The notes under the pieces: generated by a model
Seen by the model: the letters and a program-made list of their open reading frames with translations, nothing else
The model's database searches: none
What the model was told of the DNA's origin: nothing
Shown here: piece by piece, positions 1-42,266 of the stretch
Layout of the letters: each line of letters opens with the position of its first letter
Position numbering within the stretch: position 1 is the stretch's first letter
Position numbers and translations under genes: made by a program
Assembly: GCA_946409745.1 (NCBI GenBank)
Contig: CAMJXP010000004.1
Coordinates: forward strand, 1 to 42,266
Source of the DNA: an uncultured Candidatus Saccharibacteria bacterium
Lineage (GTDB): Bacteria > Patescibacteriota > Saccharimonadia > Saccharimonadales > Saccharimonadaceae
DNA length: 42,266 nucleotides
Direction: 5' to 3'

Positions 1-26
1 ACTAACTATAAACTAAAGGAAAACCT

Positions 27-221
27 ATGCCAAAGTTAAAAACGCATAAAGGCACTGCAAAGCGTATCAAGATTACCGGTTCTGGTAAGATTACGCGTGA
101 GCGTGCATTCGGGAATCACATTCTCGCTAAGAAATCCAAAGCCAGAAAGCGCAACATGAAAACCTCTGCTGCAATTAACGGCAAAATCAAGAAAAACGTT
201 AAGACTGCATTAGGAGTTTAA
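27..221 (+). CDS. rpmI: 50S ribosomal protein L35
   Basis: 64-aa basic protein [22 protein letters not shown]...; followed directly by rplT. Confidence 0.96.
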
Positions 222-223
222 TC

Positions 224-571
224 ATGAGAGTAAAACGTGGTGTGGCCGCAATGGCCAAGCATAAGAAAATTTTGAAAGCTGCTAAGGGCATGCAACATGC
301 TCGCACTCGCAGCTACCGCTTAGGCAAACAAGGTGTAATCAAGGCTCTTCGCTATAGCTATCGCGATCGTCGTAATCGCAAGCGCGATTTAAGAGCAATC
401 TGGATTACTCGTATCAATAATGCTTCAAGAGAACTTGGTATTTCCTACTCGCAACTAATTGCTGGTATGAAAGCTAAGAACATTAACCTTGATCGCAAAG
501 TGCTCGCTGATCTTGCTGTTAACAATCCTGATGCATTCAAAGCAATCGTTAATACTGTAAAGGAGAAATAA
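224..571 (+). CDS. rplT: 50S ribosomal protein L20
   Basis: N-terminus [22 protein letters not shown] and the [26 protein letters not shown] core are typical of L20. Confidence 0.96.
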
Positions 572-572
572 G

Positions 573-788
573 ATGGCAATTTGTGAAGTCACCGGTAAAG
601 GTAAGATGTACGGCCATAATGTTTCGTTCTCCCAGAGACACACTCGTAAGGTTTTCAAACCAAATGTCTCGAAGCGTACGCTCGTTATTAACGGCCAAAA
701 GATTAAATGTAATGTTTCAACCTCTGCTCTTCGTACTTTGAAGAAAAAAGGTTTAGTCGAAGCCCCAAAAGCTAAAGCTAAAGAATAA
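573..788 (+). CDS. rpmB: 50S ribosomal protein L28
   Basis: MAICEVTGKGKMYGHNVSFSQRHTRKVFKPN... typical of L28. Confidence 0.93.
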   Translation: MAICEVTGKGKMYGHNVSFSQRHTRKVFKPNVSKRTLVINGQKIKCNVSTSALRTLKKKGLVEAPKAKAKE

Positions 789-805
789 TCATTATAGATA
801 CAAAA

Positions 806-830
806 AGCCACCCTTAAGGGGTGGTTTTTT
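806..830 (+). terminator. Rho-independent terminator after rpmB; may be shared with convergent rnpB
   Basis: GCCACCCTTAAGGGGTGG hairpin followed by TTTTTT. Confidence 0.85.
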
Positions 831-836
831 GATAAT

Positions 837-1173
837 GAGCCTTCATTAAGCCGGGTTCTGTAACTATATATATTATATATAGCCGATGACCATCTATCTT
901 GGCGTTACATTGCTATAACACTCTAGCGGTGAACGTGCATCCCCGAGCAGGGGTTTATTAGCACTCCTTGCAACAGGTAGGGTTTGCCTCCGTGACATAT
1001 CGCTACGACACGTTGTGAGCTCTTACCTCACTCTTTTCACCCTTACCCTTGCGGGCGGTATAAGTTTCTGTGGTACTTTCCCTATTCTTGCGAACGGTCG
1101 CTGTTAGCGACTACCTTGCTCTATGTTGCCCGGACTTTCCTCTTAATAAAAAGCGACCATCTTTCAGGCTCCC
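837..1173 (-). ncRNA. rnpB: RNase P RNA (bacterial class A-like)
   Basis: Minus strand contains GAGGAAAGTCCGGGC near the 5' end and ACAGAACCCGGCTTA near the 3' end; P1 pairing GAGCCT/AGGCTC closes the ends; TGGTATAAT promoter just upstream. Confidence 0.95.
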
Positions 1174-1203
1174 ATGTATTATACCACATTTAATGAAAAA
1201 ATA

Positions 1204-2052
1204 CTAGCGTTTAACTAAATCATCGATGGCGTGGTTAGCTTCGCCATCAGCAATGGTGTTTTCGGAGCGCGGAATATGCGTAAAGGAAACACTATCAAAA
1301 TTCTCGAGTAATTTCTGGATGTCGTTGTAGATTGGAATAATGTCTGGGTTCTTAATTGTAAAAATACCGTTCAATTGATTTACGACCATTAAACTATCCG
1401 AAAAGAAGCGAACACTTTTATAACCTTTTTCGATAGCTTTTTCGATACCATCTTTCATAGCAAAGTATTCGGCGACGCGAGAAGTGGCGAAGCCAATGAA
1501 TGCCCCGCCCTGTTCAATCGTATGACCATCGGTGCCGACCACCCTGTAACCAGTGCCGGATGGGCCCGGATTACCACGTGAGGCACCATCAACAAAGATA
1601 GCGATGGAGCTTGTCGTATCGCGAGCAGAGATGCGATCCGACGTAATACGGCCTTCGATAATCTCGAAAACAGAAGTGCTCGCTTCGTTGAGTCTTACGC
1701 CAGCGGATGAAAAATCTTTAATATATTTATAGGCAACGTAGCGATCACGCGGAACTGGTTTAGCGTCGCCCGATATATTAACATCATATATTATATATAA
1801 GTTGCTCAGGCGGCTGGAATCCTCAAGCGCAAGGAACGTAATGACGTCTTTGATTTTGACAGACGAGGCATGAAGGCCGGTGTATTCTTCGAGTGAACGG
1901 ACGATGGCTTCTTCAGGTTGCTCGCCAAATTTAATCTTACCAGTGGGAAGTTCCCAAAAAACCGGGGCGTCACTTCTGCCCAGGTTTCGTTTCAAGATGA
2001 GGATGCCATCCTCACTTCTGATAATACCAACAACGCGAATTCTTTGTTTCAT
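1204..2052 (-). CDS. NUDIX hydrolase domain fused to ribonuclease HI domain
   Basis: N-terminal NUDIX-like WELPTGKIKFGEQPEEAIVRSLEEYTG; C-terminal RNase H-like IFVDGASRGNPGPSGTGY...FSDSLMVVNQLNG...HIPRSENTIADGEAN. Confidence 0.9.
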   Translation of the reverse strand: MKQRIRVVGIIRSEDGILILKRNLGRSDAPVFWELPTGKIKFGEQPEEAIVRSLEEYTGLHASSVKIKDVITFLALEDSSRLSNLYIIYDVNISGDAKPVPRDRYVAYKYIKDFSSAGVRLNEASTSVFEIIEGRITSDRISARDTTSSIAIFVDGASRGNPGPSGTGYRVVGTDGHTIEQGGAFIGFATSRVAEYFAMKDGIEKAIEKGYKSVRFFSDSLMVVNQLNGIFTIKNPDIIPIYNDIQKLLENFDSVSFTHIPRSENTIADGEANHAIDDLVKR

Positions 2053-2057
2053 GTCCC

Positions 2058-2205
2058 ACCGTTTGTCTTTAAAACCCTGCCGGCCTGTTTTCCCCGTAAT
2101 ATATACAAGGTGGGTAAAATCTTATGCGATACACCCACGGGTGTAAGCCACGAAATCCCTATAACATGATTATTCAGGAAAATCATGCTGCCGGTAGGGC
2201 TAATC
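2058..2205 (-). ncRNA. Unassigned structured RNA or 5' leader upstream of the NUDIX-RNase H gene (6S-like is one possibility)
   Basis: Minus-strand promoter TTGTGA-N16-TATAAT; ends near-complementary (CCCTACCGGC...GCCGGCAGGG); internal hairpins CATGATT...AATCATG and ACACCCGTGGGTGT. Confidence 0.4.
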
Positions 2206-2218
2206 TAATTATAGCATA

Positions 2219-2866
2219 TTACATCCCAATCACAAAATAGAAGAACTGAAGGACAGCATTCATGCCGTCAACCATCAGTTGAGAGAAGAATTGACCAAAG
2301 AGAAAGATTAGGAGATAGACAATCATGATACCGGTAGTTCCCTCTAAACTCATCATGACGCGACGGATACCATCTGGCGCGATGGCATAAAGCACGCGCG
2401 AACCATCCAGCGGTGGAATTGGAATAAGATTAAAAATCATAAAGCCGAGATTGGTGAAAATGAATTGAGTAAAGATTATCGCGACGACTTCGCCACCAGT
2501 GCCATAAACCCAACCGGTAAAATGGCCGATTAGGAAGAAGATGAAAGCAAGTAAGAAATTCGTGAACGGACCAGCTAGAGCCACCAGTGCCATTCCCCAC
2601 TCGCGCCATTTGAGATTAAAAGAGTTGACTGGTACGGGTTTCGCACCGCCAAAAACTGGTGCTTTTAATAAATATAGTACGACCGGTACGATGATGGACA
2701 TGTACGGATCAATATTTTTAATTGGGTTCAGAGTAAGACGACCGGCGTCTTTTGCAGTATTGTCACCTAACCAATAAGCAACTAACCCGTGTGCTAATTC
2801 ATGAAGAGAAATCGAAATCACGACTACGGCTATAACAATAACTAAGCCGAGAAAGTCGAATTCCAT
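2219..2866 (-). CDS. Site-2 protease family (M50) membrane metallopeptidase
   Basis: HELAHGLVAYWLGDNTAKDAGRLTLNP and NLIPIPPLDGSR motifs in a hydrophobic protein. Confidence 0.93.
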   Translation of the reverse strand: MEFDFLGLVIVIAVVVISISLHELAHGLVAYWLGDNTAKDAGRLTLNPIKNIDPYMSIIVPVVLYLLKAPVFGGAKPVPVNSFNLKWREWGMALVALAGPFTNFLLAFIFFLIGHFTGWVYGTGGEVVAIIFTQFIFTNLGFMIFNLIPIPPLDGSRVLYAIAPDGIRRVMMSLEGTTGIMIVYLLIFLFGQFFSQLMVDGMNAVLQFFYFVIGM

Positions 2867-3312
2867 TAGCTTAAGACCACCACTTCTTTAGTGGTTGGAA
2901 GCGCATCGAGAGATTTGATTTTTAGTTTCTTTTCGGAACGAGCGGAGAGTTTTAGTTCGGAAACCATCGCATCGACGTTGCCCATCGAGACGACAAGCTT
3001 TGGTTCGATTTCGCGAATGGCGCGGATGGATGAAGTACAGAGGACGTCAGCGACGATATCATCAAGACATTCTTCGATGCCGCCAGTGATACCGACATGG
3101 ACACCACCGATTTCGACATCGTAAATCGTTTTGCCACTTGGAGTCGCAATGCCACGAATCGTGGCGTCACCAATTTCGAATTCGCCTGGACCAGCGATTT
3201 TACCAACTGATAGGTTAGCGTCGATGACGGATTCGGCGATATTGATTTTAATAGTAGTCTTTTTGGTCGTGAGGATGATGTCGTCCTGGGATTTGCTTTC
3301 GATATCGAACAT
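2866..3312 (-). CDS. MBL-fold-like hydrolase-related protein, apparently without the HxHxDH metal site
   Basis: Pattern of UPF0173/MBL-type proteins (VGKIAGPGEFEIGDATIRGI...), no HxHxDH motif. Confidence 0.5.
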   Translation of the reverse strand: MFDIESKSQDDIILTTKKTTIKINIAESVIDANLSVGKIAGPGEFEIGDATIRGIATPSGKTIYDVEIGGVHVGITGGIEECLDDIVADVLCTSSIRAIREIEPKLVVSMGNVDAMVSELKLSARSEKKLKIKSLDALPTTKEVVVLS

Positions 3313-3322
3313 ATAGCTCCTT

Positions 3323-3925
3323 TTATTTTATGATTTTTTCTGGATCGTAAATTTCTGAGATTTCCATTTCGAAGACATCGTCTAAGAAACGATCGCGAAC
3401 GCTGCGACGATAGGTGAAGTCTTCGAGCGACATAATAACATAGTTAATTGGTTTGCCCTGCTTCTTTTCAACGACTTCGGCCCAGCGGGTGAGCTTTTTG
3501 GTTTTGTCATTGCCAATAATAAGCAGGTCGACACCGTCCTGGCCCGGCAGGCGATTCGTGACAATAAGGCCTTTCAAATAGTTCTTTACTGGACGACAGT
3601 ACTCTTCCCACGTGGTAGCGTGTATATCTTTTTCGCGCGTTGTATCAATTTTTTTCGCGAAAATGTCGATGAGCGGGCGATAGAATGGGTGCTTGCTGTT
3701 AGCAGAATAATAAACTTTATTATCAAAAGTTTCATTTTTGATAATGCCGATACTTTCGAGGTTTAGGAGCTCGCGACGGACGGAATTAATCTGTTCTTCG
3801 ATGACACGAGTCATCTCGCGAACGTAAAATGATTTCTCTGGATTCTCGAAAAAGAGCTTTAAAAGTTTGGCACGAGTCTTCGAACCAAATAATTTTTCTA
3901 TTGGCGTGTTATTTTCTTTACTCAT
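3323..3925 (-). CDS. Winged-helix regulator with nucleotidyltransferase-like C-terminal part
   Basis: LFGSKTRAKLLKLFFENPEKSFYVREMTRVIEEQINSVRRELLNLESIGII wHTH; DLLIIGND in the second half. Confidence 0.6.
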   Translation of the reverse strand: MSKENNTPIEKLFGSKTRAKLLKLFFENPEKSFYVREMTRVIEEQINSVRRELLNLESIGIIKNETFDNKVYYSANSKHPFYRPLIDIFAKKIDTTREKDIHATTWEEYCRPVKNYLKGLIVTNRLPGQDGVDLLIIGNDKTKKLTRWAEVVEKKQGKPINYVIMSLEDFTYRRSVRDRFLDDVFEMEISEIYDPEKIIK

Positions 3926-4785
3926 CCTACAATATATTTTAGCACAAAAGGATAAATGTGTTCAAGTTCTAGCCACTTGATGTCGGCATTTCGTTTAAAC
4001 CATGTGAGTTGGCGTTTGGCTAAATGGTAGTCTTCATAAAAACATAGTTCTTTGGCCTTTTCGAGTGTGAGTTCGCCGCTCAGATACTTCCAGGCGTATT
4101 CATAGATATCACTCTTCATCGCACCACAGTTAAACCCATATTTTTCGACTAATTCCCTGGTTTCATGGTAGAGATCTTCGGAAAACATTTGGTCGATGCG
4201 TAGTTTTAGTCTTTCGCGCAGTACCTCTGTTGGCCATTTAATGCCAATAATGAGAAAATTGCCTTTCACCTCTGTTCTGTCTGAACAACTTTTTTGTTCA
4301 AAGTCACCGATTTTCTGGCCGGTTGGGCCTTTGAAATGATAGTCGTAAATGAGGGCGTCAATGTATAATCCAGTGCCACCAACAACCATTGGAACGTGAT
4401 TTCGGGCACGAATTTCTTTGATTTTAGCCTCAGCATAGGCCTTCCAATCGGCGACCGTGAAGCGTTCGTCGGGATTTACGAGATCAAGACCAAAATGTGG
4501 GACACCATCCATCTCTTCCCTAGTTGGTTTGGCGGTGCCGATGTCCATACCTTTGTAGATCGCGCGAGAATCGGCGGAGATAATTTCGCCGCCGATGGCT
4601 TTCGCGATTTTGATACTAACACCAGTTTTGCCCGAGCCTGTAGAACCAAGAATGACTATTACAGGTGGCTCGCCAGAATCAATGCTTTTTCGGAACGCTT
4701 CCTCACGCCCGTCGTTACGGGGTTCGGTCGCTTCGTATTCACCACGTCGGTGAATATGCTCCTCAAAAGCATTGTCTTCTGGCAT
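3922..4785 (-). CDS. miaA: tRNA dimethylallyltransferase
   Basis: VIVILGSTGSGKTGVSIKIAKAIGGEIISADSRAIYKGMDIGTAKPT and VVGGTGLYIDALIYDY. Confidence 0.95.
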   Translation of the reverse strand: MPEDNAFEEHIHRRGEYEATEPRNDGREEAFRKSIDSGEPPVIVILGSTGSGKTGVSIKIAKAIGGEIISADSRAIYKGMDIGTAKPTREEMDGVPHFGLDLVNPDERFTVADWKAYAEAKIKEIRARNHVPMVVGGTGLYIDALIYDYHFKGPTGQKIGDFEQKSCSDRTEVKGNFLIIGIKWPTEVLRERLKLRIDQMFSEDLYHETRELVEKYGFNCGAMKSDIYEYAWKYLSGELTLEKAKELCFYEDYHLAKRQLTWFKRNADIKWLELEHIYPFVLKYIVG

Positions 4786-4797
4786 GTGAACCTATCC

Positions 4798-6552
4798 TTA
4801 TTTTAAATCTTTTAGGAAGCTGGCGAGTTTATTTAGTTTCACTTTTTCTTCTTTGTCGCGGAGACGGACGGAGACGACTTTTTGTTCAACGTCTTTTGGA
4901 CCGACGACGAGCACGGCCGGAATCTTGAAATCGGTGGCACGCTTAATCTTCTTCCCTAATGAGTCGGAAGAATCATCAACCGTATAGCGAAGTTCGTTAT
5001 ATTTAAGAGGCTGATCAAGAACAATGCCGTCTAGAATGGCTTTGATTTCGTCAACATACTTTGAGACGGTATTATTGACGGTGACGATACGGACTTGTTC
5101 TGGTGCGCACCAGAATGGGAACCAGCCACCAGTATGCTCAATAAAGACCGAGAGGAAGCGTTCAATCGAACCAAGCGTAGCGTGGTGAATCATGACTGGA
5201 CGTTCTTTTTCGCCTTTAGCATTGGTGAATTCGAGGCCAAAACGCTCTGGTTGGACGAAATCGAGTTGAATCGTAGCAAGTTGATGCTCACGACCAATGG
5301 CATCTTCAGCCATGAAGTCGATCTTTGGACCATAGAAGGCAGCTTCGCCCTCTTGTTCGAAGTAATCAAGGCCATTATCGATAGCGGCTTGTTTGATTTG
5401 GTTTTGTGCCATTTCCCAAAGGGCTTTGTCGCCAAGGTATTTATCTTCATCTGAGCGGTAGCTGAGGCGAGCACGAAGCTTCTGCATGCCCATGGTACTA
5501 TAGAGTTCCTTCACGATAGCAACGAGGCGCTTCACTTCATCTTTAATCTGGTCGTTACGGCAGAAGACGTGTGAATCGTCCTGGGTAAGTGAGCGAACAC
5601 GAGAGAGACCACCAAGCTCACCGGTCTTTTCGTCGCGGTAGTCAGTAGTTGCTTCCATGTAGCGGACTGGCATCTCTTTATAGGTGCGTGGACGTGAAGC
5701 AAAAATCTGCGCGTGGTGAGGGCAGTTCATTGGTTTCATAGCGAAATCTTCACCGTTCACTTGGGAGTGAACCATGAAGAGCTCATCGCCGAATTTAGCA
5801 TAGTGACCAGAAGTCTTATAGAGGTCGGTCTTGGTAATATGTGGAGTCCAAACTTTCTTGAAACCTTCGCGACCACGGAGACTGAGCGAATAGTTGGCCA
5901 TGAGTTCACGAAGTTCAGTACCACGTGGGGTAAAGAGTGGAAGACCGGCACCAACGAGGTCGGAGAAGCAGAAGAGGTCGAGTTCTTTACCGAGTTTGCG
6001 GTGATCACGCGCTTTAGCTTCTTCTTGGCGCTTCAAATATTCATCAAGTTCTTCTTCGGTTTCAAAAGCAACACCGTAGATACGGGTAAGCATTTCCCTT
6101 TTCTCATCACCACGCCAGTAAGCACCAGCGACGCGGATGAGCTTAAAGGCACCAACTTCACCAGTGTCTTTGATATGTGGGCCTTTGCAAAGATCAGTAA
6201 AGAGATCGCCCATGTCATAGAAGGAGATTTCAGAGCCTTCTGGGAGGTCTTCAATCAATTCGATTTTGTATTTTTGCTTGTGGTCACGAGCCCAGTTAAG
6301 TGCCTCCATCTTAGGCACAACGCGCTTTTCCATTGGGAGTTTACGAGAAACGATGCCACGCATCTTTTTCTCGATTTTCTCGAGGTCAGCATCAGAAATT
6401 TTGGTCTTACCAAAGTCGATATCATAGTAGAAACCGGTATCAATAGCGGGGCCAATGCCAAATGTGGCTGTCGGATAAAGCTCCTGAACTGCGGCCGCAA
6501 GAATGTGGCTCAGCGTGTGACGCATTTTTTCTAGATTGTCGGAATCTTTCAT
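4798..6552 (-). CDS. thrS: Threonyl-tRNA synthetase (no N-terminal TGS domain visible)
   Basis: Editing-domain start HTLSHILAAAVQELYP; class II core MKPMNCPHHAQIF, RYMEATTDYRDEKTGELGGLSRVRSLTQDD. Confidence 0.97.
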   Translation of the reverse strand: MKDSDNLEKMRHTLSHILAAAVQELYPTATFGIGPAIDTGFYYDIDFGKTKISDADLEKIEKKMRGIVSRKLPMEKRVVPKMEALNWARDHKQKYKIELIEDLPEGSEISFYDMGDLFTDLCKGPHIKDTGEVGAFKLIRVAGAYWRGDEKREMLTRIYGVAFETEEELDEYLKRQEEAKARDHRKLGKELDLFCFSDLVGAGLPLFTPRGTELRELMANYSLSLRGREGFKKVWTPHITKTDLYKTSGHYAKFGDELFMVHSQVNGEDFAMKPMNCPHHAQIFASRPRTYKEMPVRYMEATTDYRDEKTGELGGLSRVRSLTQDDSHVFCRNDQIKDEVKRLVAIVKELYSTMGMQKLRARLSYRSDEDKYLGDKALWEMAQNQIKQAAIDNGLDYFEQEGEAAFYGPKIDFMAEDAIGREHQLATIQLDFVQPERFGLEFTNAKGEKERPVMIHHATLGSIERFLSVFIEHTGGWFPFWCAPEQVRIVTVNNTVSKYVDEIKAILDGIVLDQPLKYNELRYTVDDSSDSLGKKIKRATDFKIPAVLVVGPKDVEQKVVSVRLRDKEEKVKLNKLASFLKDLK

Positions 6553-6617
6553 TCTTTATCCTTTCCCTTTATTTATATCTTTTAATTATAACACAAGAAA
6601 AGGATTAGAGAGAAAAA

Positions 6618-7400
6618 CTACTTATAGTTTGGGAAGTTTAATTCCCTAAGAACAGTCTCGGCAGTTTCTTCGTCGTCGGCGTAGATTTCAACGACGGCTT
6701 GCTTGTAGACAGCAAGATAGATGTATGGTGAAGTGTTTCTAGCGATGGATAAGAAGTATTCGTCGGTGTTTTTCTTCACCTCTTGGTATTCGGTGAGCGG
6801 AGCAAGGACTTCTTTTAAGACTTCGATGTCTTCGTAATTTTCTTTCAAGGCCATGTAGATGAAGTCAAAGGTTGGAGCGTCACCTTCTTCGGTGCGATTA
6901 GTAGTAGAGCAGGACCATTGTCCGCTGACATATTCGCTGAGTTCTTCTCCGCCAATGAACGGGGCAGCATCTTTGTCGCCGTAGAGATAGTCAAAATCGT
7001 AGCCTTCGTGAGACTCGCAGAAGAGTTTGGCGCCATCCGCATAAGGGATTTTAGAGCCTTCGGATGAGCCTCCTCCTCCGGTTGTCGCCGTTTCGAGCTT
7101 AATCACGCCAGAAGCGAAGAGGATGGCAGCGGCAATTGCCAAACCGGCTAGAACACAAATAATCGCTAGTGGGCCTTTTGATCTAGTTTTTGGCTTAGTT
7201 TTGCTTGTATGAGACATGATGAGGGCCTCAGCGCGGGCTTCAGCGCTGATTTCTGGTTCGGCTGGCTTAGTTTCGGTAGGAGTTTCGACTGCCGGGGTTT
7301 CCTCCGGTTTTTCGGCTGGTTTTTCACGTTTTGGGATGACTAACGGAGCGGGAGTTTCCTCTTTTGGTAGTGGCTCTAATTTTGGAAGAATTCTCTCCAT
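6618..7400 (-). CDS. Single-TM envelope protein with Pro/Glu-rich N-terminal region
   Basis: Low-complexity P/E/T N-terminus, TM segment GPLAIICVLAGLAIAAAILFASGVIKL, extracytoplasmic domain. Confidence 0.6.
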   Translation of the reverse strand: MERILPKLEPLPKEETPAPLVIPKREKPAEKPEETPAVETPTETKPAEPEISAEARAEALIMSHTSKTKPKTRSKGPLAIICVLAGLAIAAAILFASGVIKLETATTGGGGSSEGSKIPYADGAKLFCESHEGYDFDYLYGDKDAAPFIGGEELSEYVSGQWSCSTTNRTEEGDAPTFDFIYMALKENYEDIEVLKEVLAPLTEYQEVKKNTDEYFLSIARNTSPYIYLAVYKQAVVEIYADDEETAETVLRELNFPNYK

Positions 7401-7408
7401 AGTCCTCC

Positions 7409-8890
7409 TTATTTATTTGATACACAAAGATAATGTTCGCTGCTGGCAGAGACATAGGTAAGTGCATAGGCAGTGTCGCTTTCGAATGATTCAAGCTTGC
7501 CAGTTTCGGCGTTGCATTTAGATTTGTAGTGAACAGTAACGGCTTTTTTAAGAGCAAGTGCCTCGTCGGCTTTAGCAGAAGCCTGGAAGGTATAACGTTC
7601 ACCGGCTTGGTTCTTGATATCAAATAGATAGTCATGGTAGAAAATGTCGAGGTCGGTAGTGCCGGTTTCAGAAATCTCGAGTTGCGATTCGCCAGAGATA
7701 TTTGGGAGTTTTTGGTTAGTAGAAATGAATGTTTCAAACTTGCTTTTATAAATGTTAAGTTCATTAGTCATAAGGGCGTCGGTTTCAGCGTCAGTGGCGG
7801 TTTTCTCGATTTTATCGATAGTAGCAAGGCTACGAGATGGATACTGGAGATCCTTTAAGATGCTCTCGCCATTGTCGATTTGGTTAATTCTCATGTAGGT
7901 GTAGGAGTTTTTGTAGACCACAACATAAGTGTAGGTTGGGCCAGTAACAGAGATGGTTTTGAATAAATCGGTGCCATCTTCAAGAATCGTCACGTTGCCG
8001 TTCCCTTTGTTGTAGGCATCTCGATAACTACCGATGACGTCGTTTCTTTTAGTATCGTTAAACTCGCTGTAGTTGCCATTAAAGAAGATAGTGATGATTT
8101 CTTCGGTACTACCTTCGCTTGGTTCCTCACCAATGGTTTCCTCGGAAGTAACACAATGATGGATGCTAGCCGTATCGTCATCAAAGACGGCTCTGTAAGG
8201 GATATAGAGGCCATCTTCTTCAGTCATTTCTTCATAATGCATATTGCGATTGGCGCAAACATCTTGAAAAATCGCTGCCGTTGGGCCAGTGGCTTCCTTT
8301 GATGGTTCTGGTGCTGGAGCCCCAAAACTGATAATCCCGAGGGCATAGAGGACACCGAAGACAGAAGCAGCCACTAAAATGATGATGCCAATTAAGAGCG
8401 GGAGTTGGCCTTTGCGTTTTTTCGGGGCGATTGGCTCGGTTGGAGATTCAAGTGGAACGTCTGAAGTAACCGTAGTACTAGAGTTAGTACCGGTTTCAGT
8501 TTCGACCAGAGCTTCTTCGATGGCTTCCGAAGTTGAAGGTGAAGTATCTTCAATTGGATCTGGCTCTGGTGCTGGAGTTGGCTCTGGTGCTGGAGCAGGT
8601 GCTACTGGGGCAGGAGTAGGAGCCGGTTGTGGCGCAGGCGCCACTGGTGCAGGTGTAGAAGTAGCAGGAGTAGGAGCAACGGGAGCGGCTGGGCGAGCAA
8701 TTGCAGTGCCCTGGTGGTTAGCAGTGGTGCTTTGACCGGATGGAGCAGACATTTTAACTGGAGCCGGCTGGATGGACGGAGCCGGGCGCGGAGCAGCCGG
8801 AGCCGGGGCTGGCACAGGGTTTGGAGTTGGAGCCGGTGCAGGGGTTGGCACAGGGTTTGGTGCTGGTGCTGGGTTTTTAGTTGGTTCCAT
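7409..8890 (-). CDS. Single-TM envelope protein with long Pro/Ala-rich N-terminal region
   Basis: PAPNPVPTPAPAPTPNPVPAPAPAAP... then TM LPLLIGIIILVAASVFGVLYALGI. Confidence 0.65.
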   Translation of the reverse strand: MEPTKNPAPAPNPVPTPAPAPTPNPVPAPAPAAPRPAPSIQPAPVKMSAPSGQSTTANHQGTAIARPAAPVAPTPATSTPAPVAPAPQPAPTPAPVAPAPAPEPTPAPEPDPIEDTSPSTSEAIEEALVETETGTNSSTTVTSDVPLESPTEPIAPKKRKGQLPLLIGIIILVAASVFGVLYALGIISFGAPAPEPSKEATGPTAAIFQDVCANRNMHYEEMTEEDGLYIPYRAVFDDDTASIHHCVTSEETIGEEPSEGSTEEIITIFFNGNYSEFNDTKRNDVIGSYRDAYNKGNGNVTILEDGTDLFKTISVTGPTYTYVVVYKNSYTYMRINQIDNGESILKDLQYPSRSLATIDKIEKTATDAETDALMTNELNIYKSKFETFISTNQKLPNISGESQLEISETGTTDLDIFYHDYLFDIKNQAGERYTFQASAKADEALALKKAVTVHYKSKCNAETGKLESFESDTAYALTYVSASSEHYLCVSNK

Positions 8891-8936
8891 TTTACTCCTT
8901 TATTACTGCTTTAATTTTACCATAAGCGGTTTAATT

Positions 8937-9863
8937 TTACACTATTAATATCATCACCATGAGAGGCATTGTTACAACGGAAAAGAGCGTTGAGATAGTA
9001 ACGAGCTCGGATGATTCTTCGGCATTACCACCATATTTTACAGCAAAGAGACCAAGCGAAGTGGCGGTTGGCAGAGTCTGGATTAATGTACAAACTTGGA
9101 TGACTTCGACTGGAAATTGCATTAATGTGAGCAAACCCCACGTAACGAGCGGACCAACTGTAAGTTGGATGAGTGCCGTGAGCATGAGCTTCCATTTTTT
9201 GAACACTTTTTTTATCTTCGCCTGCGACAACATCACGCCAATACAAATAATCGAGAGTGGCGTGGTGGCGCCGCCCACGTAACCGATGGCATCCGAGATA
9301 AAACCAGGGATTTTAATACCGACGAGGAAGAAGATCATGCCAAGTACGACGGCGATAATATTTGGATTAAAAATAATTTTATGGAACAGGCGGATGGTAA
9401 CTTTTTGTTCAAACAGCCAAACGCCATACGAAAAGAGCGCGATGTTGAAGGCAATAATGAAACCGCAGTAAGCCAAAATACCAGTACTACCAAATGTGTT
9501 GGCAACGATTGGGTAACCAAGAAAAGTTGCGTTATTAAAAATGAGAGCAAATTGTGATTCGAGTGAAAGACCTTTTTTCATCCACTTTTTATTGAAGATG
9601 AGACGAGCGAGCAGGATGAGTACTAGCATGATGATAACGCCGGCCATAAAGCCAGAATAAAAGAGGTTGGCGGCGGATTCGTCGTAGGTTTCTGGGAAGG
9701 CCATGAAAAGTGAGGCTGGCATAAAGACAGTGAGTAGGAGGTTGGTAAGTTCCCTGTTCGCTTTTTCAGAGATGAGTTTACATTTGCCAAGAATGAAGCC
9801 AAGAATCAAAATCAACGCAATCGCACCGAGTCGTGCATAAAATACGCTGAGTTCAATCTGCAT
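8937..9863 (-). CDS. AEC-family (auxin efflux carrier-like) transporter
   Basis: Multi-TM protein with FMPASLFMAFPETYDES, NNATFLGYPIVANTFG and QTLPTATSLGLFAVKYGG patterns. Confidence 0.85.
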   Translation of the reverse strand: MQIELSVFYARLGAIALILILGFILGKCKLISEKANRELTNLLLTVFMPASLFMAFPETYDESAANLFYSGFMAGVIIMLVLILLARLIFNKKWMKKGLSLESQFALIFNNATFLGYPIVANTFGSTGILAYCGFIIAFNIALFSYGVWLFEQKVTIRLFHKIIFNPNIIAVVLGMIFFLVGIKIPGFISDAIGYVGGATTPLSIICIGVMLSQAKIKKVFKKWKLMLTALIQLTVGPLVTWGLLTLMQFPVEVIQVCTLIQTLPTATSLGLFAVKYGGNAEESSELVTISTLFSVVTMPLMVMILIV

Positions 9864-9909
9864 ATGCTTATTTTATCATATTTTTCGCTGCTTTAACAGG
9901 TTTAACAGA

Positions 9910-9938
9910 TTGACATTTTGGCAAAAGTGTGGTATAAT
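9910..9938 (+). promoter_or_regulatory. Consensus sigma70-type promoter for HD hydrolase gene
   Basis: TTGACA (9910-9915), 17-bp spacer, TATAAT (9933-9938). Confidence 0.85.
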
Positions 9939-9983
9939 TTAAGGATTGGTGGGAGCTCTTTAATTCTTAAGGAGGTGGTCTTA

Positions 9984-10604
9984 GTGACTCCATATGAACT
10001 GGACGAGCTAGTGATGTATACCTATCTACGTGGTAGACTAGACGGACCAGGATTTGAACAGAGCCAGAAGGCACTACAATTTGCTCGGAAGGCGCATAAG
10101 AATCAGGAACGCAAGGACGGAAAACCGTACATCATTCATCCCCTGTCGATGGCATGCGATGCGATTGCCTGCAGAGGGGCGACCGACGAGATAATTGCGA
10201 CAATTCTGCTACACGATGTGTGCGAGGATTGTGGTATTCCCTTGTCGGCTTTGCCGGTCAATAATGTCGTAAAGCGCGGCGTCGAATTAATGACGGTACC
10301 GGAAGTTCCGAAAGACGATAAGCCCGCAATCAAACGTTTATACTTCGGCAAGCTCTTAGAAAGCAAGGAAGCGATCGTTTGCAAAGCGTTCGACCGTAAT
10401 GCTAATCTAAACGATGCCGAGGGAGCCTTGACGGAAGACGCGATTGTGAAGAATATTGTTGAGACACACGAGCTTCTAATGCCGGTTCTAAAAGAGGCGA
10501 AATATGCTTATCCGGAGCTCTCGGACATGCTACACACGATTCGAACTGCGCTCAAAAGAACACTGACTTTGCTGGCAAGATATCACAATGTCAATCTGGA
10601 GTAA
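9984..10604 (+). CDS. HD-domain hydrolase related to the (p)ppGpp hydrolase domain
   Basis: FARKAHKNQERKDGKPYIIHPLSMA and LLHDVCEDCG; GTG start at 9984 preceded by GGAGG. Confidence 0.8.
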   Translation: MTPYELDELVMYTYLRGRLDGPGFEQSQKALQFARKAHKNQERKDGKPYIIHPLSMACDAIACRGATDEIIATILLHDVCEDCGIPLSALPVNNVVKRGVELMTVPEVPKDDKPAIKRLYFGKLLESKEAIVCKAFDRNANLNDAEGALTEDAIVKNIVETHELLMPVLKEAKYAYPELSDMLHTIRTALKRTLTLLARYHNVNLE

Positions 10605-10607
10605 CCC

Positions 10608-10640
10608 ACCACCATTCCCCCCACAAGATGGGGGATTTTT
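10608..10640 (+). terminator. Rho-independent terminator
   Basis: CCCCCCACAAGATGGGGG followed by ATTTTTTAT. Confidence 0.8.
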
Positions 10641-10682
10641 TATGTAAAGTTTGGTATAATTCTTAAAAAGGAGAGGTAAAAA

Positions 10683-11270
10683 ATGAGAAGAACAGTGCGT
10701 AGTGGAGTTAGCCCGACTAATGTGTTCTTTATCGTGATTGTTTCTTTGATTGTAGTTTTGGTCGCGGGTGTAGCAATTCTAATTGGTACCGGTGTGATTA
10801 AATTGGGTGGTGGCGAAGAGCCAGGCACCAGTGAGGACGATGGCAAAGAACTCGCCGATAACCCTTATATTAGAGTTTCCGCGAACGGCAATTTGATTGA
10901 AATCGAGAATCTAGAATTTTATTTGCCGTACGCATTTAAGAAAGGTGACCGTGGCAATGGCGTATATCATTATGTTCTGGATGAGATCGATGCTCAGGCC
11001 GAAGTAACGGTTTACGTCGAGAAGTCTAGCTCAACACCAGATAAATATTTGAAGAAAAAAGCCAGCGACCTATCGATTACGAACCAAAGCTACACTGTGA
11101 ACGGATTCAGTTGGCTAGAAGCGAGTAGCGAAGATGGGCTCGCTTACGTGGGGAAATTTGGCACTGAAATGTATGCTGTGATTTGCAAAGTGAAGATGGA
11201 CTCCAGTGATACAGTTGAAGCCATGAAAATGATTCCGAAAACACTCTACATGAAAAAGCTCTACAAATAA
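10683..11270 (+). CDS. Single-TM envelope protein
   Basis: N-terminal TM FFIVIVSLIVVLVAGVAILIGTGVIKLGGG; TGGTATAAT and GGAGAGG upstream. Confidence 0.65.
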   Translation: MRRTVRSGVSPTNVFFIVIVSLIVVLVAGVAILIGTGVIKLGGGEEPGTSEDDGKELADNPYIRVSANGNLIEIENLEFYLPYAFKKGDRGNGVYHYVLDEIDAQAEVTVYVEKSSSTPDKYLKKKASDLSITNQSYTVNGFSWLEASSEDGLAYVGKFGTEMYAVICKVKMDSSDTVEAMKMIPKTLYMKKLYK

Positions 11271-11912
11271 TTAGTTCTTCTTTTTCAGGATGCCACGAAG
11301 ACCTAGGATTTGCTCGGTTTCACGTAGAGTATCTTCGAAACCATCAATAATCTTAAGGTTATGGCCGAAAAAGCGTCTCAGTTCTGGCAAAAGATCCGAG
11401 AATTGACTGCAAGCGAGGACAATGGTGGCAGGACTAAAGGTTTTCACGCGTTTTAAATCACGGCGAAATTTAGCGTTGCCTAATTCCCCATCGTCGATTA
11501 AAATCGGCCAATCATCCAGGATAAATGATTTAAGATGGTTTCTCGCGGAGTAATAGCGAAAGGATTTCGATCTGCTAAGGGCGGCAGTAGTTAAAACAAC
11601 TGGGCGTTTTGCTGGATCTGGCTGCGGAAGTGTTAAGCCAACGAATTTTTGCTTCTTATACTTCCTGCGAAAATACTTTAAGCTGGTAACTGAAAGCAAA
11701 TAATTCGCGAACACAATGAGATCAACCTGGCCGAGATACGGTCGAAGCGTGTTTTCGGTGATTTTGCGGGCGAGGCGAGCACTTTTTTGTAAGTCCTCGG
11801 CATTTCGCCAGTCGATCACGCGAATGACTTCGATGGTTCCGATCTCTTCGCTCAAGTAATCTGCAAATAATTCCCCACCATACCCACTATCAAACACCAC
11901 AACTTTTAACAT
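11271..11912 (-). CDS. Glutamate/aspartate racemase-like protein, catalytic residues altered
   Basis: VVVFDSGYGG matches MurI FDSGxGG; first Cys motif reads IVFANYLLS, second reads VLACSQFSDLLPEL. Confidence 0.65.
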   Translation of the reverse strand: MLKVVVFDSGYGGELFADYLSEEIGTIEVIRVIDWRNAEDLQKSARLARKITENTLRPYLGQVDLIVFANYLLSVTSLKYFRRKYKKQKFVGLTLPQPDPAKRPVVLTTAALSRSKSFRYYSARNHLKSFILDDWPILIDDGELGNAKFRRDLKRVKTFSPATIVLACSQFSDLLPELRRFFGHNLKIIDGFEDTLRETEQILGLRGILKKKN

Positions 11913-12104
11913 AAAATCCTTTCTCCTCCGTACGCCCGATTTTATCACTGATCTAAACCGGAATTTTTTCAAATTTCAAAGTTTTACTACAAATGTAGTA
12001 AAACTTTAAAAAAAGATGAGGGGCAGCGGCTTTGCCAGAGGCAAAGCCTTGCTTCGCGCGAACCCCCTTACGAGGCGAGCCATATCTTAGCAGATATAAA
12101 AATA

Positions 12105-12130
12105 AAGACCCTCTGGGTCTTTCTTTTTAT
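12105..12130 (-). terminator. Terminator downstream of tRNA-Val
   Basis: AAAGACCCAGAGGGTCTTT followed by T-rich tract on minus strand. Confidence 0.75.
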
Positions 12131-12133
12131 ATC

Positions 12134-12210
12134 TGGTGGGTGATGAGGGGCTCGAACCCCCGACCTTCTCGGTGTAAACGAGACGCTCTAGCCAACTGAG
12201 CTAATCACCC
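12134..12210 (-). tRNA. tRNA-Val (anticodon TAC), CCA encoded
   Basis: GGGTGATTAGCTCAGTTGGCTAGAGCGTCTCGTTTACACCGAGAAGGTCGGGGGTTCGAGCCCCTCATCACCCACCA forms a cloverleaf. Confidence 0.95.
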
Positions 12211-12234
12211 ACTCAGAGTATTATATCATATCTA

Positions 12235-13116
12235 TTAGAGCTCGACAAGTTCGTATTCTCTAGAACCAAGACCGAGTTCTTCGGCGTATGGCAATATTTC
12301 ACGGCCAAGGCGAGAATCGATGCGTTCCCTTAAGTCGGCAGCACCCGGTTCTTTGGAAGCCCAGACCATATCGATGAAGGCTTGGTCGTTGGCAACTGGG
12401 TCTAGAGAGGCGACAATGCCAAGGTCGCTCATAACTGGATCATCTTGCTCGGAGTCGCAGTCACAATTTAATGAAATTGCATTCATAACAGTAATGTAGA
12501 CGATTGGTTTTCCCTGTTCTTTTAAATAATCGGCTACAGCAGTAGCAGCTTCAGCCATGGAATGAATGAAATCAATTTGTTCGTGTTTAGAAATCCAACA
12601 AAGACGTGGACTGGTGGTTTTGCCGCAGGAATGAATGTAAGCCTTCCCTTTTCTAGAGGCAAAACCGATAGATTGATTCTTGAGGTTAGCACCGAAACCT
12701 CCCATCATGTGACCTTTACCATGGGCGAGGTTTACAAATGAATCGTAATTATCGAAATGATTACCAATTAAATCGTACTCAAGATGTTTGCCACGTTTAA
12801 CCGGGATTTTCTTTTCACCGTCGGCGTCCATGATATCGACCTCGGCAAAACTAGTGAAGCCGTGGTTCTTAGCCACCTCGATATGGTCCTTAGCGGTGTT
12901 GCGCTTGCCAGGATAGGCGGTGTTACACTCAACGATGGTACCATTTAAACTCTTAACGAACGGAGCGATGAGATCAGCTTTTAGATAGCCTTTAGCGCCG
13001 TCTTCGCCGGTAGAAACCTTGACCCCTACTTTACCGGGAAGTTTGACACCGAGAGCTTCATAAATCTTGATGAGATTTTCGGGGGTGATTTTTTTGATGT
13101 AGTAGACTTTGGGCAT
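12235..13116 (-). CDS. DUF362-domain protein
   Basis: VNLAHGKGHMMGGFGANLKNQSIGFASRKGK and overall DUF362 pattern. Confidence 0.75.
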   Translation of the reverse strand: MPKVYYIKKITPENLIKIYEALGVKLPGKVGVKVSTGEDGAKGYLKADLIAPFVKSLNGTIVECNTAYPGKRNTAKDHIEVAKNHGFTSFAEVDIMDADGEKKIPVKRGKHLEYDLIGNHFDNYDSFVNLAHGKGHMMGGFGANLKNQSIGFASRKGKAYIHSCGKTTSPRLCWISKHEQIDFIHSMAEAATAVADYLKEQGKPIVYITVMNAISLNCDCDSEQDDPVMSDLGIVASLDPVANDQAFIDMVWASKEPGAADLRERIDSRLGREILPYAEELGLGSREYELVEL

Positions 13117-13124
13117 GTTTCTCC

Positions 13125-14747
13125 TTATTTTTTAACTTTTTTAGTAACATCGAACTTTTCCATATATTTACCGAGCATCAGACGAGTTTGGGCATAGAAA
13201 GCCGCGAGCGACTGATAAATGATGGAGGTGACTGGCATCAGGATCCACTGTAAAAGCATCGAGATACTCTTGCTTTTTCGATACTTTTCGGGACGTTTTG
13301 GAAGCATTTTAAGAGAAATGAGAACAGTAACGATAAGGCCAATTGAAGCAAAGGTTTCAACGATGCTGACGATGTTTGGAAGATTGTAGGCAACCATATC
13401 GTGAGAAGAAATATTCATAATCATCGGTATCCAACCGCCAAAGGCGACGATTGGTGCAAGAATAGCAAGGGTGACATGACTATCCAGTAGGCGCCAGAAT
13501 TTCGGGAAGAGTTGCCAAAACGGCATGATGCGATGTTCTCTTTTCGTAAAGAGTTTAGTGCCAACATAGGCGACGTCCGAAGCGCCATAATACCAACGAC
13601 GAACCTGGACGAATTGGGCTTTGACGGTTTTTAGGAAGGTTTCATCGACGACGGCATCTTGGTAAATCGGAATACGAATCGGTAATACTGTGTAGTCACC
13701 ACTAAAGAAGAAAAGACTGCGCCAATATTGGTGGCCGTCTTCAACAATAGTGCGTTTGCTCCAAAAATGCATGGCTTCGAGCGCTTGAAGTGGCTGCGAA
13801 TGCGAAGCAAAGTTACGTAAAACGTGTGGGCGCATGGTCGTAATCACATTAAAGAAGGAGTTCGACACGGCGACGACACGAGTTGGCGCCGGAGCATCCC
13901 AAATGTTGTTCATAAAGAGTGAGACTGGCTGGTAGCTTAAGCGTTGGCGATTCGGATGAACAATAAATTCGTAGGCGACGGCATCGAGATACTTCTCGCC
14001 CATTTGGTTGTCACTATCAAGTGAGGTTACAATGACATTCTCGACTGGGAGATGTTTGTTCTTGACGTATTCAGCGAGGCGTTCACCGGCATAAGTTAAG
14101 TTTGGGCCTTTACCAACGATTTCGCCCGGTAAGCCATCCGGATGTTTCACAATGAGAAAATCTTTAAAAGTAGTCTTAAATTCGGCACGGAGTCTTTTCG
14201 CAGTTTGTTCAATTGCTTCCCCGCCACGCTCTTCATAGGCTAAAACTACAATGATGCGTTCGTTTGGAAAAGTGTTTTTGGAAATGGCCATAATGGACGG
14301 TTGAATGATTTCATATCCTTCGTCGTAGGCAGTAACAATCACGGCGTGATAGATTTTTTCGGGATTTGGATATTCTTTGGCCATGGCCGCCATGAGCTTA
14401 AGGTTTTCGATATGTTCGTCGAAATTATAACTCTTTGAATCATTATTCCTGAGGCGTTCAAAAGCCTCGTGAGGATTCGCAAGGTCCTCGACACGTTTAC
14501 GCCAGTCTACCTTTTCGGCAGTTTTAATCGTATTATATCCTTGTACAGCGCGGTAGGCGACGCTGATGGCTTTGACTAAAGTAGTCGCAATGAGCGTGAA
14601 CAAATAAATTGCACCAATTACTGGCGATAGCCAAGACAGAAGAAACAAAAGAATGATGGCGCCATAAGAACAAAGGCCCGGTAAAATTTCGAAAAAGCGA
14701 TAAGAGCGAGTGCGCTTACCTTGCGGAATCTCAAGGTTCTTTCGCAT
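13125..14747 (-). CDS. Membrane-bound processive-type glycosyltransferase (family 2-like)
   Basis: VTSLDSDNQMG (DxD-like), TIVEDGHQYWR, FVQVRRWYYG (QxxRW-like) and flanking TM helices. Confidence 0.8.
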   Translation of the reverse strand: MRKNLEIPQGKRTRSYRFFEILPGLCSYGAIILLFLLSWLSPVIGAIYLFTLIATTLVKAISVAYRAVQGYNTIKTAEKVDWRKRVEDLANPHEAFERLRNNDSKSYNFDEHIENLKLMAAMAKEYPNPEKIYHAVIVTAYDEGYEIIQPSIMAISKNTFPNERIIVVLAYEERGGEAIEQTAKRLRAEFKTTFKDFLIVKHPDGLPGEIVGKGPNLTYAGERLAEYVKNKHLPVENVIVTSLDSDNQMGEKYLDAVAYEFIVHPNRQRLSYQPVSLFMNNIWDAPAPTRVVAVSNSFFNVITTMRPHVLRNFASHSQPLQALEAMHFWSKRTIVEDGHQYWRSLFFFSGDYTVLPIRIPIYQDAVVDETFLKTVKAQFVQVRRWYYGASDVAYVGTKLFTKREHRIMPFWQLFPKFWRLLDSHVTLAILAPIVAFGGWIPMIMNISSHDMVAYNLPNIVSIVETFASIGLIVTVLISLKMLPKRPEKYRKSKSISMLLQWILMPVTSIIYQSLAAFYAQTRLMLGKYMEKFDVTKKVKK

Positions 14748-15109
14748 TAACCTTCTCCCGTTAAGCGAGCGAGTACGATAAAGGCACCAATAATAAGTAA
14801 GCTAGTAGTTAGTAAAAAGAATTTAGTCATGCCAGCACCGCGTTTGTGATAGATGCGGAAAGCGATGATGTTATGAAAAATGCCAAGGATGAAAGCAATG
14901 ATCAGGAAGGTGAGCATATCGGTCCAGGAACCACTGCGATAGCCACCAATGTCACCATAGCCAACTTTAACGATGGCGCTTTCAGCGTGGAGATGCAGAA
15001 TGGTGTAAATAAATAAAACAATTGAACCAAGCAGATTAATGATCATCAAAACCAACATGAAGCGTTCATGCAGATAAATCTTTTTGATGTCTTCCGCGAG
15101 GTATTTCAT
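14747..15109 (-). CDS. Small multi-TM membrane protein
   Basis: Hydrophobic segments; overlaps start of glycosyltransferase gene. Confidence 0.6.
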   Translation of the reverse strand: MKYLAEDIKKIYLHERFMLVLMIINLLGSIVLFIYTILHLHAESAIVKVGYGDIGGYRSGSWTDMLTFLIIAFILGIFHNIIAFRIYHKRGAGMTKFFLLTTSLLIIGAFIVLARLTGEG

Positions 15110-15110
15110 T

Positions 15111-15770
15111 TTAGTCTTCTTTAACTTCAGCTTCCTCGACGTCGGCGTATTTTTCTTTCGCTTCTTGAGCTTTAGCCTGGCCGGTGATTTTATCGATAAT
15201 GATATTTACGTGCTTAATAAATACGACATCGCCAACGATACCAACAAGGCCGGCTAGGACCATCATCCAACCAAAGAGTTGCATAATTGCACCGGAATAG
15301 AAGGTGACGAAAATACCCATCACGAGCATAGCAAGAGCAATGACAAGCAAAACTTGCCAAGCTTTGATTTTGGCATTGTGGAGTTTAACGGCCGCATCAA
15401 TACGAACAAGTGATTCGTAGATAATGATGATACCAATCACAATACGGAAAATATCGGCAACTTTTTCACCGATACAAAGTGCGGCAATACCAACGATGAC
15501 CGTGACAACACCATATAAAAGATTATTATTGAAGAAATCATTTTGGCCTTTTTCGACCATATAGTAGCTGATAATTTGGACGCCACCTCTAATAATACAG
15601 AACGCACCAACGAGATAAGCAAGAAGTTTCTTCATCTCATCTGGCCAGAAAACGAAGAGAATACCAATAATAAGAATAACGGCCGATTCAATAATTGCTG
15701 ACCAGGCCCTTCTTTTGATATTACTGCCAGCCTGTTCGACCGGACGCTTAATAATATCCACCTTAGACAT
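15111..15770 (-). CDS. DUF308/HdeD-like membrane protein
   Basis: Six-TM pattern, AVILIIGILFVFWPDEMKKLLAYLVGAFCIIRG. Confidence 0.65.
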   Translation of the reverse strand: MSKVDIIKRPVEQAGSNIKRRAWSAIIESAVILIIGILFVFWPDEMKKLLAYLVGAFCIIRGGVQIISYYMVEKGQNDFFNNNLLYGVVTVIVGIAALCIGEKVADIFRIVIGIIIIYESLVRIDAAVKLHNAKIKAWQVLLVIALAMLVMGIFVTFYSGAIMQLFGWMMVLAGLVGIVGDVVFIKHVNIIIDKITGQAKAQEAKEKYADVEEAEVKED

Positions 15771-15825
15771 GTTTCTCTCCTTAATTGTATTTATTATAGC
15801 ACATTTGTGATATAATATGAAAAGT

Positions 15826-15901
15826 GCCGATGTAGCTCAGTTGGTAGAGCAGCTCATTCGTAACGAGCAGGTCACAGGTTCGATCCCTGCCATCGGCTCC
15901 A
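15826..15901 (+). tRNA. tRNA-Thr (anticodon CGT), CCA encoded
   Basis: GCCGATGTAGCTCAGTTGGTAGAGCAGCTCATTCGTAACGAGCAGGTCACAGGTTCGATCCCTGCCATCGGCTCCA; A31-C39 mismatch in the anticodon stem. Confidence 0.93.
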
Positions 15902-15921
15902 TTCCCTAGCGGAAATGTCGC

Positions 15922-15950
15922 CGGAGCTTCGCAAACGGCTCCATTTTTTT
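15922..15950 (+). terminator. Terminator downstream of tRNA-Thr
   Basis: GGAGCTTCGCAAACGGCTCC followed by ATTTTTTT. Confidence 0.75.
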
Positions 15951-15954
15951 GCGA

Positions 15955-15990
15955 ACAAAAAAACAGCCCCGAGGGGCTATCTTTTTATTT
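15955..15990 (-). terminator. Terminator downstream of small membrane protein gene
   Basis: AGCCCCTCGGGGCT followed by GTTTTTTTG on minus strand. Confidence 0.75.
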
Positions 15991-16200
15991 ATGCAGAAAA
16001 CGGCGAATCGTCGCGGTGGTAAGAAAGATTGAAGTTAGTAGAATAACAGATGCAATTAGCATACTGTAATTCGCACTACTGATTTTTTCAGTACCAACGA
16101 CATCTTCTGCAAATGTACAAGCAACAGGGATCAATGCGCTAACAGCCAGACTAGCAATCAGGCTTAGGACAAAGAAAATGTTCTTATACTTTGATTTCAC
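15985..16200 (-). CDS. Small membrane protein, GTG start
   Basis: 71 aa with two hydrophobic segments; GGAGG and TGCTATAAT upstream. Confidence 0.55.
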   Translation of the reverse strand: MKSKYKNIFFVLSLIASLAVSALIPVACTFAEDVVGTEKISSANYSMLIASVILLTSIFLTTATIRRFLHK

Positions 16201-16256
16201 AAAATACCTCCTTTTGCTAAAAATAATTATAGCACAAATGTTTTGAAAACGAACAA

Positions 16257-17732
16257 TTATTTTTTTCTAGTTGGTGGAATTGGACGTTCCGGTGTACTAT
16301 TCCGAGAATTATCGTTCAAAGTATGGAGTAGTTTATGACGAGCATGAGGGGTAAAAATCTTTTCAAGCCAAGAGACTTTTGGTGTTTGGTTTTTGGACGT
16401 GAGAATTTCTACGATATCACCCTGCTCAAGTTTTTTGTTCAGATTACTCATTTTGCCATTAATCTTTACACCAACTACGTGATCACCGATTTCGGAATGA
16501 AGTCGGTAAGCAAAATCGAGTGGAAGCGAGCCTTTTGGAAGATCGATAATATCACCTTTTGGCGTGTAAACGAAAATCTTATCAGCAAATAAGTTGAGTT
16601 TTAGTTTTTTCAAATCGACTTTTTTACCTTCGCGAAGACGGGCGGCGGTCATTTGAAGTTCGGTAATCCAAAGAAGATTGGTCGGGAGATGTTCGATCTT
16701 CCCTTTTTTGTAATTCTCGGTAAGTTTCTGCTCGTTGTAATAGAAGCTGGCGGCAAGACCACGTTCGGCGTATTCATGCATTTCGCGCGTGCGAATCTGA
16801 AATTCGACAACGTGCTTGTCTTTCGTGATGACGGTAGTATGAATGGATTGATAACCATTCTGCTTTGGCGTAGCGATATAATCCTTAATACGACCAGCCA
16901 TCGGGCGATAGAGCGAATGAATGATACCGAGAGTTAGATAACAGTCGGTGACGTCGTCCACAATGATGCGAAGGGCGGTGAGATCGTAAATCTCGTTGAT
17001 GTTTTGATTGTGCTTCGCGAGTTTCTTATGTAATGAATAAACGGATTTAACGCGGCCGGAGATTTCGAATTTAATCTTCTCTTTTTTCAGAGCATCGCCA
17101 ATTTCCTTTTCGATTTGTTTCAAAGACCGCTCGGCGGATTTATTGTATTTTTCAATGATGTTACTGAGTTCTTCAAAGCGTTTCGGGTCGACGTATTTAA
17201 AGGCGAGATCGGCCATCTCGACGCGGAGGCGTCCCATATTGAGACGGTCGGCGAGGGGCGCAAAAACTTCGAGGGATTCTTTGGCGATTTTCTTTTGTTT
17301 TTCTGGTGGAAGAGCGGAAAGAGTGCGAAGATTATGGAGACGATCAGCGAGCTTAATAATCAGGACACGAATATCATCACCAAGCGCAATCATCAGGCGG
17401 AGGAAGTTGTCTTTGGTCTCCGGAAGATAGGTGTCGATGTCACGCATGCCGGTACGGGCCGTAGAAAGCTTCGTGACGCCATCCACAAGAAAGGCGACAG
17501 ATTCACCGAATTCATTACGGATATCGTCAAGCGTTAAATCAGTGTCTTCAATCGTATCGTGAAGGATGCCAGCAATAATTGTATCTTCATCCATGCCCCA
17601 CTCTTCGAGAATTTTTTTGACAGCCAAAGGATGAATAATATATGGTTCGCCAGTTTTACGAAATTGGCCTTCATGGGCCTTTTTGGCGACCTCTACCGCG
17701 CGTTCAACCCTCGCGGAATCTTTCTCTTTCAT
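16257..17732 (-). CDS. RelA/SpoT-family (p)ppGpp synthetase/hydrolase (HD + synthetase + TGS)
   Basis: VAKKAHEGQFRKTGEPYIIHPLAV, HDTIEDTD, LKDYIATPKQNGYQSIHTTV-type motif, TGS-like IFVYTPKGDIIDLPKGSLPLDFAYRLHSEIG. Confidence 0.95.
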   Translation of the reverse strand: MKEKDSARVERAVEVAKKAHEGQFRKTGEPYIIHPLAVKKILEEWGMDEDTIIAGILHDTIEDTDLTLDDIRNEFGESVAFLVDGVTKLSTARTGMRDIDTYLPETKDNFLRLMIALGDDIRVLIIKLADRLHNLRTLSALPPEKQKKIAKESLEVFAPLADRLNMGRLRVEMADLAFKYVDPKRFEELSNIIEKYNKSAERSLKQIEKEIGDALKKEKIKFEISGRVKSVYSLHKKLAKHNQNINEIYDLTALRIIVDDVTDCYLTLGIIHSLYRPMAGRIKDYIATPKQNGYQSIHTTVITKDKHVVEFQIRTREMHEYAERGLAASFYYNEQKLTENYKKGKIEHLPTNLLWITELQMTAARLREGKKVDLKKLKLNLFADKIFVYTPKGDIIDLPKGSLPLDFAYRLHSEIGDHVVGVKINGKMSNLNKKLEQGDIVEILTSKNQTPKVSWLEKIFTPHARHKLLHTLNDNSRNSTPERPIPPTRKK

Positions 17733-17739
17733 AATTCTA

Positions 17740-18585
17740 TTATAACAGAGATTTAATCAGTTTTTTTAATTCTTCGTCGTTCTTACACTTAAAGGTAAGG
17801 GTGCGACCGGTAACTTTGGCGACCGAGCCGTATTTCTTTTCGAGAGCATCTTCTTCTTTGTGATATTGATGAGCTTTAGTTAAAACAGTTGAGGAATGTG
17901 GCTTGTTGGTAGCCATGAAACGCTCAACCTTGCGAGCAGTCCAGCCTTCGCTAATAATCTTTGGCAGAATCTTATTAATAGTTTTTTCGTCAGCGGAAAC
18001 GAGCGGACGCATGACGCCTTCGGTAAGTTTTTCTTTGACCATGATTTTTTTAACATCGTCTGGAAGATTTAAGAGACGCATGGTGCCAAGCACGGTGGTT
18101 TCGCTTTTACCAACCTTGGCGGCGATGTCTTCAGTCGAGAGGTTGAATTGATTCTTGAGTTTAGCGTAAGCAGTCGCGAGTTCGATGGCGTTCAAATCTT
18201 CACGCTGAGCGTTCTCGATGATGGAAAGCTCAAGGCGATTCTGGGAATCAAGCGTACGGACGATGGCTGGAATAGTTTTAAGTCCAGCGACTTTCGAAGC
18301 GCGCCAACGACGTTCGCCAGCGACAATCTTGTATTTGCCGTCTTCCTTTGTGACAACGATTGGTTGGAGCACGCCATGTTCTTTAATGGAAGCAGCTAAA
18401 GCATTAATCGCTTCTTCATCAAAATCACGACGTGGTTGTTCTTCATCGCGAATAATATCTTCGAGTTTTAATTCTTTTAAATCACTCGATTTCTTGTCTT
18501 CGGTGGCAGTTGGATCAAATTCATCATCAACTAAATCGGTTGGAATGAGGGATTCAAATCCACGGCCAAGACCTTTCATACTCAT
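17740..18585 (-). CDS. parB: Chromosome partitioning protein ParB
   Basis: KGLGRGFESLIP N-terminus; LKLEDIIRDEEQPRRDFDEEAINALAASIKEHGVLQPIVVTKEDGKYKIVAGERRWRA. Confidence 0.95.
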   Translation of the reverse strand: MSMKGLGRGFESLIPTDLVDDEFDPTATEDKKSSDLKELKLEDIIRDEEQPRRDFDEEAINALAASIKEHGVLQPIVVTKEDGKYKIVAGERRWRASKVAGLKTIPAIVRTLDSQNRLELSIIENAQREDLNAIELATAYAKLKNQFNLSTEDIAAKVGKSETTVLGTMRLLNLPDDVKKIMVKEKLTEGVMRPLVSADEKTINKILPKIISEGWTARKVERFMATNKPHSSTVLTKAHQYHKEEDALEKKYGSVAKVTGRTLTFKCKNDEELKKLIKSLL

Positions 18586-19355
18586 TTGGTTCTCTCCTCT
18601 ACTTCTCTAGTAAATTCTTTATAGGCTTTGGCGCCTTTGCTAAATTTATCATACGCACCGACCGGCACGCCGTGGCTTGGAGCCTCGGCTAAGCGAACGT
18701 TACGTGGAATGGTAGTCTTAAAGGTAAGATTTTTGAAGTATTTCTTGATTTCGGCCAGGACCTGGGCAGAAAGCGAAGTGCGTTTGTCGTACATCGTTGC
18801 GACGACGCCGAGCAAGCGGAGCTTTGGGTTGGCCTGCTTCATGACGAGTTTCATGGACTCGAGAAGCTGCGCAACGCCTTCTAGAGCGTAGAATTCGGTC
18901 TGAACTGGCAATAATAAATAGTCTGACGCAATCATGCCATTAACGGTGAGAAGCGACAAGGATGGTGGAAGATCAATCACGATATAGTCGTAGTTTTCGG
19001 CGACCTGACGGATCGCGTCACGGAGGCGGACAAACTTTTTGGCCATCGAGGTAATCTCGACTTCAGCATTGGCGAGTTCTGGAGTGGCCGGAGCTAAATC
19101 AAAATTCTTGTAGTTGGTCTTAATAATAGCCTCGGATAGACTAGCGGTGCCGAGGACAACTTCGGTCATCGTGGTCTTTAAAGCTTCGTTATTCTTATCG
19201 ATGCCAAGACCAGAAGTAGCATTACCTTGAGGATCGAAATCAACGAGCAGAGTACGGAATTTATCTCTAGCGAGGTAATAGCAAAGGTTGACGGCCGTCG
19301 TAGTCTTCCCTACGCCGCCTTTTTGGTTAGTAACACATATTACCTTCACACTCAT
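18582..19355 (-). CDS. parA: Chromosome partitioning ATPase ParA/Soj
   Basis: VTNQKGGVGKTTTAVNLCYYLA deviant Walker A; VDFDPQGNATSGLG. Confidence 0.96.
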   Translation of the reverse strand: MSVKVICVTNQKGGVGKTTTAVNLCYYLARDKFRTLLVDFDPQGNATSGLGIDKNNEALKTTMTEVVLGTASLSEAIIKTNYKNFDLAPATPELANAEVEITSMAKKFVRLRDAIRQVAENYDYIVIDLPPSLSLLTVNGMIASDYLLLPVQTEFYALEGVAQLLESMKLVMKQANPKLRLLGVVATMYDKRTSLSAQVLAEIKKYFKNLTFKTTIPRNVRLAEAPSHGVPVGAYDKFSKGAKAYKEFTREVEERTK

Positions 19356-19378
19356 ACTGCTTATTATTATAACACAAA

Positions 19379-19404
19379 AATAAGCCCTTGGTAGGGCTTA
19401 TTTT
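19379..19404 (-). terminator. Terminator downstream of rplU
   Basis: AATAAGCCCTACCAAGGGCTTATT followed by TTTG on minus strand. Confidence 0.8.
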
Positions 19405-19405
19405 G

Positions 19406-19714
19406 TTAACCGATTTTGGTGATTTCAATTTCGGAATACTTTTGGCGATGGCCGGTTTCGGTGTGGACGCGCTTCTTGCTGTGGTAGCGGATCACGCGAA
19501 CTTTGTCACCTTTAACTTCTGCGGCTTTCACCTTGGCTGAAACTTTTACGCCTTTTACTGTAGGTGTGCCGACAGTAGTCTTGTCGCCATCAATTACGAG
19601 TAAAGCATCAGTTTCGAGCTCTTTGATTCCTTCCGGGAGGAGGTCCACCCGTAGGGTCTCTTTTTCCTCAACGAGATATTGCTTCCCGCCAACGAGGATA
19701 ACTGCTTTCTTCAT
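19406..19714 (-). CDS. rplU: 50S ribosomal protein L21
   Basis: AVILVGGKQYLVEEKETLRVDLLP...YHSKKRVHTETGHRQKYSEIEITKI. Confidence 0.93.
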   Translation of the reverse strand: MKKAVILVGGKQYLVEEKETLRVDLLPEGIKELETDALLVIDGDKTTVGTPTVKGVKVSAKVKAAEVKGDKVRVIRYHSKKRVHTETGHRQKYSEIEITKIG

Positions 19715-19771
19715 ATTAATCCTTTAAGTTACTCTGAATATTTTATCACATTCAGGGGTTATTTACAAGAG

Positions 19772-21187
19772 TTATTTCTCTTTACCCTTGTCTTCACCCT
19801 TAACGGCACTTTCGACGGACTTCAAAGTCTTACGAGTTTTGTAGAGGTATAGACCACCGCCTAAGATACCGGCTGCTACAACGGAGGCAAGCACGATTTC
19901 GACTGGACCAGTGGATGGGATTTCTTGGCATCCTGGGAGATTTGGATTAGTCTTACAGGTCTCTTCCTCTTGGCAGCCTTCCATCTCTGGGTTGGTAGTA
20001 CAGTCTGGCTTTTTGCACTCCGGAAGCTCTGGGTTGGTTTCACAGGTTGGAGCTGGAGTTGGATCCTCTTCACAGACTACGACTACATTAGCGCTGTCCT
20101 TTTGATTCTGGTTAGAATTGTAGCTAGCAGTAATAGTGTTTTTAAGAGTCTTTTTGCAGTAGGTCTTGTCGGTCGATACCTGAGCCTGGTAAATAACCTG
20201 GACAAGAGCGCCTGCAGCGAGGTCGCCGGTATTATAACCGCTGATATCGATGATATCATCGATTTGTTTGCCGTTTTGATTGGCGAGGTTAAAGATCTTG
20301 GTGCTACCCGGACGAAGGGTAAGACCATTATCATGAACATCTTTAAAGATAACGTTTGTGAGATTGGTGTTGCCAGTGTTTTCAAATTTAACTTTATAGG
20401 TAACAAAGTCGCCTGGCTTGGCGTTAACAGTGTCGGACCAAGTCGTGCCATCAAGAGAAACTTTTTTCTCGAGAGTAGCAGAGGTTTTTTCAGCCACGAG
20501 AGTATAGGTTACGTAGCCAGAATATTCGGCACACCCTGGAAGATTACCAATTAGTTTATTGTAGCCAAGATAAGTACCGCCAGTCGTAAATAAATCCCTA
20601 GGGAGCACAGAACCGTTGGTTGTACCACCGTTGTGAATGATGGCAGTACCGGTTTTGTAGCGCATCACGACGCCGTCAGTCTTAGTGGTGAGATAAGCTT
20701 CATCCCAAACCTTGCCATTTTTCTTAGTCGTAGCAGTAGTATTTTCGACGTAATCCCAGGTAATAATACCGCTAATCATTCCCCGTTCACTGGTGTGAAG
20801 TACGGTCGGATAAGCCGAAGATACTTTTGCAGCGGTTGCTAAACCGAGACCGGTGGAATTAGTATCGGTAGCGGCATTATTGTGGTAATAAATATATACT
20901 TCGTATTCTTTACCTGGAGTGACTTCGACCTGGTCGGAATATTTGGCATTGCTGCCAAGTTCACGAACACGGACGAAATTACGTTCATCACCAACAGCAG
21001 CGTTGTTGGTGATAGAGTTAAAAGTCGCGTATGGTGCTGGGCTTTCGTTGGTGTAGGTTGTACGTGACGGTCCCCAGGCCGAAACTTTCGCCCCACCCAA
21101 GCCAAGAATGGCTAGAAATACAGCAAGAATGGAAGCTAAAGCTAACTTCAACCTACTGCGTTTAGAGTTAATATTTTTGTGGCTCAT
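19772..21187 (-). CDS. Secreted surface protein with DUF11-like domain, Cys repeats and LPxTG-like C-terminal anchor
   Basis: N-terminal signal segment; GDFVTYKVKFENTGNTNLTNVIFKDVHDNGLTLRPGSTKIFN; CETNPELPEC/CTTNPEMEGC/CKTNPNLPGC; IPSTGP-TM-KTRK tail. Confidence 0.8.
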   Translation of the reverse strand: MSHKNINSKRSRLKLALASILAVFLAILGLGGAKVSAWGPSRTTYTNESPAPYATFNSITNNAAVGDERNFVRVRELGSNAKYSDQVEVTPGKEYEVYIYYHNNAATDTNSTGLGLATAAKVSSAYPTVLHTSERGMISGIITWDYVENTTATTKKNGKVWDEAYLTTKTDGVVMRYKTGTAIIHNGGTTNGSVLPRDLFTTGGTYLGYNKLIGNLPGCAEYSGYVTYTLVAEKTSATLEKKVSLDGTTWSDTVNAKPGDFVTYKVKFENTGNTNLTNVIFKDVHDNGLTLRPGSTKIFNLANQNGKQIDDIIDISGYNTGDLAAGALVQVIYQAQVSTDKTYCKKTLKNTITASYNSNQNQKDSANVVVVCEEDPTPAPTCETNPELPECKKPDCTTNPEMEGCQEEETCKTNPNLPGCQEIPSTGPVEIVLASVVAAGILGGGLYLYKTRKTLKSVESAVKGEDKGKEK

Positions 21188-21208
21188 TTTTCTCCTTTCT
21201 AGTTATCT

Positions 21209-23116
21209 CTAAAAATTGCCATTATCGATTATGCTATCATTAAAGCTCGCCATGGATTGACCAGCTTGGCTAGCATCATTTTGAGCGGCGTCCTGAGCAG
21301 CGGCTTCAGCGGCAGCAGCTGGACTAGCAACATTTTCAGAATAATTTTCAGCTTCTTGACGAGTGGCGGCTTCAGCGGCAGCTTGTTGCTCCTGAACAGC
21401 ATGGGCGGCTTGTTCTTGAGCGGCTTGCTGGACAGTGGCAGCTTCAGCCCGGTCAGCGCTTGCAACTTGCTCTGGAGTAGATTGGTTCATCAAAGCCTGG
21501 GTGGTTTGTTCTCTAGCGGCAGCGATGGCGCGAGCGGCATCTTCGTTCTGACTTTGTTGAGCAGCAACTCTTTCAGCTTCGGCGGCGCGAGTGACATCTT
21601 CTTGCCCTTGTTGTTCAATCGCAGAGAAGTTAGCTTGATCTTGCTCTAAGGTTGTAGGTGGAGTGGCATCTTCATCAAGCTCAAGTGAAGCGACGTCTGG
21701 ACTGGCGTGTTCGATTTCTTGCTGTGGATCCTTCGGTGTAAGATCTGGAGTATCTGGTCCTGGAGGAGTTGGGGTATCTGGTCCTGGAGGAGTTGGAGTA
21801 TCTGGTCCTGGAGGAGTTGGAGTATCTGGGTCTGGGATTTCCGGCATACCGGTATAAATAGTGCTTGAACCTTCTGGATTAACCACCTGTTCGCAACCCT
21901 TGAAGCTTTCAATAACGCCCTTTTCATCACGGACCGGCGTCATCTTAACGGTCATAGTACCAATTTCTCTACCGCTAGCATCGGTCCAGTAGAACTGAGT
22001 GACTTCGAGATTGTTCTCGTTTGTCGTACAGCGGACGAGTTCCATGTTTTCGTGAACAATATCTTGACCTGGGTTCTTTACACGCATGTAAGCGTTGTCA
22101 TAACGACCGTTCAAAGTAACTCTTCTCGTCAACGCATTATTCATAATAGTGGCGAAGGTACCTTCGAGAGCAGTGAACTCTTCTGGGCTAAGTGATTCAA
22201 GTTTTGCTTCAGTCTGAGTAAGGTTGAGGCCCTTGAAGCCATCTGGTTGAAGTTCCTCTGGAAGGTTGGCGAGATAGTCGGCAAAGCTTTCAACTTGGTT
22301 GTGAGCAGTGTAAAGGAGCATGTCAACTTCATCAGCGTTACAAACTTCGGCAACTTCAGTAGCATTAGCGAAGGCCACAGAGCTGGTCTTATGTTCAGAG
22401 AGGTACATACCCTTTTCGCCATAGCCATCATAGATGCCTTTCATTCTTTCACCGGCTTCGTTGGCAACGGTGATAACAGCAGGCGTGCCATTCAAAGATG
22501 CATCGTCGGCTCTGTTACCTTTAGCGGCACCCCAAATGCCAAGGCCGATACCGGCAGCAGCGATGAGCAAACAAACACCAGCGGCATATTTACGGGCGGC
22601 ACTATTCTTTTTGGCGCGCTTTTTAACTTCTTTAATGTCTTCTGGGGAGGCCGGTTCGTCTTCGGCAGTTCCCTCTGGTTTAGCTTCGCCGGCTGGCTTT
22701 TCGGCTCCGGTGGCAGCTCCGGCTACGGTGGCGGCAGTAGCGGCGGCGGCCGCAGCGGCGGCTGAATCAGATTCGGAAGTGGTCTCTTCCGGTTTGTCAT
22801 CACTAACTCTTTCAGATTTTGGCTTGGCGCCATACTTGATAAGGATCTCACGGCGCATTTTGAGCATGCGAATTTCTTCCATGAGTTTTTCACGTTCTTT
22901 TTCAAGCTCAGATTTGGTGGCTTTTTCGGCAGCGGTGGCCTTTTCGGCCTCAAGAGTTTTTTCACCACGTTCTTCGTAAGTCTTGCGCTCTTTTTCACCC
23001 ATTACTTCGGAATCGTCGGTTCCGGTTTCGGTGGAAGTTTCTGGAGCTTCGACTGGAGCTTTTTCGTCGGTTGGTTCCCCGCCGGTCGGCGCGCTTTCTG
23101 GACTAGGCATTTTCAC
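21209..23116 (-). CDS. Large low-complexity single-TM protein (Ala/Glu/Gln-rich, Pro repeats)
   Basis: 635-aa ORF, TM YAAGVCLLIAAAGIGLGIWGA, DTPTPPGP repeats, Ala/Gln-rich C-terminus. Confidence 0.75.
   Translation of the reverse strand: MKMPSPESAPTGGEPTDEKAPVEAPETSTETGTDDSEVMGEKERKTYEERGEKTLEAEKATAAEKATKSELEKEREKLMEEIRMLKMRREILIKYGAKPKSERVSDDKPEETTSESDSAAAAAAAATAATVAGAATGAEKPAGEAKPEGTAEDEPASPEDIKEVKKRAKKNSAARKYAAGVCLLIAAAGIGLGIWGAAKGNRADDASLNGTPAVITVANEAGERMKGIYDGYGEKGMYLSEHKTSSVAFANATEVAEVCNADEVDMLLYTAHNQVESFADYLANLPEELQPDGFKGLNLTQTEAKLESLSPEEFTALEGTFATIMNNALTRRVTLNGRYDNAYMRVKNPGQDIVHENMELVRCTTNENNLEVTQFYWTDASGREIGTMTVKMTPVRDEKGVIESFKGCEQVVNPEGSSTIYTGMPEIPDPDTPTPPGPDTPTPPGPDTPTPPGPDTPDLTPKDPQQEIEHASPDVASLELDEDATPPTTLEQDQANFSAIEQQGQEDVTRAAEAERVAAQQSQNEDAARAIAAAREQTTQALMNQSTPEQVASADRAEAATVQQAAQEQAAHAVQEQQAAAEAATRQEAENYSENVASPAAAAEAAAQDAAQNDASQAGQSMASFNDSIIDNGNF
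21746..21832. repeat. 24-bp tandem repeat encoding PDTPTPPG
   Basis: ggtcctggaggagttggagtatct repeated about three times with few substitutions. Confidence 0.85.
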
Positions 23117-23429
23117 CTCCTAAAAATTCTTCGCTAAATTTTTTAATAGCTTCGGTTATCACGGCTTCGGCATCGATGCCGGCGTTTTTGAAGAAATCAC
23201 GGAAAGCATCCGGATCGTTCTCTTCTTGGTCAAACATAATGTTGACTTCAGCAACCTGGGATTTGGACAGTTTGCCAAATAGTGCGTCGAGGATGGCGTC
23301 GTCGAGTTTTTCGACAGCCTCGTCCCGAATTTGGTTGACTTTTTCAGGGGATTCGTCTGGGTATTTCTGGGCGATCAATGGATTGACGAACTTTTCCAAA
23401 GTATCGCGCTCAATAAAATATTGTTGCAT
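23103..23429 (-). CDS. Small alpha-helical protein (DUF5663-like)
   Basis: 108-aa acidic helical ORF overlapping start of downstream gene by 14 bp. Confidence 0.5.
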   Translation of the reverse strand: MQQYFIERDTLEKFVNPLIAQKYPDESPEKVNQIRDEAVEKLDDAILDALFGKLSKSQVAEVNIMFDQEENDPDAFRDFFKNAGIDAEAVITEAIKKFSEEFLGGENA

Positions 23430-23538
23430 AAGTTTGTTTGATTAATGATGACCTTTCTGACTTTATCTTAGCATAAGCTTTTATTTTTGGCAAACAAAAT
23501 TAAGGATTTTTTTAGATTTTTAGAAATTCGGGGCAAGA

Positions 23539-23565
23539 AAAAACCGAACACAGTGTTCGGTTTTA
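23539..23565 (-). terminator. Intrinsic terminator
   Basis: AAACCGAACACTGTGTTCGGTTT hairpin plus T tract. Confidence 0.8.
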
Positions 23566-23615
23566 GTAATTTATGGTTAGATTTTAAATATTACATTGGA
23601 AGATTCCTTCTTATT

Positions 23616-23831
23616 TTATGCAGCTTTTTGTTCTGTTTTCGCGGTGAATAAGGCAAACTTGCCTACTCTCTGACTCTTGATCCTTTCTATAGTTTCTTTT
23701 TTGATTTTCGCTTGGGGAACGTATTCACGTTCATTTATTTCGGTGCCGCCATAGATGGCGAAGTCTACGTCGACATCATCTTTCCAGTCTGAGTCAACGA
23801 CCGTGTTTGGTAATTTTATTATTTCCGCCAT
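23616..23831 (-). CDS. Hypothetical 71-aa protein
   Basis: MAEIIKLPNTVVDSDWKDDVDVDFAIYGG... with AAAGGAAAA upstream; the longer 23966 start runs through AT-rich non-coding-like sequence. Confidence 0.55.
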   Translation of the reverse strand: MAEIIKLPNTVVDSDWKDDVDVDFAIYGGTEINEREYVPQAKIKKETIERIKSQRVGKFALFTAKTEQKAA

Positions 23832-24002
23832 GATTTTTTCCTTTTTTGTTTGTTTTTGTTTGTTATTTGTTAGATTGTTTATTTTATTTTCTAACTTAAT
23901 TTCATTGTAGCACACTTTGCTAAAAAAGTCAATAGTGTTTATGCTTATTTTTCGTGGGTTTGTCAAATTTATAGGGGTAAATTCTTGAAAAAATAGGTTT
24001 AA

Positions 24003-24030
24003 AAAATAGCCCCGGAGTGGGGCTATTTTC
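24003..24030 (-). terminator. Terminator downstream of ileS
   Basis: AATAGCCCCACTCCGGGGCTATT followed by TTTT. Confidence 0.8.
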
Positions 24031-24046
24031 GTTTTCGCTTATGGTT

Positions 24047-26989
24047 TTAGGCGACTTTTTCGAGCGAGATGGTGACGTTTTCGCCAGCAATCTTTGCGAT
24101 TTCGTCGTGGGCGTAGTTCTCGTTCTTCTTGATGTCGTCGGCGAGGACCTCAGTACGGATGAGATCCACGAAGCCCTCTGGTGGATTGACTGAGATAGAG
24201 AGTTTGATGTGGTCATCGACCTGGAGGCCGGCGTTTTTACGGGCGGACTGGACGGCGCGGATGATGTCGCGGGCAAGCCCTTCCCTCTTTAGTTCGTCGG
24301 TCAAAGTCTTGTCGAGGAAGAATTCTTTACCACATTCAACCTTTTTGACGTTAACTTCGTCCATGATGATTTGTTCGTAGAAGTCGTCGAGCTTGTCGCC
24401 GGTGTAAGTGAGCGAGGCGAGTGGCTGGCGAACTTTGATTTGCTCCTCGGTGTCGGACTTTTGCATACGAAGGGCGAGAGCATCCGTGATGATGGCGCGG
24501 GTGCGAGCCATTTCATCGAGGATGGCGGTGTCAATGACGCCGGCTTCTGGCCAGTCTAAGAGGTGGACGGATTCTAATTTCCCGGTCATCTTTTGATAGA
24601 GCTCTTCGGTTAAGAACGGCACGAACGGAGCGAGAATCTTCGCGGTGTAGATAAGAACAAAGTGGAGTGTCGCGAAGGCCTGCATCTTGTCGGCGGTGTC
24701 GTCGTTCTTAGAGAAACGACGGCGAGAACGGCGGACATACCAGTTTGAAAGGTCGTCGATGAATGGTAAGACGTTCTCGAGGGCTTTTGGAATGTTGTAT
24801 TCGGTCATTCCCTCGGTGATTTCGTCGCGGAGTTGGTACATACGGGAGAGGATCCAGAGGTCGAGCGGATGCTTCGGGTCGAGCTTCAAATCGTCACTAT
24901 CGATGCCGTCGACGGCAGCGTAAGTCGTGAAGAAGTCATAAACGTTCCAGAGCATCGCGAGCTTGCGGTTGACGTCGGAGACGTCTTTATCGAGCAGAGC
25001 GAAGTCTTCGCCGGAGAGAACCGGGCTGGATAAAAGCAAGAACCTGAGCGAGTCGGCTGAGAATTGGTCCATGAGGACATTTGGATCGGTGAAATTACCG
25101 AGAGACTTACTCATCTTGCGACCATCGTTACCAGCAAGCGTACCAGTAGTAATGACGTTCTTGTAGGCGTTTTTCGCACCGTTTTTGGCTTTGTCACCAA
25201 AGGCGCCGATTTCGGCGAGCGCGGTGTTTACGGTGTGGACATAATAGAACCAAGCGCGAACCTGACCGACGTATTCAACAATGAAGTCGGCCGGGTAGTT
25301 GGCTTCGAACTTTTCCTTGTTTTCGAACGGGTAGTGCATCTGAGCAAACGGCATGGAGCCAGATTCAAACCAACAGTCGAGAACTTTTTCGATACGGGTG
25401 AAGTGCTCGCCGTCGATATCGAAGGTGATTTCGTCGACCCATGGGCGGTGATAATCATTTAAGGTCTTACCAGAGAGTTCTTCGAGCTCTTTGTAAGAGC
25501 CGATGACTTTAATGCTTCCCTTGTCACCCTTCCAGACCGGCATAGCGGTAGCCCAGAAGCGATCACGCGAGAGGTTCCAGTCTGGAGCTTGCTCGATGTT
25601 TTTAGCGAAACGGCCGTGCTTCAAATGAGCTGGGAACCAGTTGATGTTCTCGTTTTCTTCGAGCATCATGGTCTTTTGGCCTTCTACATCGAAGAACCAG
25701 GATGGGAAGGCGCGGTACATGATGCGCTCTTTCGAGCGTGGGTTAAATGGATATTCGTGTTGAATGTATTCGATTTTCCAGATGATTCCCTTGTCTTCGA
25801 GGCATTTCGCGATGAATTTGTTGCCGGCCCAGGCTTGGATGCCGTGTTCATCGGTGTCGCGAACGCCAAGTTTATGGAGTTCGGCGGCCATTTCTGGCAA
25901 ATAGTAGCCATTTTCATCGAGACAGTCGACGAAATCGACTTCGTGCCTACTAGCGAGAGCAAAGTCGTCTTCACCATAGGCAGGTGCACAGTGGACAATG
26001 CCGGTACCATCTTCGGCGGAAACGAAATCGCCTGGGAGGACGGTATAGGTATCTTTTCTTGCTACAGTTCCCTTGTCGCCACGGAGGCCTAAATCGAAGA
26101 GGCCGTCGGCGACTTTAATAATCGGTTCGTAGGCTTTGCCGACTAAGGCTTTACCCTTCATGGCTTTAAGTGGTTTCTGACCTTCAAAGAGGATTTTGCC
26201 GCGCTCGAGGGCAACGATCAGTTTGTCGCCATTTGCTTCATAAACACCATAATCTAAATCAGGATTAATGGCGAGATAGAGATTGCCCGGCAAGGTCCAA
26301 GGAGTCGTGGTCCAAGCGAGGAAATATTCATCACTATCTTTAACTTTGAATTTAACGTAGGCAGATGGATCAGTGACGGTTTGGTAGGCGTCGTTGTCCA
26401 TCGTGACTTCGGCTTTAGAAACCGGCGTAGCGAACTTTGTATCATACATTAATACTTTTCGCCCTTCATAGATCTTGCCGGCCTCGTAGAGCTGTTTAAA
26501 GGCCCACCAGACCGATTCCATGAAGTCCTTGTTCATCGTGCGGTAAGCATTGTCGAAATCCACCCAACGGCCAATGCGGTCGATGGTAGAGCGCCAAGTT
26601 TCAGAATTCGCGACCATGGATTCGCGAGCCTTGATAATATAGTCTTCAAGTGACCATTTGGTGCCGATATCACGACGATCGGTGATGCCAAGTTGCTTCT
26701 CAACGAAGTTTTCGGCTGGAAGACCGTGGCAGTCCCAACCCCACCTACGTTCAACGCGGTAGCCATTCATGGTCCAGAAACGTGGCACGGCATCTTTCAC
26801 GATGGAGCTAAGAAGCGTACCGTGGTGTGGGTTGCCAGTAATAAACGGAGGGCCGTCATAAAAGACGTAAGATTTGTCGACTGGCCGGCTTTCAACGGAT
26901 TTTTCGAAGGTTTTATTCTTCTTCCACCATTCGCAGACGGCTTTTTCGTAAACGGCGGCTTTCCGACGTTCACCTGCTTTATATTTCAT
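24047..26989 (-). CDS. ileS: Isoleucyl-tRNA synthetase
   Basis: DGPPFITGNPHHGTLLSSIVKD (HIGH-like), GWDCHGLPAENFVEKQLGI, GRKMSKSLGNF (KMSKS). Confidence 0.97.
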   Translation of the reverse strand: MKYKAGERRKAAVYEKAVCEWWKKNKTFEKSVESRPVDKSYVFYDGPPFITGNPHHGTLLSSIVKDAVPRFWTMNGYRVERRWGWDCHGLPAENFVEKQLGITDRRDIGTKWSLEDYIIKARESMVANSETWRSTIDRIGRWVDFDNAYRTMNKDFMESVWWAFKQLYEAGKIYEGRKVLMYDTKFATPVSKAEVTMDNDAYQTVTDPSAYVKFKVKDSDEYFLAWTTTPWTLPGNLYLAINPDLDYGVYEANGDKLIVALERGKILFEGQKPLKAMKGKALVGKAYEPIIKVADGLFDLGLRGDKGTVARKDTYTVLPGDFVSAEDGTGIVHCAPAYGEDDFALASRHEVDFVDCLDENGYYLPEMAAELHKLGVRDTDEHGIQAWAGNKFIAKCLEDKGIIWKIEYIQHEYPFNPRSKERIMYRAFPSWFFDVEGQKTMMLEENENINWFPAHLKHGRFAKNIEQAPDWNLSRDRFWATAMPVWKGDKGSIKVIGSYKELEELSGKTLNDYHRPWVDEITFDIDGEHFTRIEKVLDCWFESGSMPFAQMHYPFENKEKFEANYPADFIVEYVGQVRAWFYYVHTVNTALAEIGAFGDKAKNGAKNAYKNVITTGTLAGNDGRKMSKSLGNFTDPNVLMDQFSADSLRFLLLSSPVLSGEDFALLDKDVSDVNRKLAMLWNVYDFFTTYAAVDGIDSDDLKLDPKHPLDLWILSRMYQLRDEITEGMTEYNIPKALENVLPFIDDLSNWYVRRSRRRFSKNDDTADKMQAFATLHFVLIYTAKILAPFVPFLTEELYQKMTGKLESVHLLDWPEAGVIDTAILDEMARTRAIITDALALRMQKSDTEEQIKVRQPLASLTYTGDKLDDFYEQIIMDEVNVKKVECGKEFFLDKTLTDELKREGLARDIIRAVQSARKNAGLQVDDHIKLSISVNPPEGFVDLIRTEVLADDIKKNENYAHDEIAKIAGENVTISLEKVA

Positions 26990-27007
26990 ATTGACTCCTT
27001 ATTATTA

Positions 27008-27170
27008 AAAAATCCAATGCTTTCGCATTGGAACTCCTAAGAGCGGTACCATCCAATTTCCGATAATTCGGCACTTAATTAATCACTCACGCGGATTCAC
27101 GAACGGTTCTAATCGGTTTCCCTTTCTTCCGTCAGCTCGCAGTTGATAGCTGCTAATAACGCTTTAATAG
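27008..27170 (-). promoter_or_regulatory. T-box-like leader upstream of ileS, with intrinsic terminator
   Basis: T-box motif GGATGGTACCGC, Ile codon ATT in an internal loop (GATTAGAACCG, ATT at 27111-27113), terminator TCCAATGCGAAAGCATTGGATTTTTT. Confidence 0.85.
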
Positions 27171-27212
27171 ATTTAGTTTAGCATATTTTTAACAGAAAAG
27201 AAAATGCTTATA

Positions 27213-28013
27213 TTATTTTTGATGAACGTCGAGCTGGTTGTATGGAATCGAGATCTTGTGGGCTTCGAGAGTTTCGACGATAGTTTTAAGTGCGTCGCGG
27301 CGGGCTTGGCCTTTTTGTTCAGGGGTGGAGGCGAGTTTTATTTTGTAAATCAGAGCCGATTCGCCGAGCGTGGTAAGGCCAAGAATCTGAGTTGACGTAA
27401 TGGCTGGATCCTTCTCAACTTTAGTGACGATTTCTTTCAAAACGGCTTCGGCTTTTTTGACACTGAGCTCATACGGAAGTGGAATATCAATCAAGATGTC
27501 GCCAGAAATCACTTCGACGAGTTCGATGTTGCGGTTAGCGATGCTGACGATGTTACCAGAAAGGACGTCTTGGATTTTAGTGGTTTTTAGACCGACAGAA
27601 AGGACTTTGCCAGTTTGGCCGTTAAACTTAATAATGTCGCCAACGGCATAGTAATTGTCCGAGATGATATCAAAGCCTTTGATAATGTCTTTTAATGCGT
27701 CTTGGACGGCAAAACCAATCACGACACCAACAATGCCGACGCCGGCGAGCATCGAACTGATATCAATGCCGAAAATGCGCATAATGGCAAGAACGGAAGT
27801 GATAACAAGAGCGTAGCGGATGATGCTTTTAAGCATCTTGAGATAAGTACGGTTCTTTTTATTCGAAAAGACGCGGGAATTCTTTTTCTCACGACGAGAA
27901 ATCAGATGTGACACAATGCTATAAAACAAAGTGTTCACGATAATGACGATGAGCGACCAAAAAATTCGCTTGAACCAGACGTTTTCGAAAATATCTTGAG
28001 CAATGTTATCCAT
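27213..28013 (-). CDS. mscS: MscS-family small-conductance mechanosensitive channel
   Basis: VGVVIGFAVQDALKDIIKGFDIISDNYYAVGDIIKFNGQTGKV. Confidence 0.92.
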   Translation of the reverse strand: MDNIAQDIFENVWFKRIFWSLIVIIVNTLFYSIVSHLISRREKKNSRVFSNKKNRTYLKMLKSIIRYALVITSVLAIMRIFGIDISSMLAGVGIVGVVIGFAVQDALKDIIKGFDIISDNYYAVGDIIKFNGQTGKVLSVGLKTTKIQDVLSGNIVSIANRNIELVEVISGDILIDIPLPYELSVKKAEAVLKEIVTKVEKDPAITSTQILGLTTLGESALIYKIKLASTPEQKGQARRDALKTIVETLEAHKISIPYNQLDVHQK

Positions 28014-28019
28014 AGTTTT

Positions 28020-28274
28020 TTAGATTAGATAATAGAGGACCTCGTTTAAAAGTGGCAGGGTGCGACCACGCCAGGCATTACGAACAGCGCCGTTGTCGTC
28101 GATAGCGATGATTGAAGGATATTCAACGATATCGTAAGCTTCGCAAAAGCCTGGATCCTCATCCGGATTCATTTCTTCAATTTCGTAGCCGGTTTGACGG
28201 CGCATATTCTCAATCCATTCGGTGACGCTGCGAGTATAATCCTCGTTGTCACGGTATACACAAACCACCCGCAT
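28020..28274 (-). CDS. Thioredoxin-like fold small protein without CxxC
   Basis: 84 aa, ...YDIVEYPSIIAIDDNGAVRNAWRG thioredoxin-like cis-Pro region; no CxxC. Confidence 0.5.
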   Translation of the reverse strand: MRVVCVYRDNEDYTRSVTEWIENMRRQTGYEIEEMNPDEDPGFCEAYDIVEYPSIIAIDDNGAVRNAWRGRTLPLLNEVLYYLI

Positions 28275-28724
28275 TTATTTCTTCCCTTTTTGTTCCTTCA
28301 ATATGTTTTCAAAATCTTCGAGAGTTTTAAACTCACGGAAGACGCTGGCGAAACGGACGTAAGCGACTTCGTTGACATCGGCGAGGACATCGAGGACGGC
28401 TTCGCCAATTTGCTTTGAAGTGATTTGCTCGGTGCCATAGGAATAGAGGATGTCGGTAACACGGTTGATGACCTCTTCGATTTCGAGTTCGGAATTGAAG
28501 AATTTGCCAACACTACGCTTAACGGCAAGGAGAAGCTTATCACGATCAAAGATTTCTTTGTTGCCACTACGCTTTAAGACAGTAAGTGGTGGCATTTCAA
28601 TACGCTCGTAAGTAGTAAAACGCCGACCATCCGGCGTTTCACGGCGGCGACGAATCATGGTGCCATCTACCGTTTCTCGACTTTCAAGAACTTTGCTGTC
28701 TCCAATACGGAATTTGTGGTCCAT
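28275..28724 (-). CDS. nrdR: NrdR-family repressor lacking zinc-ribbon cysteines
   Basis: SKVLESRETVDGTMIRRRRETPDGRRFTTYERIE followed by ATP-cone LTVLKRSGNKEIFDRDKLLLAVKRSVGK. Confidence 0.9.
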   Translation of the reverse strand: MDHKFRIGDSKVLESRETVDGTMIRRRRETPDGRRFTTYERIEMPPLTVLKRSGNKEIFDRDKLLLAVKRSVGKFFNSELEIEEVINRVTDILYSYGTEQITSKQIGEAVLDVLADVNEVAYVRFASVFREFKTLEDFENILKEQKGKK

Positions 28725-28736
28725 GTTTCGCTCCTT

Positions 28737-29921
28737 TTATTTCTTATTCTTTTTACTCCTCAAGCGGTCACGCAAGGATGGTGGCACATCCATTTCGTCG
28801 TCAGTAGCAACCGGTTCCGGTTCTGGTTCATTCTTGATAGAATCCCACATGTTGGAACGTGGTTCGGCAGCAAATTCTTTGGTATCAGCAGCTGGAGTTT
28901 CTGGAGTGAAGGCTGGAGCTGCTTCTTTAACTTCTGGCTCTGGGGTAGTAGCCGCAGCGGCTTGAGCGTTGAAGTATTCGGAATCAAAGCCGGTGGCAAC
29001 TACGGTGACGACGATTTCGTCTTCGAGCTCTGGGCGGATGGAAGCACCAAAGATGATGTTCGCATCTGGAGAGACGGAGCCGGTGATAACTTCAGCAGCT
29101 TCTTGGACTTCAGACATTGACATGTCGTAGCCACCAGCCACTGAGAAGAGTACGCCACGAGCGCCTTCGATTTTGACTTCGATGAGTGGAGATTCAACGG
29201 CTTGTTGAGCAGCGATGACAGCACGGTTTTCGCCAGAAGCACGGCCAATACCCATGAGGGCAGAGCCGGCATTTTTCATGATGGATTTAACATCGGCAAA
29301 GTCGAGGTTGATAAGTGAGTGCTCGGTAATGAGCTCAGAAATACCTTGGACGCCTTGGCGAAGAACATCGTCGGCAATTTTGAAGGTTTCGAGAAGCGGA
29401 GTGCGAGGATCGATAGTCTGCAAGAGACGATCGTTTGGAATAGTGATAATTGCATCAACTTGGCGAGCAAGCTTATCGATAGCAATTTCAGCGTTAGCAC
29501 GGCGACGAGCACCTTCGAAAGTGAATGGTTTCGTAGCAACACCAACGGTGAGAATGTCTTTTTTACGTGACTCTTCGGCAACGATTGGGCCGGCACCAGA
29601 ACCAGTACCACCACCAGCACCGAGAGTAATGAAGACCATATCGGCACCTTCGAGAGCGTTATCGATAGCTTCGCGGGATTCTTCAGCAGCTTCACGACCT
29701 TTTTCTGGATCGCCACCAGCGCCTAAACCTTTACCAATGTGAACTTTGACATCGGCTGATGAATGATGAAGAGCCTGAGCATCAGTGTTAATTGCAACAA
29801 ATTCAACACCGGTAAGACCTACTTCTTTCATGCGTTCAACTGCGGAGCCACCGGCACCGCCGACGCCTACAACTTTAATACTTGCTTTACTTTCCACCTC
29901 TGTCGGTTTAATTTCTGGCAT
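28737..29921 (-). CDS. ftsZ: Cell division protein FtsZ
   Basis: [29 protein letters not shown] tubulin signature, C-terminal VPPSLRDRL. Confidence 0.97.
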
Positions 29922-29989
29922 TTTATATCCTCGCTTTATATATCTTTAATATACTCCATTCTAATCTTAAAATCAAGGGTAAAATAAGA

Positions 29990-31228
29990 TTAGAATTTGG
30001 AGAAAATTTTCTTAAATAGGCCCGGGCCTTTACGACCAAGTTTGAATGATTTGCCGGACTTCTTAGAAACAGGCATGTCGTGCTGGTAATCTTCGGCAGC
30101 AAGGAGAGCAAGTCCGACCGCAGTGGCATACTCCGGTGTTTCGATGGCTTCAGAGACGCCACCAAGACCACCAGGGACACCAATCTTAATGGATGCTTCA
30201 AGAGCTTTTTTCGCAAAAACGTCGATGTCGCGGAGCTTAGCACCGCCACCGGTCAGGACAATTCCCTCCGGGAGACGCTGATCGTATTTGGCGGCTTTCA
30301 GTTTCTTGCGGATTTCGCCAAAGATTTCTTCGAGACGAGCTTTTACAACTTCTTCAACTTCTTTACGTTCAAAGACGCGTTCGCCTTTTCCTTCTTTGCC
30401 GATACGGATAAGGTCGTTCTTGTCGGAGCCAAAATTGCCGGTAATGAAACGAGTTTTAATCTCTTCGGCCATTTCTGGATCGATGGCAAGAACGATAGCA
30501 AGGTCGTTCGTAATGTTGTTCGAGCCGGCTGGGACCACGCCAACATATTGGAGGTCACCTTCTTCGTAGACGGCAACAGAGGTCGTAGCGGCACCTAAAT
30601 CAACTACGGCGACGCCATTTTCTTTTTGGCGTTCGGATAAAACGGCTCTGGCGGCAGCGACTACGGCTGGGATGAGGCGTTCGGCACGAACGTCAGCGGT
30701 AAGAGTAGCTTTCTTTAAGTTTTCACAGTTTGGAGTAAGGGCTGAAACGACATTAGCACGCATTTCGAGACGGGCACCAGCCATACCGATTGGGTCCTTG
30801 ATGCCGGCTTGGCCATCGAGAGCATACTCGAGTGGGACGACACTTAAGACATCGCGGTTATTTGGGATGCGTCCGGTGACAGCAACACTTTCGACACGAT
30901 CGAGATCAGTGCCGTTAACTTCGTGCTCGGCTGTGCCGATAGCAATCATTCCCTCGACTTTGGTGGAGAGAATCTGAGAACCATTAATAGAGACATAGGC
31001 ATCACGGACTTCGTAACCGCCCATGCGTTCAGCTTCGCCAAGCATACGATCGATTGACTCGGCTGGACCAGTAAGATTGGCTGGGACACCTTTACGCATA
31101 CCAGCAGTTTTGCTTTCATTGTAGCCGACAACGGCAAGTTCCCCGTTCCGGTTAATGGAAGCGATTACAGCGCGGACGTTTTCAGTGCCGACGTCTAAGC
31201 CTGTAACAAAGCGTTTCGTTTCATCCAT
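29990..31228 (-). CDS. ftsA: Cell division protein FtsA
   Basis: VTGLDVGTENVRAVIAS, VVDLGAATTSVAVYEEG, IVLTGGGAKLRDI; C-terminal amphipathic GPGLFKKIFSKF. Confidence 0.95.
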   Translation of the reverse strand: MDETKRFVTGLDVGTENVRAVIASINRNGELAVVGYNESKTAGMRKGVPANLTGPAESIDRMLGEAERMGGYEVRDAYVSINGSQILSTKVEGMIAIGTAEHEVNGTDLDRVESVAVTGRIPNNRDVLSVVPLEYALDGQAGIKDPIGMAGARLEMRANVVSALTPNCENLKKATLTADVRAERLIPAVVAAARAVLSERQKENGVAVVDLGAATTSVAVYEEGDLQYVGVVPAGSNNITNDLAIVLAIDPEMAEEIKTRFITGNFGSDKNDLIRIGKEGKGERVFERKEVEEVVKARLEEIFGEIRKKLKAAKYDQRLPEGIVLTGGGAKLRDIDVFAKKALEASIKIGVPGGLGGVSEAIETPEYATAVGLALLAAEDYQHDMPVSKKSGKSFKLGRKGPGLFKKIFSKF

Positions 31229-31246
31229 AAGCTTATTGTAACACAA

Positions 31247-32023
31247 TTAATCAGGTAGTGTCAAAACTTCGTAGCCATCTTTGGTTACGAGGATGGTGTG
31301 CTCACAGTGGCAACCGATGGAGCCGTCGTTCATTTTGACGGTCCAGTTGTCGTCGCCTTCGATATGATTGGCTGGTTTACCGAGACAAGACATTGGTTCG
31401 ATACAGATGGTGTCGCCTTCCACAAGGACGTAGCCATGGCCTTTTTTGCCATAGTTTGGGACTTCGGGAGCGGAGTGCATCTCTTTATCGATGCCGTGGC
31501 CGACGTAATTCTCAATCACGCCAAGGTGACCTTTACGAAGGACCTGCTCAACGGCGTGGCCAATCGTACCGATATGAACGCCAGGTTTTACCTGCTCAAT
31601 TCCCTCCCACATCGAGGATTCGGTAACAGAAATCATCTTTTTGACGGCCGGAGAACCTTCGCCACCGACGAGCATCGTAAAAGCGGAATCGGTAAAATAA
31701 CCCTTGTAATAGATGTCGAGATCAAAGGATACCTTGTCGCCAACTTCGAAGGGTTCATCTTTTGGTGCGCCGTGGACGAGTTCATCGTTAACAGAGATAC
31801 AAATCGCGCCTGGGAATCCTTCGTCAAGCATATCGTAGGCAACTTTGGCGCCACGTGCGACGATTTCCTTGCGCACCCAAGCATCGACCTCTTTACCGGT
31901 CATGCCGGGTTTTACGTAATTCTTGAGATCTCTTAAGAGGTTGCCGAGAATCTTACCGCCTTCACGCATGGCGGTGATCTTTTCTTGGAGTTTTTCAGGA
32001 GTGGAATTGTCTTTATTCACCAT
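31247..32023 (-). CDS. map: Type I methionine aminopeptidase
   Basis: GFPGAICISVNDELVHGAP, YVGHGIDKEMHSAPEVPNYG. Confidence 0.95.
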   Translation of the reverse strand: MVNKDNSTPEKLQEKITAMREGGKILGNLLRDLKNYVKPGMTGKEVDAWVRKEIVARGAKVAYDMLDEGFPGAICISVNDELVHGAPKDEPFEVGDKVSFDLDIYYKGYFTDSAFTMLVGGEGSPAVKKMISVTESSMWEGIEQVKPGVHIGTIGHAVEQVLRKGHLGVIENYVGHGIDKEMHSAPEVPNYGKKGHGYVLVEGDTICIEPMSCLGKPANHIEGDDNWTVKMNDGSIGCHCEHTILVTKDGYEVLTLPD

Positions 32024-32606
32024 AGCTTTTTTCGAGCTCCTCGCCGTTTACATCATTAATTTGTTCAACGGCAGATGGGTTAAATTTTTTAATCACGTCG
32101 ACTAAACGATTGGTGATGTCTTCAATTTTGCCAACGCCATTTACGCGCTCAACTGGAATATTGACCCGATTTAACAGAGGTAAAATTGAACAAATATTTT
32201 GTTCAAAGATTTCAAAACGACGTTCGATGCTAGATTTTTCTTTGTCATCATCACGACCACGAAGCTCCAGGCGGTTAAATAATTCTTCTTTTGGAACTTC
32301 CAAAATAATGGCGCCGTCGATCTTTTCGGCCATGTTGTTCACAATATATTCAGCTTGGGCGGCGGTGCGTGGATAGCCGTCTAGGATCACGTCGAACCCT
32401 TCGGCTTCGGCTTTTTCGATTTGACGATTCATGAGATTAATCACGTCTTCGTCTGGGATTAATTCCCCTTTGTTGGTGGCTTCCGTGTAACCACCGGTGT
32501 CACGGATAGCTTGACCGACCGAAAGTGAACGCCAACCGAAAATCTCAGAAAGAGCTTTACCTTGGGTACCTTTGCCCGACCCTGCTAAACCAAATAAAAT
32601 GATCAT
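32013..32606 (-). CDS. adk: Adenylate kinase (short lid)
   Basis: IILFGLAGSGKGTQGKALSE; FDVILDGYPRTAAQAEYI. Confidence 0.92.
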   Translation of the reverse strand: MIILFGLAGSGKGTQGKALSEIFGWRSLSVGQAIRDTGGYTEATNKGELIPDEDVINLMNRQIEKAEAEGFDVILDGYPRTAAQAEYIVNNMAEKIDGAIILEVPKEELFNRLELRGRDDDKEKSSIERRFEIFEQNICSILPLLNRVNIPVERVNGVGKIEDITNRLVDVIKKFNPSAVEQINDVNGEELEKSYGE

Positions 32607-32635
32607 AATTCTCCTTTATATATATTATAGCACAA

Positions 32636-32662
32636 AAATACCCCCGATAACTGGGGGTATCT
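32636..32662 (-). terminator. Terminator downstream of rpsU
   Basis: ATACCCCCAGTTATCGGGGGTAT followed by TTTT. Confidence 0.8.
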
Positions 32663-32664
32663 CT

Positions 32665-32883
32665 TTATTTAAGCCCTAACTTAATACGTTCGGTCTTTTC
32701 GGCCTTCCGAGCTTCACGGATGATAGCCTTAAGGCGGCGTTCGCGCTTAGAAATTGGTTTGCTAAAACGCATCTGCGACTTCTTAAGAGGCATAACTCCA
32801 CTCTGAAGAACCTTGCGGTTGAAACGACGAATAATGTTCTCGTTCGCCTCACCCTGATCTTTTCTAGTAACTTTAATAGCCAT
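32665..32883 (-). CDS. rpsU: 30S ribosomal protein S21-like
   Basis: MAIKVTRKDQGEANENIIRRFNRKVLQSGVMPLKKSQMRFSKPISKRERR. Confidence 0.75.
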   Translation of the reverse strand: MAIKVTRKDQGEANENIIRRFNRKVLQSGVMPLKKSQMRFSKPISKRERRLKAIIREARKAEKTERIKLGLK

Positions 32884-32949
32884 ATCGCTAGTTATTATAG
32901 CACAGAGTATAGAGAATAGCAAGAGATGAGATTTTCGCTGCACAAAAAA

Positions 32950-33026
32950 TGGCGGAACCGACGAGACTCGAACTCGCGACCTCTGCCGTGACAGGGCAGC
33001 GCTCTAACCAACTGAGCTACGATTCC
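32950..33026 (-). tRNA. tRNA-Asp (anticodon GTC), CCA encoded
   Basis: GGAATCGTAGCTCAGTTGGTTAGAGCGCTGCCCTGTCACGGCAGAGGTCGCGAGTTCGAGTCTCGTCGGTTCCGCCA. Confidence 0.96.
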
Positions 33027-33070
33027 ACTGTATTCGTTATTATAGCGTACTTTTAACTAAATTGCAAGTT

Positions 33071-34816
33071 TTACATGCCTGGGATCTGGAAAGCACCCGG
33101 ATTAGAGGCCTGGGCGCCATAGATTTGGTCTTGCATGGCCGGTTGTGGGCCAAGTTGGGCTGGAGCTGGAGCAGCATTCATATCAATTGGTGGAGTTGGT
33201 GGTGGTGGCAAGACTTCATCGCCTGGAAGTGGCATATAATTGATGTCTGGCACCCCATTAATCTCTGGGGCGGCAGCAGCAAATGGAGCGGCCGCAGTGG
33301 CTGGATTCGGGAAATCAGATGGGCTAGCAATAATCGTATTTGGATCAGAGAGTTCGGCTTGCGCTTCGGCGAGGGCATCTTCAAGCATTTGACCGTATTT
33401 ATTAGTTCCCTCTCCCAATGTTTCTGGAGTGAAACCAGTTGGAACGCCAATAACTTTTTCTGGTTTAACGGCTGCTTCGAAATTATTCGCAGCAGATTGT
33501 TCTTCAACGCTTTGCTCGTGCTCTGGGACATCAGAAGTGTTGGCAGCATATTCAGTACCAGTAGCAGTTGGCTCTTCGACTGGGGCCGGAGCGGCTTCGG
33601 TTTTGATTTCTGGTGGTGTGGCTGGAGCTTCGGCGGCTGGAGCTTCGGCGGCTGGAGCTGGGCCTTTGTCGAGATCGACTGGCTTGTTGCTATCATCTGG
33701 AGTAACTTCGGCGGCAGCACCAGAAAGGCTGGCTTCGGCCGCTTTAAGGTCGTTTAGAAGTGTAGATTCTTTTTCATTAACAGATGCATCGATTTCGACA
33801 GATTCGTCGACGTCTTCTTCGTTGCCATGCTTTATATCAAGTTTAGTTTGGTCGCGGTCAGATTTTTCAAAGCCCATACCACCAAGGCCGAACAATTGAT
33901 TGTCGACATCAGAGGTGATGTTCTTGGAAACGAGTTGCTGATTGGCGCCGGAGTCGATGAGACGGGCGGACAATTTCATCGTGCGAGAAGTGGTAGAAGC
34001 GGTAGCAAAACGGTTGGTCGAGGCAACGATACCGGTAAGGAAGGCAGTGGCTTCCTCTTTTTGGAGGTCATTTTTACCAAGGCCATAGAGAAGCTCGGCG
34101 AGCATTTCGGAGACGGAACTGGCAGTTTTGTCGCTCCATTCGATTTCGCCAAGTTTACCTGGTTTGCCAGTGGTAACGTTAACGACCACAGCATCGTGCA
34201 TAATGCGGCCGTGCTCGCGAAGTGCATCATCGAGGTCAACACCGTTCGCAACATCGAGTGCGAGGACGAGGTCAACGTTGAAATCGCCATAAGAGAACTC
34301 GAGGTCGTCGGCAGTAATGCGAGAACGGTACGGAGTAATGAAGATTTTGACGTAGTCGCCATCGAGTTTATAACGAAGGTGATCGGCTTTCTCTTTGTTC
34401 AAAGCAATCACGAAATCTTGAAGAATATCAGCGGAAGTTTCGAAGGTTTCTTCTGGCTTTAAGAATTTCAAAACATTTGGAGTGCTGCCAGAGTAGATTG
34501 CAGTGACACGCTTGCCAATGCGGTCCAGATAGAGCGAAAGACCAATGGCGGCAGCAAGTTCATCAATGGATGGATCAGAAGATAACGCAACCAAAATGTT
34601 ATGTGATTCGCCAATTTTAGAAGCTACAGCAGCGATAGTTTCAGAGTTGTCGACTGGGTCAGCCTTCTTCTCTTCTTCAGCCGGAGCATCAGTTGTTGCG
34701 GCATCATCAGAAATAGCATCACTCGGGATGATTGGAGTCGGATTATCTGCTCCTGGATCGGTTACAGGAGTCGGCGAGTCAACTGGCTGTGTTTTTGTGT
34801 TATCCTGATCAGGCAT
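33071..34816 (-). CDS. DHH-phosphoesterase-like protein with long low-complexity C-terminal tail
   Basis: ILVALSSDPSIDELAAAIGLSLYL...SYGDFNVDLVLALDV...EIEWSDKTASSVSEMLAELLYGLG aligns by pattern with NrnA-type DHH proteins. Confidence 0.65.
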   Translation of the reverse strand: MPDQDNTKTQPVDSPTPVTDPGADNPTPIIPSDAISDDAATTDAPAEEEKKADPVDNSETIAAVASKIGESHNILVALSSDPSIDELAAAIGLSLYLDRIGKRVTAIYSGSTPNVLKFLKPEETFETSADILQDFVIALNKEKADHLRYKLDGDYVKIFITPYRSRITADDLEFSYGDFNVDLVLALDVANGVDLDDALREHGRIMHDAVVVNVTTGKPGKLGEIEWSDKTASSVSEMLAELLYGLGKNDLQKEEATAFLTGIVASTNRFATASTTSRTMKLSARLIDSGANQQLVSKNITSDVDNQLFGLGGMGFEKSDRDQTKLDIKHGNEEDVDESVEIDASVNEKESTLLNDLKAAEASLSGAAAEVTPDDSNKPVDLDKGPAPAAEAPAAEAPATPPEIKTEAAPAPVEEPTATGTEYAANTSDVPEHEQSVEEQSAANNFEAAVKPEKVIGVPTGFTPETLGEGTNKYGQMLEDALAEAQAELSDPNTIIASPSDFPNPATAAAPFAAAAPEINGVPDINYMPLPGDEVLPPPPTPPIDMNAAPAPAQLGPQPAMQDQIYGAQASNPGAFQIPGM

Positions 34817-34962
34817 TTTTACCTTTCTAATCATCATATTACCATAAGCTTAACTTAAGTGCAAGCGTTTTAAGATTTTTGTCAAATTTTCTACTCTTTA
34901 CTTTTAGAGAGAAAAGAGTTATAATGTGGAGAAGCAATTAATTTTTAATTTATAGGAAAAAA

Positions 34963-35217
34963 ATGCCGATTATTAAATCTGCCAAGAAGGCTGCTCGTCA
35001 GGCTGATAAGCGTACTGAGCATAATGTAGAAATCAAGAAGGATATCAAGGCCGCGGTAAAGGCTTTTAAAGCTAAGCCAAGCGCTAAGACTCTTGCTGCT
35101 GCTCAATCTGAATATGATAAAGCCGTCAAGAAGGATCTTCTCAAGAAGAATACTGCTTCACGTCGCAAAGCCAACCTTCATGAGTTCGCTAAAAAAGCTG
35201 GTGTGAAATTAGCTTAA
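34963..35217 (+). CDS. rpsT: 30S ribosomal protein S20
   Basis: MPIIKSAKKAARQADKRTEHNVEIKKDIK...KNTASRRKANLHEFAKKAG. Confidence 0.95.
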   Translation: MPIIKSAKKAARQADKRTEHNVEIKKDIKAAVKAFKAKPSAKTLAAAQSEYDKAVKKDLLKKNTASRRKANLHEFAKKAGVKLA

Positions 35218-35817
35218 AGACGAAAGCCTCAGCAAAAAAGATTCGATAAGCAGCCAAGGTTCAACCTTGGCTGATTTCATATCTAGATCTAGTTTCGCGA
35301 GTTCTTTTAGAACTCGTTTTTCCTTTGTTCCCTGGTTAAAGCTAAAATCTTTAATGGCCTGCGAAGCGAGGAGGCCGAAAAACATGATTGGATCTTCGTC
35401 TTGTTTAATTTTACTAAGTTGGCTGATGGCTTTTTTGCCGTCTCGTTTGGCGGTTTTATAAATATCAAAAACGAGGCGAAAATTTGGATCTTCGGGGAGT
35501 TCGAACTTGGCGACTTCGACTTTATCTTTGAGTTCTTTGAAAGCGGTAGTGCGGGTGTCGAGTTTAGATTCGAGCAAGATGATGTTATGCGGAGTGTTTA
35601 GGTAATTTGTGAGTTGCTCGAAGGCGGGTTTACTCTGAGCGAGGTCGCGAATTAAGATGTTTCTCGTGTCGGAGAGAAGCGAGGCGCCTAGGAATATGTT
35701 CGGAAGGTCAGTAAGGTCAAGGTTTTCGCCATCGACAACCTCGTAATTCTCGCCGAGGAGGCTTTTAATCTTGGCATTGGCTTTCACGCGGTCGTCGCCG
35801 TAGAAGATTCTAATCAT
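35209..35817 (-). CDS. holA: DNA polymerase III delta subunit-like, compact
   Basis: MIRIFYGDDRVKANAKIKSLLG..., NIFLGASLLSDTRNILIRDLAQ; only about 200 aa. Confidence 0.65.
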   Translation of the reverse strand: MIRIFYGDDRVKANAKIKSLLGENYEVVDGENLDLTDLPNIFLGASLLSDTRNILIRDLAQSKPAFEQLTNYLNTPHNIILLESKLDTRTTAFKELKDKVEVAKFELPEDPNFRLVFDIYKTAKRDGKKAISQLSKIKQDEDPIMFFGLLASQAIKDFSFNQGTKEKRVLKELAKLDLDMKSAKVEPWLLIESFLLRLSSLS

Positions 35818-36658
35818 CTTTCCTCCTCTGGCAGTTTGGACAAATGTGGGTACCACGACCGGCGACACGAATTTTCTCGATCTTGGTGTCGCAAACTAGG
35901 CATGGTTTACCGGTGCGGTTAAAGATTTGAGCGAATTTATCAAGGTAGTCACCTTTGGTGCCGTCGGCTTTGACGTAGTCTTTCATGGTGGAGCCACCGG
36001 AATCGATGGCGGTATCCATAGCTTTAGCGGCCATGTCAAGAAGAGTTGAGGCTTCTTTTTTCGTGAGGGCGCCGGCTTTCGTGGCAGGGTGGATGCCTGA
36101 CATAAACAGACTTTCATCGGCATAAATGTTGCCAAGCCCACAGATAATGGTTTGGTCTAGAATGACGGCCTTAATAGGAGAATTCTTGTGTTTTTGAAGT
36201 TTTTCGTAAAACTCTTCTGGCGTCATTTGCCAAGGTTCTTTAGCGAGTTTTTTGATGAAGGTGTCCTGCTCGACTTTGTTGGTATCAATCACCTTAATGA
36301 AGCCGAATTTACGCTGGTCGTTAAAGAAGAGCGGCTCATAGTCAAATTCAAGGACGACGCGGGTCTGTTTGTTTGGGAGCTCGTCGATGAAATTATCGCT
36401 CGGATGGCCGGCGGCGAAGCGTTCTTTACCATCGTAAATCAGTTGGCCGGTCATACGAAGATGAATCATCAAGGATTTACCGTTATCGAGGTCGATGATG
36501 AGAGCCTTGCCGAAGCGGCGAATGGCTTTTACGGTGCCGGTAACTGGGGTGCCAACAAAAGATTTAGCACACAAAATCGTGGTCTTCGTAAGCTTCTTCT
36601 TAATGATAAACTTACTTAGACCACGTTTGATTGTCTCAACCTCGGGTAGCTCTGGCAT
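35810..36658 (-). CDS. mutM: Formamidopyrimidine-DNA glycosylase
   Basis: MPELPEVETIKRGL N-terminus; GLGNIYADESLF; CLVCDTKIEKIRVAGRGTHICPNCQR zinc finger. Confidence 0.97.
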   Translation of the reverse strand: MPELPEVETIKRGLSKFIIKKKLTKTTILCAKSFVGTPVTGTVKAIRRFGKALIIDLDNGKSLMIHLRMTGQLIYDGKERFAAGHPSDNFIDELPNKQTRVVLEFDYEPLFFNDQRKFGFIKVIDTNKVEQDTFIKKLAKEPWQMTPEEFYEKLQKHKNSPIKAVILDQTIICGLGNIYADESLFMSGIHPATKAGALTKKEASTLLDMAAKAMDTAIDSGGSTMKDYVKADGTKGDYLDKFAQIFNRTGKPCLVCDTKIEKIRVAGRGTHICPNCQRRKDD

Positions 36659-36677
36659 ACCCGTATTATATCACACC

Positions 36678-37115
36678 TCAGTGAGCGTAGGCGATGTTCT
36701 GCTCCATCGCTTGAGTTTCGAGAGCGGCAAGGCGCTCGGCGTCATCGATGGCAGAGTTAACAGAGTGCTTCACACGGGCAGACTCTTCGGCTTTTTTAGC
36801 ATCGTTCCAGCGATCAAGCGTACCGACGAGATAGCCGGTGATGCGGCGAAGGCGTTCAAATTTGCCTTCATCGAAGTATTCGGCGTACTCTTCGAAATAT
36901 TCTTTAGCAGCTGCTTCGCCCTTTTTCTCGGCGATGAGTCTCATGCCAACTTCAACAAGGCAGGAGACGTGCATGGTTTCATATTGTTCGAAATCTTCGA
37001 GTGCAGTAGCGACTTCTTTTTCGCTGACTTTGGCATATCTTTCGAGCGATTTCACGAAACGCTTGATGTCGAAAGTGCAGGCATCATTCGGATTTCGGTA
37101 GATGATTTTCTTCAT
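36678..37115 (-). CDS. Stand-alone protein with class III RNR-like C-terminal glycyl-radical motif
   Basis: FERLRRITGYLVGTLDRWNDAKKAEESARVKHSVN resembles NrdD C-terminus RRxCGYL...RVKH. Confidence 0.55.
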   Translation of the reverse strand: MKKIIYRNPNDACTFDIKRFVKSLERYAKVSEKEVATALEDFEQYETMHVSCLVEVGMRLIAEKKGEAAAKEYFEEYAEYFDEGKFERLRRITGYLVGTLDRWNDAKKAEESARVKHSVNSAIDDAERLAALETQAMEQNIAYAH

Positions 37116-37169
37116 GGTTTTCTTTCTGTCGTTTAGACTTTTAATTTGTTATAAGCATTACCTGAAATC

Positions 37170-37226
37170 CATTATATACACTATATATAGTGGTGTCAAG
37201 GACTTTTTGACACTAAATGTGGAGTT
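37170..37226 (-). promoter_or_regulatory. Consensus promoter overlapped by tandem NrdR-box-like sites
   Basis: Minus: TTGACA-N17-TATAAT; box 1 ACACTATATATAGTGG (37178-37193), weaker box 2 ACACTAAATGTGGAGT (37210-37225), 32 bp apart. Confidence 0.8.
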
Positions 37227-37235
37227 TTTCCACAA

Positions 37236-39602
37236 TTAGAGCTCGCCCCAATTTTTCCCAATAGTGACTTCTACGGCTAGTTTAATCGCGAGTTCTGGCG
37301 CGACAGATTCCATTTCTTTTTGAAGGATTTTAGCGACATTTTCGGCTTCGTTTTCGTCGCATTCGACGATGAGTGAGTCGTGGACTTGCATGACGAGTTC
37401 GGCGGTTTCTGGCAAGGCTTTATCGACATTAATCATGGCCCGTTTCATGAGATCGGCTTCGGTGCCCTGGATTGGCATGTTGGCGGCAGCGCGCTCAGCG
37501 GCTTGGCGGATCACCCAGTTGCTGGATTTTACATCTGGAGTTGGGCGACGGCGACCGTAGAAGGTTTCAACATAGCCAGCATCTCTTGCCTGAGTCAGGA
37601 TGGCTTCGAGTTTTTGCTTAATTGGGGCACGGAGTTTGAAATAATCGTCGATGAATTGCTTGGCTTCTCCGATTGGCATGCCGGTAGCATCGGAAAGGCC
37701 CTTGACGCTCATACCATAGATAATACCGAAATTGATAACCTTAGCGGCACGGCGTTGATTCTTGGTAACCTCATCAAATGGCACATGGAAGGCCTCAGAA
37801 GCAGTCTTAGTATGGATATCGATGCCGGAGTTAAAGTCGTCAATTAGTTTAGTGTCACCAGAGAGAATGGCAGCGAGACGAAGCTCGAACTGAGAGTAAT
37901 CGGCAGAGACGAGAACTTTACCTTCTGGTGCGACGAAACCGGTACGAATACGCTTCCCTTCTTCGGTACGGACTGGGATGTTCTGAAGGTTCGGGTTTAA
38001 ACTGGAGAGACGCCCGGTAGCAGTGACATTCTGAGTAAAGGTCGTATGGATGCGGTCGTTTTTGTCAGCGAGTTCCGGAATTGGAATAATATAAGTCGAA
38101 AGAAGTTTGGCGGCTTCGCGATATTCGGTGATTTTGGCGATGACCGGATGGAGATCTTTCAATTTTTCGAGTTCTTTAGCGCCAGTGGAGTAGCCACGCG
38201 ATGTCTTTTTAATGCCCTTGGTCGGAAGTTGGAGAAAGTCAAAGAGAACCTCGGAAAGTTGGATTGGCGAATTTACATTAAACTCACGGCCGGCGAGTGA
38301 ATAAACTTCTTGTTCAAGCTTTTTCACTTCGGCTTCGTACTCAGTTTTTAGGTTGCTAAAGTAGGCGCGGTCGATGAGCATACCCCTTTCTTCCATCTTA
38401 TAAAGGACTGGGATGAGTGGCAAATCGAGCTCAGTTAAAACGTTATACAACTTCGGCGTATTTTTGAAGAATTCAAGCTGAGTTTGGTATTCAGCAACTA
38501 AATCGGGGTTTCGCTCTTCTTCCTCTGGGCGAGCGAGTGGGTTAATGAGAAAGGCCGCTTGGGATAAATCCCAGAATTTCTCGCCACTTAGAATTCTCTT
38601 GGCAGCGTCTTTTGACTGATGCATTTCACCTTTAATATCGTAACTTAGGAACGGAAGGTCCTTTGGAACTTCGACTGGTTTAACTGGGGATTCCGGAAAG
38701 ACTGGGGCAGCTTTTGGCGCTTCTGGAGTTGGCGCAGATGGATGTTCCTTTTCAATTTTGCGAATCAGAGAGTTAAATTGAAGTTTCTTGAGACCGGCAA
38801 CGACTTTTTCTTTATTGAAGACAAAATCGTCGATATCGGCCAAAGTAATAGGGGCGTCGAACATGATTTTGGCGAGTTTTCTAGACATGTAGGCGGAGTC
38901 ACGCCCGGCGCTTAACTTTTCTTTTAGAGAGCCAGAAATCTTATCCAAATTCTCGTAAACACCATCGAGTGAGCCGTAGTCGTTTAGGAGTTTCACAGCG
39001 GTTTTTTCACCGATACCAGGGACGCCTGGGATATTGTCAGAGGAATCGCCTTTAAGAGATTTAAGATCTAAAAATTGAGATTTTTTGATGCCATATTTCT
39101 CTTCAACTTCTTTCACATTAATCTGTTCGATGTTTGAGAAACCCTTCAAGATGCGCCACATGTGGGTATTTTCGTCGACAATTTGGAGCATATCGAGGTC
39201 GGAAGAAATGATGTAGGTTTCCCAGTCGCCAGCGTTGTCGGCATGGAGGCTAAGAGTACCGATGATATCATCGGCTTCGTAATCGTCGATTTCGACAAAG
39301 TTCCAGCCAAGGTTTAGGATTAATTCTTTTAAATAAGGGATTTGAGCATAAAAATCGTCGCCAGGTTTGACGCGACCGGCTTTGTAATCTGGATAGATAG
39401 CGCGACGCTTTGAGACGGAGGTCTTGGAATCCCAAGCCACGACGACTTTGTCTGGGTGAAGCTTTTTAACAATTTCCATGGCGATGGCGGCAAAACCATA
39501 GATGCCACCGGTTGGCGTACCGTCGGAAAGGCTGAGGGCGCCCATTGCGAAATAACCTCGATAGAAAACCGATTTTCCATCGATTAAAACTAGTCTTTTC
39601 AT
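37236..39602 (-). CDS. polA: DNA polymerase I (5'-3' exonuclease plus polymerase; proofreading site not evident)
   Basis: MKRLVLIDGKSVFYRGYFA...; LVSADYSQFELRLAAILSGD; FGIIYGMSVKGLS; MQVHDSLIVEC. Confidence 0.96.
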   Translation of the reverse strand: MKRLVLIDGKSVFYRGYFAMGALSLSDGTPTGGIYGFAAIAMEIVKKLHPDKVVVAWDSKTSVSKRRAIYPDYKAGRVKPGDDFYAQIPYLKELILNLGWNFVEIDDYEADDIIGTLSLHADNAGDWETYIISSDLDMLQIVDENTHMWRILKGFSNIEQINVKEVEEKYGIKKSQFLDLKSLKGDSSDNIPGVPGIGEKTAVKLLNDYGSLDGVYENLDKISGSLKEKLSAGRDSAYMSRKLAKIMFDAPITLADIDDFVFNKEKVVAGLKKLQFNSLIRKIEKEHPSAPTPEAPKAAPVFPESPVKPVEVPKDLPFLSYDIKGEMHQSKDAAKRILSGEKFWDLSQAAFLINPLARPEEEERNPDLVAEYQTQLEFFKNTPKLYNVLTELDLPLIPVLYKMEERGMLIDRAYFSNLKTEYEAEVKKLEQEVYSLAGREFNVNSPIQLSEVLFDFLQLPTKGIKKTSRGYSTGAKELEKLKDLHPVIAKITEYREAAKLLSTYIIPIPELADKNDRIHTTFTQNVTATGRLSSLNPNLQNIPVRTEEGKRIRTGFVAPEGKVLVSADYSQFELRLAAILSGDTKLIDDFNSGIDIHTKTASEAFHVPFDEVTKNQRRAAKVINFGIIYGMSVKGLSDATGMPIGEAKQFIDDYFKLRAPIKQKLEAILTQARDAGYVETFYGRRRPTPDVKSSNWVIRQAAERAAANMPIQGTEADLMKRAMINVDKALPETAELVMQVHDSLIVECDENEAENVAKILQKEMESVAPELAIKLAVEVTIGKNWGEL

Positions 39603-39604
39603 AG

Positions 39605-40048
39605 TTATAATCCTATATACTCGCGGCCAACCCTACGCGAAATTAATCTTTTTATCACTGCGAGAACTTTCGGACGCTGATAACAGGCGCCGAGCTCGCA
39701 GATTTCGGTAGTATCTTCTTCGTCATAGTTTAGAGTAGAAGTGGAGATATTGTCATAAATTAAGAGTGAACGGTTTACTTCGCCGTTGTTAAAACTCTCG
39801 TCTTCGGTGATGATATGATCTTTGTAGACATAATAGGTGGTGCGAATGCTACTACCTTCGGCATAATTATCAGTGACGGCAAAGCGGTAACCTTCTGGAA
39901 CAACAGCAGAGATATCGCCATTCATCATCGTGTTAAAGAAGAAACAGAACAAGATAATGACACAGAGAGCAGCAATGCCCCAAAATGAATAGCGGAGCCA
40001 GTTCCCTTTTTTGTATGCTACATTCGATAGTTTTTCGATTTCGCTCAA
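39605..40048 (-). CDS. Single-TM hypothetical protein
   Basis: TM YSFWGIAALCVIILFCFFFNTMM followed by extracytoplasmic domain. Confidence 0.55.
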   Translation of the reverse strand: MSEIEKLSNVAYKKGNWLRYSFWGIAALCVIILFCFFFNTMMNGDISAVVPEGYRFAVTDNYAEGSSIRTTYYVYKDHIITEDESFNNGEVNRSLLIYDNISTSTLNYDEEDTTEICELGACYQRPKVLAVIKRLISRRVGREYIGL

Positions 40049-40611
40049 AACTCAATCTCCTTTAAAATTTCATCTATGCGCTTTTCGACGTCGGCGACGG
40101 AACTATTATTTAAAACATAGTAATCGGCAGCAGCGATTGGGCCACCTTTCTCGAGGTTTTCGATTTCAGAACGGTCGCGTTCACGGATAGCGGCGGTGTC
40201 AAAGGAACGGTCTGGACGGGCAGCGACGCGCTTGTAACGAATCTTTTTATCGACAACAATGGCGATAAAAGTGAGACATTGTGGGAATTCATGCTTCAAA
40301 GTCTTGTATTCGGTCCAGGAGTAGACGCCATCGAGAACGATGCGCTTTTGTCCGGCAGCGATTAAATCTTTGGTCTCGGCAATCACTTGACGTACAACCC
40401 AGTCTTTGCCTTCGGTCTCGCGGATCATTTCGCGGAAATTTTTCTCAGATTCACCATCTTCAGTGCGCTCAATGCCACGTTTTTCCATTTCTTTATAAAT
40501 CATGCCACCAAAATAGACTTTTGGATAACCTTTTCCGGTCAGATAATCAACAGCGACGGACTTCCCACTGCCACTCATGCCCACAATAGCAAGAATTTTC
40601 ACATTTTCCAT
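40045..40611 (-). CDS. P-loop kinase resembling UPF0200/dephospho-CoA kinase-like proteins
   Basis: ILAIVGMSGSGKSVAVDYLTGKGYPKVYFGGMIYKEMEKRGIERTEDGES. Confidence 0.65.
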   Translation of the reverse strand: MENVKILAIVGMSGSGKSVAVDYLTGKGYPKVYFGGMIYKEMEKRGIERTEDGESEKNFREMIRETEGKDWVVRQVIAETKDLIAAGQKRIVLDGVYSWTEYKTLKHEFPQCLTFIAIVVDKKIRYKRVAARPDRSFDTAAIRERDRSEIENLEKGGPIAAADYYVLNNSSVADVEKRIDEILKEIEF

Positions 40612-40641
40612 ATCTAAAGTATAACATGATATAATATATAT

Positions 40642-41454
40642 ATGGTGAGTTTTTTTACTACCAAGGATCCATTAGATAAGATTATTTCGGAGACTTTTCC
40701 AGAGAAAGAAATCCTACAAACCGAACATATCTTGACCGGATGGACAAATATAGTAATTGAGGTCACGACAAATGAAGGGTCGTATTTTTTTAGGTTCCCG
40801 AGAAACCCATTTTGGTCGAGGATGATTGTGAAAGATGCGGCAGTCTGTAATTTTGTCGATGGAAAGACTAGTTTTTACACGCCACAGATGAAACTTTATT
40901 ACGATAAAAAGCACCGTCCGTATTCAGTACATGAGAAAATCGAAGGATATACGCTGGGTGATAGAATTTACCATCTGTCACACACGGCACTCACGGGAGC
41001 GGCTTACGATGTGGCGAAGTTTATTAAGGAGCTATCTGGTATTGATCTAAGAGGTGCGCCGAAAGAGGTACAGTTCCCGCTTTCGGAATTCCTGAAGGAA
41101 CTCGATTACGAGCACTATAAAGAACACATTGATAAGGATCATGAGTTCATTAAGTTGACTGAACAGGATAAATTGGTGCATGGTGATTTGAACCTTGGTA
41201 ATATCTTGCTCGATGAGAATGACAAGGTAATTGGCGTGATTGATTTCTGTTTTGCTGGAACTGGCAATCCGCAGATGGACGAGGCAAGAATCTTGTCGAG
41301 ACCGGTGCCAAAAGAATTTGAAGAAGCATTCCTTGCGCAGTTTGCTGATACGTCAGATATCGACCGGATGAAAGAGGCATGGAAAAATATCGATGCCGGA
41401 TATGCGGACCACATCCGCACAAATTTCCCGGAAATCAATTTGCCGGAATTATAG
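40642..41454 (+). CDS. Aminoglycoside/choline phosphotransferase-family kinase
   Basis: LVHGDLNLGNILLDENDKVIGVIDFCFAGTGNPQMDEA. Confidence 0.85.
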   Translation: MVSFFTTKDPLDKIISETFPEKEILQTEHILTGWTNIVIEVTTNEGSYFFRFPRNPFWSRMIVKDAAVCNFVDGKTSFYTPQMKLYYDKKHRPYSVHEKIEGYTLGDRIYHLSHTALTGAAYDVAKFIKELSGIDLRGAPKEVQFPLSEFLKELDYEHYKEHIDKDHEFIKLTEQDKLVHGDLNLGNILLDENDKVIGVIDFCFAGTGNPQMDEARILSRPVPKEFEEAFLAQFADTSDIDRMKEAWKNIDAGYADHIRTNFPEINLPEL

Positions 41455-42249
41455 AGATTTTAGATAATTGATCTTAGCTTCGCGACGTTCGTCGTCGTCT
41501 TTTTTCGGGAGTTCGGTGCGATTCGAATAATCTTCGAAAATATCGAGACAGTCTTTAATCTTGCCGTCAAAGATTGGCGGTTTATCGTAAACGCTCCAGA
41601 GAATAATGTGAGTGTCTGGGTGGTTTTCGGCATAATAGACGATGGATTTTTTAGTGGCACGGATGAATTCGGCTTCAGTTTCTTTGGTGTGGCGCCAGGC
41701 GCGGCCGCTCAAGAACTTTTCGGTTACAGTTGGGGAGATAGCGATCATTAAGATGATCTGATTATAATTAGCGGCGGTGAGCATTTCTTGAAGAATGTGT
41801 TCCATGGCTGGATCGAGAAGAGTGACGTCTAAAATAATGTCATAGCCGTTTTTAATCAGTTCGGTGATGGCTAAGAATAACATAATGGTCGAGAACTCAT
41901 CGGTCATTTTACGAAGGTTTTCTTCGCCGTAGAATTCCTTGATTTCGTCGTGATGCGGATGATATTCAACGAAGACGCGGGCGGCGACGAGAACTGGCTT
42001 TAATTCCCTATTCTCAAAAAATGCTTCGGTAGCTGGGAGGAGTTGAGTGGTTTTACCAGAGCCAGAAAGGCCGGCAATACGAATTAGATTTTTGCCTTTG
42101 GTTTTGCCTTCAGTGAGGTCCTTTAAAACTTGTGGGAGGATTTTCGGGTATTCTTCGATTGAAACTTGCCACTCTTCTTTTACCTGGCTTGGCCAGTGAG
42201 ACTTCATGTAAGCAATGATTTGTTCTAGTTCAGAATGACTTTCAGACAT
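41449..42249 (-). CDS. Zeta-toxin-like P-loop kinase
   Basis: LIRIAGLSGSGKTTQLLPATEAFF Walker A; GYDIILDVTLLDPAMEHILQEML. Confidence 0.6.
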   Translation of the reverse strand: MSESHSELEQIIAYMKSHWPSQVKEEWQVSIEEYPKILPQVLKDLTEGKTKGKNLIRIAGLSGSGKTTQLLPATEAFFENRELKPVLVAARVFVEYHPHHDEIKEFYGEENLRKMTDEFSTIMLFLAITELIKNGYDIILDVTLLDPAMEHILQEMLTAANYNQIILMIAISPTVTEKFLSGRAWRHTKETEAEFIRATKKSIVYYAENHPDTHIILWSVYDKPPIFDGKIKDCLDIFEDYSNRTELPKKDDDERREAKINYLKSL

Positions 42250-42266
42250 TTTTTCGGTTTCCTAAC

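Follow-up and report, generated by a model that had tools for sequence, protein, structure and literature searches.

A probable transcriptional T-box riboswitch with an ultrashort Stem I before ileS in a Candidatus Saccharibacteria genome

The leader RNA that precedes ileS in the stretch of DNA analysed here (42,266 nucleotides, referred to as the window) is very probably a T-box riboswitch that combines a Class III aptamer with a classical transcription terminator and would control ileS. This assignment was made from sequence. It rests on the anatomy of the leader, on covariation, on complementarity to tRNA, on the correspondence between codon and gene and on distribution, and from these we infer tRNA binding, dependence on charging and termination. 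The aptamer belongs to Class III by its anatomy, and it departs from the published loop length and from the translational platform of that class.

The window lies within a 637-kb Candidatus Saccharibacteria assembly. The gene downstream of the leader (ORF 24047-26989, minus strand) is an equivalog match to TIGR00392 (750 bits, E=3.9e-225). The encoded IleRS is 97-98% identical to that of Candidatus Saccharibacteria, and its nearest relatives are from Saccharibacteria, many of ruminant-gut origin. Hence, the initial annotation was right to place the leader before ileS and to suspect a CPR genome. The leader occupies the approximately 180 nucleotides between ileS and an upstream mscS-like gene. 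The region upstream of ileS (27213-29921, minus strand) encodes an MscS-like channel, NrdR and FtsZ. Elsewhere in the window, a bacterial class A RNase P RNA is found at 832-1172 of the minus strand (221.5 bits).

All elements of the leader (27013-27167) are on the minus strand. A candidate extended -10 element, TGCTAAACT (27175-27183), was identified by consensus match only. Among 40 leaders, 35 have the pattern TGnTAnnnT directly ahead of Stem I, and so the transcript should start at the T-box. Stem I is ultrashort, with 30 nucleotides (27134-27163). It is comprised of a base helix AGC/GCU, a K-turn-like internal loop, a helix GCAG/CUGC and a 7-nt apical loop, CUAUCAA (27143-27149), that surrounds the isoleucine specifier AUC (27145-27147). 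In 39 related leaders the two helices are 98.3% and 100% paired and show compensatory changes. Stem II (27102-27133) contains an S-turn (AAGAA/UAGAA). Its lower helix is 100% paired in the same set, and the purines A43, A44, A58, G59 and A60 (leader numbering) are invariant in 39/39 leaders. The Stem IIA/B pseudoknot (27081-27101) is formed by a CGUG/CGCG hairpin (27090-27101, 99.4% paired) whose loop AAUC pairs with GAUU (27081-27084). The inner two pairs are kept in 36/37 and 36/39 leaders, and the outer two are weakly kept across the 39. Stem III (27060-27071) is 98.1% paired with compensatory changes in 4/4 pairs, and together with its flanking purine motif AAGUG ... AA (27058-27076) it fits the published 5'-RRRxG-Stem III-AA-3' (PMC7583486).

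The 3' half of the leader contains the antiterminator and the terminator. The 5' strand of helix A1, AUUGGA (27052-27057), pairs with UCCAAU (27027-27032); A1 is 100% paired in the 39 leaders and 4/6 of its pairs are compensatory. The T-box bulge UGGUACC (27045-27051) follows, and then helix A2, GCUC-UUAG-GAGU (27033-27044), closed by a G-U wobble that is kept in 37/39 leaders. This closing G-U is the known steric sensor pair (PMC7583486). The strand UCCAAU is shared: it is the 3' strand in A1, and it also forms the 5' arm in a predicted intrinsic terminator, UCCAAUGC-GAAA-GCAUUGGA (27013-27032, -11.5 kcal/mol), which was also found by an independent terminator scan. A U6 tract (27007-27012), kept in close relatives, follows the hairpin. 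The Shine-Dalgarno sequence AAGGAG (26995-27000) is located outside the hairpin, 5 nt before the ATG. The bulge, the antiterminator pairing and the terminator (27032-27007 with its U6) had all been proposed in the initial annotation, and they are present as claimed.

The Rfam T-box model RF00230 matches 27168-27026 with E=9.8e-8 and 40.6 bits. The search that had been suggested thus returns the expected family, with a score under the gathering threshold of 93 bits. None of the genomes of the family passes this threshold, and a search of eight divergent relatives with RF00230 gave no match. The model appears to score members with a long Stem I better. The 39 related leaders align cleanly, and our hand-drawn structure has 96.3% of its cells paired. 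The covariation that had been asked of related ileS leaders is present: 25/34 pairs are compensatory, with both sides changed, and the covariation score is 0.438, compared with 0.192 for shuffled alignments and at most 0.093 when pairing partners were slid. With partners slid by 1-3 columns, pairing falls below 38%. Both antiterminator helices, A1 and A2, covary in this set. A further 92 leaders from the phylum, mostly from outside the genus of the window and aligned by fitting to the structure, are 95.2% paired, with 30/30 pairs compensatory and a score of 0.738 against 0.226 shuffled.

In the window and its close relatives the expression platform has the classical layout, in which the hairpin before U6 takes its 5' arm from the 3' strand of A1. 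In predicted folds without tRNA, the terminator form is favoured by 11 kcal/mol (OFF -45.9 versus ON -34.8 kcal/mol). The T-box fold was not recovered in full when the entire leader was folded by energy, which is expected when a single sequence is folded without pseudoknots. The Shine-Dalgarno sequence is downstream of the U-tract, and most of its GGAG core remains unpaired in the OFF fold predicted here. With a terminator and U6 upstream and GGAG mostly free, Shine-Dalgarno sequestration was rejected for the window. It could still be argued that the leader regulates translation, as the actinobacterial ileS T-boxes do, and that the hairpin and U-tract are incidental. In favour of this, the Class III T-boxes that have been described to date work at the translational level (PMC7583486), and the hairpin is followed by a good Shine-Dalgarno sequence. 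We consider this distinctly improbable, because U6 stands directly after the hairpin, the Shine-Dalgarno sequence is downstream of it and mostly accessible, and U-tract hairpins recur in relatives despite quite different arrangements, so that termination looks selected. Most likely, the leader works as a transcriptional T-box, and the departure from actinobacterial ileS T-boxes that had been noticed at the outset is real.

The different arrangements are seen when terminators are compared among relatives. By a ranking of strand pairing, 40 leaders favour the classical terminator and 72 favour an enclosing form, in which the Stem III region pairs with a strand further downstream that ends at the U-tract, and the antiterminator is unchanged inside (L222, L213, L027). 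Cognate strands pair at a mean of -13.4 kcal/mol and non-cognate strands at -7.5 kcal/mol, and 12.5% of the non-cognate combinations are as good. A more structural classification gave 52 enclosing leaders. Both classifications are automatic and somewhat noisy, their counts are approximate, a few leaders switch class between runs, and a few that were counted as enclosing (for example L030 and L234) look like users of the A2 strand instead. Enclosing terminators with the outer helix on the Stem III strand were observed in L197-L233, L009, L013, L015, L021, L023 and L027, while the window has classical A1 competition instead. In these relatives the tRNA would block the terminator by fixing Stem III, together with its purines, on the antiterminator, an arrangement known from the discriminator structure (PMC7583486).

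The specifier was tested independently of the 39 leaders, which were chosen by a pattern requiring AUC and so cannot prove that codon. A covariance model trained on AUC leaders was run over genomes, and leaders were collected together with their downstream genes. Among the 92 leaders obtained, Stem I contains AUC in 61/62 that precede ileS, and the sole exception (L267) has no recognisable loop in its match. Before other synthetase genes the codon changes with the gene: GUC in 14/14 leaders before valS, GAC in 5 and AAC in 4 of the nine before aspS, ACU in the two thrS leaders whose Stem I is complete (a third matched only in its 3' half), UAC before tyrS (n=1) and AAG before lysS (n=1). For 2 of the 92 the first gene was not identified. 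The AUC-trained model has thus recovered loops in which the codon varies with the downstream gene. The loop itself varies in size: it has 7 nt in the window and in the majority of ileS leaders, and as many as 14 nt in many valS leaders. The Val-type T-boxes L188, L194, L237, L241, L242, L250, L252 and L269 have a common 14-nt apical loop around UAAUGUCA, compared with the 7-nt Ile loop. The asparagine codon AAC precedes aspS in L244, L256, L262 and L273. Some of these aspS are non-discriminating (aspartate--tRNA(Asn) ligase), and expression may therefore be tuned to tRNA-Asn.

A different specifier had been proposed in the initial annotation, which took the stem ACGG/CCGT for Stem I and read an AUU in its internal loop as the isoleucine codon. 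AUU does encode isoleucine, and the stem is real and conserved. It was rejected as the specifier stem, because both its position and its invariant purines identify it as Stem II with the S-turn. The proposed codon is not maintained in homologues, an outcome that had been named at the outset as refuting (AGT in 20/39 leaders, ATT in 16/39, other sequences in 3/39), whereas the Stem II core AAGAA/UAGA is invariant in all 39. Moreover, the stem with its AGA motif is also found before valS, aspS, tyrS and lysS, where it is the loop upstream that changes codon. AUC forms Watson-Crick pairs with a GAU anticodon, and AUU would need wobble. Overall, the AUU reading is extremely improbable. The broader claim of a T-box with a very short Stem I holds, with the true Stem I located upstream of the stem that was named and AUC in its apical loop as the specifier.

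The tRNA-Ile of the genome has the anticodon GAU, the discriminator A73 and an encoded CCA, as had been anticipated, and it is fully complementary to the AUC and the UGGU of the leader, its ACCA end matching the bulge. The bulge, too, changes with the gene for the most part: it is UGGU in 98/102 ileS leaders, UGGC in 6/9 aspS leaders and UGGA before thrS. Four ileS leaders (L200, L202, L225 and L227) contain UGGC, UGGG or UGGA. The fourth base of UGGN was compared with the tRNA-Ile discriminator as a check for covariation in trans: both UGGA genomes in which tRNA-Ile was found keep A73, a mismatch, and a looser pattern applied to the UGGC and UGGG genomes recovered nothing recognisable as tRNA-Ile. 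For the window, we propose that the AUC loop would pair with the GAU anticodon of tRNA-Ile during transcription and that the five-purine string of Stem II would hold this pairing from the side. The ACCA end of an uncharged tRNA would pair with UGGU of the T-box bulge, the Stem III purines would then lock the antiterminator, and polymerase would continue into ileS. With charged tRNA, or with none bound, UCCAAU would go into the terminator and transcription would end.

Among known systems, the Class III T-boxes of Nocardia farcinica and Mycobacterium tuberculosis ileS are the closest in anatomy. They share with the window a short Stem I that lacks the elbow-binding double T-loop domain, an AUC in the apical loop at equal distance from the Stem I base and followed by a purine, a Stem II S-turn with a five-purine string, the IIA/B pseudoknot, the Stem III purine motif and the T-box bulge (PMC7583486, PMC10482949). 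The invariant Stem II purines of the window family match the string of five purines in the T-box of N. farcinica ileS (PMC7583486). The comparison with actinobacterial leaders was made through published numbering: with G6 of the leader taken as position 1, AUC falls at 16-18, like A16-U17-C18 of N. farcinica (PMC7583486), and the next purine at 19, the first loop base at 14 and two S-turn adenines at 38-39 have the numbers that they have in the solved structure from N. farcinica ileS (PMC7583486, PMC10651847). There are also differences. The window leader ends in a transcription terminator and the published members in a Shine-Dalgarno sequestrator, its apical loop has 7 nt rather than the published 5-6 nt (PMC10482949), its Stem II is shorter, and its type is found in Patescibacteria, with relatives serving Val, Asp, Asn, Thr, Tyr and Lys. 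The Class I transcriptional T-boxes (RF00230, leaders of Bacillota aminoacyl-tRNA synthetase genes) share the discriminator domain, the UGGN bulge and a terminator that uses the 3' strand of A1, whereas the window leader has neither their long Stem I nor their elbow-binding domain. The Class IV T-box of Actinomyces odontolyticus ileS is likewise an ileS leader without the elbow-binding domain and differs in that the specifier is apical in the window. Relative to the Class III T-boxes described in the open-access literature, the terminator, the specificities other than Ile, the spread in CPR bacteria and the enclosing terminator of relatives are new. No paper linking T-boxes with Saccharibacteria or CPR was found in that literature.

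We lean towards the view that Patescibacteria hold a large lineage of transcriptional T-boxes, as yet unannotated, whose Class III aptamers serve at least seven amino acids. In many of these, switching would work in a new way: an enclosing terminator would compete with Stem III or with the purines beside it, and the helix exchanged between the ON and OFF states would be Stem III rather than A1. Transcriptional T-boxes are said generally to require a long Stem I and an elbow-binding domain (PMC7583486). The kinetic argument is that a long, elbow-gripping Stem I is needed to catch the tRNA before polymerase reaches the terminator, and it becomes directly testable with the roughly 100 natural leaders found here, which join a minimal aptamer to a terminator. 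Additionally, such leaders would let host-dependent bacteria that lack amino-acid biosynthesis sense amino-acid supply through a regulator that is missed at the standard Rfam cut-off.

The covariance model finds the RNA in 262/393 genomes of the class (117/152 genera) and in 120/380 genomes of the phylum (89/313 genera). At 80 related ileS loci, a simple pattern applied to the 110 nt before the start counted 60 without a T-box, and a slightly longer look found 24 with one. The simplest reading is that the switch was lost in some close relatives. L071 carries a relic immediately before its ileS, which starts at 3501: what remains is a broken Stem I that lacks AUC and a 5' portion of Stem II, running directly into the Shine-Dalgarno sequence. 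Sister species without the element, and this relic with its specifier lost, could suggest that in the window too the T-box part is a decayed remnant and the terminator attenuates constitutively, a hardly credible reading given that all T-box elements are intact in the window and that its two nearest relatives, L031 and L032, retain every element too. The loci without a T-box fall in L034-L110. In 53/60 of the T-box-less loci, a -10-like hexamer is located 2-8 nt before the ATG, which suggests leaderless messages.

Follow-up and report, generated by a model that had tools for sequence, protein, structure and literature searches.

A stand-alone glycyl-radical protein as the probable radical subunit of a split class III ribonucleotide reductase in Saccharibacteria

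GrcA/YfiD of E. coli and Y06I of phage T4 are autonomous glycyl radical cofactors of pyruvate formate-lyase (PFL) (PMC8683613). Spare-part proteins of this kind have been validated for PFL only, and the case of other glycyl radical enzymes was left open by the authors of that study. The open reading frame (ORF) analysed here lies in a 42,266-nucleotide stretch of DNA (the window) from a group of tiny Saccharibacteria of the gut and resembles these cofactors in being a small stand-alone protein, made of an N-terminal half and the C-terminal glycyl-radical part of its enzyme, with representatives in both bacteria and phages. It differs from GrcA/YfiD in that its sequence is not of the PFL type but of the type of NrdD, the class III ribonucleotide reductase (RNR), PFL being almost absent in the group, and in that its N-terminal domain is predicted to be folded while that of YfiD is disordered.

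The class III RNRs of Prevotella copri (PcNrdD, structure 8p23, in which the radical glycine is Gly711; PMC11226230) and Streptococcus thermophilus (StNrdD) provide the second point of comparison. Their ATP-cone, barrel, thiyl cysteine, NxN flap, zinc ribbon and glycyl loop are all encoded in the genome from which the window comes, as are an NrdG encoded next to nrdD and NrdR-type control. Unlike in these enzymes, the glycyl loop is here a separate protein with its own predicted ATP-cone-like domain, encoded by an unlinked gene, and the barrel protein stops before the loop.

RNR polypeptides encoded in two pieces have been described in phages, including NrdA of Aeromonas phage Aeh1 (reported functional) and the products of several phage nrdD genes (PMC3653736). 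Most of these involve introns, inteins or homing endonucleases, whereas the break described here coincides exactly with the glycyl loop, has become fixed in many species and shows no intein or endonuclease. An ATP-cone fold on a radical-bearing subunit is found in NrdB of Leeuwenhoekiella blandensis (5olk), which is among the top structural matches of the ORF product; however, this radical subunit belongs to class I and its cone binds nucleotides, and the ORF lacks the KRDG motif. No split NrdD or NrdD spare part in Saccharibacteria or Patescibacteria was found in the literature searched, which excludes most subscription journals and preprints. Here we propose that the ORF very likely (probability about 0.86) encodes the glycyl-radical subunit of a class III RNR in which two polypeptides are obligatory, and we infer that it arose from a spare-part protein; neither biochemistry nor a model of the complex supports the proposal as yet.

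The stand-alone ORF and its control region

The ORF (36678..37115, minus strand; ATG at 37115, stop codon at 36680-36678) encodes a 145-aa protein that contains FERLRRITGYLVGTLDRWNDAKKAEESARVKH and matches NRDD, PRK14704 and PRK07111. The Pfam NRDD match (30.1 bits, cut-off 26.2) covers profile positions 532-562 of 562, and with the matches to PRK14704 (E=1.8e-12) and PcNrdD (E=8e-8) it is not a product of chance. PcNrdD (8p23, chain residues 706-738) is the only significant match among solved structures. The matching segment comprises residues 85-117 (KFERLRRITGYLVGTLDRWNDAKKAEESARVKH; 36765..36863, minus strand), in which the predicted radical glycine Gly94 (codon 36834..36836, minus strand) aligns with chain residue 715 of 8p23, that is, with Gly711 of PcNrdD (chain numbering runs 4 ahead of native numbering in the alignment used). 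Gly94 is invariant in 63/63 aligned sequences, and the segment is almost unchanging across the two types of the protein described below (A and B) and hardly differs from the catalytic tail that full-length relatives carry. Among glycyl-radical families the product matches NRDD alone, the PFL-type family PF01228 (Gly_radical) giving no match. Residues 118-145 (36681..36764, minus strand) form a C-terminal extension with a conserved predicted helix, seen in the alignment and the structure model. The original prediction, made from sequence alone, had noted a strong resemblance to the C-terminal glycyl-radical segment of NrdD with Gly94 as the candidate radical site, and had named a profile search and the conservation of Gly94 as checks; the resemblance was borne out by both.

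In total, 193 loci homologous to the ORF were detected in Saccharibacteria. Type-A proteins, to which the ORF belongs, show strong purifying selection (pN 0.15 vs pS 0.84, pS being saturated), and the ORF is a real, conserved gene.

The N-terminal domain (residues 1-84; 36864..37115, minus strand), which carries Cys52 in type A only, is predicted to adopt an ATP-cone fold. An AlphaFold model built with 60 homologues has a pLDDT of 90 and a pTM of 0.79, and each of the top 19 Foldseek matches in the PDB is an ATP-cone protein (NrdR, NrdB, NrdD or NrdA), with modest scores (E 0.06-1.3, TM 0.52-0.67); a model of the whole protein (pLDDT 67) recovers the same families. The ATP-cone signature PF03477 matches neither type A nor type B, and profile-profile comparison (hhalign) of the domain with NrdD ATP-cones gave nothing significant, so the assignment stands on the predicted fold alone. 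In the alignments the KRDG nucleotide-binding motif is absent, with IIY[RK]N or IIYF.. instead. We infer from this modelled fold that the domain is likely a degenerate cone, probably non-binding and used in docking. A cone joined to a glycyl loop is an NrdD without its barrel, which suggests that a duplicated nrdD may have lost its internal part, although this has not been shown.

Upstream of the ORF lies a sigma-70-type promoter (TTGACA-17-TATAAT, 12/12 consensus; 37171..37199, minus strand), overlapped by the NrdR-box-type palindrome ACACTATATATAGTGG (37178..37193, no strand), the sole such site in the window at <=3 mismatches (0.07 expected). A similar box is located ~125 bp upstream of this genome's nrdD, and NrdR-type boxes scoring 12-16 of 16 (shuffled mean ~9.8) precede, in the sample taken, almost every nrdD and the majority of the stand-alone genes. 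The window also contains an nrdR-like gene (28275..28724, minus strand), whose TIGR00244 score of 117.9 bits is just under the cut-off of 124.65 and whose Zn_ribbon_NrdR and ATP-cone matches exceed the Pfam cut-offs. The matching boxes are an observed feature of both genes; that this NrdR is their common repressor is likely.

The ORF has polA directly upstream and mutM downstream, and no RNR barrel gene adjoins it, the barrel gene being on another contig. Among type-A loci, polA is adjacent in 74/80 and mutM in 79/80, while neither is adjacent in any of 35 type-B loci (the single polA/mutM match tallied under type B, L175, is really the type-A protein of genome G012); no widely conserved neighbour of type-B genes was detected. 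The start, promoter, NrdR box, upstream polA and lack of an adjacent barrel gene given in the original prediction are all confirmed.

A truncated NrdD as the probable partner

The genome's only other NRDD match, on contig C3, covers profile positions 2-529, against 532-562 for the ORF. Its nrdD product (731 aa, ending ...CPHCGRLEGDVPFEKVCNCAKGK) is complete through the zinc ribbon and ends just short of the glycyl loop. The gene reads intact into nrdG (TIGR02491, 129.5 bits, cut-off 126.1), the ATG of which overlaps the nrdD stop. Of the 746 positions of PRK07111, 1-709 are matched by NrdD and 708-744 by the ORF; on PcNrdD 8p23, NrdD residues 1-714 correspond to chain residues 5-704 and ORF residues 85-117 to 706-738. 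The truncated NrdD and the ORF together tile one NrdD. The main RNR therefore lacks its own glycyl tail, an outcome that the original prediction had singled out for checking.

The catalytic residues of the partner are intact: Cys180, Cys181, Cys426 (the thiyl position) and the zinc-ribbon cysteines are retained in 28/28 truncated NrdDs aligned, and this genome's NrdD has an NAN flap (NxN flap) at residues 123-125. The glycyl loop (RRxTGYL...RVKH) is also present, but on the separate ORF, and at no point are barrel and loop found on one polypeptide in this genome's class III RNR. A C-terminal CxC of the truncated NrdD was considered as a partner for Cys52 and dropped; the proteins of G004, G010 and G037 end without it.

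A single nrdD wrongly split over two contigs would give the same picture, and the genome is indeed assembled in 44 contigs. However, each of the two contexts, polA-ORF-mutM and nrdD-nrdG, is contiguous, and the same arrangement occurs in 35 congeners besides this genome and in genomes from named records. An artefact is all but excluded by this recurrence in independent assemblies.

It might also be supposed that the ORF and the truncated NrdD are decaying remnants, and that deoxynucleotides or deoxynucleosides are taken from the host. Saccharibacteria are reduced symbionts, and a few high-completeness genomes have no NrdD match (e.g. G021, 96% complete), both of which suit this view. Against it stand the pN and pS values, the invariant Gly94, the intact catalytic residues and the retained NrdR-type boxes, and we regard it as highly improbable. 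The degraded NrdD remnant listed among the alternatives in the original prediction is rejected by the purifying selection. The refuting outcomes it had named (no relation to NrdD, an unconserved glycine, or a complete NrdD beside a neutrally evolving ORF) were sought and not found.

A regulatory or assembly protein was another of those alternatives; it would act on NrdD or NrdG, and its Gly94 would carry no catalytic radical. The ATP-cone-like N-terminal domain and the NrdR-type box do point to a regulatory setting. Yet there is no glycyl loop for the truncated NrdD apart from that of the ORF, a second RNR was not found, and the segment scarcely departs from the tail that serves catalysis in full-length relatives, so that this role is strongly disfavoured.

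Distribution and history in the genus

Co-occurrence of the two genes was followed in samples of 60 and then 174 genomes of the genus, the latter counted by hand from the match table. Among the 60 congeners, 35 of the 36 with a truncated NrdD have the ORF, compared with 7 of the 23 with a full-length NrdD (Fisher p=3e-8). One genome, G052 (92% complete), counts against the proposal, having a truncated NrdD but no ORF that could be found. In the larger sample, the type-A protein occurs in 89/174 genomes, none of which (0/89) has an in-cis NrdD tail, while the diverged type-B protein occurs in 27/174, with a full-length NrdD bearing a cis tail in 25/27 (p=2e-23 for the contrast). Both p-values overstate the evidence, since related genomes are not independent. 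Cys52 is present in all 28 type-A sequences aligned and replaced in type B. A second genus of the family likewise combines type B with a full-length NrdD. The split NrdD is also seen in six genomes from named records, one of them Candidatus Nanosyncoccus alces, although some of the six may duplicate assemblies in the genus sample.

These counts bear on the main rival, in which the ORF is merely a facultative spare part that mends oxygen-cleaved NrdD, as GrcA/YfiD does for PFL. It suits the type-B genomes, in which the protein accompanies a full-length NrdD, and also the phage-borne versions described below. It is inconsistent for type A, as no NrdD with its own glycine to be repaired was found in the window's genome or other type-A genomes; the type-A partner has no glycine of its own, so no intact enzyme is duplicated, unlike with GrcA/YfiD. 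For the ORF itself we therefore consider it unlikely. The two ideas of the original prediction thus each find support in different genomes: the split NrdD in the window's genome and 88 congeners, where the main NrdD has no tail match, and the GrcA-type helper in 25 congeners, where the diverged form stands beside a complete NrdD.

Class I/II RNR large subunits (PF02867) were not found in any of the 60 congeners, many of which are 95-100% complete, and a PFL-type enzyme was not found in 59/60 genomes searched. It is therefore likely that the split enzyme is the sole RNR. As the window's genome is only 78% complete, this rests on its relatives. PFL was also considered as an alternative partner of the ORF and rejected, a PFL-type enzyme being present in only 1/60 genomes (G005:C13:24701-26455). 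In the other families of the order, 39 of the 40 genera sampled have a class I/II RNR. The RNR class appears to be fully swapped, the genus having NrdD without class I/II and none of the 40 other sampled genera having an NrdD over the cut-off.

In the NrdD tree, the truncated forms make up one clade (SH-aLRT 96) nested among full-length forms and adjoining genomes that have both a full-length NrdD and the stand-alone protein. The simplest history, with which this tree agrees, would be that the spare part came first and was followed by a single loss of the cis tail; we put it forward as a possibility, and the origin from a spare-part protein remains inferred. In the tree of stand-alone proteins, type A is also one clade (100/99), but it lies closest to G140 rather than to its neighbours from the NrdD tree. 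Because the two trees give the type-A clade different neighbours, congruent descent of both genes is unsupported; the small gene may have been transferred or replaced, and the route of origin is unsettled.

A proposed mechanism and related forms elsewhere

In the proposed mechanism, NrdR would repress both nrdD and the ORF. The nrdD product supplies the ATP-cone, the barrel, the thiyl cysteine (Cys426) and the zinc ribbon, and the ORF would supply the glycyl loop in trans. The small protein would dock on the truncated NrdD through its ATP-cone-like N-terminal domain, its Gly94 loop entering the open end of the barrel. NrdG, encoded beside nrdD, would generate the radical on Gly94, from which it would move to Cys426 for NTP reduction. 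The part that bears the radical, and that oxygen would cleave, would then be a cheap and replaceable 16-kDa protein. Physical docking, radical formation in trans, activity and the role of the N-terminal domain are all inferred.

Splits at the same place are found outside Saccharimonadia. In at least 27 other Patescibacteria genomes (loci L237-L255, L257-L261 and L274-L276), NrdD ends at the same position and a glycyl-loop ORF of 45-90 aa lies just downstream, often after AGGAGG. These NrdDs belong to a very distant subfamily in the NrdD tree, so their splits are separate in origin from that of Saccharibacteria. The same pair of states is repeated here: NrdD is split in G774, and the related G730 has a full-length NrdD together with an additional glycyl ORF.

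Stand-alone NrdD-type glycyl ORFs are also encoded on nine viral contigs (L279, L280, L281, L282, L293, L294, L295, L296 and L298), recalling T4 Y06I for PFL. Some encode a protein of 136-139 aa with the same two-part build, and a terminase gene lies nearby on L279 and L281; others (L282, L293-L296 and L298) have glycyl ORFs of 46-115 aa with varied N-termini. A barrel NrdD was not found on these contigs, which may be fragments.

A bolder reading, which we consider likely, is that class III RNRs have spare-part glycyl-radical proteins in bacteria and phages, and that at least two separate Patescibacteria lineages whose NrdD lacks its own glycyl loop depend on a separate, replaceable radical subunit. 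This points to a set of spare-part proteins for an essential enzyme, and to one lineage where the spare part has apparently turned into an obligatory subunit. Such natural two-piece systems could be used for studying NrdG activation of the glycyl loop, loop docking and whether splitting gives protection from oxygen. In these genomes a seemingly truncated NrdD may in fact be whole, its tail having been annotated at another locus as an unknown protein.

Several further variations on NrdD architecture were observed. The glycyl ORFs of L255 (G774) and L256 (G730) bear an added N-terminal zinc-ribbon-like part. In six other Patescibacteria (G578, G662, G676, G530, G626 and G692), the NrdD matches are interrupted within frames of 1025-1557 aa, suggesting inteins. 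In Eggerthella phage EL753P1 (L299; OP172808.1, 3741-7172), nrdD has an intein-like LAGLIDADG insert and ends before the glycyl loop, which lies downstream and seems to be disrupted where the frame changes, between FERIRRI and TGYLTG.

Follow-up and report, generated by a model that had tools for sequence, protein, structure and literature searches.

A separately encoded glycyl-radical loop and a truncated NrdD in Saccharibacteria: a likely two-chain class III ribonucleotide reductase

Why should a gene for a protein of only 145 aa in a saccharibacterial genome be preceded by what look like paired NrdR boxes, and what could its product contribute to ribonucleotide reduction? We addressed these questions in the window, by which we mean the whole stretch of DNA analysed (42,266 nt), in the genome to which it belongs (637 kb in 44 contigs, 78% complete), and in related genomes. 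Close orthologues of the protein occur in bacteria named Candidatus Saccharibacteria, many of them from the ruminant gut and including Candidatus Nanosyncoccus alces; from the names of these relatives we infer that the genome belongs to the Ca. Nanosyncoccus group. Below, the gene is termed the stand-alone gene and its product (P0001) the stand-alone protein.

Operator, promoter and leader of the stand-alone gene

The preliminary description had placed a minus-strand TTGACA-N17-TATAAT promoter at 37170-37226. This agrees with the sequence, and the interval correctly covers the promoter and both boxes (Table 1). Also reproduced were the scores given for the boxes against the consensus acaCwAtATaTwGtgt: 15/16 for the proximal box, CCACTATATATAGTGT, which lies in the spacer, and 12/16 for the distal box, ACTCCACATTTAGTGT. 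The boxes are 32 bp apart from start to start, i.e., separated by a 16-bp spacer. Together they score 27/32; when the whole window was shuffled 200 times with dinucleotides preserved, the best pair scored 20.7 on average and 23 at most. A chance origin of the boxes was thus ruled out, as the pair score was attained in 0/200 shuffles and the 15/16 single site likewise never.

Table 1. Positions of the features discussed (window coordinates, except for nrdG)
Feature	Position	Strand	Basis or remark
NrdR, predicted repressor	28275..28724	-	Zinc-ribbon-like domain (no zinc cysteines) and ATP cone
mutM (Fpg)	35810..36658	-	19 bp downstream of the stand-alone gene
Stand-alone gene (degenerate ATP-cone-like domain and NrdD glycyl-radical loop)	36678..37115	-	Profile matches, predicted fold
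Residues 86-117, glycyl-radical loop FERLRRITGYLVGTLDRWNDAKKAEESARVKH	36765..36860	-	Gly94 corresponds to P. copri NrdD Gly711
Residues 1-84, predicted ATP-cone fold	36864..37115	-	AF2 and fold search
Leader motif GGTAATGCTTA	37152..37162	-	In 54/78 orthologous leaders
-10 element TATAAT	37171..37176	-	Sequence; 17-nt spacer to -35
Proximal NrdR box	37178..37193	-	Inside the -35/-10 spacer; conserved in orthologues
-35 element TTGACA	37194..37199	-	Sequence
Distal NrdR box	37210..37225	-	Upstream of -35; 32 bp from the proximal box
nrdG, radical-SAM activase	L009:7409-7972		Directly after nrdD

The preliminary description had also staked its reading on conservation of the two sites in relatives and on their specificity, and both held. 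Nearly every orthologous locus with a long enough upstream region has tandem boxes 32-33 bp apart before the stand-alone gene, and the promoter, as TTGAC...TANN(A/C)T, recurs in nearly all of 78 orthologous upstream regions. In the window no second pair scores as high. A genome-wide scan with three mismatches, which would miss a pair of two weak boxes, revealed no equally good pair at an unrelated promoter; the one further pair at such spacing (C3:30074/30107) lies upstream of nrdDG. Those single box-like sites that were examined elsewhere in the genome have no comparably scoring partner at 31-34 bp.

Tandem boxes with the 32-33 bp spacing also precede nrdD in 31/31 cases. In our genome the nrdD operator has a 17-bp spacer between its boxes, and the two promoters are differently arranged: at both, the -35/-10 spacer is occupied by one of the boxes, but the second box is found upstream of -35 at the stand-alone gene and downstream of -10 at nrdD. 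Spacers between NrdR boxes are commonly 15-16 bp, and NrdR binds at 14-17 bp (PMC12051234); the 16 bp found here and the 16-17 bp of most orthologues fall in this range. Two 16-bp palindromes, a 16-17 bp spacer and overlap with the promoter are features shared with known NrdR operators (PMC12051234, PMC12176259), from which this one differs in that the predicted NrdR lacks the four zinc ligands and the apparent target is a class III glycyl subunit. These patterns are best read as an NrdR operator, formed by the tandem boxes, that covers the promoter of the stand-alone gene and would be bound by NrdR.

The predicted repressor is itself unusual in having none of the four zinc ligands. The four cysteines are lost in every NrdR copy read from the genus, where MDHKF.. 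and ETPDG replace the CxxC motifs, and the zinc-ribbon profile matches the copies detected no earlier than position 9-10. On the DNA-contact face, the conserved arginines are retained. Other families of the order mostly have a canonical NrdR, often together with a second, divergent one.

The gene order polA, boxes, stand-alone gene, mutM is kept in near orthologues (polA nearby at 69/80 loci and mutM at 79/80), and mutM is possibly co-transcribed with the stand-alone gene. We did not detect this neighbourhood in the checked relatives with full NrdD. The leader contains a recurrent motif, the reverse complement of which sits in the nrdD leader of the same genome. Reverse-complemented, the core of the motif reads GCATTACC, which was found in the nrdD leaders of 9/14 genomes of the clade with split NrdD versus 0/17 others. 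This motif could be a second operator or serve in mRNA-mRNA pairing; a search of the stand-alone leader for known RNA families found none.

The stand-alone protein and the truncated NrdD

That the 145-aa ORF is part of ribonucleotide reduction, as suggested earlier from its operator, is supported by the protein itself. Residues 82-117 match the glycyl-radical end of NrdD, at positions 532-562 of PF13597 (E 2.7e-7, Pfam) and in NCBIfam NF011292 (E 1.8e-12). The region aligned in Prevotella copri NrdD is residues 707-738, with Gly94, Tyr95 and Arg102 of the stand-alone protein opposite Gly711, Tyr712 and Arg719. In the P. copri enzyme Gly711 is the radical glycine, and Tyr712 and Arg719 are tied to the flap and the substrate network (PMC11226230). 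All three residues are invariant across the aligned orthologues (sets A2 and A3). The dN/dS of the gene, only rough since dS is near saturation, is ~0.06 overall and ~0.02 in the loop, indicating strong purifying selection with the loop as the most constrained part. Pfam detected no glycyl domain of the pyruvate formate-lyase (PFL)/GrcA type in 16 members of the family at E up to 10, and among phage proteins the matches were confined to NrdD-type tails that cover 18-30% of the query.

The N-terminal part is predicted to be a degenerate ATP-cone-like domain. The AF2 model of residues 1-84 has a mean pLDDT of 88.6, and its 30 best fold matches in the PDB are all ATP-cone proteins (NrdR, NrdB, NrdD and NrdA), with TM-scores on the query of at most 0.68 and individual Foldseek E-values of 0.02 and above. 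The full-length model gave a similar list, and the predicted fold is closest to the cones of NrdR. Comparison with the ATP cone by hhalign gave weak scores and a first alignment that was out of register, so the assignment relies on the fold search. We use the term degenerate because Pfam found no ATP cone (PF03477) in the sequence and the nucleotide-binding motif is altered (IIYRNPND versus IIKRDG in the NrdD of the same genome). The gene may have arisen from an nrdD duplicate whose central part was deleted. In the AF2 model the free glycyl loop is helical, at lower confidence.

The NrdD of this genome appears to lack exactly what the stand-alone protein carries. Its 731 aa cover positions 2-529 of the 562 in PF13597, the stand-alone protein covering 532-562, and align with residues 5-704 of the P. 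copri chain; the match ends at 529 and the glycyl-radical loop is absent. It retains Cys426, HIHD, NAN, and the KRDG of the ATP cone. More broadly, KRDG, NxN, HxHD and MGC motifs are present in 14/14 truncated NrdDs. In the four-cysteine zinc site that precedes the loop, the first cysteine position reads Asp in the genus (RDPVCG), and CPxCG is kept. We found no catalytic domain of class I/II ribonucleotide reductase (RNR; PF02867) in this 78% complete genome or in 36 congeners that are at least 90% complete; the same search was positive in 11/14 control genomes.

Because the stand-alone protein bears the loop that is missing from the only RNR detected, this RNR appears to consist of two proteins encoded by separate genes. 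The earlier reading was thus right, and beyond it the evidence supports a more specific role, in which the 145-aa protein supplies the radical loop absent from the NrdD chain.

Distribution in the family and competing explanations

We scored 63 NrdD-bearing genomes of the genus. The stand-alone gene accompanies the truncated NrdD in 36/36 genomes; among the 27 with full NrdD, 11 have the gene and 16 do not (one-sided p 3.6e-8, without tree correction). The truncated NrdDs form one clade (support 100/99), so the truncation, which on this phylogeny arose once, counts as a single event, retained thereafter in every case. An outgroup genus of the family (g32) has a full NrdD together with the stand-alone gene and tandem boxes, so the gene is probably older than the truncation.

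We consider it quite likely that the stand-alone protein and the truncated NrdD form a two-chain class III (anaerobic) RNR that evolved from a spare-part ancestor. The main chain would provide the ATP cone, the NxN flap, the catalytic barrel that bears the radical cysteine, and the region of the metal site; the stand-alone protein would provide the glycyl-radical loop in trans. The two chains would have to assemble physically and be activated in trans for catalysis. Specifically, Gly94 would be converted to a radical by the activase NrdG, and the loop, docked or oriented by the N-terminal ATP-cone-like domain, would reach into the barrel of NrdD beside Cys426. At high dATP, NrdR would repress both halves jointly. 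Probably the small protein was at first a spare part for NrdD cleaved by oxygen, as may still be the case in relatives that have the same protein and a full NrdD, and later became obligatory in one clade.

The most serious competitor, which we judge improbable, holds that the protein is merely a repair part like YfiD, that the loop-less NrdD is a degenerate remnant, and that the cells use deoxynucleosides from a host bacterium. Saccharibacteria do depend on hosts, and a spare-part role fits those relatives that have the protein alongside a full NrdD. Also in favour is a near-complete congener, G021 (96% complete), in which NrdR is present, and neither NrdD, nor the stand-alone protein, nor a class I/II RNR was detected. 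A decaying NrdD is hard to reconcile with the end point common to all truncated NrdDs, with the retention of every catalytic motif checked and of intact open frames in the scored genomes, with the NrdR operators kept at both operons, and with the fact that truncated NrdD never occurs without the stand-alone gene.

Still less probable, in our estimation, is that the protein acts as a regulator, its cone-like domain binding the cones of NrdD or NrdR and its glycyl loop serving as a decoy substrate for NrdG. The similarity of the predicted fold to NrdR cones and the NrdR operator at its promoter would suit such a role, which leaves unexplained both the constant co-occurrence with truncated NrdD and the concentration of the strongest constraint in the loop. 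Finally, although the genomes are mostly metagenome assemblies, an artefact in which assembly or gene calling truncated NrdD and chance produced the palindrome is scarcely credible, given the end point shared by 36 genomes of one clade, the stop, start and often ribosome-binding site that separate the two halves in other families, and an operator that was attained in 0/200 shuffles.

Split NrdD in Patescibacteria and its relation to known systems

A two-chain class III enzyme of this kind would have counterparts elsewhere in the phylum. In a sample of 385 Patescibacteria genomes, NrdD was matched in 89, 11 of them in the same family as our genome. In ~37/89 the NrdD falls short of the loop, or has a stop just before it, and the loop is found as a separate or stop-separated ORF. 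Four of these cases are in the genus studied here, and ~33/78 lie outside the family, in ~16 other families; both approximate counts were read from a table rather than scripted, and exclude contig-edge cases and NrdDs with long insertions. We inspected 20 junctions. At nearly all of them a new ORF of 45-90 aa, in most cases with an ATG of its own, comes after the NrdD stop or overlaps it, and some show a clear ribosome-binding site, such as TAAGGAGGTAAAAATG in G337 and AAAGGAGGGTATTATG in G371. At 45-90 aa, these glycyl mini-proteins are too short to contain an ATP cone.

This second kind of split, with the glycyl ORF directly downstream, was seen in G337, G435, G336, G371, G375, G389, G397, G433, G461, G471, G498, G499 and others; the glycyl peptide of the G337 type has 53 aa. 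We discarded sequencing error as its cause, since the in-operon architecture recurs in two genera of one family, one of them with the clear TAAGGAGGTAAAAATG junction. In G571 (C13:80271-82382) a full-length NrdD is directly followed by a 94-aa ORF that matches profile positions 510-562 and could be an in-operon spare part. In seven further genomes (G373, G421, G466, G500, G513, G531 and G570) the NrdD frames are 1000-1560 aa long and match the profile in pieces, suggestive of inteins or large insertions.

We give about even weight to the possibility that many Patescibacteria have a two-subunit class III RNR with a small, exchangeable glycyl subunit, functionally like class I NrdB, that is replaced rather than repaired after oxygen damage, and that the Saccharibacteria subunit adds an ATP cone repurposed for docking control.

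To our knowledge, all class III RNRs studied bear the glycyl radical on the catalytic chain. The closest solved structure is P. copri NrdD (PDB 8p23), and the system described here resembles that NrdD/NrdG pair in its ATP cone, NxN flap, HxHD, radical cysteine loop, glycyl loop sequence, activase gene and NrdR regulation (PMC11226230). It differs in that a separate gene encodes the glycyl loop together with a second ATP-cone-like domain, which is degenerate. YfiD/GrcA and phage T4 Y06I, the spare parts of PFL, are likewise small autonomous carriers of the glycyl-radical C-terminus of a larger enzyme (PMC8683613). Unlike them, the stand-alone protein has an NrdD-type loop, and the NrdD of the clade lacks a loop of its own, so the part would be obligatory. 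The split class II enzyme NrdJa/NrdJb also uses two genes for one RNR catalytic chain, but is cobalamin-dependent, and its separate chain has no glycyl radical (PMC4520616). The split RNRs described in the papers found are of class II (PMC4520616, PMC9669993), a large RNR phylogeny does not mention Patescibacteria or CPR (PMC9531940), and targeted searches of the open-licence literature found no report of a split NrdD.

According to PMC8683613, the only validated glycyl spare parts are YfiD and Y06I of PFL, and for other glycyl enzymes such parts are a matter of speculation; the stand-alone protein is a concrete candidate for one. Genome annotation may call such NrdDs truncated and overlook a partner of 45-150 aa. 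With its parts exchangeable, the naturally separated system would be suited to studies of radical installation, radical transfer and oxygen damage. The probable path from a full enzyme, via a full enzyme with a spare part, to an obligatory split has all of its steps still visible in one bacterial family.
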